Source of the DNA: Bryobacteraceae bacterium
GTDB taxonomy: Bacteria > Acidobacteriota > Terriglobia > Bryobacterales > Bryobacteraceae
Length of the DNA: 64,000 nt
Assembly (NCBI GenBank): GCA_026002875.1
Contig: BPGE01000001.1
Span: 2,976,001-3,040,000 of the forward strand
Direction: 5' to 3'
Shown here: one piece after another, positions 1 through 64,000 of the stretch
How positions within the stretch are numbered: the first letter of the stretch is position 1
How the letters are laid out: each line of letters opens with the position of its first letter
Program-made: the position numbers and the translations under genes
Notes under the pieces: model-generated
Told to the model about the DNA's origin: nothing
Databases searched by the model: none
The model's input: the letters and a program-made list of their open reading frames with translations, nothing else

Positions 1-175
1 GGAGGGGTTCGCGCACGGCCTGGACTTCGAGCGCGGCGCGCTGTTCGTCCAGGCGGGCGAGAACGACCTCGGGGCTCTGGCGCGAGGCGAGCTCGACCGC
101 CTGCTTCAGAGTGAGCACGCGGGGTTCGGCCAGAGAAGGCGAAAGACAAACGAGGAAGGCGAGTAGGGTCCGCAT
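1..175 (-). CDS. TolC-family outer membrane protein, N-terminal fragment
   Basis: Only the first 58 codons lie in the window; the rest runs off the left edge. Translation from the ATG at 175 gives a signal peptide (MRTLLAFLVCLSPSLAEP) followed by LTLKQAVELASRQSPEVVLA, the usual start of mature TolC-like channels of efflux or type I export systems, where an alpha-helical repeat begins with L-x-x-A-L/V-x-x-A. It diverges from the M48 protease gene across about 110 bp. Without its C-terminus or partner genes the substrate cannot be guessed. Confidence 0.75.
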   Translation of the reverse strand, partial: MRTLLAFLVCLSPSLAEPRVLTLKQAVELASRQSPEVVLARLDEQRAALEVQAVREPL

Positions 176-218
176 GGCTGACATACACAGGGTAGCCTGC
201 GGAGGAAGCGCCGGGCGC

Positions 219-247
219 TTGGACGCGGCGGGAGATGCCGGTAGAAT
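219..247 (+). promoter_or_regulatory. Sigma-70-type promoter upstream of the M48 protease gene
   Basis: TTGGAC at 219-224 and TAGAAT at 242-247 are separated by exactly 17 bp. The predicted transcript would start near 254, about 30 nt before the chosen ATG at 285, with a GGAGG at 270-274. Seen in sequence only. Confidence 0.6.
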
Positions 248-284
248 ACACGGATGGAAGCCCGGGACAGGAGGCAAGACGCAG

Positions 285-1751
285 ATGGAGAAGGCAAACC
301 GGCTGCGGGAAGGGATGGCGATTCTACTCTGCATCAGTTTGAGTGCCGGACCCGCGGCGGCGCAGCGGGCGCCCGCGCCGCTGGCGCCCGAGGTGCGGAA
401 GGCGTTCGACGAGGCGCTGCAGAAGTCGTACAACGACCTGTTTGAAGAGGCGGTGCGGCTGGAGTTCAGCCGGGCGCAGATCGAGGCGATGCGGGAGATC
501 CTCGAGAACCGCCAGAAGAACTGCACGGCGGAGTTCAGGCGGCGGGCGGAGGATCATGCGAAGGATCTGAGAAAGGAGCAGGAGTCGCTGCGGGCGGCGA
601 CTGCGCGCATCGACGATACGGAGCGCAAGCAGAGGCACTGCCGGATCCAGAATCTGCGGGCGCTGGAGTCGCAGGCGCGGGTGCTGGCGGAGCATGCGAT
701 TCCGGTGGCGTACGAGAACCGCAAGGCGAAGCTGGAGCTGATCGAAAAGTGGCCGGAGGAGCTGAAGAAGATCCGCGAGGAGATCGCCGCCGGGCGTCAT
801 GTGAACCGGAAATGGGGGGACGTGAAAGACATCGGCTTCCGCGAGCTGGTGCCGGACCAGGAAAAGGACATCAAGATCGGGCAGGAGACGGTCCGGGAGA
901 TGAAGATGGCAGGGCTGATGCCGCCCGAAGTGGACAACCCGGTAGTGAAGAAGTACGTGACGAACCTGGCGCAGCGGGTGGCGAAGCACTCCGACATGCG
1001 CGTGCCGCTGTACATCACGGTGCTGAATTCGAAGGAGGTGAACGCGTTTGCGCTGCCGGGAGGATTCCTGTTCATTCAGCGGGGGCTGCTGGAGGCGGCG
1101 GAGAACGAGGCGCAGCTGGCGGGCGTGATCGCGCACGAGATCGCGCACGTGACCGGAAGGCACGGGCACCGGCTGATGAAGCGGGCGACGATCTCCTCGA
1201 TCATCTATCAGGCGGCGCAGGTGGCGGCGCTGATCCTGACGGGCGGGGCGGCGACGATCGGCACGTATTATGCCCTGCAGTACGGGTTTTACGGGCTGGG
1301 GCTGGTGCTGAGCCTGGATCTGCTGGGCGTGAGCCGGGAAATGGAGCTGGAGGCGGACCAGCTGGGCGTGCAATATGCCTGGAATGCCGGATTTGATCCG
1401 AATGGATTTATCCACTTTTTCGACAAAATGGCGACGCGGGAAGGGTATGTGAACGGGCTGAGCTGGTTCCGGACGCATCCGCCTTTTTACGCCCGGATGG
1501 TGCAGAGCAAGAGGGAAATCATGTACCTGCCGCCGAAGGAAGGCCTGGTGGTGAACAGCACCGGATTCGACGAAATGAAGCGGGAGCTGAAGAAGGTGAC
1601 CGAGCAGGCGGAGCAGGAAGAGAAGGACCGGCCCAGCCTGCTGGCGCCGGTGCAGGGGTGCCCCGCTCCGGAGAAGATCGAGTTCAAGCCGGGAGATCCA
1701 ATCGAAAAGCTATGTCCGGAACCCGCCGCCGTTTCCTCCGGCAGGCGCTAG
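285..1751 (+). CDS. Secreted M48-family zinc metalloprotease
   Basis: 488 residues from the ATG at 285. This start has GGAGG ten bases upstream and puts a signal peptide at residues 1-27, ending in GPAAAQ; longer upstream starts lack both. Residues about 50-170 are charged and helix-rich, probably coiled coil. The peptidase domain carries HEIAH at 284-288, giving two zinc ligands and the catalytic Glu, and a downstream E-x-E-A-D segment (EMELEADQLG) that supplies the third ligand. M48 enzymes such as BepA and LoiP work in envelope quality control, so a periplasmic housekeeping protease is the likely role. A hydrophobic stretch between the two motifs may be membrane-associated. The 3' end overlaps the following VWFA gene by 40 bp, so the two are probably translated together. 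Confidence 0.88.
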   Translation: MEKANRLREGMAILLCISLSAGPAAAQRAPAPLAPEVRKAFDEALQKSYNDLFEEAVRLEFSRAQIEAMREILENRQKNCTAEFRRRAEDHAKDLRKEQESLRAATARIDDTERKQRHCRIQNLRALESQARVLAEHAIPVAYENRKAKLELIEKWPEELKKIREEIAAGRHVNRKWGDVKDIGFRELVPDQEKDIKIGQETVREMKMAGLMPPEVDNPVVKKYVTNLAQRVAKHSDMRVPLYITVLNSKEVNAFALPGGFLFIQRGLLEAAENEAQLAGVIAHEIAHVTGRHGHRLMKRATISSIIYQAAQVAALILTGGAATIGTYYALQYGFYGLGLVLSLDLLGVSREMELEADQLGVQYAWNAGFDPNGFIHFFDKMATREGYVNGLSWFRTHPPFYARMVQSKREIMYLPPKEGLVVNSTGFDEMKRELKKVTEQAEQEEKDRPSLLAPVQGCPAPEKIEFKPGDPIEKLCPEPAAVSSGRR

Positions 1752-2626
1752 GAGCGCTGCCGCTGCTGCCATGGGCCCGGGCGCAGACGCTGGGCCGGAG
1801 ATCGCTGTATTTCACGGTGGAGGAGGGCGACCGCCTGATCACGGGCCTGGGCGAGGGGCAGTTCCGGGTGTACGAAGACGGGCAACCCGTGCCGTTCCGG
1901 CTGCTGGAGCCGGAAAAGCCGGTGCTGATGACGGTGCTGGCGGAATACAGCCAGGCTTCGGGGCTGTACCTGAACGATATTCTTGTGGCAGCCCGCGAAC
2001 TGATGGATGCGGCGCCGGAAGGGAACTGGTACTCGCTGGCGACATACTCGCAGGAGCTGCAGATCGTCAGGGATTTCACCCGGATGAAGGGAGAAATTCT
2101 GGCGTCTTTCCAGGAACTGGGACAGCCGTTCTGGGGGGAAGTCAACACGTACGACGCAGTCTTCGAGATGCTGGAAAAGCTGGAATTCCTTCCCGGGCGG
2201 AAAGTCATCACGCTGATCGGATCCGGGCTGAACACGCTGAGCCGGCAGACGATGGGGGACGTGCAGAGGAAGGCGGAGGCGGCGGAGCTGAACATTTTCG
2301 TGCTGGGGGCGGGAACGCTGCTGCGCGGGCAGTACGAGCCGTACATGGACGCGATGTCGCGGATGAACCTGCTGCAGGCGGAGGCGTTCCTGAACATGCT
2401 GGCGAAGAAAACGGGCGGGCAGGCGTTCTTCCCGCGGTTCGAGACGGCGTACCGGGACATTGCGCGGACGGTGTTCACGATGCTGGACAGTCAGTACCGG
2501 CTGGAGTACGAGTCGCGGGCGAAGCCCGACCGGCGTTTCCACAGGCTGAGGGTGGAGGCGTGGGATCCGCGGGACGAGAAGAAACGCTACACGGTGCGGG
2601 TGCGGGAGGGGTGGAGATGGTCGTGA
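1712..2626 (+). CDS. VWFA-related Acidobacteria-type secreted protein
   Basis: 304 residues starting at the ATG at 1712, inside the end of the M48 gene. The leader has an RRRFLRQ twin-arginine-like motif followed by a hydrophobic stretch ending WARAQ, so export, possibly by Tat, is expected. The layout fits the VWFA-related domain family described from Acidobacteria (TIGR03436): an N-terminal beta segment with FRVYEDGQPV, a Rossmann-like VWA core with VLMTVLAEYS where the usual D-x-S-x-S metal site would be, then KVITLIGSG, NIFVLGAG and a C-terminal beta-sandwich. The metal-site motif is degenerate, so cation binding is doubtful. Function of the family is unknown; coupling to a protease gene suggests an envelope assembly or processing role (inference). 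Confidence 0.8.
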   Translation: MSGTRRRFLRQALGALPLLPWARAQTLGRRSLYFTVEEGDRLITGLGEGQFRVYEDGQPVPFRLLEPEKPVLMTVLAEYSQASGLYLNDILVAARELMDAAPEGNWYSLATYSQELQIVRDFTRMKGEILASFQELGQPFWGEVNTYDAVFEMLEKLEFLPGRKVITLIGSGLNTLSRQTMGDVQRKAEAAELNIFVLGAGTLLRGQYEPYMDAMSRMNLLQAEAFLNMLAKKTGGQAFFPRFETAYRDIARTVFTMLDSQYRLEYESRAKPDRRFHRLRVEAWDPRDEKKRYTVRVREGWRWS

Positions 2627-2633
2627 AGGGGCT

Positions 2634-3854
<1,221 letters not shown>

Positions 3855-3863
3855 CGGGCGGAC

Positions 3864-4715
3864 CTAGCCGCGGATCCGTTCGAGAAGCCGCAGGGCCTCT
3901 TCGCGGGGCGGGTCGTCGGGAGTGAGGGGGGACTGCAGGTACTGCTCGAGCAGGCGGCGCGCCTGCTGGGGGTTGCGGCCGGTCTGGATGTAGAGCTCGG
4001 CGCGGGCGAACAGGACTTTGGGAGAGCCGGGGGCGATCTGCTCGGCCTGATCGAGAACGCGGTCCGCCTCCGGGAGGCGGCCGCGGCGCGCGAGGAAGCG
4101 GGCGAGATCGATGACACGGCCAACCTGTCTGGGGGCCAGTTCGACGGCGCGCTTCAGATGGGCTTCGGCGCTGTCGTAGAGCTTCTTCTTCTCGGCGATC
4201 TGGGCGAGAGCGTATTCAGCTTCGGCAGGATCGAGGGCGCGGATCCTGTCGACGAGCGACTGCGCCTTGTCCATGCCGCCGCCGAGGAAGCCCGGGGCTT
4301 CGAGGTAGTAAGAGAAGAGATCGTTCAACGCCTCTTTGTTCTTCGGGTCGAGCGCGACGGCTTTCTCGAAGCACTGGCGGGCTTTGGAGGCGTAGGATGG
4401 GGCGACGAGCATGTTGGAGGTTTCGGCGCGCCGGCCCCATGCGCGGCCGAGCCACAGCCAGATGCCGGAATCCGAAGGGCGCGCCTCAGCAGCCTTTTCC
4501 AGCGAGTCGACGGCCTTTTTGTAGTCCCCGAGCTGGTAGTACGCGCGGCCGAGCAGGAAGAGGGCTTCTGCGCCGCCCGCCTCCGGGGAGGCTTTGAGCA
4601 GGGAGACGGCCTCCCGGTATTCGGCGCGCTCGAAGTGCACGCGGGCCCGGGCGAGATCGGACGCCGGCAGGGGCGCCACGAGCAGGAAACAGGCGAGCCA
4701 GAAGCCGGGTTTCAT
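3864..4715 (-). CDS. Exported tetratricopeptide-repeat protein
   Basis: 283 residues from the ATG at 4715, chosen because it begins a clear signal peptide (MKPGFWLACFLLVAPLPAS); a longer frame upstream is Pro-rich and unlike protein. Most of the mature chain is made of TPR helices, for example AEALFLLGRAYYQLGDYKKA, KALDPKN-like turns, and APGSPKVLFARAELYIQTGR near the C-terminus. TPR proteins are scaffolds, so no enzymatic role is proposed. It is first in a two-gene unit with the MacB-type permease and may act as its periplasmic partner (inference from the 9-bp gap). Confidence 0.82.
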   Translation of the reverse strand: MKPGFWLACFLLVAPLPASDLARARVHFERAEYREAVSLLKASPEAGGAEALFLLGRAYYQLGDYKKAVDSLEKAAEARPSDSGIWLWLGRAWGRRAETSNMLVAPSYASKARQCFEKAVALDPKNKEALNDLFSYYLEAPGFLGGGMDKAQSLVDRIRALDPAEAEYALAQIAEKKKLYDSAEAHLKRAVELAPRQVGRVIDLARFLARRGRLPEADRVLDQAEQIAPGSPKVLFARAELYIQTGRNPQQARRLLEQYLQSPLTPDDPPREEALRLLERIRG

Positions 4716-5067
4716 GCGGCCAACTCTTTCATGATAAGCCGGATGCAAAGCGTTCCATCCATTGAGACGCAACCCGGAGGGCGGCGGTGACAGAAAACAG
4801 GCGGGTGCGGCAGGGCCGCGGCCGGCCGCGACCGGGAACACGGATCCGCCGGGCGCAGCGCCAGCATTGCCGGGAGAGCCGGGCCACGGCGCGCCCGCCG
4901 CTCAAACGGCGTTCAGCCGCAGCCCGGAACCAGGCAGCTTGCCAGGAGGGGCAGTCCGCTCGGCCGCACTGGCGGCGCCGGGGCGGCGGCCCGCCTGCGC
5001 CCCGGGCCCCCTTCAGGCAAGGAGTTCTGGCGGCGCCGCGCCTGCTCGCGTGCCGGCAGGAGCGCGG
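4716..5067. other. Intergenic region without recognisable genes
   Basis: About 350 bp of very G+C-rich sequence lie between the start of the TPR gene and the end of the downstream oxidoreductase gene. Six-frame reading gives only Ala/Arg/Gly/Pro-rich translations with no start signals. No promoter or RNA was recognised here. Confidence 0.5.
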
Positions 5068-5099
5068 AAAAAGGGGAATTGTGTTCCTGTCCCCTTTTT
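5068..5099 (-). repeat. Short palindromic repeat, probable intrinsic terminator
   Basis: AAAAAGGGG at 5068-5076 and CCCCTTTTT at 5091-5099 form a 9-bp stem, with an inner GGAA/TTCC pairing as an alternative. On the minus strand the structure begins at the stop codon of the oxidoreductase gene and ends in a run of five T, as an intrinsic terminator would. The 22 bp at 5077-5098 recur exactly at 38133-38154, so this is also a dispersed element. Confidence 0.65.
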
Positions 5100-6162
5100 A
5101 TTTCAGGGCGACGGCGCGGCCGGTGCGGATGCTCTCTTTGGCGGCGTCGATGATCTCCATGACACCGACGTTGAGGTCGAGCGAAGTCATGCCTTCGGGC
5201 TCGGTTTTCGATTCGATGCAGCGGATCATGTAGGCGATGGGCTCGGCCTTTTCCGGGGCGAGCGGGGGGGCGGGGATTTCTCGGGCCGGTTCCCTGCCCT
5301 GGCGGAGTTCGACGGAGCGGCTGGTCATGTAGAGGCTGCCCTTGCGGCCGAACAGTTCGAGGTCCTGGAAGCTGCGGGGCAGATCCCAGGAGGCTTCAAG
5401 GACAGCCACGCCCTTCGGGTAGGAGAGGACGAGGAGGGAGGTATCCTCCACTTTCGGAAACTCGTCGGGACGGAGGCGGTGGGCGACGGCGTACACGGTG
5501 GACGGGCGGCCGAGGTACATGAGGCTCCAGAGAGCGTTGTAGCAGCCGAAGTCGACCAGGGCGCCGGCGCCGTTCTTCACCGGGTCGGTGAGCCACTCGA
5601 AGAAGTATTTGTTGAGGCCGGCGGGGCCGCCGGGACCGCCGTGGCCGACGATGCCGCGAAGGCGCCAGACTTCGCCGATCTGGCCGGCGGCGACGGCATC
5701 ACGGATGGCGTAGGAAGCGGGCCACCAGGCCATCTGGTAGTTGCATAAAACATAAATGCCGTATTTTCGCGCGATGTTCCGGATGGCGACCGAATCTTTA
5801 TAGGTGGAGGCGAGCGGCTTTTCGAACATCACGTGGATCTTGCGGGGCGCGCAATACTCGACGATCTCGAGGTGGCGGTTGTTTTCGACGAAGGCCCAGA
5901 CGATTGCGGGCTTCACCGTGTCGATCATCCTGCGCCAGTCGGAGTGGATCAGGTCTTTGGGGACGCCGCGTTTTTCGGCCTCGGCGATGAGTTCGGGCGC
6001 AGTTTCGGCGACGCCGACGAGACGCGCGGGCTTTCCCTGGACCATCTTGCCGAGGTGGCCCCAGACGTGGGAGTGGACGAGGCCGACGACGGCGATGGTG
6101 TGTTCGGCGGCGGGAACAGGCGCGGCCGCGAGCAGGAGAAGCATCAGCAGGGATTTGTGCAT
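5098..6162 (-). CDS. Gfo/Idh/MocA-family oxidoreductase, exported form
   Basis: 354 residues from the ATG at 6162, preceded by GGAGGA on the minus strand and followed by a signal peptide (MHKSLLMLLLLAAAPVPAAE). The N-terminal dinucleotide-binding half begins HTIAVVGLVHSHVWGHL, where VGLVHSH replaces the textbook G-x-G-x-x-G. It contains the family's EKPLA motif (MFEKPLASTYKD), where the Lys normally contacts substrate. The C-terminal half is the usual beta-sheet domain with GALVDFGCYNALW. These proteins are NAD(P)-dependent sugar or cyclitol oxidoreductases. Exported members are common in Acidobacteriota and Planctomycetota, but substrate cannot be read from sequence. The gene appears monocistronic and ends in the hairpin repeat at 5068-5099. 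Confidence 0.85.
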   Translation of the reverse strand: MHKSLLMLLLLAAAPVPAAEHTIAVVGLVHSHVWGHLGKMVQGKPARLVGVAETAPELIAEAEKRGVPKDLIHSDWRRMIDTVKPAIVWAFVENNRHLEIVEYCAPRKIHVMFEKPLASTYKDSVAIRNIARKYGIYVLCNYQMAWWPASYAIRDAVAAGQIGEVWRLRGIVGHGGPGGPAGLNKYFFEWLTDPVKNGAGALVDFGCYNALWSLMYLGRPSTVYAVAHRLRPDEFPKVEDTSLLVLSYPKGVAVLEASWDLPRSFQDLELFGRKGSLYMTSRSVELRQGREPAREIPAPPLAPEKAEPIAYMIRCIESKTEPEGMTSLDLNVGVMEIIDAAKESIRTGRAVALK

Positions 6163-6274
6163 GGGATGAAACAGTCCTCCAATGACAGGATAGGACTTCC
6201 GCAACCCCTTGCATCCGGCGGCGGGCTGAGGCATTCATTGACATAGCCGGGACCGGCGGATCCGGCGGTGCTCT

Positions 6275-6303
6275 TTGGCTGCGGGCGCGGGATTTGTGAT
6301 ACA
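6275..6303 (+). promoter_or_regulatory. Weak candidate sigma-70 promoter
   Basis: TTGGCT at 6275-6280 and GATACA at 6298-6303 are 17 bp apart, about 57 bp before the ATG at 6360. The -10 matches the consensus at only three of six positions. Confidence 0.3.
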
Positions 6304-6359
6304 TTAATGCACCAAATCCAGCGCGGCAGCATCAAGGCTGGGATCTTGCGAGGTGCTCC

Positions 6360-9300
6360 ATGAAAACGAACTGGCTGGTTTGGGGTGTCCTGGCCGCAGC
6401 GCTCGTTCCGGCGTGGGGATCGGACGAACTGGCGCGGCAGGTGAGAGAGCTGGAGCTGCAGGGACAGAGCGGCGAGGCGCGGCAGCTGCTGGAGAGCGCG
6501 GTGAAGCGGTCGCCGCGCGACGTGCAGATCCTGGGCCTGTGGGCCGCATTTCTCGATGAGCGGCGGGATCCGGAGGCGCTGGCCGCGTACGGGCGCGTGG
6601 AGGCGGCGGCTGCGGAAGGCAGTGAAGAGAAGCGGCGAGCCCGGGCGCGGATTGTCGTTCTGCGGCTCCTGCAAGGGAAGACCGAGGAAGCGCGGCAGGC
6701 TCTGGAGCAGTGGCGGCGGGCCGGGGGCAGCGGCTGGGAGCTGGCATCAGGGGCGCCGATGGCCGGGCTGCCGATGGGCACGGTGACGATCCCGGGACCG
6801 CTGGAGAGTTTTGCGCGGATGGCGGCGTTTTCGCCGGAGATGCCGCCGCAGGAGATTCTGCTGGCGCTGGCGCGCAATGTGGTCACCAACGGCTATCAGG
6901 CGCTGGGAGGGAACCAGGGTCTGGAACAGACGGAGTACCTGAAGCTGGTGGTGCGGTATCTGAACCAGGCGCGCGAGCTGGAGAAGCTGGCCGGAGAGCA
7001 GCGAGTGATCCGCATCGACGCCTGCGAGTCGGCGCAGACGGGAGAGCTGCTGCGCGTGCTGGGATTCCGCATGCGCGGCGGCTGCGGCGGGGACCTGGTG
7101 CTGGAGACGGTGAACGCGACGCGGGCTTTTCTATCGATGGATTCGGGTTTCCCGCTGGCAGAGCTGGAGCAGGCGCTGAGGACCAATCGGCCCTTCGTGT
7201 ACGACTACAAGCCGGCGGTGATTCCCGTGATGTACTCGGCGGAATACTGGCTGTCGGCGCGGGAGAAACAGTCGGGAGAGTTCATCGACATGTTTCTGAA
7301 CGACCCGTCGCTGTGCCGGCTGTATCTGGGGCTGGCGAAGCTGGACCCGGCCACGGCGGAAGAGATCCGCAAGGCGCTGCCCGTGACGCGCGTGCGGGCG
7401 TTCGCGCACGTGTTCGACTTTTTCGGCGGGATGTTCCAGATCCGCGGCGGCAAGGTCGTCGTGCCGGGCGGGGCTCGGGCGGCGAAGGCGTGGGAAGAGC
7501 TGGTGGGCGCATCGCCGGATGCGGGGGTGGAGTTCCTCGACAAGCTGGTGGCGAAGGACGACGGGTGGCTGGCGAGCTATTTCGATGCGCTGTCGCGGAT
7601 CGAAGGACCGACGCTGGAATACCTGACGGAGCCGGCGCGGCTGAAGCGGTTCTATGCGGCGCTGCGCGGGCGTGTGACGAGCCCCGGGCCTGCGCGGCCG
7701 GTGTTCCGGTCCAACACCGATCTGATGCTGCTGACGACGCGGCTGCGCGTGGAGGGCGGACGTCCTGTGATCCCCGGAGGCCTCGATGTCTGGAAGCGGC
7801 TGTTCACCGAGCACCCGAGCGGCAAATACGACGGCAAGCTGACGCGGGCGGCGGCGAGCTGGAAGGAGCCGGAGGATCTGATCGAGGCGCTATTCGGCCT
7901 GTCGCGGAAGGCGGTGGAGAACGAGCCTCTGAGGATCTTTCTGGCCGTGAGCGATCTGGAGAGGAAGCGGCCGAAACCGATGGAGCCGGCGACGGTGCAG
8001 GAGCTGGCGTTCCGGTGGAAGGCGTACGGGGCGCAATATCCGCTGTTCAGCGAGACGGGGGCGCTGAAGGACTCGACGATCCTGCTGTTCCTCGACGCGG
8101 CGGAGAAGGTGAGCCGGACGGGGAACAACGAACTGAAAGCGAACACGGCGGGGATGATTCAGGCCCTGGCCGGGCTGTGGCAGGTGCTGGTGCGGCAGAA
8201 ACTGATCCCCGAGGAGAAGGCGGACGAGACGCTGGCGGCGGTGATCAAGCCGTTCCAGACGGTGAACAGCACGCAGGTGCTGTTCGACGCCGGGCGCGCG
8301 GGCGTGACGGAGTTGCTGAAGGCGGCGGGGGTCGAGGATCTTTCCAATCCGCAGGACCGGATGCTGGACCTGCTGGCGGGAGCTTTGCAGCCCTCCGATG
8401 AAGAGACGCACCAGGCCCTGCTGGGGGAGATGCTGCGGGCGTTCGAGGCGCAGCGGCTGGTCTCGCTGAAGCTGCTCTTTGATCTGGACGATCATCTGGA
8501 GGCGCTGTCGAAGGGCGAGCCGCTGAACGCGCAGCTGCTGAACCGCCTGGCGGCGCGCGTCAGCGATCTGAATCTGCCAAAGGCGTCGCTGACCACGGCG
8601 GAACGCAACTCGATGGCGTTCGGCTATTACAGCGAGAGGCATATTGACATGCAGCGCAAGCTGAACCTGCGCGCCGTCGTGGCCAAGGCGGAAGGCAACG
8701 CCGAACGGCTGAAAGAAGCGCGCGGGCTGCTGGCGCCGCTGCTGCGGGACACGCTGGTGGGGCTGCTGTACATTCACTACGCTCCGCCGGGAGCGCAGCT
8801 GATTTACACGAATCCGCTGTTTGCGCGCAGCCACGATTTCATCGGCATCCAGGGGTCGAACCAGACGTGGAAGGCGACCGAGGTGCTGGGGATGGGCTGG
8901 CCGTCGAGCGCGGGAGGGAGGCTGGTGGGGTCGCTGGCGAACCTGCCCTACGCGCTGGCCGAGGCGGAACAGAACTTTCTGATTCCGTCGCGGGAGCAGG
9001 CGCTGATCTGGGGCGACCTGGTGCCGCAGCTTCTGGTGAGCGCGCGGCTGCCGCGCTTCTGGCGTGCGACTCCGCAGCAACTGCATTATGTGGGGCTGCA
9101 TCTGCGGCTGGCGGAGACCGTGGTGGCGGAGTCGGCGCTGCGGGCGGATCTGAGGGAAGCCGCGATGCACGAGCTGGAGCGGCTGGCGCCGCCGGCGCGG
9201 GTGGAGATCGTCTCGCGCCTGCTGGCGGCGGGCAGAGTGGCGGAGGCGTTCGACCACATCATGCCCTCCGAGCTCTACGCTCTGGGCGCGCGCGCCGTGG

Positions 9301-9734
9301 CGCAGCGGTGGCAGACGAGCTCGGGATTCGCCGAAAAGATCCGGCTGATGTCAGCATCCCTGCCAGAGCAGTGCAACCCGAAGGCGGTTTCCGAACTGTT
9401 CGGGACTCCGAAGCCGACACTGGCAAGCTCGCACCATCCGGAGCTGCTGCAGTTGCGGACGTTCCCGACGTTGATGGGATATTCCAGCCGGATTCTGGCC
9501 GAGAGCTGGGAGTCGCACAATCTGTTCTTCGCGGCTCTGGCGGACGAGCTGGGACTGCGGCCGGCGCAGCTGAACATCATGCTGCCGGAGTGGACGGTGA
9601 AAACCGTGGAGGCGATCTTCGCCACGCACCTGGAGGACTGGCCGGCGCTGCTGCGGGCGATGCGCAAGGTCGCTGAACAGGCGCGCGCCGATGCGCGGCG
9701 CACGCAGGCAATGGAAGCAGGGGCGGGATTCTAA
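6360..9734 (+). CDS. Large secreted protein of unknown function (1124 residues)
   Basis: The ATG at 6360 opens a signal peptide (MKTNWLVWGVLAAALVPAWG). The next 120 residues are TPR-like (ELQGQSGEARQLLESAVKRS, FLDERRDPEALAAYGRVEA). The remaining thousand residues are mostly helical with no motif I recognise. The protein has only four cysteines, no predicted membrane span after the leader, and no catalytic signature seen. It is read as a soluble periplasmic or surface protein. A VWFA-type gene follows 18 bp later and is probably co-transcribed, echoing the M48-VWFA pair at 285-2626. Base composition and codon use match the surroundings, so there is no sign of recent transfer. Confidence 0.75.
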   Translation: MKTNWLVWGVLAAALVPAWGSDELARQVRELELQGQSGEARQLLESAVKRSPRDVQILGLWAAFLDERRDPEALAAYGRVEAAAAEGSEEKRRARARIVVLRLLQGKTEEARQALEQWRRAGGSGWELASGAPMAGLPMGTVTIPGPLESFARMAAFSPEMPPQEILLALARNVVTNGYQALGGNQGLEQTEYLKLVVRYLNQARELEKLAGEQRVIRIDACESAQTGELLRVLGFRMRGGCGGDLVLETVNATRAFLSMDSGFPLAELEQALRTNRPFVYDYKPAVIPVMYSAEYWLSAREKQSGEFIDMFLNDPSLCRLYLGLAKLDPATAEEIRKALPVTRVRAFAHVFDFFGGMFQIRGGKVVVPGGARAAKAWEELVGASPDAGVEFLDKLVAKDDGWLASYFDALSRIEGPTLEYLTEPARLKRFYAALRGRVTSPGPARPVFRSNTDLMLLTTRLRVEGGRPVIPGGLDVWKRLFTEHPSGKYDGKLTRAAASWKEPEDLIEALFGLSRKAVENEPLRIFLAVSDLERKRPKPMEPATVQELAFRWKAYGAQYPLFSETGALKDSTILLFLDAAEKVSRTGNNELKANTAGMIQALAGLWQVLVRQKLIPEEKADETLAAVIKPFQTVNSTQVLFDAGRAGVTELLKAAGVEDLSNPQDRMLDLLAGALQPSDEETHQALLGEMLRAFEAQRLVSLKLLFDLDDHLEALSKGEPLNAQLLNRLAARVSDLNLPKASLTTAERNSMAFGYYSERHIDMQRKLNLRAVVAKAEGNAERLKEARGLLAPLLRDTLVGLLYIHYAPPGAQLIYTNPLFARSHDFIGIQGSNQTWKATEVLGMGWPSSAGGRLVGSLANLPYALAEAEQNFLIPSREQALIWGDLVPQLLVSARLPRFWRATPQQLHYVGLHLRLAETVVAESALRADLREAAMHELERLAPPARVEIVSRLLAAGRVAEAFDHIMPSELYALGARAVAQRWQTSSGFAEKIRLMSASLPEQCNPKAVSELFGTPKPTLASSHHPELLQLRTFPTLMGYSSRILAESWESHNLFFAALADELGLRPAQLNIMLPEWTVKTVEAIFATHLEDWPALLRAMRKVAEQARADARRTQAMEAGAGF

Positions 9735-9752
9735 CCGGAAGGAGCGCAAGCG

Positions 9753-10772
9753 ATGAAAGGGGACCTGATGAATCCGGAAAGAAGAAAGCTGCTGAGCCGG
9801 GGGCTCAGGGCAGCGCCGCTTCTCTGGCTGCCGCGGCTGTCTGGACAGGATCAGGAGCGGCCGACTTTCCGGGTGAAGGTCGACATGGTGGTGCTGAGCT
9901 TCACGGTGACAGACTCGAAGGGGCGGTATGTCAACGGTCTGAAGCCAGAGGATTTCCGGATTCTGGAGGACGGGATTCCGCAGCGGATCAACACGTTTGC
10001 GGAGGGCAACAAGCCTCCTCTCCAGGTTCTGGATGACGGGACGACGAGGCCGCTGATCACCGCTCAGGCGGATCCGGAGCGGGGAGGCATCGCGACGGAC
10101 GCTTTCGTGGGCACGAACGTGTTCATCCTGTTCGACACGTCGAATTACATGTACCGCGGGTTCGTCTACGCCTCCGATGCGATTGCGGACTTCCTCCGCG
10201 GCCTGGACCGCGCGGATTCCGTGGCCGTTTACACGTTCTCCCGCAACCTGACGCGGGCGGCGGGGCTGACCCGGGACCGCAACGAGGCCCTTCAGGGGCT
10301 GCGGAAGGCTGTCGCGGGCGACGAGGCGGCGCTGTACAACGCGCTGCTGCTGACGCTGCGGGATGCGGCCAAGGTGCCGGGGCGGAAGGTGGTGATCGTT
10401 TTCTCGAACGGACCGGACTCGGCGTCCATGGTGGCGCCGGACGACGTGCGGGCCGTGGCGGAAGACGAGGGAATTCCGATTTACGTGATTTCGACCAGCG
10501 ATTCGAACAAGGATCCGATCTCGACGGGCGTCTTCCGCCGGCTTGCCTCGCGGACAGGCGGGAAGAGCTTCTTCGCCCGCACGTGGCAGAAGCAGGTGGA
10601 AGCGTTTGAGGCGATCCGCGAAGACCTGGGCAATTCATACACGGTGACGTACTACCCCGCGCCGAATCCGAACGAGGGGTTCCGCCGGATCACCGTGGAA
10701 GTGAAGTCGGACATCGCGAAGAAATACCGCGTCAGTGCGCGGCCTGGATACCGGCCAAGGACGGGAGCCTAG
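9753..10772 (+). CDS. VWFA-related Acidobacteria-type secreted protein, second copy
   Basis: 339 residues from the ATG at 9753, supported by GGAAGGAG eight bases upstream; an in-frame ATG at 9768 is a weaker alternative. The leader contains ERRKLLSRGLRAAPLLWLP, a twin-arginine-like pattern. The mature part follows the TIGR03436 layout: FRVKVDMVVLSFTVTDSKGR, then EDFRILEDG, then a VWA core with VFILFDTSNYM, close to but not exactly D-x-S-x-S. After that come KVVIVFSNGPDS and IPIYVISTSDS, and a C-terminal YTVTYYPAPNPNEGFRRITV segment typical of the family. The metal site is better preserved than in the 1712-2626 homologue. It is the likely second gene of a transcript with the 1124-residue secreted protein. 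Molecular role unknown. Confidence 0.85.
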   Translation: MKGDLMNPERRKLLSRGLRAAPLLWLPRLSGQDQERPTFRVKVDMVVLSFTVTDSKGRYVNGLKPEDFRILEDGIPQRINTFAEGNKPPLQVLDDGTTRPLITAQADPERGGIATDAFVGTNVFILFDTSNYMYRGFVYASDAIADFLRGLDRADSVAVYTFSRNLTRAAGLTRDRNEALQGLRKAVAGDEAALYNALLLTLRDAAKVPGRKVVIVFSNGPDSASMVAPDDVRAVAEDEGIPIYVISTSDSNKDPISTGVFRRLASRTGGKSFFARTWQKQVEAFEAIREDLGNSYTVTYYPAPNPNEGFRRITVEVKSDIAKKYRVSARPGYRPRTGA

Positions 10773-11168
10773 GACCGCGCGGACCGCGCTGGAACAGCTC
10801 AGCGGCCGAGCCTGCAGGACAACGGGCGCTCCCGGGTGCGGAATGCACCATGCGGTCCGGCGCCGGAGCCCGCGTTCGTGTCCTTCCGGGGCGGCCGTCC
10901 TTTCCGTCAGCAACCAGACTGCAAACCGGGGGCGGCGCAGGCCAGCCTGTCAGCGGGTGGTAAAAGCTTCCGGAAGCATTTACCGGAAGAGAGCCGATTG
11001 CAGGCGCCGGAGGCAGCTGGAACCGGCGCCCTCGCTCTAAACCCCAACCCCGGAGAGACCTCCCAAAAATTCCGCGTCAGGAGCGTAAGCCCCGGAAGCC
11101 GAATCCCGTTTGCTCTGCAGGGGACGTCCGGCGCTCCAGCGTGCGGGGCGCCCCGAGAAATTTGTGAC
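10773..11168. other. Intergenic region with small palindromes only
   Basis: About 400 bp without a credible gene. It holds a perfect 12-bp palindrome GCTTCCGGAAGC at 10966-10977, with a related ACCGGAAG half-site a few bases further on. These are possible protein-binding sites upstream of the candidate sigma-54 promoter; nothing else was recognised. Confidence 0.4.
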
Positions 11169-11198
11169 ACCGGAAGCCGGTTTGGCACGTCAAGTGCA
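11169..11198 (+). promoter_or_regulatory. Candidate sigma-54 (RpoN) promoter with adjacent inverted repeat
   Basis: TTGGCACG starts at 11182 and TGCA ends at 11198. The invariant GG (11184-11185) and GC (11196-11197) are separated by exactly 10 bp, as RpoN promoters require. Nine of eleven defined positions match YTGGCACGRNNNTTGCW. Directly upstream is the inverted repeat ACCGG-AAG-CCGGT at 11169-11181. Transcription would begin near 11209, 23 nt before the ATG of the small peptide at 11232. Confidence 0.5.
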
Positions 11199-11231
11199 GT
11201 GTAAGGTGATTGAGACGAAGTGGGGGTTGCC

Positions 11232-11318
11232 ATGTGGATCGGTGCGATCATCACGGGGCTGATGATTCTGGGGCTCTTATTTTCGATGCTGGGCCAGTCG
11301 CCGCGCAAAGAGGGCTGA
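11232..11318 (+). CDS. 28-residue single-span membrane peptide
   Basis: Translation of 11232-11318 gives 28 residues: MWIGAIITGLMILGLLFSML, then GQSPRKEG and a TGA stop. Residues 2-20 form one uninterrupted hydrophobic helix, and the short tail is positively charged, fitting an N-out or N-in single-span peptide. A G-rich GTGGGGG precedes the ATG. It lies alone in about 1 kb of otherwise gene-free sequence, a short distance after the candidate sigma-54 promoter. Small membrane peptides often modulate a larger transporter or sensor, but no partner is adjacent. It is too short for statistics; the case rests on the hydrophobic pattern and promoter position. Confidence 0.5.
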   Translation: MWIGAIITGLMILGLLFSMLGQSPRKEG

Positions 11319-11775
11319 GTCTTCCCTGCCCGGGTGGTGGGCCGTTCCGACACAGTTGAACATTCCCTGCGTGAAGGCTGGGCAAACAGGGGCAGCCTGA
11401 ATGGAGCCCTCTGTCCCTCGCGCCATGCGAGGCAGCGGCATGTCCCCGCCGGTGTGAACGCCCGCCGGATTTCCCGAACTCGCTTCAAACCCGGCGACCG
11501 GCTGTAAACACTCTGTTTCTCGACCATCCCGCCGTCATCGCGAGCTGCTTGCCATGCCCTCTGCGCGGTCAGCACGCCTGGCCGATACGCGCTCCAGTCA
11601 GAACTGGGCTGTTCCGGGCGACCGTTTGCGGGGGAACGGCGGCCTTGTTTCTCGGTGAGTTGCGCCGGAGCTCGCGTCCTGCTGCAGACATCGAACGGGG
11701 GACGATGCGGTCCGTCCCGGCGCGGAAGTGACAGAGGGCTCAATTCAGGCTGTCCCTCTCGTTAGAATACGGGTG
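11319..11775. other. Intergenic region with a possible -10 element
   Basis: About 455 bp with no credible gene on either strand. A TAGAAT at 11763-11768 sits 8 bp before the ATG of the amidohydrolase gene and could be a -10 element giving a leaderless message, but no good -35 lies 16-18 bp upstream. Nothing else recognised. Confidence 0.4.
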
Positions 11776-13353
11776 ATGCAGAGGGTTGTTGCGCTGGCGC
11801 TGGGCCTGGGCCTGATGCCTTTGTGCGGCCAGCCGTACGACGTGGTGATCCGCGGGGCGCGTGTCGTGGACGGAACCGGGGCGCCCTGGTTCCGCGCGGA
11901 TGTCGCCATTGCGGGAGAGCGCATCGCAGCCGTGGGAAAACTGGACGGGGCGCAGGCCAGGCGGGTTGTGGAGGCGCGCGGGCTGGTTCTGGCGCCGGGG
12001 TTCATCGACGCGCACAGCCATGCGCTGGCCGGATTGCGCCGTCACCCGGATGCGGAGAACCTGATCCGGCAGGGCGTGACCACCGTGTTCGAGGGGCAGG
12101 ACGGCAGCTCCCCGCTGCCGCTGCGTGCGGTTCTCGATGAAATGGACCGGCTGAAGCCTGCCGTGAACATCGGTTTTTTCGCCGGCCATGGAACGATCCG
12201 GCGGCAGGTGATGGGCACGGAGATGCGCGCGCCGGGCCAGCAGGAAATGGAGCGGATGAAGGCTCTGCTGCGGGAAGCGATGCTCGAGGGCGCGTTCGGC
12301 CTTTCCACCGGACTTTTCTACGTGCCCGGCAATTATGCCCGGACGGAGGAGGTGGCCGAACTGGCGCGCACGGCGGCGGCGCTGGGCGGGATGCACATTT
12401 CTCATATGCGCGACGAAGCGGCCGGCGTTCTGGAGAGCGTGGCCGAGACCATCCGCATCGGCGAGGACGGCGGGCTGCCGACGCAGGTGACGCATCACAA
12501 GATCATCGGGAAAGCGAACTGGGGCCGGAGCCGCGAGACGCTGCGGCTGATCGAGGAAGCGCGGACCAGGGGCGTCGACGTCACGGTGGACGCCTATCCC
12601 TACACGGCATCGAGCACGGGAACGGCGGCGCTGTTCCCGCAGTGGGCGCTTTCCGGAGGCGCGCAGGCTTTTGAAGAACGGCTGGCGGCGCCGGAGTCGC
12701 GGAAAAAGATCCGCGCCGAGATCGTGCGGCGCATTCTGGAAGACCGCGGCGGCGGGGATCCGGCCAACATCGTGCTCGCCTCCTGCGGCTTTGACGCCTC
12801 GCTGGCCGGCCAATCGCTGGCGGATGTCCTGCGGGCGCGGAAACTGGAAGCGACGCCGGAGAATGCCGCGGATCTGGCGATCGAGATTCAGCGGAAGGGC
12901 GGATGCTCCGCCGTCTACCACGCAATCAGCGAGGAAGACGTCGAACGCGTGCTGTCCTACCGGTGGACGATGGTGGCCAGCGATGGAGGCGTGGTGGCGC
13001 CGGGCGAAGGCGCGCCGCATCCGCGCAATTACGGGACGTTTGCGCGCGTCCTCGGGCGGTATGTGCGCGAACGCGGGCTGCTGAGGCTGGAGGAGGCTGT
13101 CTGGAAGATGGCGGGACTGCCCGCGCAGCGGATGGGATTGTGGGACCGCGGGCTGATCCGCCCGGGGATGCAGGCCGACCTGGTGCTGTTCGATCCGGAC
13201 AAGGTGCGGGACCGGGCGGAATTCAGCAATCCGCACCAGTATGCGGAAGGAGTGGAAGCGGTGTGGGTGAACGGAACGCCGGCGCTGGCGGCGGGAAGGA
13301 TGACAGGCGAGCGCAGGGGCCGGGCGCTGCGCGGCCCGGCGGCGCGCCACTGA
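11776..13353 (+). CDS. D-aminoacylase-like amidohydrolase, exported
   Basis: 525 residues from the ATG at 11776, which starts a signal peptide (MQRVVALALGLGLMPLCGQP). The chain then shows the amidohydrolase composite fold: a small beta domain (YDVVIRGARVVDGTGAPW), the metal pair FIDAHSH (His80, His82), further ligands in HISHMRDE (His210) and THHKIIG (His240/241), and the catalytic Asp in VASDGG (Asp403). This matches the N-acyl-D-amino-acid deacylase branch, which removes acyl groups from D-amino acids, for example from cell-wall turnover. In characterised D-aminoacylases a Cys follows the G-V-T-T-V strand and bridges the metals. Here that segment reads VFEGQDGSS with no Cys, so the metal centre may differ. 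The gene is monocistronic and closed by the terminator at 13355-13397. Confidence 0.85.
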   Translation: MQRVVALALGLGLMPLCGQPYDVVIRGARVVDGTGAPWFRADVAIAGERIAAVGKLDGAQARRVVEARGLVLAPGFIDAHSHALAGLRRHPDAENLIRQGVTTVFEGQDGSSPLPLRAVLDEMDRLKPAVNIGFFAGHGTIRRQVMGTEMRAPGQQEMERMKALLREAMLEGAFGLSTGLFYVPGNYARTEEVAELARTAAALGGMHISHMRDEAAGVLESVAETIRIGEDGGLPTQVTHHKIIGKANWGRSRETLRLIEEARTRGVDVTVDAYPYTASSTGTAALFPQWALSGGAQAFEERLAAPESRKKIRAEIVRRILEDRGGGDPANIVLASCGFDASLAGQSLADVLRARKLEATPENAADLAIEIQRKGGCSAVYHAISEEDVERVLSYRWTMVASDGGVVAPGEGAPHPRNYGTFARVLGRYVRERGLLRLEEAVWKMAGLPAQRMGLWDRGLIRPGMQADLVLFDPDKVRDRAEFSNPHQYAEGVEAVWVNGTPALAAGRMTGERRGRALRGPAARH

Positions 13354-13354
13354 A

Positions 13355-13397
13355 AAACAAATCAGGGCCCTCCGCACGGAAAGGCCCTGATTTGTTT
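13355..13397. terminator. Strong bidirectional intrinsic terminator
   Basis: A 15-bp perfect stem (AAACAAATCAGGGCC at 13355-13369 pairing with 13383-13397) encloses a 13-nt loop. The outer A/T-rich part gives a T-rich tail in both directions. It sits between the convergent amidohydrolase and frr genes and can serve both. Confidence 0.9.
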
Positions 13398-13414
13398 GAG
13401 ACAGAAACGGCGGA

Positions 13415-14757
<1,343 letters not shown>

Positions 14758-15663
14758 TTACTCGGCCCCGGCTTCCTCGGCCGGGGCCGTCTCGCCTACT
14801 TTATACCGGACAAAGGCGGCCAGCGAAATCTCGCCGCCGAGCTCCTTGCCCTTGTTGGCGAGCAGCTGCGCGATGGACACCGAGTCGTCCTTGATGAAGG
14901 GCTGGTCGAGCAGGCAGACCTCGGAGTAGAACTTGCCGAGCCGGCCTTCGACGACCTTGTCGACGATCTTCTCGGGCTTGCCTTCCGCGAGGGCGCGCTC
15001 GCGCTGGATTTCTTTCTCTTTCGCAAGCGCCTCGGCGCTGACGTCGGCGCGGCTCAGGAACTGCGGGGACGCCGCGGCGACCTGCATGGCAAGGTCGTTG
15101 ACCAGCTCGGCGAACTCGGGGCGCGACTTCGTCTCGGGGTTCGAGCAGACGACGTCAACGAGCGAGACGAGCTTGGCGCCGGGATGGACGTAAGTTCCAA
15201 GCACGCCTTTGGCGCGGTAGACGATGAAGCGGGGGATACCCATGTTCTCGCCGATCTTGGCGATGAGCTCCGTCAGCCGGCCCTCGACCGTCAGCGACGG
15301 ATCGGACTTCGAAGGCAGCTTCTTCAGGTCGTCCACGGTGGCGGGCTGCTTCTCGGCGATGAGCTGGACAATCTCGTCGACCAGCTTCTGGAAGTCGTCC
15401 GTCTTGGCGACGAAGTCGGTTTCGCAGTTGACTTCGACGAGCACGGCTGAATCGGCCTGGGGAGAGACGTGCAGCCCGATCAGGCCTTCGCGGGCGGAGC
15501 GGGAGGCCTTCTTGGCAGCCGTAGCGAGGCCGCGTTTGCGCAGGATGACCTGGGCCTCCTCAAAGTCTCCGTTGGCTTCGACGAGCGCTTTCTTGCACTC
15601 CATCATGCCGGCGCCCGTAAGATCGCGGAGCTGCTTGACCAGTTGCGCGCTGATTTCTGCCAT
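14758..15663 (-). CDS. tsf: Elongation factor Ts
   Basis: 301 residues from the ATG at 15663, with GAGG a few bases upstream on the minus strand. EF-Ts exchanges GDP for GTP on EF-Tu. The N-terminal UBA-like module (LVKQLRDLTGAGMMECKKAL) and the TDFVAKTD motif that inserts into EF-Tu are both visible (VNCETDFVAKTDDF). The C-terminal KFYSEVCLLDQPFI segment is also typical. It follows rpsB by about 50 bp. Confidence 0.97.
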   Translation of the reverse strand: MAEISAQLVKQLRDLTGAGMMECKKALVEANGDFEEAQVILRKRGLATAAKKASRSAREGLIGLHVSPQADSAVLVEVNCETDFVAKTDDFQKLVDEIVQLIAEKQPATVDDLKKLPSKSDPSLTVEGRLTELIAKIGENMGIPRFIVYRAKGVLGTYVHPGAKLVSLVDVVCSNPETKSRPEFAELVNDLAMQVAAASPQFLSRADVSAEALAKEKEIQRERALAEGKPEKIVDKVVEGRLGKFYSEVCLLDQPFIKDDSVSIAQLLANKGKELGGEISLAAFVRYKVGETAPAEEAGAE

Positions 15664-15714
15664 GGTTTTCCTCTTCTGCTTGGGACAAGCGATCCTTGAG
15701 CCGCCTGGCTGACG

Positions 15715-16620
15715 CTAGACGGCAGGCTGGCCGGCTTCCTCCGCCGGCTCGTCCAGAGTGCCGCCTTTATGCTTGGGCAGCGAGACGCTGGGGAGGTCGA
15801 GATCGGCGATGCCCTCGGTGAGCACCTCTTCGTGCAGGCGCGGATCGACGTACTGGGCGTACTGCGACATGTCTTCGATGGCGCCGTCGTCCGGGACGAT
15901 CTCTTTCACGTCGACTGCGGCGAAATCCTGCTCGGTGGCCAGGGAGCGGCCCTCCAGCACGGCATCAGCGATCTTGGAGGAGAACAGGCGGATGGCGCGC
16001 AGGGCGTCGTCATTGCCGGGGATGGGATAGTCCACCATCTCCGGGTCGCAGTTGGTGTCGACGATGGCGACGACCGGGATGCCGAGGCGGCGCGCCTCGC
16101 GGACGGCGATCTCTTCCTTGTTGGAATCGATCACGAAAAGCACGTCCGGCAAGGTCTCCATGTCGCGGATGCCGGCCAGGTTGGCGTGAAGCTTCTTGCG
16201 CTCGCGCTCGAGGCGGATGATCTCTTTCTTGGTGCGGCGCTCGCCGGCGCCCTCTTCGATCATGGCCTCCATCTCTTTCAGCCGCTTGATGGACTGCTTC
16301 ACGGTGGCGAAGTTGGTCAGCAGACCGCCGAGCCAGCGGTTGTTCACGTAGAACATGCCGCAGCGCACGGCCTCTTCCTGGATGGCCTCCTGAGCCTGCC
16401 GCTTGGTGCCGACGAACAGGAACGTCTTGCCCATCGCCGCCTGCTCGGCGACGAAGCGCATGGCGTCCTTGAACAGCTTGAGCGTCTTCTGGAGATCGAT
16501 GATGTAGATCCCGTTGCGTTCGCCGAAGATATACTCTTTCATCTTCGGATTCCAGCGCTTGGTCTGGTGCCCGAAGTGAACGCCCGCTTCGAGCAATTCT
16601 TTCATGGAAATGGAAGGCAA
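15715..16620 (-). CDS. rpsB: 30S ribosomal protein S2
   Basis: 301 residues. The start is a TTG at 16620: AAGGAG lies five bases upstream, and the next in-frame ATG (16605) would be 20 bases from that site and remove the usual N-terminus. Conserved S2 features include [41 protein letters not shown] and [14 protein letters not shown]2 is normally 230-260 residues; here about 50 extra, mostly acidic C-terminal residues follow the core ([19 protein letters not shown] onward). It joins late in 30S assembly and helps recruit S1. It may have its own leader: a hairpin lies 20 bp upstream at 16640-16682. Confidence 0.96.
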
Positions 16621-16639
16621 GGTTTCTCCTTACTTCGTG

Positions 16640-16682
16640 AAAAAAGCCGGGGGCGGATCCGGCGTGTCGACACCAGATCCGC
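16640..16682 (-). terminator. Hairpin between rpsI and rpsB (attenuator or terminator)
   Basis: On the minus strand GCGGATC (16676-16682) pairs with GATCCGC (16653-16659). The perfect palindrome GTGTCGACAC at 16664-16673 extends the inner stem. Seven bases later comes a run of six T (complement of 16640-16645). It could end part of the rplM-rpsI transcription or act as an rpsB leader structure. The gap between stem and T-run is longer than in a standard terminator. Confidence 0.45.
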
Positions 16683-16778
16683 GGGGCGCGGCAGGCGGCG
16701 GCCCAAAGCGAAATTTGCCGCCCCGCGCCACGCGGACCCAAAACAGGATTGAACCGTGCGGGCGGCAGCCCGGCAGGC

Positions 16779-17171
16779 TCAGCGCTTCGAGAACTGGAAG
16801 CGCCGGCGCGCGCCGCGCTGGCCGTATTTCTTGCGCTCGTGCTCGCGCGGGTCGCGGGTCAGGAAGCCTTCGCTCTTCAGCTTGCCGCGGAGCTCGGCGT
16901 TGAACTCGCACAGCGCGCGGGCAACGCCGAGGCGGATGGCTTCCGCCTGACCCGTAATCCCGCCGCCGTTGCACGTGACCAGCACGTCGAACTTGTCTGC
17001 CGTCTCAGTCGCAAGCAGAGGCTGGCGGATGACGGCGCGGCTCGAAAACGTGGTGAAATATTCGTCCGCAGGCCGGTCGTTGACCGTGAATTTCCCCGTC
17101 CCGGGGCGGAGGAACACCCGGGCCACGGCGCGCTTGCGCCGCCCGGTGCCAAGATATTGCAGCAGTGCCAT
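16779..17171 (-). CDS. rpsI: 30S ribosomal protein S9
   Basis: 130 residues, the standard length. Recognised by [18 protein letters not shown], the central [20 protein letters not shown], and the C-terminal basic tail [20 protein letters not shown] ending FSKR. That tail reaches the decoding site and contacts tRNA in the P site. It follows rplM by 21 bp, the near-universal rplM-rpsI pair. Confidence 0.98.
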
Positions 17172-17192
17172 ACGCTTGAAATCCGTCCTGTC

Positions 17193-17627
17193 TTACAGGG
17201 CCACGGCCATGGCCTGGGGCTTCTGTGCGGCGTGCGGGTGCCGGTCGCCCGCATACACCTTGAGCTTGCGGTACATCTGTTTGCCGAGCTTCGTCTTCGG
17301 CAGCATGCCGCGGATGGCCTCCTCGACCAGGCGCACAGGCCGCTGGGCGCGCATTTTGGCCGCAGGAATTTCCTTCAGCCCGCCGGGATAACCCGAGTGG
17401 CGGCGGTAGATTTTCTGTTCTTCTTTCTTGCCGGTCAGAACGGCTTTTTCCGCATTGACAACGATGACGTGGTCGCCGCAATCCAGGAACGGCGTGTAAA
17501 TGGGCTTGTGCTTGCCCATCAGGATCTTCGCGGCCTGGCTGGCGACCCGTCCCAGAGCGAGTCCGCTGGCGTCGATGACGAACCAGCTGCGCTGGATCTC
17601 GCCCTTGGACGGAAATTCAGTCTTCAT
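17193..17627 (-). CDS. rplM: 50S ribosomal protein L13
   Basis: 144 residues from the ATG at 17627, with GGAGA 11 bases upstream; an in-frame TTG further upstream is less likely. Signatures: [48 protein letters not shown] and [21 protein letters not shown]13 is an early-assembly 50S protein. It is the first gene of the translation cluster and lies about 40 bp after the promoter at 17666-17695. Confidence 0.98.
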
Positions 17628-17665
17628 AGACAAACGATCTCCGTTCAACGAGGTGCAAACACTTT

Positions 17666-17695
17666 ATTCTACGGATCGCCGGCGCGGGGTGTCAA
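17666..17695 (-). promoter_or_regulatory. Sigma-70 promoter of the rplM-rpsI-rpsB-tsf-pyrH-frr cluster
   Basis: On the minus strand a perfect TTGACA (17690-17695) and TAGAAT (17666-17671) are spaced 18 bp apart. Transcription would begin near 17659, about 32 nt before the rplM ATG. A second GTGTTTGAC copy at 17722-17730 lies upstream without a matching -10. Confidence 0.8.
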
Positions 17696-17722
17696 ACACA
17701 CCGCGCCCATCGGCGGGCGCAG

Positions 17723-18811
17723 TCAAACACCCTTAGTATAGCAGGTTGCGGCGCGCCACGCCCAGTCCGGCTCCAGCCCGGCGGCTCTGAGCCGGGGCGC
17801 GAAGCGGAGCGCGTCGTAATCGCCGGTGCGGAACTGGGCGCCGCGGTGATCCAGCGTGTAGCCGCCGGGCACCGTCGAGCAGTTGAACGTGAACAGGCAT
17901 CCGCCTCCCGCAGCCAGCTGCAGGCAGGTTTCGAACTCTTCCCGCGTGGACACGAACGGCATCACGTCGGGGAACAGCGCATTGTGCCAGGCGGCGAGCG
18001 AGCGGAACTCGGCGTCGGACGGCAGACAGCCGCCGGGATCGTACGGAGCGCCGGGCGCCGGGCGCAGCCGCGGAATGCCGAGAATGTTCGGCCCCCGCCC
18101 GTAATGCTTCCGCAGCCACCGCTGGTGCAGGACCAGCATGGACCAGTCCCGGCGCCAGTCGGCGAGACCGCTGAGCACGCCGTAGCCGATGCCCTCGAGC
18201 CCGGCTTCGATCATGCGTTCGTACGACTCCAGCCGCCAGCGGAAGTCCGTCTTCGTCTGCCGCCCGGGATGGAGCTCGCGGTAGCGCCCGGGGTCGTAGG
18301 TCTCCATCCAGACGACGGAAAAAGCTAGGCCGGCGTCGCGGAGGCGGCGGTACTCGTCCGCCGAAACAGGCTCCGCGCTGAGGCCCACCACGGGGCGTCC
18401 GTGCCGGGAGAGAATCCGCGCCGTCAGCTCGACGTGGCGGCAGATGTCATCGACGGTGATCTGCGGATCGGAGGCGTAGACCAGCTCGACCGCGCGCAGG
18501 CCGCGCTCCTCGGCAAGGAAACGGACTTCCTGCTCCAGCTGGGCGTCGCCGAGCCGCACGCGCTTCAGATCCGGATCGGTGGAGCCGGCGCGGTAGTTGC
18601 AGTACGTACAGCGCTCCTTGCAGACCGAGGTGACGTAGAGCGGAGAGACCGGAAACACGAAGCCGCCGAAATGTTCCAGCTTCCGCAGGCGCGCGCGCGC
18701 CGCCAGCCCGGCGTCCAGCGGCCCGCCCGCCCCGAATTCGGGGCTGTCCAGAGGCGGCAGGGGCCGCGCCGACACCTCGCGCCAGAGCGTTTCGAACTCG
18801 CTGAAGAACAT
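17723..18811 (-). CDS. thiH: ThiH-like radical SAM 2-iminoacetate synthase
   Basis: 362 residues. ThiH cleaves tyrosine with a 5'-deoxyadenosyl radical to give dehydroglycine for the thiamine thiazole ring. The 4Fe-4S motif C-x3-C-x2-C is at Cys64-Cys68-Cys71 (SVCKERCTYCNYR). Other ThiH traits are METYDPGRYRELHPGR, TDFRWRLESYERMIEAG, IPRLRPAPGAP, STREEFETC and CSTVPGGY. Neither thiG, thiS nor thiF is near, so it is separated from the pathway genes. The related HydG shares the fold, but its C-terminal extra domain is absent. The stop lies just upstream of the rplM promoter. Confidence 0.82.
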   Translation of the reverse strand: MFFSEFETLWREVSARPLPPLDSPEFGAGGPLDAGLAARARLRKLEHFGGFVFPVSPLYVTSVCKERCTYCNYRAGSTDPDLKRVRLGDAQLEQEVRFLAEERGLRAVELVYASDPQITVDDICRHVELTARILSRHGRPVVGLSAEPVSADEYRRLRDAGLAFSVVWMETYDPGRYRELHPGRQTKTDFRWRLESYERMIEAGLEGIGYGVLSGLADWRRDWSMLVLHQRWLRKHYGRGPNILGIPRLRPAPGAPYDPGGCLPSDAEFRSLAAWHNALFPDVMPFVSTREEFETCLQLAAGGGCLFTFNCSTVPGGYTLDHRGAQFRTGDYDALRFAPRLRAAGLEPDWAWRAATCYTKGV

Positions 18812-18891
18812 GGCCCGCGAAGGTCTCTGCTTTCAGAATAGCGCGCGGGCGCGCTCCCGGCGGGGCGCCGGGAGCGGCCCCGGAGAACGGC

Positions 18892-21504
<2,613 letters not shown>

Positions 21505-21555
21505 GGGTGTCAGCTTCATTGTAGCGGGGCGTCCCGCGGGGGGCGGAACGGCCGG

Positions 21556-22497
21556 CTACCAGGTGCGCTGTTTCAGGATTTCCTGGATCTGCTCTTTCGG
21601 CACGGGAAGCTTGTCGATATGCTCGCGCAGCCACTGGGAGAAGTCTTTTTCGATTTCCTCCGTCCAGCGCGCGTCGATCTGGCCCGGCGTGTACTTGCCC
21701 TCGCGCAGCCGCTGGTGGCCGAACATGTCGCGGAGACGGACGATTTCGCTGGTGACGACGACCTTTTCGGCCAGATGGGGCGGGATGAAGATGACGCCGC
21801 CGTCGCGGCCGAGCACGACGTCGCCCGGCATCACGGTGGCGCGGCCGATCCGGACGGGGGCGTTGATCGAGATCAGCGTCGAGTTCAGCCGCGGGCCGGA
21901 CGTGCTGTAGTGGTGCGACGGGTGGTAATGGCGCACGAAGGAGACGAAGTTTTCCAGCTCCCTCAGCCCGCGCATGTCGCGCACCGCACCGTCATAGACG
22001 ATGCCGTTGCCGGACTTTGCATAGATCGCATTGCCGACGTTGTCCCCGATGGAGGGCCCGTCGATCTTCAGGCCGAAATGGTCGCAGACGTAGACGTCGC
22101 CCGGCTGGAGCATGTCCACGGCCCAGGCGTTGGGCGCGCCGACGCGCCCGGCGCGCTTGCCTTCCGCCTCGATCACCTTGTGAATGTCCGGCCGCCCCGG
22201 CACCCACGCCGCCGTGAGCGCGCGCCCGACGAGCACTTTCCCGGGGTGGATCTCCAGCCAGCCGTCCTCGTACTGGAAGTTGTACCCTTCGTTGCGCAGC
22301 ACGGCCCAGGCCTCTTCCAGCGACACTTCGCGCATGCGCTTCAGGATTCCGTCCGGCACTTTCGGCCGGCCGTCGGGAAAGCGCTCGCCCTTCCATTCGG
22401 GCGTGTAGCGGATCAGGTCTTCTTTGGAAAACACGCCGGGCTGCGCCCAGGCAGCGGCGGCTGCAGACAGGAACAGAGCGGCAGCAGACAGCTTCAT
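21556..22497 (-). CDS. RraA-family protein with signal peptide
   Basis: 313 residues from the ATG at 22497, preceded by GAGGTGAC and starting a signal peptide (MKLSAAALFLSAAAAAWAQ). The central part matches the RraA / HMG-CHA aldolase fold: MLQPGDVYVCDHFG, SIGDNVGNAIYAKSGNG, then the GAVRDMRGL motif whose Arg-Asp pair binds metal and pyruvate-like ligands, and VMPGDVVLGRDGGVIFIP. RraA proteins are about 160 residues and cytosolic. This one has roughly 70 added N-terminal and 80 added C-terminal residues and is exported, so RNase E regulation is unlikely. An aldolase or decarboxylase acting on oxo-acids in the periplasm is plausible (inference). It is preceded on the same strand by the URO-D-like gene. 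Confidence 0.78.
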   Translation of the reverse strand: MKLSAAALFLSAAAAAWAQPGVFSKEDLIRYTPEWKGERFPDGRPKVPDGILKRMREVSLEEAWAVLRNEGYNFQYEDGWLEIHPGKVLVGRALTAAWVPGRPDIHKVIEAEGKRAGRVGAPNAWAVDMLQPGDVYVCDHFGLKIDGPSIGDNVGNAIYAKSGNGIVYDGAVRDMRGLRELENFVSFVRHYHPSHHYSTSGPRLNSTLISINAPVRIGRATVMPGDVVLGRDGGVIFIPPHLAEKVVVTSEIVRLRDMFGHQRLREGKYTPGQIDARWTEEIEKDFSQWLREHIDKLPVPKEQIQEILKQRTW

Positions 22498-22549
22498 CGC
22501 GTCACCTCGGATGCAGAACACTATATACGCCCCCGGCGCGCGGCGGGGC

Positions 22550-23944
22550 TCAGAAGCTGAGCACGAGATGCCAGATGTAGGTGTAGGCGAAGGCGTCGAG
22601 GTTGGACCAGATGCGGCGGCAGAGCTCGGGGTCTCCCTGCAGAGCCGGGATTTCGCGCAGCTTGTCCTCCCAGCGGAAGCAGGCCGGCGGCGGGCCGAAG
22701 TCCGGCGCGGGGCAGCGTTCGGCGGGAGGCGGCGGGGGCGGCGCGGAGCTCGGCGTTGGCGAGTAGACCCCGTATTCGCGCGTGAACTCCGTCATGGCGC
22801 GGACATTTTCGACGCGCGCATCATTCTGCAGGATGGCGGAGGCGTCCATGATATAGCCTCCGTTTTCGCCGCAGATGTCGATCAATTCTTTGCATTTGGC
22901 CCGCACCTGCTCCGGCGTGCCGAAAGCGAGCAGGGCGTTGGGCACGCCGCCGCTGAGGCAGAATTTCTTTCCCAGCTTTTCCGCGCACAGTTTCGGGTCG
23001 CCGCGGTCGATGTGGTAGATGATGCTGCCGGCGGGCAGCGTGGCGAAAGTGTCGAGGTGCGCGTCCCATTTGCCTTCGGCGTAAAAGAGCACCTGATTGC
23101 CGCGCGCCCAGACGGCTTGCACCATCGGCCGGAAGGTCGGCCAGAAGATGCGATCGAAATGCTCGTGGGAGATGAAGGGCACGCAGCTGCGGTGCATCCA
23201 GACGGGGATCGGCAGGTGATGGTTGGGGTCAAGCCCGGCCAGCGCGATGTGGGCCAGATGGGGCATCAGGGCGCGGCAGGCGGCTTCGACTTTCTCGGGG
23301 ATTTCTTTCAGGTCGAACGCCAGGCCGAGATAGCCGCGGAACTTGTCGGCGAGCACGTCCAGCGGCGCTTTCAGCATGCCGCTGATCGCCGGCACCGTGC
23401 CGGTTTCGTTCTTCATGCGCTCGATCTGCGGGCCGAAGGCGGTGAAATAGTCGGCCATGGCCCAGGCGCTTTTCACGAGCGCCAGATCGCGGCGCATCGG
23501 AGACTTTTCATACTCGGCGGAGATGCGCGGCAGCCATTTCGTCCACAGGAAGGCGACGGGATCTGCGATCAGCTCGTCGTACTCTTCGCGGCGCATCCAT
23601 GCGTTGTCAAGCTCCGGTTCGCGGTACTGAAAGCCGGTGTTCTCGTCGACGTCGATTCCGGGAATGGCGTAATAGCGCAGGCCGGCAGCCTGGGCGAGGC
23701 CCGTCCAGACGTAGACCATGTTCGGCACGGCGGCGTCCCAGTCGTAGTCGCGGCAGCAGCGGATGACAGCCTCGAAGGCCTGCCGGTAGTCGTGAGTCAC
23801 CTGCTGCGCGGTCATGCCGCAGTGGACTGCGGTGAATTCCGCCGCGAACGGGCGCAGCGGCACGCGGTCCGGCCTGCCGTTGCGCATCGCGGTGACGTAG
23901 CGGTTCAGCCGCTGGGCGTAGAGTTCCTGCATGTCGGCGGGCAT
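22550..23944 (-). CDS. Uroporphyrinogen-decarboxylase-like protein (corrinoid methyltransferase type)
   Basis: 464 residues from the ATG at 23944. The chain follows the URO-D barrel: N-terminal RNGRPDRVPLRPFAAEF, a middle with GMLKAPLDVLADKFRG, and C-terminal barrel strands NQVLFYAEGKWDAHLDTFA, HIDRGDPKLCAEKLG, CLSGGVPNALLAFGTPEQV and GYIMDASAIL. True HemE proteins are near 350 residues and carry F-R-Q-A-G-R, which is not seen. The family includes methylcobamide:CoM-type methyltransferases and many catabolic proteins. A proline-rich linker (PPPPPPAERCPAPDFGPPPA) precedes a C-terminal helical tail. It is not assigned to haem synthesis. It lies on the same strand upstream of the exported RraA-like gene. 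Confidence 0.72.
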   Translation of the reverse strand: MPADMQELYAQRLNRYVTAMRNGRPDRVPLRPFAAEFTAVHCGMTAQQVTHDYRQAFEAVIRCCRDYDWDAAVPNMVYVWTGLAQAAGLRYYAIPGIDVDENTGFQYREPELDNAWMRREEYDELIADPVAFLWTKWLPRISAEYEKSPMRRDLALVKSAWAMADYFTAFGPQIERMKNETGTVPAISGMLKAPLDVLADKFRGYLGLAFDLKEIPEKVEAACRALMPHLAHIALAGLDPNHHLPIPVWMHRSCVPFISHEHFDRIFWPTFRPMVQAVWARGNQVLFYAEGKWDAHLDTFATLPAGSIIYHIDRGDPKLCAEKLGKKFCLSGGVPNALLAFGTPEQVRAKCKELIDICGENGGYIMDASAILQNDARVENVRAMTEFTREYGVYSPTPSSAPPPPPPAERCPAPDFGPPPACFRWEDKLREIPALQGDPELCRRIWSNLDAFAYTYIWHLVLSF

Positions 23945-23996
23945 GGCTCGAAATCCCGCAACGAGAATATCAGACGCGGCTGTCGGATTCAGGGCG

Positions 23997-26900
23997 TCAC
24001 GGGCTGGTGGACAGCGCGGGCGCGGCGCTCAGGCCGTAGTCGAGCACGTCGTAGGCGCTGCCCGGCGGCTGGCGTTCGGGGAACACGGCCCACGCATTGG
24101 GCCACGCCCGGAAACGGAGCTTGTCCGGATGATGGAACGGACCGAAGACATTGCGCGGCGTGCCGTAGAGGCGGACTTCGACGGTGGCGTTGCCCGCCTG
24201 CACGGGAACTTCAGTTTCGTAGGGCGGCCAGCCGATCCAGCCAAGCGCCTGGCCGTTGACCAGCACTTCGGCCAGCGCGCCAGGCAGGTCTTTCAGCGAG
24301 ACGCGCAGGCGGCGGTGGCCGCCCGGGATGCGCACTTTGGCCGCGTAGCTGACCGTGCCGCCGTAAAACGGCCGCCCCTGCTTCGCCCACGAACCGGGCG
24401 CGAGGGGCTTGACCGCGGACGTGATCTGAAACCCTTTCTCGGCGGGCGCCACGGTGAAGCTGCCGCGCAGGTAGATGTTCTCCAGCTCCATGCGCGGGTC
24501 GAAGGGCGCGGCCTCCAGAACAATTTCATTCAGTCCTGTTTTCACCTCTCCGAGCGGGGCGCTCCTCAGGTGCGGATCGAGCCAGCGCTCGGATTTCGCA
24601 AAATCGACGGGCTGGCCGTTCACCGTGATGCGGTAGAGCTGGGGCGACTCGACGGCGAGGCGGAGGTCTTTCGGGGGAGGCCCGGACACGGTGAAACGGA
24701 ACACGGCCCTGAATCCCGTCCTCTCGCCGAACCTGCGGTCGAGCACGTTGCGGCGGAACTGCACGGCGTTGTCCCACGCAGGGCGCTCGAAACCGTGGCG
24801 CTGCCAGACGATCCAGTTGGCGCGCCAGGTGTTGATGTCAGCCAGCGTTTCGCCGCCGATCTCCAGGTCGCAATAGTCGAGCACCAGCACGTTGGGCTCG
24901 TTGGCGGAAACCGTCCACCCGCCAGCCTGAAGGCTGCGCCACGCGGGCTTGGCGGGCGCTGCGGCGGGCGCGGGGTCTTTCCGCGCGAGCAGCAGCAGCG
25001 AGCCCGCGGGAGGCAGCTGCAGGGCGAACTCGACGCCGCGCGCGCTCTTCGTGAAAGGATAGGGCCGCGTCAGCCCGGTCAGCGTGTCCCACTCTTCCAG
25101 TCCCGCAGCCTCGATGACGGCTTTCGTGCTGATGGCAGCGTCGGTCGAGTTGGCGAAGAACAGGACACGGTCGCCGCTGGGCAGCCAGCGTTCAAGGAAT
25201 CCCACGGGCGCGCTGATCTGGATGCGGGCGGGCAGGCGCTCTCGGATGGCCGCGATCAACCCGTCTTCATCGAAGATGCGCACCCACTGCTTGCCGTACT
25301 GTTCGCGCAGCTTCTGCAAAGCGTCGCTTTCACGCCCGTCGACGTACGCAGGCACTTCCGCCATGCACAGCACCGTGCCGCCTTCCTTCAGCCAGGACTC
25401 CAGCAGCGGCACGGTCTGGCGGCGCAGGTTCGCGACATCGTGCGAAAGGACCACGAGATCGTAGGCCGCCTTCCCGACGCGGAACTTCTTCCCTTCCACT
25501 TTGCCGAACCATTCCAGCACGTATTCGTCGCCGTAGTCGTAGTCCACCTGGCGGTCGGCGAGAAACTGCGCCAGGCGCGCGTTGTTCTCGCGCATCTTCG
25601 CCAGCTCCGGCGTGTCCGCGCCGCGGCGCGCATACAGGAATCCCGTCGTCGTGGGATGGATGACGAGCACGCGGTGGCGGGCTTCGGAAACGCTCGACAG
25701 CAGCGAGACGCGGGCCAGGTGATCCGCGTGCGGGCGGTAGGCGGCCCACCACGAAGCGGCGTCGGAAAAGCTCTGCGGGTGGTCGCGCTTGCGCGCGCCG
25801 CGGATCGTGGTGAAGGACAGGTGCTGGTCGATGAAGTTGACGCCATGCACGAGCAGCCAGTCGCCGAAGCGCTTCAGGTGCTCCATCGTCGCGTCCCATC
25901 CGGCCACGCCGTACGCCTCGGCGAACAGGCGCCGGCCAAGCTGGTGGCTGACGCTGGCCGACTGGCGGATGGTGAACAGATAATGCGGGCGCAGCTCCTG
26001 GCCGCCCAGCATGTCGATGCCGGGCGCGTGCTGGAACACGTGCAGCGAAGCGTCGTCGGGCGAAATCCACGGGTAGGGCCAGTCCTGCTCCATGAAATGG
26101 CCCGTAAACTGGATTCCGTTGCGGTCGCACCACTCGAACATGGGCCGCATGAAATGTTCGATCCAGAGATCATGCAGCGTCTGCCAGTAATCGAAGCGCA
26201 CCTTCCGCCAGTCGCCGGAGTCCCAGAACAGAGACGGCAGATGATCGGCCAGATCGTAGCCGTTGCGCTTGCGGAACTCGGCCAGCGTGGCATGGGAAAG
26301 AGGCAGCGCCATGGCCGTCTGGTCGTAGGCGCCGCCGGTGGCCAGCAGCGGCTCGTCGGTGAACGCCCAGCGGATGGTTTTCCCGAACTCCTCGCCGAAC
26401 TCGCGCCGGTAGGCTTCGTAAGTAGTCTCGAGAAAGACCTGGGCCGTGCGCGGATTCGTGAGGTCGACGTAAGGGAAGCCCGCCGTCCACGCGTTGCCCG
26501 AGGCGCGGCGGAGCCGGAAGGCGGCCACCTGCTCGCCTTCCTTCACCTCCTGGGGCGAGCGCACGCGCCGGAGGCTGCCGGGCTCGTTGGGCGGGCCGGC
26601 GAAAAAGGCCAGATGCTGCGGGTGGGAAGAGACTGCGGCGGCGGCAAGGCCTGTCTCGGCGACGACGAACTGGCTGGCCGTTTCCGGCGCCAGCGCGGGC
26701 ACATGGCCGCCGGCGAAGCCGGACGGATAGGAATTCTCGTCGTAGATGTTGACAAGCAGGCCGAGCTTCTTGCCCTCCTCGAGCGCCTCGCGCCACAGCT
26801 TGAACCACTCCTGCCCGAGGTACTCCGTCATCAGCCCTGGCCGCGGATGAACAAAAGCGCCGCCCATGCCCTGGCGGCGGTACTGCGCCAGCATCTCCTT

Positions 26901-27095
26901 AATGCGCGCCGCGTCCATTTCGTCGTTCCACACCCACAGCGGCATGGAACGGTACTCGGGCGGCGGATCGGCGAAGGCTTTGCGCAGCTGCTCGGGCGTC
27001 ATCCGAGGCGCGGGTTTCAGCGCCTGGGGCTCCAGAGGCGGCTGCGCAAGAGTAGCGGGCACGGACAGGATTGCAAAAAGGATGGCGCGGCGCAC
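23997..27095 (-). CDS. GH106-like secreted glycoside hydrolase (putative alpha-L-rhamnosidase)
   Basis: 1032 residues from the GTG at 27095, chosen because GGGGAG lies six bases upstream and the translation opens a signal peptide (MRRAILFAILSVPATLAQ). The catalytic region shows the pattern of GH106-related proteins: MPLWVWNDEMDAARIKEML, GMGGAFVHPRPGLMTEYLG, INIYDENSYPSG-like text (VNIYDENSYPSGFAGGHVP), RWAFTDEPLL and GHFMEQDWPYPW. The C-terminal 300 residues are beta-sandwich modules with carbohydrate-binding features. GH106 enzymes cut terminal rhamnose from plant or microbial polysaccharides; specificity is an inference. The gene diverges from the Tat-exported oxidoreductase gene at 27214. 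Confidence 0.75.
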   Translation of the reverse strand: MRRAILFAILSVPATLAQPPLEPQALKPAPRMTPEQLRKAFADPPPEYRSMPLWVWNDEMDAARIKEMLAQYRRQGMGGAFVHPRPGLMTEYLGQEWFKLWREALEEGKKLGLLVNIYDENSYPSGFAGGHVPALAPETASQFVVAETGLAAAAVSSHPQHLAFFAGPPNEPGSLRRVRSPQEVKEGEQVAAFRLRRASGNAWTAGFPYVDLTNPRTAQVFLETTYEAYRREFGEEFGKTIRWAFTDEPLLATGGAYDQTAMALPLSHATLAEFRKRNGYDLADHLPSLFWDSGDWRKVRFDYWQTLHDLWIEHFMRPMFEWCDRNGIQFTGHFMEQDWPYPWISPDDASLHVFQHAPGIDMLGGQELRPHYLFTIRQSASVSHQLGRRLFAEAYGVAGWDATMEHLKRFGDWLLVHGVNFIDQHLSFTTIRGARKRDHPQSFSDAASWWAAYRPHADHLARVSLLSSVSEARHRVLVIHPTTTGFLYARRGADTPELAKMRENNARLAQFLADRQVDYDYGDEYVLEWFGKVEGKKFRVGKAAYDLVVLSHDVANLRRQTVPLLESWLKEGGTVLCMAEVPAYVDGRESDALQKLREQYGKQWVRIFDEDGLIAAIRERLPARIQISAPVGFLERWLPSGDRVLFFANSTDAAISTKAVIEAAGLEEWDTLTGLTRPYPFTKSARGVEFALQLPPAGSLLLLARKDPAPAAAPAKPAWRSLQAGGWTVSANEPNVLVLDYCDLEIGGETLADINTWRANWIVWQRHGFERPAWDNAVQFRRNVLDRRFGERTGFRAVFRFTVSGPPPKDLRLAVESPQLYRITVNGQPVDFAKSERWLDPHLRSAPLGEVKTGLNEIVLEAAPFDPRMELENIYLRGSFTVAPAEKGFQITSAVKPLAPGSWAKQGRPFYGGTVSYAAKVRIPGGHRRLRVSLKDLPGALAEVLVNGQALGWIGWPPYETEVPVQAGNATVEVRLYGTPRNVFGPFHHPDKLRFRAWPNAWAVFPERQPPGSAYDVLDYGLSAAPALSTSP

Positions 27096-27151
27096 TTGAC
27101 TCTCCCCGTGCACCCGATCCTACCGCAAGGCTGGCCCCGCTGCAGGAGGCC

Positions 27152-27180
27152 TTGACTGCCGGGGCGCATCGCCATAGAGT
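27152..27180 (+). promoter_or_regulatory. Sigma-70 promoter of the Tat-exported oxidoreductase gene
   Basis: TTGACT at 27152-27157 and TAGAGT at 27175-27180 are 17 bp apart. Transcription would start near 27187, with AAGGAG at 27200-27205 eight bases before the ATG at 27214. Confidence 0.65.
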
Positions 27181-27213
27181 GGCTCAGGAAATCTGGCTCA
27201 AGGAGTACCGATC

Positions 27214-28680
27214 ATGAAAACAGACCGGCGCAGATTTGTTCAGGCGGCCCCGGCGATTTCGCTGATCCCCCGCCATGTGCTCGGCGGACAGGCGGCGCAG
27301 CCCGCTCCCAGCGGGCGGATTCATATCGCTCTCGTAGGATGCGGCACGGAAGCCGTCCGCGAGCTTCCGCAGTTCATCCGCAACCCGAAGTTCCGCTTCA
27401 CCGCCGTCTGCGATCCGTGCCGTCCTGCCGCGGGTTACCGCGACTGGTCCGCCAATGGCCTCCTGATGGGCATCCGCAAGCTGCTGGAGCAGCCGGACTG
27501 GGGCGCCGGGTTCGATTCGGTCATTCCCGCCGGACTCGACGTGACGAAAAGCGTGATCGAGTCTTACTACAAGGCGCCGGGCGCCGTGCGCGCCTACACG
27601 GATTTCCGCGAGCTGCTCGACAGAGAATCCGATCTGCAGGCCGTGTGGATCATGACCCCGGATCATCACCACGGCTGGATGTCGCTGCGGGCGATGGCGC
27701 GGCGCCTGCACGTCATGATGCACAAGCCCATCGCCAACCGCCTCACAGAGGCGAAAGCCGTCATCGACGCCGCAAAGAAGACCGGCGTGGCCACGCATTT
27801 TCTGGCCTGGAACACGGGCAACGGCATCGCGCAGGTGAAGCAGTGGATCGACTCCGGCGCCATCGGCACGCTGCGCGAGATCCACAACTGGACCAACCGC
27901 CCCGTGTGGCCGCAGTACGCCGAGCTGCCGCAGGACGCTGCGCCAGTGCCGCGCGGCTTCGACTGGAATCTGTGGCTCGGACCGGAAAAGGAGCGCCCGT
28001 ATCATCCCTGCTACACGCACATGGTCTTCCGCGGCTGGTACGACTTCGGCGGCGGCACGCTGGCCGACATGGGCATTTATGCGCTGTGGAGCGTCTTCCG
28101 CGCGCTCAATCTGGGCGCGCCGGATCTGATCGAGCCGCTGCGCTCGCATCAGTGCCGGTTTGACGGCAACAGCGCCACGCGCATCCAGAACGATTTTTCC
28201 TTTCCCTCGGCGTCCGTGACGCGGATCCGGTTTCCGAAGACGGCGGAGCGGCCGGCCGTGGATCTGTTCTGGTACGACGGGGGGATGAAACCCTTCCCGC
28301 CGGAGGAAACGGGGCTCGATGAGTTTCCGGCCGAAGCGATGATGTTCCGCGGGGACAAGGGAGTGATCGTCTCGGGCTTCCGCGTGGAAAAGCCCGTGCT
28401 CTACGTCGCCGGCCGCAAGCCGCAGGAGGCGGCGCAGCAGCCGCAGAGGCCCGATGTTTCGGAACTGTTCGCCGAGGCATGCAGCGGCGGGCGGCCGTCG
28501 CCCGGCGCCTTCACCGAGGCGTGGGGCATTTCGGAAACCGTGTGCCTGTGGGGCGCGGCGCTGCGCGCCGGACGGAGGCTGAAGTACGACGCCGCGGCGG
28601 GCCGCTTCACCAACGACGAGAAAGCGAACGAATATCTGACGCGGACCTGCCGCGCCGGCTGGGAGCTGCCGCAGATCTGA
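27214..28680 (+). CDS. Gfo/Idh/MocA-family oxidoreductase with Tat signal
   Basis: 488 residues from a well-supported ATG (AAGGAG eight bases upstream). The leader MKTDRRRFVQAAPAISLIPR is a twin-arginine signal. The NAD(P)-binding half starts IHIALVGCGTEAVREL and includes WIMTPDHHHGWMSLRAMAR and HKPIANRLTEAK, in which His-Lys-Pro replaces the usual Glu-Lys-Pro. The C-terminal domain has GGGTLADMGIYALWS. Tat export fits a protein that binds its dinucleotide in the cytoplasm before transport. Substrate unknown. Its genomic position between GH106-type, M14 and sulfatase genes suggests handling of released sugars. The M14 gene follows after 32 bp and is probably co-transcribed. Confidence 0.86.
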   Translation: MKTDRRRFVQAAPAISLIPRHVLGGQAAQPAPSGRIHIALVGCGTEAVRELPQFIRNPKFRFTAVCDPCRPAAGYRDWSANGLLMGIRKLLEQPDWGAGFDSVIPAGLDVTKSVIESYYKAPGAVRAYTDFRELLDRESDLQAVWIMTPDHHHGWMSLRAMARRLHVMMHKPIANRLTEAKAVIDAAKKTGVATHFLAWNTGNGIAQVKQWIDSGAIGTLREIHNWTNRPVWPQYAELPQDAAPVPRGFDWNLWLGPEKERPYHPCYTHMVFRGWYDFGGGTLADMGIYALWSVFRALNLGAPDLIEPLRSHQCRFDGNSATRIQNDFSFPSASVTRIRFPKTAERPAVDLFWYDGGMKPFPPEETGLDEFPAEAMMFRGDKGVIVSGFRVEKPVLYVAGRKPQEAAQQPQRPDVSELFAEACSGGRPSPGAFTEAWGISETVCLWGAALRAGRRLKYDAAAGRFTNDEKANEYLTRTCRAGWELPQI

Positions 28681-28712
28681 CCTCCCCAGCCGCCATTGCT
28701 AGCCTGTGAGAG

Positions 28713-30542
28713 ATGGTCTGGCTTGGGGCTCTTCTCCTGCAGGCGGCGCTCCAGCCGATGCCGCCTTCCTCGCTGGCGGAAACAGAGGCCATGCGCGAAG
28801 CGCGCTCCGTGCGCCAGAGCACGGCTGCGGCGCCGCAGGGCTGGCTGACGCACGCGGAGCAATCGGAGTTTCACGAGACCGGCTCCTATGCCGGGTGCGT
28901 CGAGTTCTACCGCCGGCTGGCCGCGGCGTCGCGTTTTGCAAGGCTGGAGGAGATCGGCCGCTCAGGGGAAGGACGGCCGCTCTACGTGCTGATCGCGAGC
29001 CGCGACCGCGCGTTCACGCCTGCGGCGGCGCGCCGCACGGGCAAACCTGTCGTGCTGCTGCAGAACGGCATCCACGCGGGCGAGAACGGCGGCAAGGACG
29101 CGGCCATGATGCTGCTGCGCGACCTGCTCGTAACGCGGCGGCTGGAAAAGCTGCTGGACTCCGTCATCGTGCTCTCGATCCCCGTGTTCAACGCCGACGG
29201 CCACGAGCGCGTCTCGCCCTGGAACCGGATCAACGAGAACGGTCCGCGCGAGATGGGCTTCCGCGTCACGGCGCGCCGCCTGAACCTGAACCGCGATTAT
29301 CTGAAGGCCGACGCGCCCGAGATGCGCGCCTGGCTGCGCCTCTACACGCAGTGGCTGCCCGATCTTCTGATCGACAATCACGTCACCGACGGCGGCGACG
29401 CGCAGTACGACGTCACCGTGGCCGCCCACACGGAGCAGGACATCGCCCCTCCCGTGGGCGCGTGGGTGAAAAACCAGTTTCTGCCGGATCTGTTCCGGCG
29501 GCTGGAATCGCTCGGCCACGTGCCCGGCTTCTATATCGAAGGACGCGCCGCCGGCGGCAAGGCGCTGGCGGTCATGACCGCCTCGCCGCGCTACTCGACC
29601 GGCTATGCGGCGGCGCAGAACCGCGCCGCTCTGCTCGTCGAAACGCACAGCCTCAAGTCTTTCCGCACGCGCGTCTGGTCGCACTACGACATCATGCGCG
29701 CCTCGCTCGAGCGGGTGGCGGAAACAGCCGCCGCGCTGCGCCGGGCTTCTCTGGAAGCCGACGGCCTGCAGGCGGCTGTGGCCCCGGGAACGCCCGTGTT
29801 TCTCGAAGGGACGCCTGCAGGAGAGGGCGAGCCCTATGTGCTGCGGGGCATGAAGGCGGAGCAGGTTCTCAGCCCGGTGAGCGGCGGCACGGTGCCGCGC
29901 TACACGGCCGAAAAGGCGGATCAGCGGGTGCTGCTCGTGCGCACGCTGGCCCCGAAAGTGGCGCCGCCCGCCCCGCACGGCTACATCGTGCCGCGGGAGT
30001 GGCCGGAAATCATCGAATTGTTGGCCCTGCACGGCGTGGAGATGATCCCGCTCGAACAGCCCGCCGAAGGCGAATTCGAGACGCTGCGGTTTTCCGATGT
30101 CCGCTTCGCCGCGGCGCCGTTCGAGGGGCGGTTCCGCGTGTTTTCATTCGCGGCGGAGCCGGCGAAAGTGCGCCGCACGATATCCGCCGGAAGCGTCTAT
30201 GTGCCCGTGGCGCAGCGGGCGGGCAAGGTCGCCATGCACCTGCTGGAACCCGAGGCGCCGGATTCCGCCGTCCGCTGGGGCTTTTTTCTGCCGGTCTTCG
30301 AGCAGAAAGAGTATTTCAGCGAGTTTGTTTTCGAGCCGTTCGCCCGGAAAATGCTCGAGATGAACGCGCAATTACGGGCGGAATTCGAAGAAAAACTGAA
30401 AGCCGACTCTGCGTTCGCCTCCAGTCCGCGGGCGCGGCTGCAGTGGCTGTATCAGCGCTCTCCTTACGCCGAGCCGGACCGGAACGTGTACCCCGTGCTG
30501 CGGTGCCCGCAGGCGCCGGAGTGGCTCAGACGGCGCCCGTGA
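28713..30542 (+). CDS. M14-family zinc carboxypeptidase, secreted
   Basis: 609 residues. The ATG at 28713 follows a GTGAGAG and begins a hydrophobic leader. Metal ligands of the M14 fold are clear: His121 and Glu124 in NGIHAGENGG, and His223 in IDNHVTDGG. The substrate-binding N-x-N-R-D (LNLNRDYLK, Arg194) and the catalytic Glu310 in LLVETHSLK are also present. The 280 C-terminal residues form a separate region without a recognised domain. It would remove C-terminal residues from peptides or act on cell-wall peptides in the periplasm. It sits 32 bp downstream of the oxidoreductase gene and shares its promoter. Confidence 0.88.
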   Translation: MVWLGALLLQAALQPMPPSSLAETEAMREARSVRQSTAAAPQGWLTHAEQSEFHETGSYAGCVEFYRRLAAASRFARLEEIGRSGEGRPLYVLIASRDRAFTPAAARRTGKPVVLLQNGIHAGENGGKDAAMMLLRDLLVTRRLEKLLDSVIVLSIPVFNADGHERVSPWNRINENGPREMGFRVTARRLNLNRDYLKADAPEMRAWLRLYTQWLPDLLIDNHVTDGGDAQYDVTVAAHTEQDIAPPVGAWVKNQFLPDLFRRLESLGHVPGFYIEGRAAGGKALAVMTASPRYSTGYAAAQNRAALLVETHSLKSFRTRVWSHYDIMRASLERVAETAAALRRASLEADGLQAAVAPGTPVFLEGTPAGEGEPYVLRGMKAEQVLSPVSGGTVPRYTAEKADQRVLLVRTLAPKVAPPAPHGYIVPREWPEIIELLALHGVEMIPLEQPAEGEFETLRFSDVRFAAAPFEGRFRVFSFAAEPAKVRRTISAGSVYVPVAQRAGKVAMHLLEPEAPDSAVRWGFFLPVFEQKEYFSEFVFEPFARKMLEMNAQLRAEFEEKLKADSAFASSPRARLQWLYQRSPYAEPDRNVYPVLRCPQAPEWLRRRP

Positions 30543-30897
30543 CTCGGGCCGTTCGAACGTGGACGGCGCGGACGGAGCTGCGCCTGTCAACCGTCAAACC
30601 GGGAAGAACATCGCCGGTGGAGTTCGGCAGGAGCGGGTGAAAGCAGAAAACGCTTGAATTGCCGGAGGCCCCGTCTTATACTCAGGCTGGCTTCTGGCCC
30701 TGCAGTCCGGGCTGATTCGCCTTGCGGCCCCGAACGATATCCCGGGGAAGGCTTCAAAAGGGCAGAAATTCCTCCCGGCCCGGACGTGAACTGGGAACAA
30801 CACAACAGAGCGGCCAGAGCATGCGGGAAGCTGCCGCCGCGAGGGGCGGCGCGCCTTCGCTGCCCGCTGTCCGACATACCTGACAGGAGGAATCGCC
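30543..30897 (+). other. Promoter region and long 5' leader of the 181-residue protein gene
   Basis: 355 bp without a gene. The first 110 bp show no structure. From the promoter at 30654-30682 a leader of about 209 nt would run to the ATG at 30898. It contains several G+C-rich palindromes (for example CGCCGC-GAGG-GGCGGCG around 30834-30852), but no riboswitch family was recognised. Confidence 0.4.
30654..30682 (+). promoter_or_regulatory. Sigma-70 promoter
   Basis: TTGAAT at 30654-30659 and TATACT at 30677-30682 are exactly 17 bp apart, among the best matches in the window. It would read into the gene at 30898 after a long untranslated leader. Confidence 0.7.
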
Positions 30898-31443
30898 ATG
30901 TTTCGCGTTTGCATTCTGGCCGTTCTTTTGTGCTCCCTGTGCGTCTGGGGGCAGCCACCGCTGTGTTCGGATCCGAACCGCCCGCCGGGGACGTGTTTCA
31001 TCCCGCTGCCGCCGGGCGACTGGTATCTCCTGTGGATGGGACCGGATGGCCTTGTGGGCGTGGGACCGCTGGATCCCGGACTCATTTACAGGATCAATCC
31101 AACGGGCGCGCTCCGCACGTTCTACGTGGACCATGATCTCGACGTGTTGTATTGCCCCCTCACTGTGCTCCTTGCCGGGGAGTGTTTCACCCCCTCGATC
31201 GAGCCAAACCTGGAGAAGGTCTACTTCGGAAAAGGCAGGGTGACCGTCCAGGCCACTCTGGCGCCGGGGAAGCCGAACGCGCAGGAGTATTTTTGCCCCG
31301 CTCTGGCCCATATCAGGGCAGAGGTGAAGAGTCCCGGAAACGTTCCGTTTTCCCTGCGGGCGGTCTACCTCAATGTGAAAGATAAAGACAGCCCGACGGG
31401 ATGCCGGGCTGTGTCAAATGAAGTCACGCTCAAGGCGAAATAG
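30898..31443 (+). CDS. Secreted hypothetical protein, 181 residues
   Basis: The ATG at 30898 has AGGAGG seven bases upstream. A signal peptide (MFRVCILAVLLCSLCVWGQ) is followed by a mature part with about six cysteines (PPLCSDPNRPPGTCF, LYCPLTVLLAGECF, YFCPAL, GCRAVS), likely forming disulfides, and a beta-rich C-terminal half (KGRVTVQATLAPG, FSLRAVYLNVKDKD). I do not recognise the family. The C-terminal codons contain an internal G+C palindrome near 31390-31418. The gene stands alone: it has its own promoter and is followed by a hairpin. Confidence 0.7.
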   Translation: MFRVCILAVLLCSLCVWGQPPLCSDPNRPPGTCFIPLPPGDWYLLWMGPDGLVGVGPLDPGLIYRINPTGALRTFYVDHDLDVLYCPLTVLLAGECFTPSIEPNLEKVYFGKGRVTVQATLAPGKPNAQEYFCPALAHIRAEVKSPGNVPFSLRAVYLNVKDKDSPTGCRAVSNEVTLKAK

Positions 31444-31462
31444 ATGCGCAAACCAGTGCGTG

Positions 31463-31492
31463 GCCGGGGCGTCTCCTGTGGACCGCCCCGGC
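31463..31492 (+). terminator. G+C-rich hairpin after the 181-residue protein gene
   Basis: GCCGGGGCG (31463-31471) pairs perfectly with CGCCCCGGC (31484-31492) around a 12-nt loop, 20 bp after the stop codon. There is no T-run, so it may instead stabilise the 3' end. Confidence 0.4.
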
Positions 31493-31555
31493 GCGCCATC
31501 CTGCGGCCGGACGCGGCGAACCAGAGGCGTCCCGGAAGAGCTCCGCTCCGCCTGC

Positions 31556-31600
31556 GGGTTTCCCCTCGGCCTTGGGCGAGGGCTGCAGCCCAACCGGGTT
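31556..31600 (-). repeat. Dispersed hairpin repeat, copy in minus orientation
   Basis: Read on the minus strand this copy has the shared TTGGG-CTGCAGCC entry, a CCCTCG/CGAGGG stem enclosing a CAAG-type loop, and the GGGGAAACCCGC exit. One inner stem pair is mismatched relative to the copies at 54.8-55.9 kb. Confidence 0.65.
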
Positions 31601-31890
31601 CGCCCGAGCCGCGTCAGCGTGACAGCAAATCGCCCTCGGGTTCCAGACCGCGGGCGAAGCGGCCGCAGGCCGCGGGAGCAATCGGCCGCCAACCCGTCCT
31701 CAGCTGAGCGGGCGATCTTCGATGAAGCGGTGCGTCAAAGCAGACGCGGCCCGGGAGAACGCAGCACTGTTTACGCATCCGCCTCGCAGACGGCCCCGTT
31801 TTTGTTTCAAACAGGCGCCCTGGTTTCCGTGCGTTGCCCCCGCGCCCGGCCGTTTGATAGACAGGAAAGAACCGGGAGAACCTGTTCCCC

Positions 31891-33258
31891 ATGTCCTATC
31901 CGATATCCCGCCGCCAGGTTCTTGCAGCGGCACCGGCAATCCGCACGACGGCACAGTCTTCGCACGTCAACATCCTGTACCTGCACTCCCACGACACCGG
32001 GCGCTGCATCCAGCCTTACGGCTATGCGGTTCCGACGCCGCAGCTGCAAAAGTTCGCCTCCGAAGGCGTCCTGTTCCGCCACGCCTTCGACGCCGCGCCC
32101 ACCTGCTCGCCCTCCCGCGCCGCGCTGCTCACGGGCATGGCGCCGCACTCCTGCGGCATGCTCGGCCTCGCCCACCGCGGTTTTTCACTGAACGACCCCT
32201 CGCGCCATCTCGCCAATTACCTGCGCAGCCAGGGCTACCTGACCGCCCTGTCCGGCATCCAGCATGAAACGGCAGCCGGCCGCGTCCCCGAACTCGGCTA
32301 TGAGAACATCCTCAAGCCGAAATCCAACCGCGGCCCCGATGTCGCCGGCGCCGCGGCCGAATTCCTCCTCTCCCGCCCGAAACAGCCCTTCTTCCTCTCC
32401 TGCGGCTTCTTCGAAACGCACCGCGAATTCCCCGTCCCCGGTCCGCAGGACGATCCGCGCTACATCCTGCCGCCCGCCCCGCTGCCGGACACGCCTGAAA
32501 CGCGGCAGGACATGGCTGCGTTCCACGCCTCGGCGCGCGTGCTCGACGCCTCGATGGGCGCTGTTCTCGAAGCCCTCGAGCGCTCCGGTCTCGCCGCCAG
32601 CACCCTTGTCATCATCACCACAGACCACGGCATCGCCTTCCCGGACATGAAGTGCAACCTCAACGTCCACGGCATGGGCGTCATGCTGATGATGCGCGGC
32701 CCCGGCGGCTTCACCGGCGGCAAGGTCTCCGACTCGCTCGTCTCCCAGATGGATCTGTTCCCGACGATCTGCGAAACCGCCGGCATTCCCAAACCCGGCT
32801 GGCTGCAGGGACGCTCGCTGCTGCCCCTCATCCGCGGCGAGAAGCCCGAGATCCGCGACTGGCTCACCGGCGAGGTCACCTTCCACGCCTCCTACGAGCC
32901 CCAGAGGTCCATCCGCTCCAGGCGCTGGTCTTACGTCCGCCGCTTCGGTTCCAAGCGCACGCCCGTGCTGCCCAACTGCGACGACGGTCCCAGCAAGTCC
33001 GTCTGGCTCGAACACGGCTGGCGCCAGCGCCCGGTCGACGGCGAAGCTCTGTATGACCTGATCTTCGATCCTTCCGAGTCCCGCAACGTCCTCGCGCAAT
33101 ATCCGAAGGAGGCGGAATACTGGCGCAGCCTGCTCGAACAGTGGATGCGCGAAACCAGCGATCCCTTGCTCAAGGGCGACGTCGCGCCTCCGCCCGGCGC
33201 GCGCCTCAACGATCCCGACGGCCTCTCCCCGCGCGAACCCGTAAAGGAATACGATTGA
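31891..33258 (+). CDS. Cys-type sulfatase
   Basis: 455 residues from the ATG at 31891. The N-terminus SRRQVLAAAPAIRTTAQ looks like a shortened twin-arginine leader. The sulfatase signature C-x-P-S-R is at Cys72-Arg76 (TCSPSRAALLTG); this Cys must be oxidised to formylglycine by a maturase that is not in the window. Metal and active-site segments include LYLHSHDTGRC near the start and ITTDHGIAF in the middle. The first of the paired Asp residues seen in many sulfatases is replaced by His here (S-H-D). The chain ends with ALYDLIFDPSESRN, typical of this subfamily. It would remove sulfate from polysaccharides or glycans. Its TGA directly abuts the stop codon of the convergent phytase gene. Confidence 0.9.
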   Translation: MSYPISRRQVLAAAPAIRTTAQSSHVNILYLHSHDTGRCIQPYGYAVPTPQLQKFASEGVLFRHAFDAAPTCSPSRAALLTGMAPHSCGMLGLAHRGFSLNDPSRHLANYLRSQGYLTALSGIQHETAAGRVPELGYENILKPKSNRGPDVAGAAAEFLLSRPKQPFFLSCGFFETHREFPVPGPQDDPRYILPPAPLPDTPETRQDMAAFHASARVLDASMGAVLEALERSGLAASTLVIITTDHGIAFPDMKCNLNVHGMGVMLMMRGPGGFTGGKVSDSLVSQMDLFPTICETAGIPKPGWLQGRSLLPLIRGEKPEIRDWLTGEVTFHASYEPQRSIRSRRWSYVRRFGSKRTPVLPNCDDGPSKSVWLEHGWRQRPVDGEALYDLIFDPSESRNVLAQYPKEAEYWRSLLEQWMRETSDPLLKGDVAPPPGARLNDPDGLSPREPVKEYD

Positions 33259-34344
33259 TCACCGCCGCCCCATGGCGGCTTCGATGTCGGCCCAGTTGTA
33301 GAAGAAGAAGTTCTTCCCTGCGCTGTTCATCACAGCAAGCATCCCGCGCGGGAAACTGCGCCCCAGCGGACGGGACACCGCTTCGATCCCGTCCGTAGAA
33401 TCCGCGCCGCCTTCGATCACCGCGATCACTTCGCTGTGGTCGTTGGGGTCCGTGGCCGTCCCCTCGCGCCGGTAGAGCAGATAGCGGCTGTTGCCCTTCA
33501 CCTGATCTGTCGAGATCAGGAACCCTTTGCCCTTCCCTGTAACGTAGATCGCCAGCCCTTCCCGGTTGCCCTGATAGCCCTCGCGCCCGAAAAACGCCAG
33601 CTCGCGCCGCGCCATCGGATGGTCAGGATCCGCGTGATATTTCCGCAGCCCCGCGTCTTCATCGGCGTAATAGACGTAGCCGAGCTCGTCGTCCGCAACC
33701 ACGGCTTCAATCTCGCCCGCGCCGGAGAAGATCCCGAACTCGCGCACCTTTTCCCCCTTGACCTTCCCCGTGCCGTCGTCCATCAGCCTGTACTGCTCCA
33801 GGTATCCTTCCAGCGGCCCCTCTTTCGGAGCAACGATGGCGAAGATGGCGCCGTCGCGGGGACGCCGGTACAGGGCGATCCCCATCGGTTCGCGGCCGCG
33901 CCCTTCGCGGCCTACGAGCACCGGGATGCCTCCGCCCGAGGAAACATCCTCGAGCATTCCTGTTTTTTCGTCGATCCGGAACACGCGCAGCCGCTTCTGG
34001 TAGCGCTCCGTTGCCACCGCAATGTCGGCGCGCCGCCCGCCCAGTCTCAGTCCGTATTCCACGTCCACGTTGTTCGGCCGGTCCAGCCCCTCGATCCGCT
34101 GCCGGATCTTCCCGTCCAGCCCGTACACGACGAGGGCGCCGCGCGGCGCCGCCGCCTTGTTGGTGCCGATGACCAGGCTGCGGGCGGGGTCCTTCGGATG
34201 CACCCAGACGGACGGATCATCGGCGTCGTCGCCCGCGCTCTCCGTCATCACCGTTGGCTGCACCCGCGCCGGTTCGGGCAGCGAAATGACCGCCGCAGCC
34301 GCCGCCATCACGCAAACAGGAATCCACCGTGCCGTCTGAAACAT
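33259..34344 (-). CDS. Beta-propeller phytase (3-phytase)
   Basis: 361 residues from the ATG at 34344, with GAGGAAG upstream and a signal peptide (WIPVCVMAAAAAVISLPEPA). Family-typical segments are DDADDPSVWVHPKDPARS, VIGTNKAA, LVVYGLDGK, NNVDVEYGLRLGG, the calcium-site regions EIEAVVADDELGYVYYADED, and GNREGLAIYVTGKGKGF. These enzymes are six-bladed propellers that use calcium to release phosphate from inositol hexakisphosphate. Export fits phosphate scavenging. The gene appears monocistronic and converges with the sulfatase gene with no bases between the stops. Confidence 0.92.
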   Translation of the reverse strand: MFQTARWIPVCVMAAAAAVISLPEPARVQPTVMTESAGDDADDPSVWVHPKDPARSLVIGTNKAAAPRGALVVYGLDGKIRQRIEGLDRPNNVDVEYGLRLGGRRADIAVATERYQKRLRVFRIDEKTGMLEDVSSGGGIPVLVGREGRGREPMGIALYRRPRDGAIFAIVAPKEGPLEGYLEQYRLMDDGTGKVKGEKVREFGIFSGAGEIEAVVADDELGYVYYADEDAGLRKYHADPDHPMARRELAFFGREGYQGNREGLAIYVTGKGKGFLISTDQVKGNSRYLLYRREGTATDPNDHSEVIAVIEGGADSTDGIEAVSRPLGRSFPRGMLAVMNSAGKNFFFYNWADIEAAMGRR

Positions 34345-34438
34345 TGCTTCCTCATTATGACGCTCTCGGATAAGCCGCGCCCGCCGGGCGGCCCGGAAGC
34401 CGCGCGGCGGGCGCTTTGCCGCAGCCAGGGTGAAGGTG

Positions 34439-37399
34439 TCAGAAGTTCACGCGCAGCATGAATTGCAGCATGCGGCTGGTGCCGAAGCCGGTCGCGCCGT
34501 CGTTCGCCGTCGAGCGGATCTGGCCGAAGTCGCCGCGCGACCAGTTGTTGACCGGCGCGTCGAACTGCGCGCGGTTGAACACGTTGAACGCCTCGGCCCG
34601 GAAGTCCACCGACCACTGCTCGCCCAGCCGCGTCCGCTTGTTCAGCGCCACGTCGGCCTGCCACAGCCCCGGCGCCCGCAACAGGTTGCGCGGCGCAAAG
34701 CCCCACGTTCCGCGGGCCGGCGCCGCGAACGCGGCCCGGTTCACCCACAGATCTGGCGTCTTCGTGTCCGGGTAGAGCGGCGCGCCCGTCAGGTTCGGCC
34801 GCTGGTTGCGGGCGTTGCCGTCAGGAACATCGGCGGTCGCCCGGTCCAGAATCACGCTCACCGGACGGCCCGTGCGCGCCGTGAACACCCCCGAAAGGTC
34901 CCAGCCTTCCAGAAGCCGCCCGCCGAACCCTGACTTAGGCCCGAAGGCGCGGCCGGGCCCGAACGGCAGTTCGTACACCGAATTAATCGTTGCCGTGTGC
35001 CGGATGTCGAAGTTCGACACCGCGCGCTCGCACCGGCGGCACGAGGCGATCATGATCTCCGCTCCATCGCCCGCGCCGGCATTGTCGTCAATCGCCTTCG
35101 AGTACAGGTACTGGAGCTGGAACAGCCAGCCGCGCGTGAAATTCCGCTGCAGCGAGTTCTGCCAACCGTGGAACGTGTTGTTGTTGTAGTTCACCTTGCG
35201 GTCGATATCGGCGAACGCCGGCAGCGGCCGCACGGTCGTGCCCGGGATAAACGTGTTCACACGGTCGCGCCCGAACAGCTTCGAGCCCCGGTTGCCCACA
35301 TAGGCCGTCTGGAAAACGAACGCAGCCGGCAGCTCGCGCTGGATCGACAGGCTCCACTGCTGCGAGTAGAAGTCGCGCCGGTCGCGTTGCAGCGCCCGCG
35401 GCTGGAAGCCGGCAGAGCGCGCCTCGCCCAGAAACGGCGTGATCGGATAGGCCAGCCCGGGGCGCTGCGCCCCCGTCAGCTGCAATCGCTCCGGCTCGCT
35501 GTCCACGGCCGCCGTCACGTCGTCGTTCTGGCCGGGCCCGTAGTAGATGCCGTAGCCGCCCCGCAGCACCGTCTTCTGCGTCATCCCCCAGGCGAAGCCG
35601 AACCGGGGCGCGAAATTGTTCCGGTCGGGGAAATACCACGGCGAGCCCTCCGGGCACCAGCCCGCGCAACGGATATCGTCGAACACACGCCCGCGGTTGT
35701 TCACCTCGGTCATCACCGTGTAGTACTCGTACCGGGCGCCCAGGCTCAGCGTCAGGTTTTTCAGCGCCCGCCACTCATCCTGCACATAACCCTGCCACAG
35801 CGTGCGCCGCCCGCCGAACATCGGCAGCACCCCCGCCACCTCGAACCGGTCCACCCGGTTGTTGATGAACGAGTCGAGGTTCGCGTACCGCACCGAAACG
35901 CTGCCGTCGTCTCCTGCGTTCATCTGGATGCGCCGCGCCTCGCCGCCGAACTTCAGCGTGTGACGGCCGAGCTGCCAGCTCACGTTGTCAGCGTAGGTCC
36001 AGGAATTCGGCTTCTCGTAAATCGCCGTCGAGGCCTGCGTCGTCGTCAGCCCGGGAATCGTGAACGCCTCTGGCAGAAGGCCCTTCTGCGGCCGCGTCAG
36101 CGCGCTGCGGTTGAAGCCGAACTTGAAATCGTTGACGATCCGCGGCGACAGCACCGCCTGCCACTGCGCCGTCGCGTTGGTCGGCCGCACGTAGCTCTCG
36201 CGGTACTCCAGCAGCCCCGAGCGCCGGTCGTTAAACGTGCCGTCGGTCGTGTTGAACCGGAAGAACAGCAGGTGGTTCGAGTTCAGCCGGTGGTCGATTC
36301 GCACTGTGCCCGCGTTCTCTTCCCAGCGGTTGCGGAACACGCCGGTGAAGCGGTTCACCAGCGGATCGCTGGTCGGCTCCTGGCCCACAGGAAACGCGTT
36401 CACCACGTTGGCCAGCGCGGGAGACGTCTGCGCCACCCGCTGCCGCAGCAGCGCGCTCGGCACCAGACCGTTCACCGCCGCCTGCCCCAGCCGCTGCTGA
36501 AGCCCCTCGTAATTCACGAAGAAGAACGTCCGGTCCCGCCGGATCGGCCCGCCCAGGTTGCCGCCAAACTGGTTGAGGCGGAAATCCGGGTTATCGCTGG
36601 GATCGAACGGCCGGCGGGCGTCGAAAATGTCGTTCCGCACGAACCAGAACACGCCGCCATGGAGGTCATTGGTGCCCGATCTGGAAACCAGGTTGATCTG
36701 CGCGCCCGCGCTCGTGCCCGTCTCCGCCGTGTAGCTGGAAGAGTTCACCTTGAACTCCGAGATCGAATCCAGCGAAATCACCAGCCGCAATCCGCCCTCC
36801 TGGCGCGGGTCTTTGATGCCTGTCGCGTCCACGCCGTCGAACGTCCAGTAGTTTTCATCACGGTAGCGGCCGAAGAACCGGATCGAGTTCTGCGTCCCGT
36901 CGCCCGTGTTGATCGCTCCGGGCGCCAGCGCCATCAGAAAGCTCCAGTTCCGTCCGTTGATCGGAATGTCCTTGATCTGGCGGAAGCCCACCACGGAGCC
37001 GAGGTCCGCCGACGTCTGCTCCAGCGGCGTCGCATCAGCCTGAATCTCGATCTGCGTCGCCACCGTGCTGACCTGCATTTTCACGTTGATCGTGCGCTGC
37101 TGGCCCACTGCAAGCACGACGCCCGTCGTCCGCGACTGGGCGAAACCGTCCTTCGTCACCTGGACCTCGTAGGTGCCCACTGGCACGGCTGCAAAATCGA
37201 AGAACCCCTCGCTCGATGTCTCCACTTCGCGCGAAAAGCCCGTAGCCGCGTTCGTGATTCTCACTACGGCGCCCGGCACGGATGCCCCTGACTCATCCAG
37301 AACCTGCCCGTTCAGCCGGCTGCGGTCCACCTGCCCCGCCATGCAAGCCGCAAACAGAACCGCAACAGCCGCAAGTCTCCATACTCGATGCATGCTCAT
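34439..37399 (-). CDS. Oar-like TonB-dependent outer membrane receptor
   Basis: 986 residues from the ATG at 37399 (ATG 37393 and GTG 37408 are alternatives). A signal peptide ends near ACMAGQ. Residues about 25-110 are a carboxypeptidase-regulatory-like Ig fold (LNGQVLDESGASVPGAVVRI, SEGFFDFAAVPVGTYEVQV). A plug domain follows with IKDIPINGRNWSFLMAL and DGVDATGIKDPR, then a long beta-barrel ending in LQFMLRVNF with the C-terminal Phe expected of outer membrane proteins. Such proteins are abundant in Acidobacteriota and are thought to take up large carbohydrates or peptides. No SusD-like partner is adjacent. It diverges from the copper operon. Confidence 0.92.
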   Translation of the reverse strand: MSMHRVWRLAAVAVLFAACMAGQVDRSRLNGQVLDESGASVPGAVVRITNAATGFSREVETSSEGFFDFAAVPVGTYEVQVTKDGFAQSRTTGVVLAVGQQRTINVKMQVSTVATQIEIQADATPLEQTSADLGSVVGFRQIKDIPINGRNWSFLMALAPGAINTGDGTQNSIRFFGRYRDENYWTFDGVDATGIKDPRQEGGLRLVISLDSISEFKVNSSSYTAETGTSAGAQINLVSRSGTNDLHGGVFWFVRNDIFDARRPFDPSDNPDFRLNQFGGNLGGPIRRDRTFFFVNYEGLQQRLGQAAVNGLVPSALLRQRVAQTSPALANVVNAFPVGQEPTSDPLVNRFTGVFRNRWEENAGTVRIDHRLNSNHLLFFRFNTTDGTFNDRRSGLLEYRESYVRPTNATAQWQAVLSPRIVNDFKFGFNRSALTRPQKGLLPEAFTIPGLTTTQASTAIYEKPNSWTYADNVSWQLGRHTLKFGGEARRIQMNAGDDGSVSVRYANLDSFINNRVDRFEVAGVLPMFGGRRTLWQGYVQDEWRALKNLTLSLGARYEYYTVMTEVNNRGRVFDDIRCAGWCPEGSPWYFPDRNNFAPRFGFAWGMTQKTVLRGGYGIYYGPGQNDDVTAAVDSEPERLQLTGAQRPGLAYPITPFLGEARSAGFQPRALQRDRRDFYSQQWSLSIQRELPAAFVFQTAYVGNRGSKLFGRDRVNTFIPGTTVRPLPAFADIDRKVNYNNNTFHGWQNSLQRNFTRGWLFQLQYLYSKAIDDNAGAGDGAEIMIASCRRCERAVSNFDIRHTATINSVYELPFGPGRAFGPKSGFGGRLLEGWDLSGVFTARTGRPVSVILDRATADVPDGNARNQRPNLTGAPLYPDTKTPDLWVNRAAFAAPARGTWGFAPRNLLRAPGLWQADVALNKRTRLGEQWSVDFRAEAFNVFNRAQFDAPVNNWSRGDFGQIRSTANDGATGFGTSRMLQFMLRVNF

Positions 37400-37585
37400 A
37401 TGGCCCACGCTAGCAACCGGCTGTGACCAATCCGTTTCAAAAACATTTCAGTTCAATGAATTCCTGGCCCTTTGCGTCTCGCGCGCCCGCAGCGGCGGTG
37501 CCGGAGTGCGGTCTTGCGAAGAGGTTTCAGGTCCCCGGAATGCTTCCCGGTGCAGCGGTTTTGCTGTATGCTGGAGTTAACCGTC

Positions 37586-37939
37586 GTGATTCAGAGCTGG
37601 GCCCGTTTCCTGGCCACCATCGGCATAGCGGTCGCCATGCTGGGCGCGCCCTGCCGGAACTGCGCCCCGAAGGAAGAGCCCAAAGCGCACTGCGGTCACG
37701 ACTGCTGCCCGAAGCCGAAACAGAGCAGTCCCGTGAAATCCTGTTCGTGGATGCCCGCCGGCTTCGATGCCATCGAAAAAGCGAAAGAGTCCTTCGCCCC
37801 AGACTGGCAGACGGATTCCATCCCCGCGCTGCAGCCCGCTAACAGCGCGCAGCCGCTGGAACGCACTCTGACGGTTCTCTCCGAAGACCGCCCGCCTCCG
37901 CAATCCCCGCCCCCGTCTCCCGTTCCCCTCAGAATTTGA
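37586..37939 (+). CDS. Cys/His-rich exported protein heading the copper-efflux operon
   Basis: 117 residues if started at the GTG at 37586, which has GGAG nine bases upstream; an ATG at 37568 in the same frame has no ribosome-binding site. A hydrophobic leader (ARFLATIGIAVAMLGAP) is followed by a dense cluster of potential metal ligands: Cys23, Cys26, His35, Cys36, His38, Cys40, Cys41 and later Cys53, in the text CRNCAPKEEPKAHCGHDCC. The rest is low-complexity with a Pro-rich end (PPPQSPPPSPVPLRI). No family recognised. Its place before a TolC-CusB-CusA set suggests a periplasmic copper/silver-binding or sensing role (inference). Confidence 0.65.
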   Translation: MIQSWARFLATIGIAVAMLGAPCRNCAPKEEPKAHCGHDCCPKPKQSSPVKSCSWMPAGFDAIEKAKESFAPDWQTDSIPALQPANSAQPLERTLTVLSEDRPPPQSPPPSPVPLRI

Positions 37940-38128
37940 TCCACCGCCTCCCGGCAGCCGGAAGTGCGCACGCCGCTGCCCAGCCTGTGCGCCAGGCGAT
38001 ACGCCGGAGTGAAGAACTCCAGGATTGATGCGCTGCAGTCCGCGCTGCGCCACGCCGCCGGGCTGCCGCGCGCCGGCTCCGGCGCTCGTGCTCAGGTCCG
38101 CATGCGGCCGGAGCGAGACGAAATAAAT

Positions 38129-38154
38129 GGGAAATTGTGTTCCTGTCCCCTTTT
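38129..38154. repeat. Second copy of the short palindromic repeat
   Basis: GGGA at 38129-38132 followed by the same 22 bp found at 5077-5098 (38133-38154), ending CCCCTTTT. The stem is shorter than in the first copy because the 5' arm lacks the A-run and one G. It ends 8 bp before the AGGAGG of the TolC-type gene. Confidence 0.65.
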
Positions 38155-38176
38155 CCAGGCACAGGAGGTGGATCGT

Positions 38177-39412
38177 ATGTTTCAAACATTTCTGCTCGCA
38201 TTTTTCATGGCCCAGGACGGCTCAGGCGGACTCGCGCGCCTGATTGAAGAGGCCCTCGCGCGCAACCCCGAGATTCTCGCCGCGCGAAAAAAGCTCGAGG
38301 CTGCACGACAGCGCCCCGCCCAGGCCGCCAGCCTCCCGGACCCGATGTTCTCCCTCGGCTACACGAGCATTGGCGGCCCTCTGCCCGGGCAGGGTCTCGG
38401 CCGCGAGCCCATGGCGCGCGCCGGCTTCATGGCCTCGCAGACCCTGCCCGCTCCCGGCAAGCGCGGCCTGCGCCGTCAGATCGCGGTCGAAGAAGCAGGC
38501 GCCGCCGGCCAGGAGTATCAGGCCGTCCAGGTCTCTGTCATCTCGCGCCTCAAAGCCGCCTGGTACGAGCTCGATCACGCCCACGCCATGCTCGACGTGC
38601 TCGCCCGCAGCCGCGCCCTGCTCGACCGTCTCTTCGAGCTCGCCTCCGCCCGCTACCAGGCCGGCCAGGGCATGCAGAAAGAGCTGATCGAGGCGCAGGC
38701 GCGGCTGACGCTGCTCGAGGCCAAACAGGCCTCGCTGGAGCAGCAGCGGCGCCGCAGCGAGGCCGAGATCAACGCCCTGCTGGCGCGGCCGCTGGAGACC
38801 GGAATCCCCAGGCCGGTCTCTTCCGAGCCCCGCGAAGCCCTCGCTTCCCTCGAACAGCTCTACGAGCGCGCCCGCCTCTGGTCGCCCGTCGTCGCCGCGC
38901 AGCGCCATGCGATCCGCCGCACGGAAGTCGCCCTCCAGCTCGCCCGCAAGGAAGCCGTGCCCGACATCACCGTCGCAGCCGGCTACTCCAACATGGGCGG
39001 CATGCCGCCGATGTTCGAGGCGCGCGTCGATCTTCCGCTGCCGTTCTTCACCCGCGCGCGGCAGCGCGCCGCCGTCGCCGAGCAGGCGCACGAAGCCGAA
39101 GCCGCGCGCCGCAGCTATCAGGCCGCGGGCAACGCCCTGCTTTTCCGTATCAAGGACGAATGGCTCGCTGCGGGCGCCGCCTGGCGCCTCCTGCGGATTT
39201 ACTCCACCACGCTCGTTCCGCAGACGGCGCTGGCTCTGGAAGCGGCGCTCGCCGGATATGAAGCGGGCCGCGGCGCATTCTCCGAAGTGCTCGAACAGGC
39301 CCGCGCTCTGCTCGACGCCGAAGAGAACTACCACACGGCGCTGCGCGATTACCATCTGGCCCTCGTCCGGCTGGAAGAGCTCACCGGCGCGGACCTGCTC
39401 GAGGAGGACTGA
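38177..39412 (+). CDS. CusC/TolC-type outer membrane efflux channel
   Basis: 411 residues from the ATG at 38177, set by AGGAGG at 38163-38168. The translation begins with a short hydrophobic leader and then ARLIEEALARNPEILAARKK, a TolC repeat start. The second half repeats the same helix-strand pattern (LEQLYERARLWSPVVAAQRH, PDITVAAGYSNMGGMPPMFE). Low similarity of early strands (DPMFSLGYTSIGG) is usual. It would be the outer membrane exit duct for the CusB-CusA pump encoded immediately downstream; the adaptor gene starts 4 bp after its stop. Confidence 0.88.
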   Translation: MFQTFLLAFFMAQDGSGGLARLIEEALARNPEILAARKKLEAARQRPAQAASLPDPMFSLGYTSIGGPLPGQGLGREPMARAGFMASQTLPAPGKRGLRRQIAVEEAGAAGQEYQAVQVSVISRLKAAWYELDHAHAMLDVLARSRALLDRLFELASARYQAGQGMQKELIEAQARLTLLEAKQASLEQQRRRSEAEINALLARPLETGIPRPVSSEPREALASLEQLYERARLWSPVVAAQRHAIRRTEVALQLARKEAVPDITVAAGYSNMGGMPPMFEARVDLPLPFFTRARQRAAVAEQAHEAEAARRSYQAAGNALLFRIKDEWLAAGAAWRLLRIYSTTLVPQTALALEAALAGYEAGRGAFSEVLEQARALLDAEENYHTALRDYHLALVRLEELTGADLLEED

Positions 39413-39416
39413 CCCC

Positions 39417-40772
39417 ATGCGGCGCACCATCGGAATTCTGCTGATGCTCGCGGCGGGCTTCGCGGGCGGCTGGCTCGCGCGCGAAGCCCCTCTGCCCGCA
39501 TGGCTCCACCGCCACGCGAAAGACGAACAGAAGTCGGGCTTCCACTGCCCCATGCACCCCCAGGTCCGCTCGGACCGCGCCGGCGACTGCCCCATCTGCG
39601 GCATGAAGCTCGTCCCCGACGAGGAGCCAAAGCAGGCCGCGGCCGGCGCGCAGGAACAGAAAGGCCGCATTTTGTACTATCGCGATCCCGCCGACCCGGC
39701 CTTCCGCAGCGATCATCCGGGCTTCAATCCCGAAACCGGCAACGAACTCCAGCCCGTGTATGAGGAAGACTCCAGCGCCGCCGTGATGGCCGGGCCCGAA
39801 AAGCTCCGCCTGATGGGCGTCGGCACGGTGGAAGCCGCGCCCCGCACGCTCGGCGAGCCGCTCGTCGTCACCGGCCGCGTGGCCGCCGACGAGCGCCGCA
39901 TCTTCCGCGTCGAAACGCGCCTGGAAGGCTGGATCCAGGAGGTCCGCGCCGATTTCGCCGGCCGCCTGGTGCGCGAAGGCGAAACGCTTCTCACTCTCTA
40001 CAGCCCCGAGCTGTACGCAACCCAGCGCGAATACCTCCTCGCCCGCAAAGCCCGCGCGGACCTCGCGCGCGCCGCCGTCGCCGGCGCGCCGGAAGCCGCC
40101 GAGACCATGCTCCGCGCCGCCCGCCAGCGGCTCGAACATCACTTCGCGCTCGAGCCCGCCATCCTCGAACAAATCGAGCGCACGGGCGAACCCGTGCGCT
40201 CGGTCCCGGTGCGCGCGCCCGCCGCCGGTTTCATCCTCGAGCGCAACGCCTACGCGGGCCAGATGGTCCGTCCAGGCATGGATCTCTACAAACTGGCGGA
40301 TCTGGGCCGCGTGTGGGTGCTCGCCTCGGTTCCCGAGCCCGAACTCGCCGCCGTGCGCGAAGGCTCGCGCGCCGTGATCACGGCCAGCTTCGCGCCGCGC
40401 TTGCGCCGCAGCGCTGTGGTCGCGCAGGTCCAGCCGCGCGCTGACGCGCAGTCGCGCACGCTCGACCTGCGGCTCGAGCTCGACAACCCGGATCTCGCGC
40501 TGCGGCCCGACCTGTTCGTGCAGGTCGAGTTCGGCCGCGCCCGTGTGGCGCGCGTCGCCGTGCCGGAAGAGGCGCTCATCGACCGCGGCTTCGAGCAGAT
40601 CGTGTATGTCGAGAAGGAAGCCGGCCTGTTCGTGCCGCGGCGCGTCACCGCGGGCGAGCGCGGCGGCGGATGGGTGGAAATTCTCGACGGACTGAAGGCT
40701 GGAGAACGGGTCGCCGCCAGCGGCGCGTTTCTCGTCGACAGCGAGAGCCGGATGAGGAGCGGCGCGCGATGA
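39417..40772 (+). CDS. CusB-type RND periplasmic adaptor with metal-binding N-terminus
   Basis: 451 residues from the ATG at 39417, with GAGGAGG upstream. After a leader (IGILLMLAAGFAGGWLA) comes a heavy-metal-binding motif FHCPMHPQVRSDRAGDCPIC with GMKLVP (Cys44, Met46, His47, Cys58, Cys61, Met63). A second related segment (ILYYRDPADPAFRSDHPGFN) has lost its Met and Cys ligands. The rest is a membrane-fusion protein: barrel-sandwich (LEGWIQEVRADFAGRLVREG), alpha-hairpin (LYATQREYLLARKARADLAR) and beta-barrel domains. It links the pump to the outer channel and hands over Cu(I)/Ag(I). The stop overlaps the cusA start as ATGA. Confidence 0.92.
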   Translation: MRRTIGILLMLAAGFAGGWLAREAPLPAWLHRHAKDEQKSGFHCPMHPQVRSDRAGDCPICGMKLVPDEEPKQAAAGAQEQKGRILYYRDPADPAFRSDHPGFNPETGNELQPVYEEDSSAAVMAGPEKLRLMGVGTVEAAPRTLGEPLVVTGRVAADERRIFRVETRLEGWIQEVRADFAGRLVREGETLLTLYSPELYATQREYLLARKARADLARAAVAGAPEAAETMLRAARQRLEHHFALEPAILEQIERTGEPVRSVPVRAPAAGFILERNAYAGQMVRPGMDLYKLADLGRVWVLASVPEPELAAVREGSRAVITASFAPRLRRSAVVAQVQPRADAQSRTLDLRLELDNPDLALRPDLFVQVEFGRARVARVAVPEEALIDRGFEQIVYVEKEAGLFVPRRVTAGERGGGWVEILDGLKAGERVAASGAFLVDSESRMRSGAR

Positions 40773-43700
40773 TCGACAGAATCATCGAATTCAGCGCCCG
40801 CAACCGCCTCCTGGTGGCCCTTCTGGCGGCGTTCCTGGCTCTCGCCGGGTGGCACTCGATGCAGAACATCGCGCTCGACGCCATCCCGGACCTCAGCGAC
40901 ACGCAGGTGATCATCTACAGCCGCTGGGACCGCTCGCCGGACATTCTCGAGGACCAGGTCACCTATCCCATCGTCGCGGCCATGCTCGGCGCGCCCAGGG
41001 TGCGCGACGTGCGCGGCTTCTCGGACTTCGGCTACAGCTTCGTCTACGTCATCTTTGAAGACGGCACCGACATCTACTGGGCGCGCTCGCGCGTCCTTGA
41101 GTACCTCTCCGCGGTGCTGCCGAAGCTGCCCCAGGGCGTGCAGACCGAGCTCGGACCGGACGCGACAGGGCTCGGCTGGGTGTTTCAGTACGCGCTCGTC
41201 GACCGCACGGGGAAGCACTCGCTGGCCGAGCTGCGGAGCCTGCAGGACTGGACCATGCGCTACGGGCTCAAAAGCGTGCCGGGCGTGGCCGAGGTGGCGC
41301 CGCTCGGCGGCTTCGTGCGGCAGTACCAGGTGCAGGTGGATCCGCAGCGGCTGCGCGCCTACGGCCTGACGATCGACCGCGTGGTGGCGGCCGTGCGCGC
41401 GTCGAACAGCGACACCGGCGGACGCCTGATCGAAATGGCGGGCGCCGAATACATGATCCGCGGCCGCGGCTATGCGCGCTCCACGCGGGATCTCGAAGAA
41501 GTCGTGCTGAGGCTGAGCGACAACGGCGTCCCCGTGCGCGTGCGCGACGTGGGGCGCGTGACCCTGGGCCCCGACCTGCGGCGCGGCGTGGCGGACCTCA
41601 ACGGCGAGGGCGAAGTGGCCGCGGGCATCGTCATCATGCGCGACGGAGAGAACGCCCTGCGCGTGATCGAGCGCGTGAAGAAGCGGCTGGAAGAGCTGAA
41701 GCCGGCGCTGCCTGAAGGCGTCGAGATCGTCACCACCTACGACCGCAGCGATCTGATCCTCCGCTCCATCGGCACCCTGAAGCGCGCGCTGACAGAAGAA
41801 CTGCTGGTCGTGTCGCTGGTGATTCTGATTTTCCTGTGGCATCTGCCGAGCGCCATCATTCCGATCCTGACGATTCCGGTGGCCGTGCTGATCACGTTCG
41901 TGCCGATGCGGGCCATGGGCATCAACGCCAACATCATGTCGCTCGGCGGCATCGCCATCGCCATCGGCGCGATGGTCGATGCGGCCATCGTCGTCGTCGA
42001 GCAGACGCACAAGAAGCTCGAGCAGTGGGAGCGTGAAGGGCGGCCGGGCGAGGCGCGCGACGTCGTCATCGCGGCGGTGAAAGAAGTCGGCGGCCCCAGC
42101 TTCTATGCGCTGCTGGTCATCGCGGTGTCGTTCGTGCCCGTGCTGGCCCTGGAGGCGCAGGAAGGCAGGCTGTTCAAGCCGCTGGCGTGGACGAAAAACC
42201 TGTCGATGATCGCCGCCGCCCTGCTGGCCATCACGCTGGATCCGGCGGTGCGCATCCTTTTCACGCATCTGCGCGAGTTCCGCTTCCGCCCGCGGTGGCT
42301 GGCGCGACTCGCCACTGCGGCGCTGATCGGAAAAATCCATTCGGAAGAAAAGCACCCGGTCAGCCGCGTGCTGATCGCGCTGTACGAGCCGGCGTGCCGC
42401 TGGTCTTTGCGCCACCGCTACTGGGTGATCGGCGGCGCCGTGGCCCTGGTCCTGCTCACCGTGCCCGTCTTTCTCGGTCTGGGCAGCGAGTTCATGCCGC
42501 CGCTCGACGAAGGCTCGCTGTTCTACATGCCGGTGACGATGCCGGGGCTGAACATCACGGAAGCGGGGCGGCTGCTGCAGGTGCAGGACCGGCTGCTGAA
42601 AGAGTTTCCGGAAGTGGATCTCGTCTTCGGCAAGGCGGGACGCGCGGAAACGCCCACGGATCCCGCGCCGCTGTCGATGTTCGAGACCGTGATCCTGCTG
42701 AAGCCGCCGTCGCAGTGGCGCCCCGGAATGACGCAGGAGCGGCTGGTGGAGGAGATGCACGAAAAACTGTCGCTGCCGGGCGTATCGAACGCCTGGACCA
42801 TGCCGATCAAGGCGCGGATCGACATGCTCACCACCGGCATCCGCACGCCCGCGGGGATCAAGATCTACGGGCGGGACCTGAATGAAATCGAGCGGATCGG
42901 GCTGCGGATTGAAGAACTGCTCAAACCGCTCGCCGGCACGCGCAGCGTCTACGCCGAGCGCGTCACGGGCGGCTACTATCTCGACTTCGTGTGGAAGCGC
43001 GATGCGCTGGCGCGCTACGGCTTGACCATCGACGACGCGCAGATGCTGGTGATGAACGCGATCGGCGGCGACAACGTGACCGTCACGGTCGAGGGCCGCG
43101 AGCGCTATCCGGTGAACGTGCGCTATTTCCGCGGCTACCGCGAAGATCTGGCGGCGCTGCGGGAGGCGCTGATGCCCGTGTTCGACGGCCGCTCCTTCGT
43201 GCCCGTGCGCGAGCTGGCCGAGGTGCGCGTGACGAGCGGACCGGGCATGATCCGCAACGAAAATGGAATGCTGGCCGGCTATGTCTTCATCGACATCGAA
43301 GGCAGCGACATCGGCTCGTACGTCGAACGGGCGAAAGCGCATCTGCGGGAAAAGCTGCAGACGCCGCCCGGCTACTGGCTGGAGTGGAGCGGGCAGTACG
43401 AGGCGATGGAAAGGGTGCGGGAGCGGCTGAAATTCGTGCTCCCGGCGGTGCTGGCGGTGATCCTGCTGCTGCTGTATCTGAACACGCGGTCCTGGGCGAA
43501 GACGGCCATCGTGCTGCTGGCGGTGCCGTTTTCCGCCGTGGGCGCGGTATGGCTGCTCCACTGGCTCGGCTACAACATGAGCATCGGCGTATGGGTGGGG
43601 CTGATCGCGCTGCTGGGCGTGGACGCCGAGACCGGCGTCTTCATGCTGCTGTATCTGGACCTGGCTTACGAAGAGGCGAAGCGCGCCGGGCGGCTGCGCA

Positions 43701-43960
43701 ATGCAGCCGAGCTGCGCGAAGCCGTCGTGCACGGCGCGGTGAAACGGATCCGGCCGAAGTTCATGACGGTGGCGACCATGTTTGCGGGCCTGATGCCGCT
43801 GATGTGGGCCACCGGCGCGGGCGCGGACGTCATGAAGCGGATCGCGGCGCCGATGGTGGGCGGCGTGGCGACATCGTTCCTTCTGGAGCTGCTGGTCTAT
43901 CCGGCGATTTACGAGGTGTGGAAATGGCACGCGGAAGTGAAAAAACAGGTTTCGGCGTAA
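40769..43960 (+). CDS. cusA: CusA-type Cu(I)/Ag(I) RND efflux pump
   Basis: 1063 residues. It is a heavy-metal-efflux RND pump driven by proton flow, moving metal from periplasm or membrane to the outside. The three methionines that bind copper in E. coli CusA (573, 623, 672) have equivalents here at 587 (LFYMP), 637 (PLSMFE) and 686 (RIDMLTTGI), with identical 50 and 49 spacings. Membrane spans include GGIAIAIGAMVDAAIVVVEQ with the proton-relay Asp and GVWVGLIALLGVDAETGVFM. Periplasmic hallmarks are IPDLSDTQVIIYSRW, GKAGRAETPTDPAPL and QWRPGMT. It overlaps the adaptor gene by 4 bp and the next gene by 37 bp, so the operon continues. Confidence 0.94.
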   Translation: MIDRIIEFSARNRLLVALLAAFLALAGWHSMQNIALDAIPDLSDTQVIIYSRWDRSPDILEDQVTYPIVAAMLGAPRVRDVRGFSDFGYSFVYVIFEDGTDIYWARSRVLEYLSAVLPKLPQGVQTELGPDATGLGWVFQYALVDRTGKHSLAELRSLQDWTMRYGLKSVPGVAEVAPLGGFVRQYQVQVDPQRLRAYGLTIDRVVAAVRASNSDTGGRLIEMAGAEYMIRGRGYARSTRDLEEVVLRLSDNGVPVRVRDVGRVTLGPDLRRGVADLNGEGEVAAGIVIMRDGENALRVIERVKKRLEELKPALPEGVEIVTTYDRSDLILRSIGTLKRALTEELLVVSLVILIFLWHLPSAIIPILTIPVAVLITFVPMRAMGINANIMSLGGIAIAIGAMVDAAIVVVEQTHKKLEQWEREGRPGEARDVVIAAVKEVGGPSFYALLVIAVSFVPVLALEAQEGRLFKPLAWTKNLSMIAAALLAITLDPAVRILFTHLREFRFRPRWLARLATAALIGKIHSEEKHPVSRVLIALYEPACRWSLRHRYWVIGGAVALVLLTVPVFLGLGSEFMPPLDEGSLFYMPVTMPGLNITEAGRLLQVQDRLLKEFPEVDLVFGKAGRAETPTDPAPLSMFETVILLKPPSQWRPGMTQERLVEEMHEKLSLPGVSNAWTMPIKARIDMLTTGIRTPAGIKIYGRDLNEIERIGLRIEELLKPLAGTRSVYAERVTGGYYLDFVWKRDALARYGLTIDDAQMLVMNAIGGDNVTVTVEGRERYPVNVRYFRGYREDLAALREALMPVFDGRSFVPVRELAEVRVTSGPGMIRNENGMLAGYVFIDIEGSDIGSYVERAKAHLREKLQTPPGYWLEWSGQYEAMERVRERLKFVLPAVLAVILLLLYLNTRSWAKTAIVLLAVPFSAVGAVWLLHWLGYNMSIGVWVGLIALLGVDAETGVFMLLYLDLAYEEAKRAGRLRNAAELREAVVHGAVKRIRPKFMTVATMFAGLMPLMWATGAGADVMKRIAAPMVGGVATSFLLELLVYPAIYEVWKWHAEVKKQVSA

Positions 43961-44640
43961 TTGTTCTTTTCATGCTGGCCTGGCCGGCGGCGGCGCTGGA
44001 TTTTCCGGCGCGGCACAATCACTGGCGCAAGGGCTGCGCGGGCATTCTGACGCTGGACGCCGACGGCGCCGGGTTCCGTCAGATCGGAGCGAAGAAAGAG
44101 CCGCACGCCTGGCGCTGGACGTGGGCCGACATCCAGCGGCTGGAGATCGGCGACGACCGCCGCGTGCGCGTGCGCACGTACCGCGACAGCCGGCTGCGGC
44201 TGGGCGCGGACATCGAGTACGAGTTCCTGCTCGACGGCAGGCCGGATCTTGTCCCGGTCTACGAGCTTCTGCGCACGGCCACGGACGCGCGATTCGTGGC
44301 GAGGCTGGCGGCGCCGGGGGCGAAGCTCGAGTGGGAGCTGCCGGCGAAGCGGGTGCGGGGGACGGGCGGCGCGCTGGGCGTGCTCCGCGTCTATGAAGAC
44401 CGCGTCGTGTTCGCGGCGGACAGGCCGGGCGAGTCCCGCACGTGGCGCGACACCGATATCGCGCTCGTTTCGAGTTCCGGACCGCTGCACTTCTCGCTGA
44501 CAGCGGCGGGCGCGGGAGGGATTTTCGAGTTCCGGTTGCGGCGCAGCCTTGAGCCGGAGCGGTACGAACGGCTGTGGCTGCGCCTGGAAGCCCCTCGGGG
44601 CGTGAAACTGCTCGACGAAGAAAAGGAGACAACACGATGA
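43924..44640 (+). CDS. Exported protein of unknown function in the copper operon
   Basis: 238 residues from the ATG at 43924, inside the end of cusA, with GAGGTG six bases upstream. A hydrophobic leader (FGVIVLFMLAWPAAALDFPA) is followed by a basic, beta-rich chain: HNHWRKGCAGILTLDADGAG, WTWADIQRLEIGDDRRVRV, EYEFLLDGRPD, VYEDRVVFAADRPGESRTW. The alternation resembles PH-like or small beta-barrel folds, but no family is claimed. The 37-bp overlap with cusA and the ATGA overlap with the next gene show it belongs to the operon and probably supports metal export or its surveillance. Confidence 0.7.
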   Translation: MARGSEKTGFGVIVLFMLAWPAAALDFPARHNHWRKGCAGILTLDADGAGFRQIGAKKEPHAWRWTWADIQRLEIGDDRRVRVRTYRDSRLRLGADIEYEFLLDGRPDLVPVYELLRTATDARFVARLAAPGAKLEWELPAKRVRGTGGALGVLRVYEDRVVFAADRPGESRTWRDTDIALVSSSGPLHFSLTAAGAGGIFEFRLRRSLEPERYERLWLRLEAPRGVKLLDEEKETTR

Positions 44641-44957
44641 AGAGACTGCTGTGGATGGCCGTGCCCTGCCTCCTGCTGGCGCAGGGACCGGTGAAAGAGT
44701 ACAGGGGCGTGATCACCGACACGATGTGCGGCGCCGATCACGCGCATATGGGCATCCAGCCCGACGAGAAGTGCGTGCGCGAGTGCGTGAAGAGCGGAAA
44801 GTGGAAGTACGCGCTGATCGATGACAAGGGGAAGATGATGGTTCTCAGCGACCAGAAGACCCCGGAGAAGTACGCGGCGAAGAAGGTGAAAATCCGCGGC
44901 GTGTTCTACGAGAAGACCGGAATTCTGCGGGTGGACTCGATCACCGCGGCCGACTGA
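44637..44957 (+). CDS. Small exported Cys-containing protein, end of the copper operon
   Basis: 106 residues from the ATG at 44637, with AAGGAG eight bases upstream and an ATGA overlap with the previous stop. Leader MKRLLWMAVPCLLLAQGPVK, then YRGVITDTMCGADHAHMGIQ, CVRECVKSGKWKYALIDDKG, and a beta-rich end (KKVKIRGVFYEKTGILRVDS). The Cys-Gly-Ala-Asp-His and C-x3-C motifs resemble small Acidobacteriota periplasmic proteins of unknown function. His, Met and Cys content would suit metal contact, but this is inference. It is followed by the terminator at 44971-45004. Confidence 0.75.
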   Translation: MKRLLWMAVPCLLLAQGPVKEYRGVITDTMCGADHAHMGIQPDEKCVRECVKSGKWKYALIDDKGKMMVLSDQKTPEKYAAKKVKIRGVFYEKTGILRVDSITAAD

Positions 44958-44970
44958 GCGCCGCGAGCCA

Positions 44971-45004
44971 GAGCGGCCGCGAACACCACCGTCCGCGGCC
45001 GCTC
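44971..45004 (+). terminator. Terminator hairpin of the copper operon
   Basis: GAGCGGCCGCG (44971-44981) pairs perfectly with CGCGGCCGCTC (44994-45004) around a 12-nt loop, followed by GCGATTTCTCTC. It sits 14 bp after the last stop codon. Confidence 0.7.
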
Positions 45005-45025
45005 GCGATTTCTCTCAATGGCTCA

Positions 45026-45054
45026 TTGACGGTGCTGATGGCGAACTTTACAAT
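45026..45054 (+). promoter_or_regulatory. Sigma-70 promoter giving a nearly leaderless message
   Basis: TTGACG at 45026-45031 and TACAAT at 45049-45054 are 17 bp apart. The expected start near 45061 is two bases from the ATG at 45063, so the transcript would be leaderless or almost so. Confidence 0.65.
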
Positions 45055-45062
45055 TGCCCACG

Positions 45063-45608
45063 ATGACAAGAGAGGAAATGCTGGACCATGTGGCCTACGA
45101 ATACGTGATGCTGAATGCGGCTGCGGTGGAGATGACCAAGCCGCACCTCCCGCCTGTGAATCACCTCGTTCAGGTGGCGTTCCTGGTGCACGCACGATGT
45201 ATTCTGGACTTTTTTCTCCTTGGCATTGATGGGCCGAGGAAGGACGACATCACGATCCGGGATTTCTGCATCGAAAAGGTGGAGACCCCGGGCGTGGAAG
45301 AGAAAGCAAAGAGATTACGCAAGGCCATCGACAAAACGGTCGCACACTTGACCAAGAGCCGGAAAGTAGATGGGAATAACCCGGAAATCGCGCCGTTCAG
45401 AGGCCCACAACACCTTCATGGGACGGTGACGTTCGTTCACGAGCATTGGGAGAAGTTCCTGTCGGCACTAGCTCCACAGCTTCGAGAATGTGTTGGCCAT
45501 CGGGTGAACGAGCTCGCCGGTGAAATGAACGTAAACATTCGGGACGTAGCTGCGAAATTGGAGCGCGCCGCGAGCCATCCTGATTGGACAAAGAACACGC
45601 TTCCCTGA
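45063..45608 (+). CDS. Hypothetical protein of lower G+C content
   Basis: 181 residues from the ATG at 45063. The chain is helical and soluble, with no signal peptide: LDHVAYEYVMLNAAAVEMTK, FLVHARCILDFFLLG, EEKAKRLRKAIDKTVAHLTK, FVHEHWEKFLSALAP. I do not recognise a family. The many His and charged helices recall small all-helical cytosolic proteins, but no HEPN-type R-x4-6-H motif is convincing. G+C is visibly lower than in neighbours and codons such as AGA and AAA are frequent, suggesting acquisition from another source. It has its own promoter and lies between the copper operon terminator and a convergent gene, 44 bp away. Confidence 0.65.
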   Translation: MTREEMLDHVAYEYVMLNAAAVEMTKPHLPPVNHLVQVAFLVHARCILDFFLLGIDGPRKDDITIRDFCIEKVETPGVEEKAKRLRKAIDKTVAHLTKSRKVDGNNPEIAPFRGPQHLHGTVTFVHEHWEKFLSALAPQLRECVGHRVNELAGEMNVNIRDVAAKLERAASHPDWTKNTLP

Positions 45609-45652
45609 GCACCTCTGCTACGCAGCAGCCGTGCCGAGGAGAAGGAGGCGGA

Positions 45653-46603
45653 TCAGCTCCGGGTGGCGGTGTAGGTGCCCTTGCTGCCGTTGGGCGTGGT
45701 GTATTCGCCGGCGACCTTGCCGTTGTCGAGCTTGCCCTTCACCTCGATGTTGCCGTCGCCGGTGTAAATCTTGAAGCTGAAGGTATCGCCGTCGACCTTG
45801 CCATCGACCAGCGGAGCGGAGTCGCCGCTTTCAGTGATGATGGCGCCGGTGAGACGGCTGCCGTCAGCTTTGAGATCGAGCGTGGCGCGCATGGAATTGC
45901 CTTCGGCATCGCGGGCGACGACGCTCCACTTGCCCGTGAGAGAGGCGGATGCGGCGCGTCTGCCGGAGAACTTGCCTTTTTCGCCCGTCGGGATGGTGTA
46001 TTCGCCGGTCACGGTGTCGCCGGAGATCCTGCCCGAGACCTGGATGTCGCCGTCGCCGATGAACACTTTGAAAGCCACCGTGTCGCCGCTCAGCTTGCCG
46101 GCGCTGATGGGGAGCGTGTCGCCGGTGTCGAGAGCGATGGACCCCGAAATCTGGTCGCCGTTCTGCTTCAGATCGAGCGTGGCGCGGCGCTGCGTGCCGT
46201 CGGGGTCAGTGGCGAGGATCTCCCACTTGCCGGCGGCTTGCGCGGGCTGGGCGGAGGCTTCGCGCTGCCCCGTGACCGATCCGGTGCTGCCGTCGGGAGC
46301 GGTGAGCGTGCCGGTCACTCTGTCGCCGTCGATCTTCAGGCGGAAGGGGATCGGACCCATGTCGAGCATGAGGTCGAAGCGGAGTTCGCCGTTCGCATAG
46401 GCGACGTTGGCGAGCGGCATTTGGCCGCGGTCGCTGTCGAGTACGCCCGTCAACTTGCCGCCTTCGTCCTTGACGACCAGCGTGACGTTGTAAGCATTGC
46501 CGTCGGGGGCGTTGGCGACCAGCTTCCACCGGCCGGCGGCATCGGAGGCGAAGCAGCCTGCGGCAAACACAGTCAGAACCAGGAAGGTTCGGGTCCAGCG
46601 CAT
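45653..46603 (-). CDS. Exported protein made of three homologous beta-repeats
   Basis: 316 residues with a signal peptide (RTFLVLTVFAAGCFASDA). The rest is three copies of a unit of about 95 residues, at roughly 22-113, 123-215 and 223-316. Each begins G-K/R-W and has D-x-x-G-x, T-L-D/V-x-K, L/I-T/S-G and T-G-E/T-Y/L endings; compare AGKWEILATDPDGTQRRATL with TGKWSVVARDAEGNSMRATL. Units of this kind form small lipocalin-like or META-like beta-barrels. No active-site residues were identified. The three copies differ enough to be an old duplication. The preceding fasciclin gene on the same strand ends at a terminator, so this gene is probably transcribed alone. Confidence 0.8.
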   Translation of the reverse strand: MRWTRTFLVLTVFAAGCFASDAAGRWKLVANAPDGNAYNVTLVVKDEGGKLTGVLDSDRGQMPLANVAYANGELRFDLMLDMGPIPFRLKIDGDRVTGTLTAPDGSTGSVTGQREASAQPAQAAGKWEILATDPDGTQRRATLDLKQNGDQISGSIALDTGDTLPISAGKLSGDTVAFKVFIGDGDIQVSGRISGDTVTGEYTIPTGEKGKFSGRRAASASLTGKWSVVARDAEGNSMRATLDLKADGSRLTGAIITESGDSAPLVDGKVDGDTFSFKIYTGDGNIEVKGKLDNGKVAGEYTTPNGSKGTYTATRS

Positions 46604-46669
46604 GGAATGATCAACCTCGGTGTGGATTCTCTCTTATCTTACGATGCGGGTGGCGGAGTTGTTCCATGC

Positions 46670-46702
46670 GGAAAAGAAAAAGGCCGCCGGAAGCCGGCGG
46701 CC
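46670..46702 (-). terminator. Intrinsic terminator after the fasciclin gene
   Basis: On the minus strand GGCCGCCGG-CTT-CCGGCGGCC (complement of 46682-46702) is followed by TTTTTCTTTTC. It lies 30 bp after the fasciclin stop. Confidence 0.88.
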
Positions 46703-46733
46703 GGAGTGGACTGACGGGCGTGAGGCGCCCGGC

Positions 46734-47207
46734 TCAGTACTTCTTCTCTTTGGGCAGGATGACGGTGTCGATCACGTGAATCACGCCGTTGTCGCAGATG
46801 ATGTCGGTCTTGACGACCTTGGCGTTGTCAATCATCACCTCGCCGCCGCTGACCTTGATCTTGGCGGCGCTGCCCTGCACGGTCTTGGCTTCCTTCAGCT
46901 TCACGACATCGGAGGCCATGACCTTGCCGGCCACGACGTGGTAAGTGAGCACCTTCTTGAGCTGTTCGGGGTTGGCGATGAGGGACTCGAGCGTGCCGGC
47001 AGGCAGCTTGGCGAAGGCCTCATCGGTGGGAGCGAACACGGTGAACGGGCCAGGCCCCTTCAGCGTGTCCACCAGACCGGCGGCCTTGACGGCCTTGACG
47101 AGCGTGTTGAAGCTGCCGGCGCTGACGGCGGTGTCGACAATGTCGGCCGCCGGCGCCGCGGTGATGGCGAAGATCGCCAGAGCGATCACGGACAGGATCT
47201 TTTTCAT
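46734..47207 (-). CDS. Secreted fasciclin-domain protein
   Basis: 157 residues with a signal peptide ([20 protein letters not shown]), started at the ATG at 47207 behind AGAGGGGA. One FAS1 domain fills the mature chain. H1 and H2 motifs are visible as [20 protein letters not shown] and [15 protein letters not shown], with the conserved YHVVAGKV between. FAS1 proteins mediate adhesion or extracellular matrix contacts; bacterial single-domain forms of this size are common and of unknown ligand. It is monocistronic, closed by the terminator at 46670-46702. Confidence 0.95.
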
Positions 47208-47341
47208 GGTTCCCCTCTGAGATTTCGATTCGATTTCATTCCGGGCGGCGTTTGCCGTCCGTCACGCTGAAATGGATTTCCAGGAAAGCAGGATAGGTGC
47301 ACTATTTTTTCAGCGGCGCGGATGCAGGCGGTCCTGCGGCG

Positions 47342-48379
47342 TCACTGGCCGTAAAGGACCTTCTCGGAAAGGACGCGGCCGTCGGGCAGTTCGGCGCGCA
47401 TCTCCACTTCGAGGGCGGAAGCGGAAGTCCTGTGAAGAAGGCTGCCGGCACGCAGTGCGTCCTGCGTCAGACGATGCTCGAACGTTCTCGGTCCCTCCGT
47501 GATGCGGAGGACGATCTGGCGGGCGGGGGCGAGAGCCGGATCGACAGGGTTCCAGCGGATCAGGAACCCGTCGGGCTGGCGCTGGACGCGCAGCGACAGC
47601 GTGACGAGAGGCTGCGGCGGGGGCGGAGGCGGCGCAGGAGGCGGACCGCTGTCCGGCCGCGTCCAGACGAAGACAGCCAGAACGACGGCAAGCGCGGACA
47701 GGGCGAGGATCAGAGGCCCTCTTGGAACCGGCTGGCGCTTTTCGGAAGGCGCGGGCTGCGGATCGCTCTTTTCCTCCCTCGGCTGCGCCTGGGCGGGCGC
47801 GGGGAGGACGACGGTGGGGGTTTCCGGAAGAGAGCGGTCTTTCGGCGAAATATAGGAGGGGATGATGCGCCAGATGGGCTGCAGCGGCCTCGCGCCCCGG
47901 TGAACCGTCACTTCCAGCGCCCCGTCGGGATGGACTTCGATCAGCAGGAACAGATCGCTGGAGCGGAAGAAGCGCTGGTGCAGACTGATCTCGTCATCCC
48001 GGATCTCCGCGCCCCGGAAGGGATGCGAGACGAACCAGCCGATCAGGGAGTCCTGGCCGTCGGCCGTGCGTTCGGGCAGGCGCACAAGGAACTCCTTCAG
48101 CCCGCCGACTTCCTCCTTCGTCAGAAGAAACGACGGTCCGCGCTGGTACCGGCAGGGGATCTGGTGCCACTGACGGATCTGGTATTCGCCGCCGGAGAAG
48201 CCTCCCAGCAGCGCGCCGCCGATGCCCAGGGGAACCGGTCCGCGGGCGGCGAGCACGCACTGGCGGCGGATATTCTCAAGAACTCCGGTCGAGCAGACGA
48301 CGCGGCAGGACTCGCCGTCGGCCTTCCAGACAACGAGCCGTTCGGAAGATTCCCGCCTGCTGTCCGGGTGGATTTTCAT
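47342..48379 (-). CDS. Membrane protein with a degenerate JAB/MPN-like domain
   Basis: 345 residues from the ATG at 48379. Residues about 20-165 resemble a JAB/MPN isopeptidase fold: LGIGGALLGGF, YQRGPSFLLTKEE, SLIGWFVSHPFRGAEIRDDE, FLLIEVHPDG. The zinc motif H-x-H-x(7-10)-S-x2-D is damaged: the first His is Val (W-F-V-S-H-P) and Ser is absent, so catalysis is unlikely. A Pro/Glu-rich linker leads to one membrane span (GPLILALSALAVVLAVFVW, 221-239), a proline stretch (PPPAPPPPPPQP) and a beta-rich C-terminal domain that may be fibronectin-like. The orientation would leave the JAB-like part in the cytoplasm. Family and role are uncertain. Confidence 0.6.
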   Translation of the reverse strand: MKIHPDSRRESSERLVVWKADGESCRVVCSTGVLENIRRQCVLAARGPVPLGIGGALLGGFSGGEYQIRQWHQIPCRYQRGPSFLLTKEEVGGLKEFLVRLPERTADGQDSLIGWFVSHPFRGAEIRDDEISLHQRFFRSSDLFLLIEVHPDGALEVTVHRGARPLQPIWRIIPSYISPKDRSLPETPTVVLPAPAQAQPREEKSDPQPAPSEKRQPVPRGPLILALSALAVVLAVFVWTRPDSGPPPAPPPPPPQPLVTLSLRVQRQPDGFLIRWNPVDPALAPARQIVLRITEGPRTFEHRLTQDALRAGSLLHRTSASALEVEMRAELPDGRVLSEKVLYGQ

Positions 48380-48515
48380 GGCTCGCCCTCGATGCCAGGC
48401 CTGCGCCCGGGCGGCGGAGGGAGGGGCGGCACGGCGCCGCGCCTCCCAGTGTACTCCGGCCTTTTGCATCCTTGCAGACGGGCGTGAATCCAATCATGTT
48501 GAAATAGAAGGCCGC

Positions 48516-49763
48516 ATGCGGTTTCTCTACACGGTCCAGACGGCGGCGGCGCTGGCCTTCGCCAGCCTGCGGGCGCACAAGCTGCGCAGTTTCCTGACCC
48601 TGCTGGGCGTCATCATCGGGGTGGGCAGCGTCGTGCTGGTAGGCGCGGCGATCGACGGGCTCGGCAACTACGCCGAGCAGTCGACTTCCAAGGTACTCGG
48701 CAGCGAGAGTTTCCAGGTCGGACAGCTGCTGCAGAGGGGAAGGCTGTCGCGCCGCGAACGGATCGAAAAACTCCGGTACAACAAGCCGATCCGCGAAGAA
48801 GATTACCAATATCTGAAGACGGTCACCGGCGAGCAGATCCTCTACAGTCCGTACCGGTTCCGGGTGGAAGATCTGAAGCGGGACAACCGGATTCTCGAAG
48901 CCACCAACATCATCGGCGTCTCCAGTGACATGGCGGAGATCCGCGATTTCAGCCTGAGCGAAGGGCGTTTCTTCACTCCGCAGGAGGAGGCTGCCAGGTC
49001 GCCGGTGGCGATCATCGGCGAGGACGTGCGGCAGTTCTTTTTCGCCGATGTGACGCCGCTCGGGCAGACGCTGCGCATCTCGGGAATGGACTTCACGGTG
49101 ATCGGCGTTCAGGAAAAGATCGGCAGCGTGGGCGGGCAGTCGCAGGACAACGTGGCGTTCATCCCGGCGACCGTGTTCGGGCGCCTGTACGGTCCGGAGC
49201 GGAACATGGTGCTGTTTGCGCGGGCGCGCCCGGAATCGGGGCTGACTCTCGAGGAAGCGCTGGACCTGACGAGGGCGGCGCTGCGCACGCGCTACAAGGC
49301 GCAGCCCGGCAAGCCGGACAACTTCGACACGCTGACGCCGGACGCCATCCGGGAATTCATCGAACGGATTCTGGGCATCATCACCGCCGCGGTGGTGCCG
49401 GTGACCGCCATCTCGCTGGTCGTGGGCGGGGTGGTGATCATGAACATCATGCTGGTGTCGGTGACCGAGCGCACGCGGGAGATCGGCATCCGCAAGTCCA
49501 TCGGGGCGCGGCAAAGCGATCTGCTGCTGCAGTTCCTGCTGGAGGCGGTGTTTCTGGCGGTGACCGGAGGAATGATCGGGCTGATCGGCGCAGCCGTAGT
49601 GGCCAAAATCGGTAGCCTGATCGCCGGGGTTGAATTGCGCGTGACGCTGCCTTACATCCTGCTGGCTCTGGTCGTGTCCACGTTGACGGGGATTCTTTCG
49701 GGGATGTATCCGGCGCGGAAAGCGGCGCGGATGGATCCCGTGGAGGCGCTGAGGGCGGAGTAA
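48516..49763 (+). CDS. MacB-type ABC transporter permease, first of a tandem pair
   Basis: 415 residues from the ATG at 48516. First membrane span FLTLLGVIIGVGSVVLVGAA; large periplasmic domain about 45-285 with FFTPQEEAARSPVAIIGEDV; three C-terminal spans with VVIMNIMLVSVTERTREIGI, KSIGARQSDLLLQFLLEA and YPARKAARMDPVEALRAE. This is the standard MacB/FtsX permease layout. The next permease begins 4 bp after its stop, so the two probably form a heterodimer. No ATPase gene is adjacent, and the substrate is unknown. Confidence 0.9.
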   Translation: MRFLYTVQTAAALAFASLRAHKLRSFLTLLGVIIGVGSVVLVGAAIDGLGNYAEQSTSKVLGSESFQVGQLLQRGRLSRRERIEKLRYNKPIREEDYQYLKTVTGEQILYSPYRFRVEDLKRDNRILEATNIIGVSSDMAEIRDFSLSEGRFFTPQEEAARSPVAIIGEDVRQFFFADVTPLGQTLRISGMDFTVIGVQEKIGSVGGQSQDNVAFIPATVFGRLYGPERNMVLFARARPESGLTLEEALDLTRAALRTRYKAQPGKPDNFDTLTPDAIREFIERILGIITAAVVPVTAISLVVGGVVIMNIMLVSVTERTREIGIRKSIGARQSDLLLQFLLEAVFLAVTGGMIGLIGAAVVAKIGSLIAGVELRVTLPYILLALVVSTLTGILSGMYPARKAARMDPVEALRAE

Positions 49764-49767
49764 GCCG

Positions 49768-51021
49768 ATGCGGGTGCACGTGGAATTGCGCGAAAACATC
49801 CAGATGGCGGTGGACGCGGTGTGGAGCCACCGGTTCCGCAGCGCGCTGACGATTCTGGGCATCGTGATCGGCATCTGCACGGTGGTCACGATCGGCAGCA
49901 TCACGAGCGGTTTGCGGCAGGGCATTGTCACGTTTTTCGCGGAATTCGGGCCGGACAATATTTTCCTGAACCGGTTCGACCGCGACCCGAATGCTCCAGG
50001 GTCGCCCAAGGAGCTGAAACGGAAGCCGATTCTTCCGGAGTATGCGGCGCTGATCAAGGAAAACGTCCGGGCTGTGGAGGACGTCGCGCTCGAATTGTTC
50101 ATCTCGTCGGAAACCAGCGGCTTTCTGACGGCCAAAGTGCCGGGATATGAGACCGACAATCTGATGCTGGTGGGTTTCAGCGCCAATGCGTTTGAAATCC
50201 AGCCGCGGGAGCTTGCCGAAGGCCGTGTCTACACGCCGCAGGAAGAAGCCCGCGCGGCGCGGGTGTGCGTCATCGGGCCGCTGGTCAAAAAGGCGCTCTT
50301 TCCTGATGGCGGCGCGGTGGGCCGGACGATCTCGGTGGCGGGCGCCGAGTACACGGTGCTCGGCGTGTTCGCCGAGGCGAAGGGCGGGTTCTTCGGCCAG
50401 AACGGCCAGGACATGCAGATCGTGATTCCCTACGAAACGGCGCGGCTGCGGTTTCCGACGGAAGAGCGGCTGATCCTGGTGTCGAAGGCGCGGCCTGGAA
50501 TGCGCGAGGAGGCTTACGAGGAGATCCGCCAACTGCTGCGGCGCGTGCGGAAGACCCCTCCGGGGCTGCCCGATGATTTCGGCCTGTCGACGACAGACCA
50601 GATCATCAAGCGTCTGGACAGCATCCTGAGCATGGTGGTGCTGGTCTCGATCGCGTTGGCCAGCCTGGGGCTGATGGTGGGCGGCATCGGGGTGATGAAC
50701 ATCATGCTGGTGTCGGTGACCGAGCGCACGAAAGAGATCGGAGTGCGGAAGGCGATCGGGGCGCGGAAATTCGACATCGTCATTCAGTTCCTGACCGAAG
50801 CGGTGACGCTGGCCGGCATCGGTGGCGTGGCCGGGATCGTGTTCGCGGCGTTGGTGACAATGCTCGTGGGCAAGCTGGTGCCGGCGCTGGCAGCGCCGAT
50901 GCCGGGCTGGGCGGTGGCCATGGGACTGATGGTCTCGGTAGGAGTGGGGATTTTCTTCGGCACCTGGCCGGCGATGAAGGCGGCGAATCTCGATCCGGTG
51001 GAAGCGCTGCGGTACGAGTAA
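49768..51021 (+). CDS. MacB-type ABC transporter permease, second of a tandem pair
   Basis: 417 residues. Spans SALTILGIVIGICTVVTIGS near the N-terminus and VGGIGVMNIMLVSVTERTKE, KAIGARKFDIVIQFLTEA and TWPAMKAANLDPVEALRYE in the C-terminal part; periplasmic core between, with REGRVYTPQEEA-like text (LAEGRVYTPQEEARAARVCV) close to its partner. It overlaps no gene but starts 4 bp after the first permease, and no promoter separates them. The pair is related enough to have arisen by duplication. Confidence 0.9.
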   Translation: MRVHVELRENIQMAVDAVWSHRFRSALTILGIVIGICTVVTIGSITSGLRQGIVTFFAEFGPDNIFLNRFDRDPNAPGSPKELKRKPILPEYAALIKENVRAVEDVALELFISSETSGFLTAKVPGYETDNLMLVGFSANAFEIQPRELAEGRVYTPQEEARAARVCVIGPLVKKALFPDGGAVGRTISVAGAEYTVLGVFAEAKGGFFGQNGQDMQIVIPYETARLRFPTEERLILVSKARPGMREEAYEEIRQLLRRVRKTPPGLPDDFGLSTTDQIIKRLDSILSMVVLVSIALASLGLMVGGIGVMNIMLVSVTERTKEIGVRKAIGARKFDIVIQFLTEAVTLAGIGGVAGIVFAALVTMLVGKLVPALAAPMPGWAVAMGLMVSVGVGIFFGTWPAMKAANLDPVEALRYE

Positions 51022-51237
51022 AGGCGGGGCCGGGCACAGGCCATTGCGGCGCTGGGACGCGAGGCGGATCACTGCAAAATGCGGACCGGGCGTCGTGTGC
51101 CGGGCTGACTGCGGCGGCGCCGGCAGGCGGCGGAAGACGGCTTTTTGAATCCGAGCAGCGCCTTCGGGCGGCCGGTTGTCGCAGAATAGAAAGAAGCGCG
51201 CGAACGGAAAGCAGCCGGGCGCGCGGGAGCGAACCGG

Positions 51238-52692
51238 ATGACGAGCGAGCAGGAGAAACTGGTTGCCGAGATCGCGCGCGAGGTGCTGGCGCGGCTGGAG
51301 GGGCGGGTTCCGGGACGGGACGGCGCTGCGCGCGCGGCTGAACCGGCGGCGCCGATAACGGGCGACGGCGTGTTCGCGACGGTCGACGAGGCGGCGGAAG
51401 CAGCGGCCGAAGCGCAGCCGAAGATCGCCGCGATGAGCCTGTCCGAGCGCGGGCGGATGGTGGATCTGATCAAGGATCTGTGTTCGCGTCACGCGGAAGA
51501 GTGGGGGCGGCTCGAGCTGGAAGAGACGGGGCTGGGGCGGCTCGACCACAAGATCGAAAAGCTGCGGATCATCCGAAATGTTCCGGGCGTCGAAGCGCTG
51601 GAGGCGAAGGCGCGGACGGACAAGGACGGGATGTGCCTGATCGAGCGGGCGCCCTGGGGCGTAGTGGGGATGGTGCTGCCGGCGACGCATTCGGCGCCGA
51701 CGCTCGCCTCGAACGCGATCAACGTGCTGGCGGCGGGCAACGCGGCGGTGTTCAGCCCGCATCCGGCAGGCGCGAAGATCGCCATGCGCGCGATGCAGCA
51801 CTTCAATCGCGCGATCGCGGAGACGACGGGCGTGCGGAATGCGCTGACGATGTGCGCAACGGCGAGCATCCGGACGGCGGAAGAGGTGTTCCGGCACCCG
51901 AAGATCGCGCTGTTGTGCGTGACGGGCGGACCGGCGGTAGTGCGCGCGGCGATGAAGCACGGCAAGCGCGTGATCGCGGCGGGACCGGGCAATCCGCCGG
52001 TGGTGGTGGACGAGACGGCGGACCTCGATCTGGCGGCGCGCTCGGTCGTGCAGGGAGCGGGGTTCGACAACAACCTGCTCTGCATCGGCGAGAAAGAAGT
52101 GTTCGTGGTGGCGGCGGTGTTCGATGCATTCATGGCGGCGATGCGGCGGGCGAAGGCTTTCGAGCTGAAGCACGACGCCATTGAGAGGCTGACGCGGGCG
52201 GCGTTCGATCTCGAGCATGACGGCAAGGGGTGCGCGCACGGACATCTGAAAAAAGATCTGATCGGCAAGGACGTGGCTGTTCTGGCGCGGGCGGCGGGCG
52301 TCGAGGTTCCGCCGGGAACGGAGCTGCTTTTCGGCGAGACGCAGGAGGATCATGTCTTCGTGCAGGAAGAGCAGATGATGCCGTTCGTGCCGGTGGTGAA
52401 GGTAAAGGATGTCGACGATGCGATCCGCGCGGCTGTGAAGGCGGAGCGAGGGTTCCGGCATACGGCGATGATCCACTCGCGGAACCTGAACAACGTGACG
52501 AAGATGGCGCGGGCGATGAACACGACGCTGTTCGTGCACAACGCGCCGTGCGTGGCGGCGCTGGGTTCGGGAGCGCCGGGATATCTGAGCTATTCGATCG
52601 CGACGCCGACGGGGGAAGGCGTGACCACGGCGCTGACGTTCACGCGCGAGCGGCAGATTGCCCTGGGGGCAGGGGCGTTGAGGATTCTCTGA
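51238..52692 (+). CDS. CoA-acylating aldehyde dehydrogenase (PduP/EutE type)
   Basis: 484 residues from the ATG at 51238. These enzymes oxidise an aldehyde to its acyl-CoA with NAD+, inside bacterial microcompartments in Pdu, Eut and fucose/rhamnose systems. Catalytic Cys282 is in FDNNLLCIGEKEVFV. Cofactor regions include PWGVVGMVLPATHSAPTLAS and VTGGPAVVRAAMKHGKRVIA, then AGPGNPPVVVDE. The N-terminal helix (residues 3-21, SEQEKLVAEIAREVLARLEG) followed by a flexible Ala/Pro linker resembles a microcompartment encapsulation peptide. The next gene encodes a class II aldolase, matching the lactaldehyde/propionaldehyde branch of deoxyhexose breakdown. No shell protein lies within the window. Confidence 0.88.
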   Translation: MTSEQEKLVAEIAREVLARLEGRVPGRDGAARAAEPAAPITGDGVFATVDEAAEAAAEAQPKIAAMSLSERGRMVDLIKDLCSRHAEEWGRLELEETGLGRLDHKIEKLRIIRNVPGVEALEAKARTDKDGMCLIERAPWGVVGMVLPATHSAPTLASNAINVLAAGNAAVFSPHPAGAKIAMRAMQHFNRAIAETTGVRNALTMCATASIRTAEEVFRHPKIALLCVTGGPAVVRAAMKHGKRVIAAGPGNPPVVVDETADLDLAARSVVQGAGFDNNLLCIGEKEVFVVAAVFDAFMAAMRRAKAFELKHDAIERLTRAAFDLEHDGKGCAHGHLKKDLIGKDVAVLARAAGVEVPPGTELLFGETQEDHVFVQEEQMMPFVPVVKVKDVDDAIRAAVKAERGFRHTAMIHSRNLNNVTKMARAMNTTLFVHNAPCVAALGSGAPGYLSYSIATPTGEGVTTALTFTRERQIALGAGALRIL

Positions 52693-52738
52693 AGGAGCGG
52701 TTTCTGAGCATGATGCAAGGTTCAAGAGAGGTTCGCTC

Positions 52739-53758
52739 ATGAGCCGGAGGGATCTGAGCCGGCACCGGATCATCACCGCGCAGGACGTGGAAGACGCGGC
52801 GCGCGCGGGCGTCGTGGAGCTGCTGCTGCAGCCGGGCGCGATGCTGACGCCGGAAGCAGCCGAAGCGGTGGCGCGGCACGGACTGCGGCTGTGCGGGCGC
52901 GAAGGCGGCGATGGATGGGAAGCGCTGCTGAATTCCGCCGAGGCGCAGCCGTTCAAGGAAGAGATCTGCGCCGTGGGACGCAAGCTGTGGCAGCGCATGT
53001 ACGTGGACGGCAACGGGGGCAACATCAGCTACCGGCTGCGGGACGACGCGGTGCTGTGCACGCCGACGCTGTGCAGCAAGGCGGACCTGACTCCGGCTGA
53101 TCTGTGCCTGGTGGATCTGGACGGCAAGCAGCTGGCAGGAGGCAGGGCGCGCACGAGCGAGATCCTGCTCCATCTGGAGATTTACAAGGCGGTGCCGGAG
53201 GCGCGGGCGGTGGTGCACTGCCATCCGCCGCACGCGACGGCGTACGCGATTACGGGGCGTGTTCCCCCAACGTGCATCATCCCCGAATATGAGGTGTTCA
53301 TCGGTAAGGTGGCTCTTTCGCCGTACGAGACGCCGGGCACGAAGAAGTTCGCCGAGACGGTGCTGCCCTTTGTGAAGACGCACAACACGGTGCTGCTGGC
53401 CAATCATGGCATCGTGTGCTGGGCGGACACGGTGACGCACGCCGAGTGGTACGCCGAAGTGGTGGACACGTACTGCTGGACGCTGATGCTGGCGCAGCAG
53501 CTCGGCGCGCCGCTTTCGCACATCCCGGCGGACAAGGCGGGCGATCTGCTGGCGATCAAACAGAAGCTCGGGCTGCCGGATGCGCGGCTGGAAGGCGACT
53601 CCTGCCCGGTGTGCGATATGCCGGAGCGTCCGGGAGCGATCACGACGATCCCGAGTTCGGGAGTTGCGAGCGGGCGTTCTTCGGCGGTGACGGATGAGCT
53701 GATCGCGGCGGTGACGGAGGCGGTGCTCAGAGAGCTGGAGAAGAAGCGGCGGGGGTGA
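52739..53758 (+). CDS. Class II aldolase with extra N- and C-terminal microcompartment-type segments
   Basis: 339 residues. The core (about 65-280) is the FucA/AraD zinc aldolase that splits fuculose- or rhamnulose-1-phosphate into DHAP and lactaldehyde. His160 and His162 in VVHCHPPHATAY and His223 in ANHGIVCW are the zinc ligands; DGNGGNISYR (90-99) forms the phosphate loop. FucA is only about 215 residues. Here residues 11-52 (ITAQDVEDAARAGVVELLLQ and following) match a small motif common in microcompartment proteins. Residues 316-336 (AVTDELIAAVTEAVLRELEK) form an amphipathic helix after a Ser/Pro linker, as in C-terminal encapsulation peptides. It starts 46 bp after the dehydrogenase gene, the probable co-cargo. 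Confidence 0.85.
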   Translation: MSRRDLSRHRIITAQDVEDAARAGVVELLLQPGAMLTPEAAEAVARHGLRLCGREGGDGWEALLNSAEAQPFKEEICAVGRKLWQRMYVDGNGGNISYRLRDDAVLCTPTLCSKADLTPADLCLVDLDGKQLAGGRARTSEILLHLEIYKAVPEARAVVHCHPPHATAYAITGRVPPTCIIPEYEVFIGKVALSPYETPGTKKFAETVLPFVKTHNTVLLANHGIVCWADTVTHAEWYAEVVDTYCWTLMLAQQLGAPLSHIPADKAGDLLAIKQKLGLPDARLEGDSCPVCDMPERPGAITTIPSSGVASGRSSAVTDELIAAVTEAVLRELEKKRRG

Positions 53759-53806
53759 GCGGGGGAACCGCAGGCGGCGGGCGCGGAGGCGTTGCCGTGC
53801 AGATGG

Positions 53807-53834
53807 CAGCCGATTGCGCCTGGAGGCGCGGCTG
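53807..53834. terminator. Hairpin between convergent aldolase and merR genes
   Basis: CAGCC/GGCTG outer pairs and GCGCC/GGCGC inner pairs surround a TGGA loop, with a 3-nt bulge (ATT). No T-run on either side. Confidence 0.35.
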
Positions 53835-53913
53835 TGACGGGCGTCTCGCGGGTCAGTAACCCGGGCAGATGCGGACGGCGGCAGGAAAGGGCATGGTGCT
53901 CCCGTCCCCGTCT

Positions 53914-54375
53914 TCAGCTGGAGAGGAGGTCGAGGACGGCGCGGAGCTCGTTGCGGACGCGGTCGAGGACGGCGGCGGCGCGTTCGGGGTCAGGGGCGAA
54001 GAGGTGGCGCTGGAGGACGTGGACAGGAGGACGCGCCGGTTCGGCTGGCGGCGTCTGCGGCGCTTCAGGAGCGGGCGCGACGGCGCGCTCCTGGCGGCGA
54101 GCCTGGCGCTGCTCGGCGAGCGCGGCGCGGGCGCCTTCGATGGTGAAGCGCTTCTCCCACAGCAGATGCTTGATGGCGAGCACCGTTTCGACGTCCTTGC
54201 GGCGGTAGAGGCGCTGGTTGGTGCCGGACTTCTTCGGGTGCAGCTGCGGGAACTCGGTTTCCCAGAAACGCAGCACGGAAGGCTTGACACCCGTGATGCG
54301 GCTGACCTCGCCGATGCGGAAATAGAGCTTGTCAGGGATCTCCACGGGCTGGGGCTGTGCCGCGGCTGTCGCCAT
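53914..54375 (-). CDS. MerR-family transcriptional regulator
   Basis: 153 residues from the ATG at 54375. The winged-helix region occupies about 17-85: [40 protein letters not shown] and [20 protein letters not shown], with TIEGARAAL closing it. This is the MerR/HspR-like pattern seen in regulators without a metal-binding loop. A Pro/Ala-rich linker and a short C-terminal helix follow, with no cysteines in the effector region, so it is not a metal sensor like MerR itself. Targets are not apparent. A sigma-70 promoter is at 54399-54427. Confidence 0.9.
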
Positions 54376-54398
54376 GGGGGAATACCGTCCCTACCGAC

Positions 54399-54427
54399 AT
54401 CCTAATCGCGAACGGGGCGCGCGTCAA
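54399..54427 (-). promoter_or_regulatory. Sigma-70 promoter of the merR-type gene
   Basis: On the minus strand TTGACG (54422-54427) and TAGGAT (54399-54404) are 17 bp apart. The expected start near 54392 leaves about 17 nt of leader before the ATG at 54375. Confidence 0.65.
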
Positions 54428-54737
54428 CAGAAACAGGGGAAAATGTTTTATGGGCTGCACCGGCGGCAGAGGGCTGGGAGCGCTGCGGTGCGGGCTGCAG
54501 AATCGGGAATCGGCCGCCCGCCGGGTGCGATCGGCTCTGCACGCGGCCAGAGCGGGCGGTCCGAACGTGGCACGAGTGCATTTGAACGTTCACTTCCTTG
54601 CGCTGCGGGGCTTTCGTTTGCGGATCTGCACCCGCAGCGGATTGCAGCCGCGCTGAGGTCCGGCAGGGGCTTGGGCGCGTGACTGCAACCGCGCGGGGTG
54701 GGGCGGGTTTCGGTTCGTTTCGTAAAATTGCGGTTTT

Positions 54738-54785
54738 GGGTTTGGGTGGGGGGGGCGGGGCAAGGGTTTGCGGGGCGGGAGGGGG
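54738..54785 (+). other. G-quadruplex-type tract
   Basis: Within 48 bp the plus strand has at least six runs of three or more G (GGGTTTGGGTGGGGGGGGCG, then GGG and GGGG runs), separated by 1-6 bases, meeting the usual G3+N1-7 rule several times over. It abuts the tandem repeats. Confidence 0.55.
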
Positions 54786-54962
54786 CACAGTTGGGATGCA
54801 GCCCTCGGCCAAGGCCGAGGGGAAATCCGCTGGGGAGGGCGCGGGCGGCACAGTTGGGATGCAGCCCTCGGCCAAGGCCGAGGGGAAATCCGCTGGGGAG
54901 GGCGCGGGCAACACGGTTGGGATGCAGCCCTCGCGCAAGCGCGAGGGGAAGCCCGGGGGGTA
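54784..54962 (+). repeat. Three tandem 63-bp hairpin repeats
   Basis: TTGGGATGCAGCC begins at 54791, 54854 and 54917, exactly 63 bp apart. The first two units are almost identical; the third differs at several bases. Each contains an 8-bp stem with CAAG loop: CCCTCGGC/GCCGAGGG at 54802-54821 and 54865-54884, and CCCTCGCG/CGCGAGGG at 54928-54947. The inner two base pairs change from G-C, C-G to C-G, G-C, so pairing is kept. Related copies are at 55869-55916 and 31556-31600. Confidence 0.85.
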
Positions 54963-55044
54963 GGGCGGGCGGACTGATCGCGTGCGGGGCGCGCGGTGGG
55001 GAGGTTTCGGAGGGTGGGGGCGGTGGTGTTTGAACCGCTTGGTC

Positions 55045-55061
55045 GCAGCCCTTCGGGCTGC
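55045..55061 (+). other. Small hairpin upstream of rlmB
   Basis: GCAGCCC (55045-55051) and GGGCTGC (55055-55061) pair around TTC. It is about 43 bp before the rlmB ATG. It may be a degenerate relative of the hairpin repeats or an rlmB leader element. Confidence 0.35.
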
Positions 55062-55103
55062 TCCCGCGCGGCTCTGTTTTGGTTGCGGGGGTAGGATGAA
55101 GCT

Positions 55104-55835
55104 ATGGCATTGCTGGCAGGCATTCATGCGGTGCGCGAGGCGCTGCGCGCGGGACGCCCGATCGAAAGGGTGTCGATTGCGCGGGGCGCGGGCGGGGCGC
55201 GGCTGCAGGAGATCATCGATCTGTGCCGGCAGGCCGGGGTGCCGGTGCGGTTCGAGCCGCGGGAGGCGCTGGACCGGATGAGCCGCGCGGCGCCGCATCA
55301 GGGCGTGGTGGCAGTGGCGGCGGCGCAGCGGGCTTCAAAACTTGAGGACGTGCTGGCGCGCGCCGGCCTGCTGGTGGTGCTGGACGGGGTCGAAGATCCG
55401 CACAATTTCGGGGCGATCATCCGCACGGCGTATGCGGCGGGCGCGACAGCCGTGGTGGCGCCGGAACGGCGCGCGGCGCCGCTGTCGGAAGCGGCGGCGA
55501 AAGCGGCCGCGGGGGCGCTGTCGCTGCTGCCGGTGGTGCGGGTGACGAACATCAACCGCGCGCTCGAGGAGATGAAGCAGGCGGGCTTCTGGATCTACGG
55601 GGTGGACGAGCGGGGTTCGACTGCGTATTACGAGGCGGAGTATTCCGATCCGGCGGCGCTCGTGTTCGGCGGCGAGGGGCGCGGGCTGCACGAGCTGACG
55701 AGGAAGCGCTGCGACTTCCTGCTGCGGATTCCGATGTCGGGGCAGATTGCGAGTCTCAATGTGAGCGTGGCGGCGGGCATCGTGCTGTTCGACTGGCGGA
55801 GGAGGATGAAGCCGGCAGAGCCGCCGCAGCCGTGA
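55104..55835 (+). CDS. rlmB: 23S rRNA (guanosine-2'-O)-methyltransferase RlmB
   Basis: 243 residues from the ATG at 55104, preceded by AGGATGAAGCT. A small N-terminal substrate-binding domain (LAGIHAVREALRAGRPIERV) precedes the SPOUT knot. The three SpoU motifs are visible: LDGVEDPHNFGAIIRTAYAA, ALVFGGEGRGLHELTRKRCD, and RIPMSGQIASLNVSVAAGIV. RlmB methylates G2251 in the peptidyl-transferase region. Related TrmH-type enzymes are possible, but N-terminal length and motif text fit RlmB. It converges with purF. Confidence 0.93.
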   Translation: MALLAGIHAVREALRAGRPIERVSIARGAGGARLQEIIDLCRQAGVPVRFEPREALDRMSRAAPHQGVVAVAAAQRASKLEDVLARAGLLVVLDGVEDPHNFGAIIRTAYAAGATAVVAPERRAAPLSEAAAKAAAGALSLLPVVRVTNINRALEEMKQAGFWIYGVDERGSTAYYEAEYSDPAALVFGGEGRGLHELTRKRCDFLLRIPMSGQIASLNVSVAAGIVLFDWRRRMKPAEPPQP

Positions 55836-55868
55836 TGGGCTGCAGGGGCGCAGGAGCAGCGGAAGGCG

Positions 55869-55916
55869 CAGTTGGGATGCAGCCATCGCGCAAGCGCGAT
55901 GGGAAACCCGTTGGGG
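55869..55916 (+). repeat. Dispersed hairpin repeat between rlmB and purF
   Basis: Same entry (GTTGGGATGCAGCC) and exit (GGGAAACCCGTTGGGG) as the 63-bp tandem units. Stem CCATCGCG/CGCGATGG at 55883-55902 with loop CAAG. Compared with the third tandem unit an outer C-G pair has become A-T on both arms, keeping the stem intact. It lies between convergent genes. Confidence 0.75.
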
Positions 55917-55931
55917 AAGGCGGACGAGGGA

Positions 55932-57357
55932 TCAGGTCCGGATGCGGGAGGCGAGCAGGCCGTCGACGGAGACGATGTGGGTGGGATAGCGGCCGGTGTA
56001 GCAGGCGTAGCAGTAGGACTGGCCGTCGTCGTCGACCGATTTCATGAGGTTTTCGAGCGAGAGATAGGCGAGCGTGTCGGCGCCGATGAACTGGCGGATC
56101 TCTTCGATGGACTGGTTGGCGGCGATGAGTTCGCGTTTGGTCGGGGTGTCGACGCCGTAGTAGCAGGGCGACATCGTGGGCGGGCAGGAGATGCGCATAT
56201 GCACCTCGCGCGCGCCGGCGTTGCGGACCATGCGGACGATTTTCTGCGAGGTGGTGCCGCGGACGATGGAATCGTCGACGAGGATGACGCGCTTGCCGCG
56301 CAGGATTTCGCGCACGGGGTTCAGCTTGAGCCGCACGCCGAAGTCGCGGATGGCCTGGGAGGGTTCGATGAAGGTACGGCCAACGTAGTGATTGCGGATG
56401 AGGCCGTGGCGGAAGGGGATGCCGGAAGCGGAAGAATAGCCGAGGGCGGCAGCGACGCCGGAGTCCGGGATGGGCACGACGACATCGGCTTCGACGGGCT
56501 TTTCCTGAGCCAACAGGCGGCCCATCATTTCACGGGAGAACTGGACGCTGCGGCCGAAGACGATGGAGTCGGGGCGCGAGAAGTAGACGTGTTCGAAGAC
56601 GCACTGGGCGCGGCGCTGGGGGACGGTGAAGAACTCGCGCTCGAGGCCCTGGGGACCGGCGATGACCATCTCGCCGGGCTCGACGTCGCCGATGTGGGAG
56701 GCGTCGATGAGGTCGAAGGCGCAGGTCTCGCTGGCGAAGACGTAAGCGGGACCGGAGCGCAGGTTCATGAGGCCGATGGCGAGCGGGCGGAAGCCGTGGG
56801 GATCGCGGGCGACGATGATGCGGTCCTGGGCGAGAAAGACGAGCGAGAAGGCGCCGTCGATCATGAGCAGCGCTTCGCGCAGCGCGCCGGAGAGGGTGCG
56901 CTCGGCGCTGCGGGCGACGAGGTGGAGGATGACTTCCGTGTCGCTGGTGGCCTGGAAGATGGAGCCGCTTTTTTCGAGCTGCTGGCGGAGCTCGGGCGCG
57001 TTGGTCAGATTGCCGTTGTGGGCGACGGCGATGCGGCCCTTGCTGCAGGCGACCGAAAAGGGCTGGGCGTTGAGCAGCGCGGTGTCGCCGGCGGTGGAGT
57101 AGCGCGTGTGGCCGATGGCGATGTGGCCGGGCAGGCGGGCGAGGACGTCGGCGGTGAAGATGTCGGTGACGTGGCCCATGTCCTTGTGGCAATAGACCAT
57201 CGAGCCGTCGCTGGAGGCGATGCCGGCGCTTTCCTGGCCGCGGTGCTGCAGGGCGTGCAGGCCGAGGTGGGCGAGCTTGGCGGCTTCCGGGTGGCCGTAG
57301 ATGGCGAAGATGCCGCACTCTTCGCGGAGCTTGTCCCAGGCCGGGTTTTCACGCTGC

Positions 57358-57365
<8 letters not shown>
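55932..57365 (-). CDS. purF: Amidophosphoribosyltransferase
   Basis: 477 residues from the ATG at 57365, which has AGGAGA five bases upstream and overlaps the end of purL by 8 bp. It makes 5-phosphoribosylamine, the first purine intermediate, from PRPP and glutamine. Cys17 in [11 protein letters not shown] is the glutaminase nucleophile; the preceding 16 residues would be removed as a propeptide, as in B. subtilis PurF. Four cysteines of the 4Fe-4S cluster are present: one in [10 protein letters not shown], one in [13 protein letters not shown], and two in SYCYACYTG. The PRPP-binding motif is [14 protein letters not shown]. It is third in the purQ-purL-purF operon. Confidence 0.97.
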
Positions 57366-59604
<2,239 letters not shown>

Positions 59605-59608
59605 GGGA

Positions 59609-60283
59609 CTAGCGTGTGCGCTCCGCGAAACAGCGGGCCAAAGAAAGGAAGACGCCGAGGCCGTCGGCCGAGCCGAGCAGCGGCTCGACGGCGCGCTCCG
59701 GGTGGGGCATCATGCCGAGGACGTTGCGCCCGCGGCTGAGGATGCCGGCGATGTCGCGCAGCGAGCCGTTGGGGTTGTCGAGATAGCGGAAGGCGACGCG
59801 GTCTTCGGCTTCGAGCTCGTCGAGGGTGCGCCTATCGGCGACGTAGCAGCCCTCGCCGTGGGCGATGGGGATGACGGCTTCCTGGCCTTTCGTGTAGGCG
59901 CAGGTGAAGGGGGAGTCGATGGTTTCGACGCGCAGGCGGACGGGTTTGCAGATGAAGTTGAGGCCGCGGTTGCGGATGAGGGCGCCGGGCAGGAGGCCGC
60001 ACTCGGTGAGGATCTGGAACCCGTTGCAGATGCCGAGGACGAGGCCGCCGGAGCGGGCGTGCTCCCTGACGGCGTTCATGACGGGAGAGAACTTGGCGAT
60101 GGCGCCGCAACGGAGGTAATCCCCGTAGCTGAAGCCGCCGGGAAGGATGACGCAGTCGACGCCGCGGACGGTGTTTTCGTTATGCCAGAGGAATTCCGCC
60201 TGGTGGCCGGCCACATGGCCCGCGGCATGCCAGGCGTCGTGATCGCAATTGCTGCCGGGAAAGACGACGACGCCGAACTTCAT
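59609..60283 (-). CDS. purQ: Phosphoribosylformylglycinamidine synthase, glutaminase subunit
   Basis: 224 residues from the ATG at 60283. It supplies ammonia to PurL. The class I amidotransferase triad is visible: the nucleophile Cys in [12 protein letters not shown], and His-x-Glu in [14 protein letters not shown]. The PurQ-specific N-terminus is [20 protein letters not shown] and the loop is [20 protein letters not shown]. It is first in the operon; the next upstream gene is a small Tudor-like gene 43 bp away. Confidence 0.97.
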
Positions 60284-60326
60284 CGGGGGGAAAGCCCAGT
60301 GTAGCAGACCGGCAGCGGGGCCGGGC

Positions 60327-60575
60327 TTATTCGGCTTCTGCGACGGCAGCAGCCGGGGCGGCGGCTTTCTTGCGCGCTGCGCGCTTCTTGTCCGACGGCG
60401 GCTGGCGGTCGATCTTGCGGATCGAGGGCAGGGCGATTTCCAGAACGAATTTCTTTTCGCCGTGCTCGTCGAACTTGATCGTGATGTAGGTGTCGTTGCA
60501 TTCAACGACCTGGCCGGGCCCGTACTTGGGGTGCTCGACCTGGGCGCCTTTCGCAAAAGGGGGTTTGGCTGCCAT
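60327..60575 (-). CDS. Small Tudor-like domain protein
   Basis: 82 residues from the ATG at 60575. Residues 8-55 ([20 protein letters not shown], then [20 protein letters not shown]) match the small beta-barrel found at the C-terminus of UvrD/PcrA-type helicases and in CarD-like RNA-polymerase-binding modules. The rest is a basic, Ala-rich tail ([20 protein letters not shown]) of the nucleic-acid-contact type. As a free protein it could bind RNA polymerase or DNA. It shares strand and spacing with purQ and may be co-transcribed with the operon, but it is not PurS-like. Confidence 0.7.
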
Positions 60576-60658
60576 GGCGGGGTGGAAAGTCCTCGACATT
60601 CGTAGCATAGCAAATTGCGTGCCACTTTGTCGAATGGCCGGCCAGGACGCGGGAATTT

Positions 60659-61624
60659 CTAATGTTTATGACGGAGCCCGCCCGGGGCAGACGGGTCTTT
60701 TTCGACGGTGTCGACGTGGGAGATGTCGATGAAGGTGCGGAGTTTCTGACCGAGGGCGGGATCGAGTTTTTCCAGTTGCTGGCAGACGAGCTTCGCCCGG
60801 CCGGCGTCGCCTGCCATGACGAGGGCGAACCCGAGGTAGTAATAGGCGGGGGCGAGAGAAGGATCGTGGCGGATGGCCGTTTCGTAGCATTCCATGCCGC
60901 GGCGCGTGTGGCCGGTCTTGCCTTCGACGAAGCCGAGGTGGAGCCAGGCGCGGGCGTGCGAGGGGCGGGCTTCGACGGCTTTCGTAAAGTAAAAGCGCGC
61001 GCCGTCGAAGTCTTCCGCCCAGAGGTGTCCGAGGGCGCGCTGGTAGTCGTCTTCGCCGCGCCGGTCCTGCCGCGCGTTCCACTCGGCGAGAGTGAGGCGC
61101 AGGGTGGCGCGGATCTGGTCGAGACGGGCGATGGGGACGGCGAACTGCATGGGCGCGCCGTCGACGGTTTTGACCGTCATCCAGCCGAGGAGGCGCCCCT
61201 GTTCGTCGAACAGAGGACCGGGCGCGGCGGCGGGGTTGTCGAATTCGAGGCGGGCGATCCAGCCGAAGCCGCCGGATTCTTTGACATAACGCACGCGCGC
61301 CTTCTGCCCGCCGCTGACAACCTTCTTGCCGATGTCAGGGGCGCGGGGCGCGCCAGCGGGCGCCTGAAAGCCGACGAAGAGTTCGGCGAGCCCGGCGTCG
61401 GGGTCGTCGCCGCTGACCCAGAGCACGGGATGCAGGACGCCGCGCGGGTCGAAGTAGGCGGCTGATGCGGCGCCAAGCAGGGCATCGCGGGGGGCGAGGA
61501 CGAAGCCCGCGGCGACAGGCTCAGCCGGCCATGAGCCTTTCAACGCTCCCGCCCCGTCGTAAGTGAGCAGTTCTCCCGCCGGGAGGGAAGCGGCGATGGC
61601 GTAAGCGAGGGCGAGCCTGAGCAT
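60659..61624 (-). CDS. Exported protein with degenerate trypsin-like domain and TPRs
   Basis: 321 residues from the ATG at 61624, which begins a signal peptide (MLRLALAYAIAASLPAGE). Residues 20-190 resemble a chymotrypsin-fold protease: AGFVLAPRDALLGAASAAYF, VRYVKESGGFGWIARLEFDN, GPLFDEQGRLLGWMTVKTVD. The G-D-S-G-G-P catalytic Ser region reads NPAAAPGPLFDEQG, so the nucleophile is missing; His and Asp of the triad are not evident. Residues 215-300 hold TPR-like helices (ARAWLHLGFVEGKTGHTRRG, APAYYYLGFALVMAGDAGRA). It is likely a binding pseudoprotease of the envelope. It diverges from ileS. Confidence 0.65.
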   Translation of the reverse strand: MLRLALAYAIAASLPAGELLTYDGAGALKGSWPAEPVAAGFVLAPRDALLGAASAAYFDPRGVLHPVLWVSGDDPDAGLAELFVGFQAPAGAPRAPDIGKKVVSGGQKARVRYVKESGGFGWIARLEFDNPAAAPGPLFDEQGRLLGWMTVKTVDGAPMQFAVPIARLDQIRATLRLTLAEWNARQDRRGEDDYQRALGHLWAEDFDGARFYFTKAVEARPSHARAWLHLGFVEGKTGHTRRGMECYETAIRHDPSLAPAYYYLGFALVMAGDAGRAKLVCQQLEKLDPALGQKLRTFIDISHVDTVEKDPSAPGGLRHKH

Positions 61625-61712
61625 GCCAGTGAAGGGGACGCGGCCGCCGCGTCCGGCGTTGCACCCCATTGTAGGATGGTAGTTTCAGCCTGAAAGCGCG
61701 AATTTTCCCGAC

Positions 61713-64000
61713 ATGGACACTGGAAGTCTTGATCTGAAAAAGACCGTCAATCTGCCCTCGACCGGTTTCAGCATGAAGGCGAACCTGGCGGTGAACGAGC
61801 CGAAGATGCTGGAGCGCTGGCGGGCGCAGGGCATTTACGGGCGCATCCGCGAAGCCCGGCGGGGACGCCCGATGTACGTGCTGCACGACGGGCCGCCGTA
61901 CGCGAACGGCAACATCCATCTGGGCCACGCGTTCAACAAGATTCTGAAGGACTTCATCGTCAAGTGGAAGACGATGACGGGCCACGATTCGCCGTACGTG
62001 CCGGGATGGGACTGCCACGGGCTGCCGATCGAGATCAAGGTGGACAGCCAGCTGGGGCCGAAGAAGGCGAAGATGACGGTGGCGCAGATCCGCGCCGAGT
62101 GCCGCAAATACGCCGAGAAATACGTGAAGCTGCAGAGCGAGTCGTTCCAGCGGCTGGGGGTGTTCGGCCGGTGGGAAGACCCGTATCTGACGATGAGCGC
62201 CGAGTATGAGGCGATCATCGCGCGGGCGTTCGTCGATTTTCTGGCGCAGGGTTCGGTCTACAAGGGGCTGAAGCCGGTGCACTGGTGCATCCACTGCAGG
62301 ACGGCGCTGGCGGAAGCGGAAGTCGAGTACGAGAACCACACGAGCCCGTCGATCTGGGTGCGGTTCCCGCTGCTGTCGGACGCGGCGGGGATCGATCCCG
62401 CGCTGAAGGGGCGCGAGGTGTACGGGCTGATCTGGACGACGACGCCGTGGACGATTCCAGCCAACGTGGCCATCGCGTATCATCCGTCGTTCGAGTACGC
62501 GGCGATCGAAGCGGACGGCGCCGTGTACATCGTGGCGGCTGCGCTGGCTGAAGCGACGGCGCAGAACTGCGGCTGGACGGCGCCGCGGGAAGTGGCGCGG
62601 TTCACGGGGGCGAAGCTGGAAGGCGCGCGGTTCCGGCATCCGTTTCTCGAACGCGAATCGCCCGGCGTGCTGGCCGATTATGTGACGCTCGAGCAGGGCA
62701 CGGGCGCGGTGCACACGGCGCCGGGGCATGGCGCGGAGGACTATCTGACGGGCCAGAAATACGGGCTGCCGACGTTCTGCCCCGTGGATGCGGGCGGGCG
62801 GTTCTTCCACGCGCAGGGCGCGCCGGGGCGGCTGCCGGAAGCGCTGATCGGAAAGACCGTGTGGGAAGGCAACCCGGTGGTCAGTTCGATTCTGCGCGAA
62901 GCGGGCATGCTGCTGGCGGAGAAGAAGCTGGAGCACTCCTACCCGCACTGCTGGCGCTGCCACAATCCGACGATTTTCCGCGCCACCGAGCAGTGGTTCA
63001 TCGGCATGGAGCGGAACAACCTTCGGCAGAAGGCGCTGGAGGCGATCCACGAAGTGAAGTGGCACCCGGAGTGGGGCGAAGAGCGCATGGCGAACATGAT
63101 TGCGACGCGCCCTGACTGGTGCATCTCGCGGCAGCGCGTGTGGGGCGTTCCGATCGTGGTGTTCTATTGCGAGCAGTGCCACGAGCCGCTGACCGACCGG
63201 CGGTTCCTGGACCGGGTGGTGGACCTGTTCGCGCAACACACGGCTGACGCCTGGTACGACCGCACGGCGGCGGAGCTGCTGGGACCGGAGGCGAAGTGCG
63301 CTGCATGCGGCGGCACGGAGTTCCGGAAAGAGAACGACATTCTGGACGTGTGGTTCGATTCGGGCGCAAGCCATCTGGCGGTGCTGCACGAGGGCAACGG
63401 GCTGCCGTGGCCGTGCGACATGTATCTGGAAGGCGGCGATCAGTACCGCGGGTGGTTCCATTCGTCGCTGCTGGTAGGGGTGGGGCTGCGCGGGCGGTCG
63501 CCGTACCGGGAGTGCGCGACGAACGGCTGGGTGCTGGATGGCGAGGGACGGGCGATGTCGAAGTCGCTCGGCAATGTCATCGCGCCGGAGGACATCATCA
63601 AGAACTACGGCGCCGACGTGCTGCGGCTGTGGGTCAGCTCGGTGGCGTTCCAGGAAGACGTGCGCGTGTCCGAGCTGATTCTGACGCGCCTGACGGAGGC
63701 GTACCGCAAGATCCGGAACACGTTCCGGTATGCGCTGGGCAACCTGCACGATTTCGATCCCGTGCAGGACGCGCTGCCGGGGGGCGAGCTGTTCGAGATC
63801 GACCGCTGGATTCTTTACCGCACGGCGTCGCTGGTGGAGCAGTGCCGGCGCTGGTACGACGAGCTGGCTTTCCACCGCGTGTATCAGGCTGTGTACAACT
63901 TCACGACGACGGACCTGAGCGCGGTGTATTACGACATTCTGAAGGACCGCCTGTACACGAGCGCGCCGAAATCGAGGGCGCGGCGCAGCGCGCAGACGGC
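61713..64000 (+). CDS. ileS: Isoleucyl-tRNA synthetase (N-terminal 762 residues; 3' end outside window)
   Basis: The ATG at 61713 starts a chain of class I synthetase type that runs to the window edge. The HIGH motif is HLGH at 69-72 (PYANGNIHLGHAFNKILKDF), and KMSKS appears as AMSKS at 614-618 (DGEGRAMSKSLGN). The editing domain is between, with WTTTPWTIPANVAIAYHP and GTGAVHTAPGHGAEDYLTGQ. The text CISRQRVWGVP and LDVWFDSGASHLAVL is typical of bacterial IleRS. It charges tRNA-Ile and edits valine. Upstream is a short gap to the divergent pseudoprotease gene, with no T-box seen. Confidence 0.97.
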   Translation, partial: MDTGSLDLKKTVNLPSTGFSMKANLAVNEPKMLERWRAQGIYGRIREARRGRPMYVLHDGPPYANGNIHLGHAFNKILKDFIVKWKTMTGHDSPYVPGWDCHGLPIEIKVDSQLGPKKAKMTVAQIRAECRKYAEKYVKLQSESFQRLGVFGRWEDPYLTMSAEYEAIIARAFVDFLAQGSVYKGLKPVHWCIHCRTALAEAEVEYENHTSPSIWVRFPLLSDAAGIDPALKGREVYGLIWTTTPWTIPANVAIAYHPSFEYAAIEADGAVYIVAAALAEATAQNCGWTAPREVARFTGAKLEGARFRHPFLERESPGVLADYVTLEQGTGAVHTAPGHGAEDYLTGQKYGLPTFCPVDAGGRFFHAQGAPGRLPEALIGKTVWEGNPVVSSILREAGMLLAEKKLEHSYPHCWRCHNPTIFRATEQWFIGMERNNLRQKALEAIHEVKWHPEWGEERMANMIATRPDWCISRQRVWGVPIVVFYCEQCHEPLTDRRFLDRVVDLFAQHTADAWYDRTAAELLGPEAKCAACGGTEFRKENDILDVWFDSGASHLAVLHEGNGLPWPCDMYLEGGDQYRGWFHSSLLVGVGLRGRSPYRECATNGWVLDGEGRAMSKSLGNVIAPEDIIKNYGADVLRLWVSSVAFQEDVRVSELILTRLTEAYRKIRNTFRYALGNLHDFDPVQDALPGGELFEIDRWILYRTASLVEQCRRWYDELAFHRVYQAVYNFTTTDLSAVYYDILKDRLYTSAPKSRARRSAQT

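Follow-up and report, generated by a model that had tools for sequence, protein, structure and literature searches.

The genome analysed here carries hundreds of copies of a short hairpin, REP-1, which we consider, with a probability of about 0.72, to be a non-autonomous, REP-like mobile hairpin spread by a Y1 (HUH) enzyme of the class-3 type; we infer this mobility from the sequences and their arrangement. Since the folding energy of single copies is unremarkable against shuffled sequences (z of -1.0, -2.0, -0.9 and 0.1 for four strands), the case for REP-1 rests on copy number and covariation.

REP-1 in the window

The window is the whole stretch of 64,000 nucleotides that was analysed, and the three units spaced 63 bp and the two dispersed copies that an earlier note had reported are all present in it (54784-54972; 55871; 31559). 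Tandem Repeats Finder places the array at 54784-54950 with a period of 63, 2.7 copies and 93% matches. The REP-1 cores begin at 54790, 54853 and 54916, exactly 63 apart, with further cores at 55871 (+) and 31559 (-). The features of the window are:

54784..54846, minus strand: REP-1 unit 1, 63 bp; the minus strand carries the CGGR foot 5' of the hairpin
54847..54909, minus strand: REP-1 unit 2
54910..54972, minus strand: REP-1 unit 3, with inner stem GCG/CGC, not GGC/GCC
55865..55925, minus strand: REP-1 single copy, with stem CCATCGCG/CGCGATGG (C-G to A-T)
31540..31604, plus strand: REP-1 single copy, with one stem pair broken
55033..55074, minus strand: single copy of a second family, REP-2, on the same strand as the REP-1 array
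55104..55835, plus strand: gene for an rRNA 2'-O-methyltransferase of the SpoU family, lying between the array and the copy at 55871
55932..57365, minus strand: adjacent gene encoding glutamine amidotransferase and phosphoribosyltransferase domains
53914..54345, minus strand: neighbouring MerR-family regulator gene

The paired stem changes described earlier are real, as seen in the two inner stems (GGC/GCC and GCG/CGC) and in the replacement of C-G by A-T in the 55871 copy. The copy at 31556-31600, which had been offered as further support for compensation, fails in that role with its broken pair (7/8). Beside it, at 31644-31689, lies another repeat-rich stretch, a 22-bp tandem of GCGGCCGCAGGCCGCGGGAGC, which resembles sequence near the REP-1 gene (L034 ~2590) and possibly belongs to a further REP-like family.

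Copy number, unit and stem

The host genome is a single contig of 4,863,736 bases. In it the 14-base core GTTGGGNTGCAGCC (with N) has 370 matches compared to 1 for a reversed control, and the hairpin pattern has 329 compared to 0 for its control, so REP-1 is not a product of chance and its copies are not confined to the five in the window. With up to six mismatches allowed, the window and two even samples, together 1.664 Mb, yield 274 copies, of which 199 have the exact core; scaling 370 by 274/199 gives an estimated total of about 500. The core matches divide into 207 forward and 163 reverse, and inspection of the cluster list by eye gave no clear split by chromosome half, as replichore polarity would produce.

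On the foot strand, the conserved unit consists of CGCCCTCCCCAACGGR-TTTC, an 8-bp stem with a 4-base loop, and CTGCATCCCAACYGTG. At the outer ends of 48 of 53 clusters it loses conservation at roughly the same bases, the other five being omitted from this end consensus as they have no copy at four mismatches or fewer. The foot, 5' of the hairpin, is CGGG in 214 of 314 copies and CGGA in 57, a tally that omits 25 of 339 copies with more than four mismatches or too close to a locus end.

Stem complementarity is kept in the added copies: among 339 distinct copies at up to eight mismatches, 271 pair at all eight positions and 43 at seven. Five common, fully paired stem forms cover 262 copies and differ from each other through compensated changes; the CG to GC switch in the inner stem, for instance, needs four concerted base changes. 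These forms are:

CCCTCGCG, loop CAAG: 135 copies
CCCTCGCG, loop CGAG: 56 copies
CCCTCGGC: 47 copies
CCGCCGCC: 14 copies
CCATCGCG: 10 copies

With each variant counted once per cluster, 815 of 856 stem cells pair, compared to 686 on average and 715 at most in 2000 column shuffles, a result that is inflated both by relatedness (shared ancestry) and by the omission of 18 of the 339 copies having fewer than five pairs. Seven of these 18 are split by an IS or MITE, five are hybrids that include another hairpin, and the others are indel-shifted or weak matches. In hybrid copies at L034 4563-4612 and 5375-5424, and in L134 at about G000:C1:3949512, the middle is swapped for a different hairpin, GCAGCCGC-ACCA-GCGGCTGC, with ACAGTTCGCGAGGG after it; this may be a further nested element.

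An IS1182-family element and a MITE inside the hairpins

Inside REP-1 hairpins sit an IS1182-family element (NF033551, 371 bits, cut-off 270), at L034:2825-4547 (G000:C1:2165825-2167546), and a MITE, about 155 bp long, whose ends match those of the element. Further sites lie at 35089, 1587079, 1705718, 2060108 and 4805486. A search with an end pattern found 12 element or MITE ends, and all 12 lie next to a half hairpin, one of them degenerate; the pattern was derived from ends first met in REP-1, and diverged ends elsewhere would escape it. Three of the MITEs form a tandem duplicate, and a 60-bp flank is identical between the sites at 35089 and 1705718, so there are at most five independent sites. 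IS1272 belongs to the IS1182 family. The paper on this element describes inverted repeats as its targets, and like it the element found here sits in stem-loops (PMC5678879). The outcome differs, however, in that IS1272 is described as replacing the inverted repeat without target duplication, whereas the element found here splits the hairpin, and at four of five two-ended sites the same 6 bp from around the loop flank the insertion on either side; at 4805486 the two copies differ.

Transposase genes flanked by their own repeats

Two Y1 genes were found in the genome with PF01797 and two more by protein search. The gene that we assign to REP-1 (G000:C1:2167718-2168164) encodes 149 aa, scores 28.1 bits with PF01797 (cut-off 23) and contains the motifs THVH, WA and YVVEKQ. 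REP-1 copies at 2165649 and 2165729 lie on one side of it and copies at 2168228 and 2168296 on the other, in one orientation, with hybrid copies (8 mismatches) nearby at 2167581 and 2168358; sixty-one 12-mers on the same strand are common to its two 700-bp flanks, with none in inverted form. The association with a REP-associated tyrosine transposase (RAYT) suggested in the earlier note thus stands as far as a Y1 (HUH) gene flanked by REP-1 is concerned, but not for RAYT proper, since this gene scores 19 bits with the RAYT model NF047646 where 80 are needed.

A similar arrangement is found around two further genes. The L082 gene (2182133 onward) has REP-2 on both sides, at 2181978 and 2182754 (L082 5818-6012 and 6738-6790), and no REP-1 in 14 kb around it; the L083 gene (4200-5650) has 177-bp units of a third family, REP-3, on both sides and no REP-1 in 10 kb. 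All three of the class-3-type genes found in the genome are therefore flanked by several hairpins, and the three gene-repeat pairs are specific as far as these flanks (14 and 10 kb) were read. The exact REP-2 pattern occurs 54 times in the genome and not at all in two congeners and G100, a genome of another genus, and REP-3 has four copies in the 864 kb of the first sample, all at its own gene. REP-2 alternates with REP-1 in several arrays. The remaining Y1 gene, in L031 (1432-2160; G000:C1:3427295), encodes a class-2-like protein of 242 aa that scores 78.6 against the 80 bits of the RAYT model, and no REP-1 lies in 11 kb around it.

The residues HxH, W and Y....Q are found in all 15 class-3-type proteins aligned, with WS at the aligned W in the L082 protein. 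The 149-aa protein has an 18-column N-terminal gap compared to most homologues, in a region that the second and third genes keep. Feet beside the other genes are CGGA before REP-2 hairpins and CAGA before one REP-3 hairpin. A PDB sequence search with the class-3 profile returned no match at E 0.1.

Relatives

In our sample of the family, which is part of a larger group, 35 of 121 genomes (the host included) encode a homologue. The search listed 55 matches, of which 15 class-3-type proteins went into the alignment and 30, plus one outgroup, into a tree. In this tree the short enzyme shares a clade (support 100/98) with five G100 genes and a G047 gene. The G100 homologues have 36-42% identity to it. 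Two of the five, in L084 and L086, have hairpins on both sides whose outer motif is REP-1-like (ATTC-stem-CCCGCC, in some copies GGATTC-stem-CTGC) and whose stems are different; the two kinds of hairpin have 32 and 55 copies in G100 and none in four other genomes. The gene in L085 has a similar hairpin upstream only, and the flanks of the G047 homologue contain no repeated hairpins. In L084 (5836-7902, G100:C1), a class-3-type gene and its hairpins are tandemly triplicated with an 810-bp period, followed by units of the hairpin only.

The exact core itself stays close to background in the other 120 genomes of the family sample, 9 of which have one or two matches each, where the reversed control is matched in 5 of 121. 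Within the genus, three of four relatives have no exact-pattern copy, and the gene is absent in the two of these that were searched for it. The fourth, G122, has a single array of 4 units, compared to 23 at the matching locus here, though G122 is a draft assembly and repeat collapse or a chimeric contig may lie behind this difference. The array is in a segment of about 5.4 kb (L157 454-5800, G122:C28, against L120) at 96-100% identity, lowest across the array itself; past this segment identity drops to 84-96% for 6 kb and thereafter to 81-83%. This looks like a recombined segment with an altered array, which would explain the G122 copies better than transposition.

Arrays and the possibility of a minisatellite

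The 339 copies fall into 53 clusters, 35 of which have two or more copies and 18 a single one, at least four of the latter being weak or hybrid 8-mismatch matches. The largest array has 24 units. None of the 35 multi-copy clusters is of mixed orientation, nor is any of 12 in a second, partly overlapping sample. Array periods are mostly 60-64 bp; others are 39-43, 50, 102-105, 126 and 273, often alternating. At spacings of 39-40 bp, the 3' CCCAAC of one unit nearly abuts GGGTTTCCC (or GCGTTTCCC) in the following unit, in a way that would suit a joining of units at the CCCAAC present on both sides of the hairpin.

Such arrays could suggest a plain minisatellite, produced by slippage, recombination and segmental duplication alone with the Y1 gene a bystander. 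Most copies are indeed in arrays, mostly with periods of 60-64 bp and with array-specific variants, and the G122 array with its 4 units against 23 lies in a segment that appears to have moved by recombination. We nonetheless consider this explanation improbable. Single copies make up the 18 clusters noted above, and units end at about the same bases in 48 clusters. Each of three different Y1 genes has a repeat family of its own on both sides, and a similar motif is found around homologous genes of another genus. Additionally, compensated stems need pressure on the hairpin.

Placement and the possibility of a host function

The earlier observation that copies lie between genes holds for all five in the window, which are outside predicted genes, and for the genome samples, where gene calls were again made with our own script rather than taken from annotation. 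In the first sample, in which 85% of bases are predicted to be coding, 204 of 205 copies are intergenic, the remaining one being a match with eight mismatches. The second sample has 62 intergenic copies out of 79, and the other 17 form one array that makes its own reading frame, whose coding score is 0.05 per codon. Convergent gaps are mildly favoured (12 of 43 classified compared to 91 of 630 gaps, p 0.027) and divergent gaps mildly avoided (7 of 43 compared to 191 of 630, p 0.057).

We also considered an orientation bias with respect to transcription, which had appeared in the first sample, where the foot strand is the coding strand for 14 of 15 clusters in co-directional gaps (12 of 13 at a stricter cut-off; 3 of 5 at other loci). 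It was withdrawn when the count in a new sample came to 3 of 11, with a combined count of 15 of 24 (p 0.31).

The intergenic placement, the mild excess in convergent gaps and the pairing of the stem would all suit a host function in RNA or DNA rather than mobility, such as protection of mRNA 3' ends, attenuation, or a gyrase or IHF site. We give little credence to such a role as the explanation of REP-1, with which a mobile hairpin would in any case be compatible. The stem is not followed by a T run on either strand, and a terminator scan of 54300-56000 marks none of four REP-1 copies, one of its two marks overlapping the REP-2 copy. Orientation relative to genes is inconsistent, as the combined count shows, the exact pattern is absent from three of four congeners, and Rfam at gathering thresholds gives no match anywhere in the window.

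Comparison with known systems

The published systems closest to REP-1 are treated by Quentin et al. 2018 (PMC6006769), Di Nocera et al. 2013 (PMC3733652) and Bertels and Rainey 2011 (PMC3116915). In passages of the first of these, class 3 TnpA_Y1 proteins are placed in Planctomycetes, Acidobacteria and Proteobacteria and are characterised by the motifs NHVH, W[TA] and YV[VI][AENY]EQ, a length of about 178 aa (profile of 155), an N-terminus that is extended and conserved, and hairpins with a CnGA foot; the Y....Q motif is said there to be related to class 1, and the enzymes are called possible intermediates between IS200-type and REP-associated transposases, for which experiments are still needed (PMC6006769). 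The same passages report about 600 hairpins and three class-3 genes in Solibacter usitatus, so that the earlier suggestion of an undescribed Acidobacteriota repeat family does not stand in full, its kind being partly in print (PMC6006769). Text from the 2011 paper on the Solibacter genome also mentions numerous short repeats (PMC3174227). In the literature collection searched for such repeats or for class 3 in Acidobacteria, no other paper on them was listed.

REP-1 and its gene share with class 3, as described in those passages, a small HUH-Y protein, the positions of W and Y....Q, an acidobacterial host and a gene flanked by hairpins (PMC6006769). The letters are partly unmatched, however (THVH compared to NHVH, YVVEKQ compared to YV[VI][AENY]EQ, and WS in L082), the REP-1 gene is shorter at 149 compared to about 178 aa and so falls outside the published length, and the CnGA foot fits poorly, with CGGA in 57 and CGGG in 214 of 314 copies (PMC6006769). 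High copy number is a further likeness for REP-1 (370) and REP-2 (54); REP-3 was seen four times, at its gene.

The earlier note had proposed a REP- or BIME-like family, and a canonical GTAG-type REP, BIME or REPIN moved by a class-2 RAYT would be its most familiar form. The REP-like part of this proposal stands: such elements are described in parts of the literature as short intergenic palindromes in hundreds of copies, with a flanked gene and stem variants (PMC3116915, PMC3733652), and REP-1 resembles them in size, palindrome, copy number, intergenic placement and compensated stems. The canonical form is very improbable. REPINs and BIMEs have inverted or alternating copies, whereas all 35 multi-copy REP-1 clusters are of single orientation (0 of 12 mixed in the second sample), and there is no GT[AG]G foot either in the consensus of 48 cluster ends or in the foot tally. 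Furthermore, the 149-aa gene reaches 19 of the 80 bits needed, and the 242-aa gene that comes near the RAYT model has no REP-1 in 11 kb around it. Tandem arrangement as such is not foreign to canonical REPs, for which large clusters containing units reiterated in tandem are on record, as are some ordered tandem arrays (PMC3116915, PMC3733652), the latter in Pseudomonas (PMC3116915); the word 'tandem' is absent from the main text of the class-3 paper (PMC6006769). With IS200/IS605 elements and their class-1 TnpA, REP-1 would share single-strand hairpins recognised by a Y1 enzyme, a recognition that is presumed here, though unlike there the repeats outnumber the gene by hundreds.

REP-1 is thus a REP-like repeat whose transposase is probably of class 3, and not a BIME, REPIN or GTAG-type REP. 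New are the direct-only arrays of up to 24 units, the short enzyme subclade, and the IS1182-type ends in hairpins (12 of the 12 found). That the 63-bp (21-codon) arrays are repetitive protein-coding sequence has a negligible probability, as the single 17-unit array that opens a 371-codon frame has the low coding score given above and many other arrays have frame-shifting periods (61, 62, 64, 50, 43, 40 or 103).

Discussion

As a mobile, REP-like hairpin, REP-1 would be recognised in single-stranded form by the 149-aa enzyme through its foot and flanks, and the enzyme would cut and rejoin it, leaving copies scattered between genes. Its stem would then drift in complementary steps because, as we propose, the hairpin itself is the recognised object. 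Once seated, units may multiply locally head to tail through slippage, unequal recombination or the enzyme; such local multiplication is suggested by the arrays having their own variants and regular higher-order periods.

Several observations count against this explanation. The CnGA foot is present in only 57 of 314 copies, the G047 gene is without hairpins, the L085 gene has its hairpin upstream only, REP-3 is found only at its own gene in the 864 kb sampled, and the array in G122 looks like part of a recombined segment. Additionally, presence and absence within the genus rests on a single gain.

A more speculative idea, which we regard as doubtful, is that REP-1 homes into itself. The direct CCAAC-G repeats flanking the hairpin would be the two cut sites of the class-3 enzyme, which would excise a single-stranded circle of about 40 bases and reinsert it in the same sense beside an existing copy, giving direct arrays with minimal (40-43 bp) and full (60-64 bp) periods. 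If true, such self-homing would exclude inverted pairs and would be a mode of growth unlike that of REPINs.

Clustered REP-1 copies all point one way, unlike most REPs described so far. The three gene-repeat pairs with different stems in one genome mean that specificity can be swapped and tested directly, and the direct-only arrays, together with a near-identical locus having 4 and 23 units in two species (draft assembly permitting), make the link between a REP enzyme and the growth of arrays measurable.
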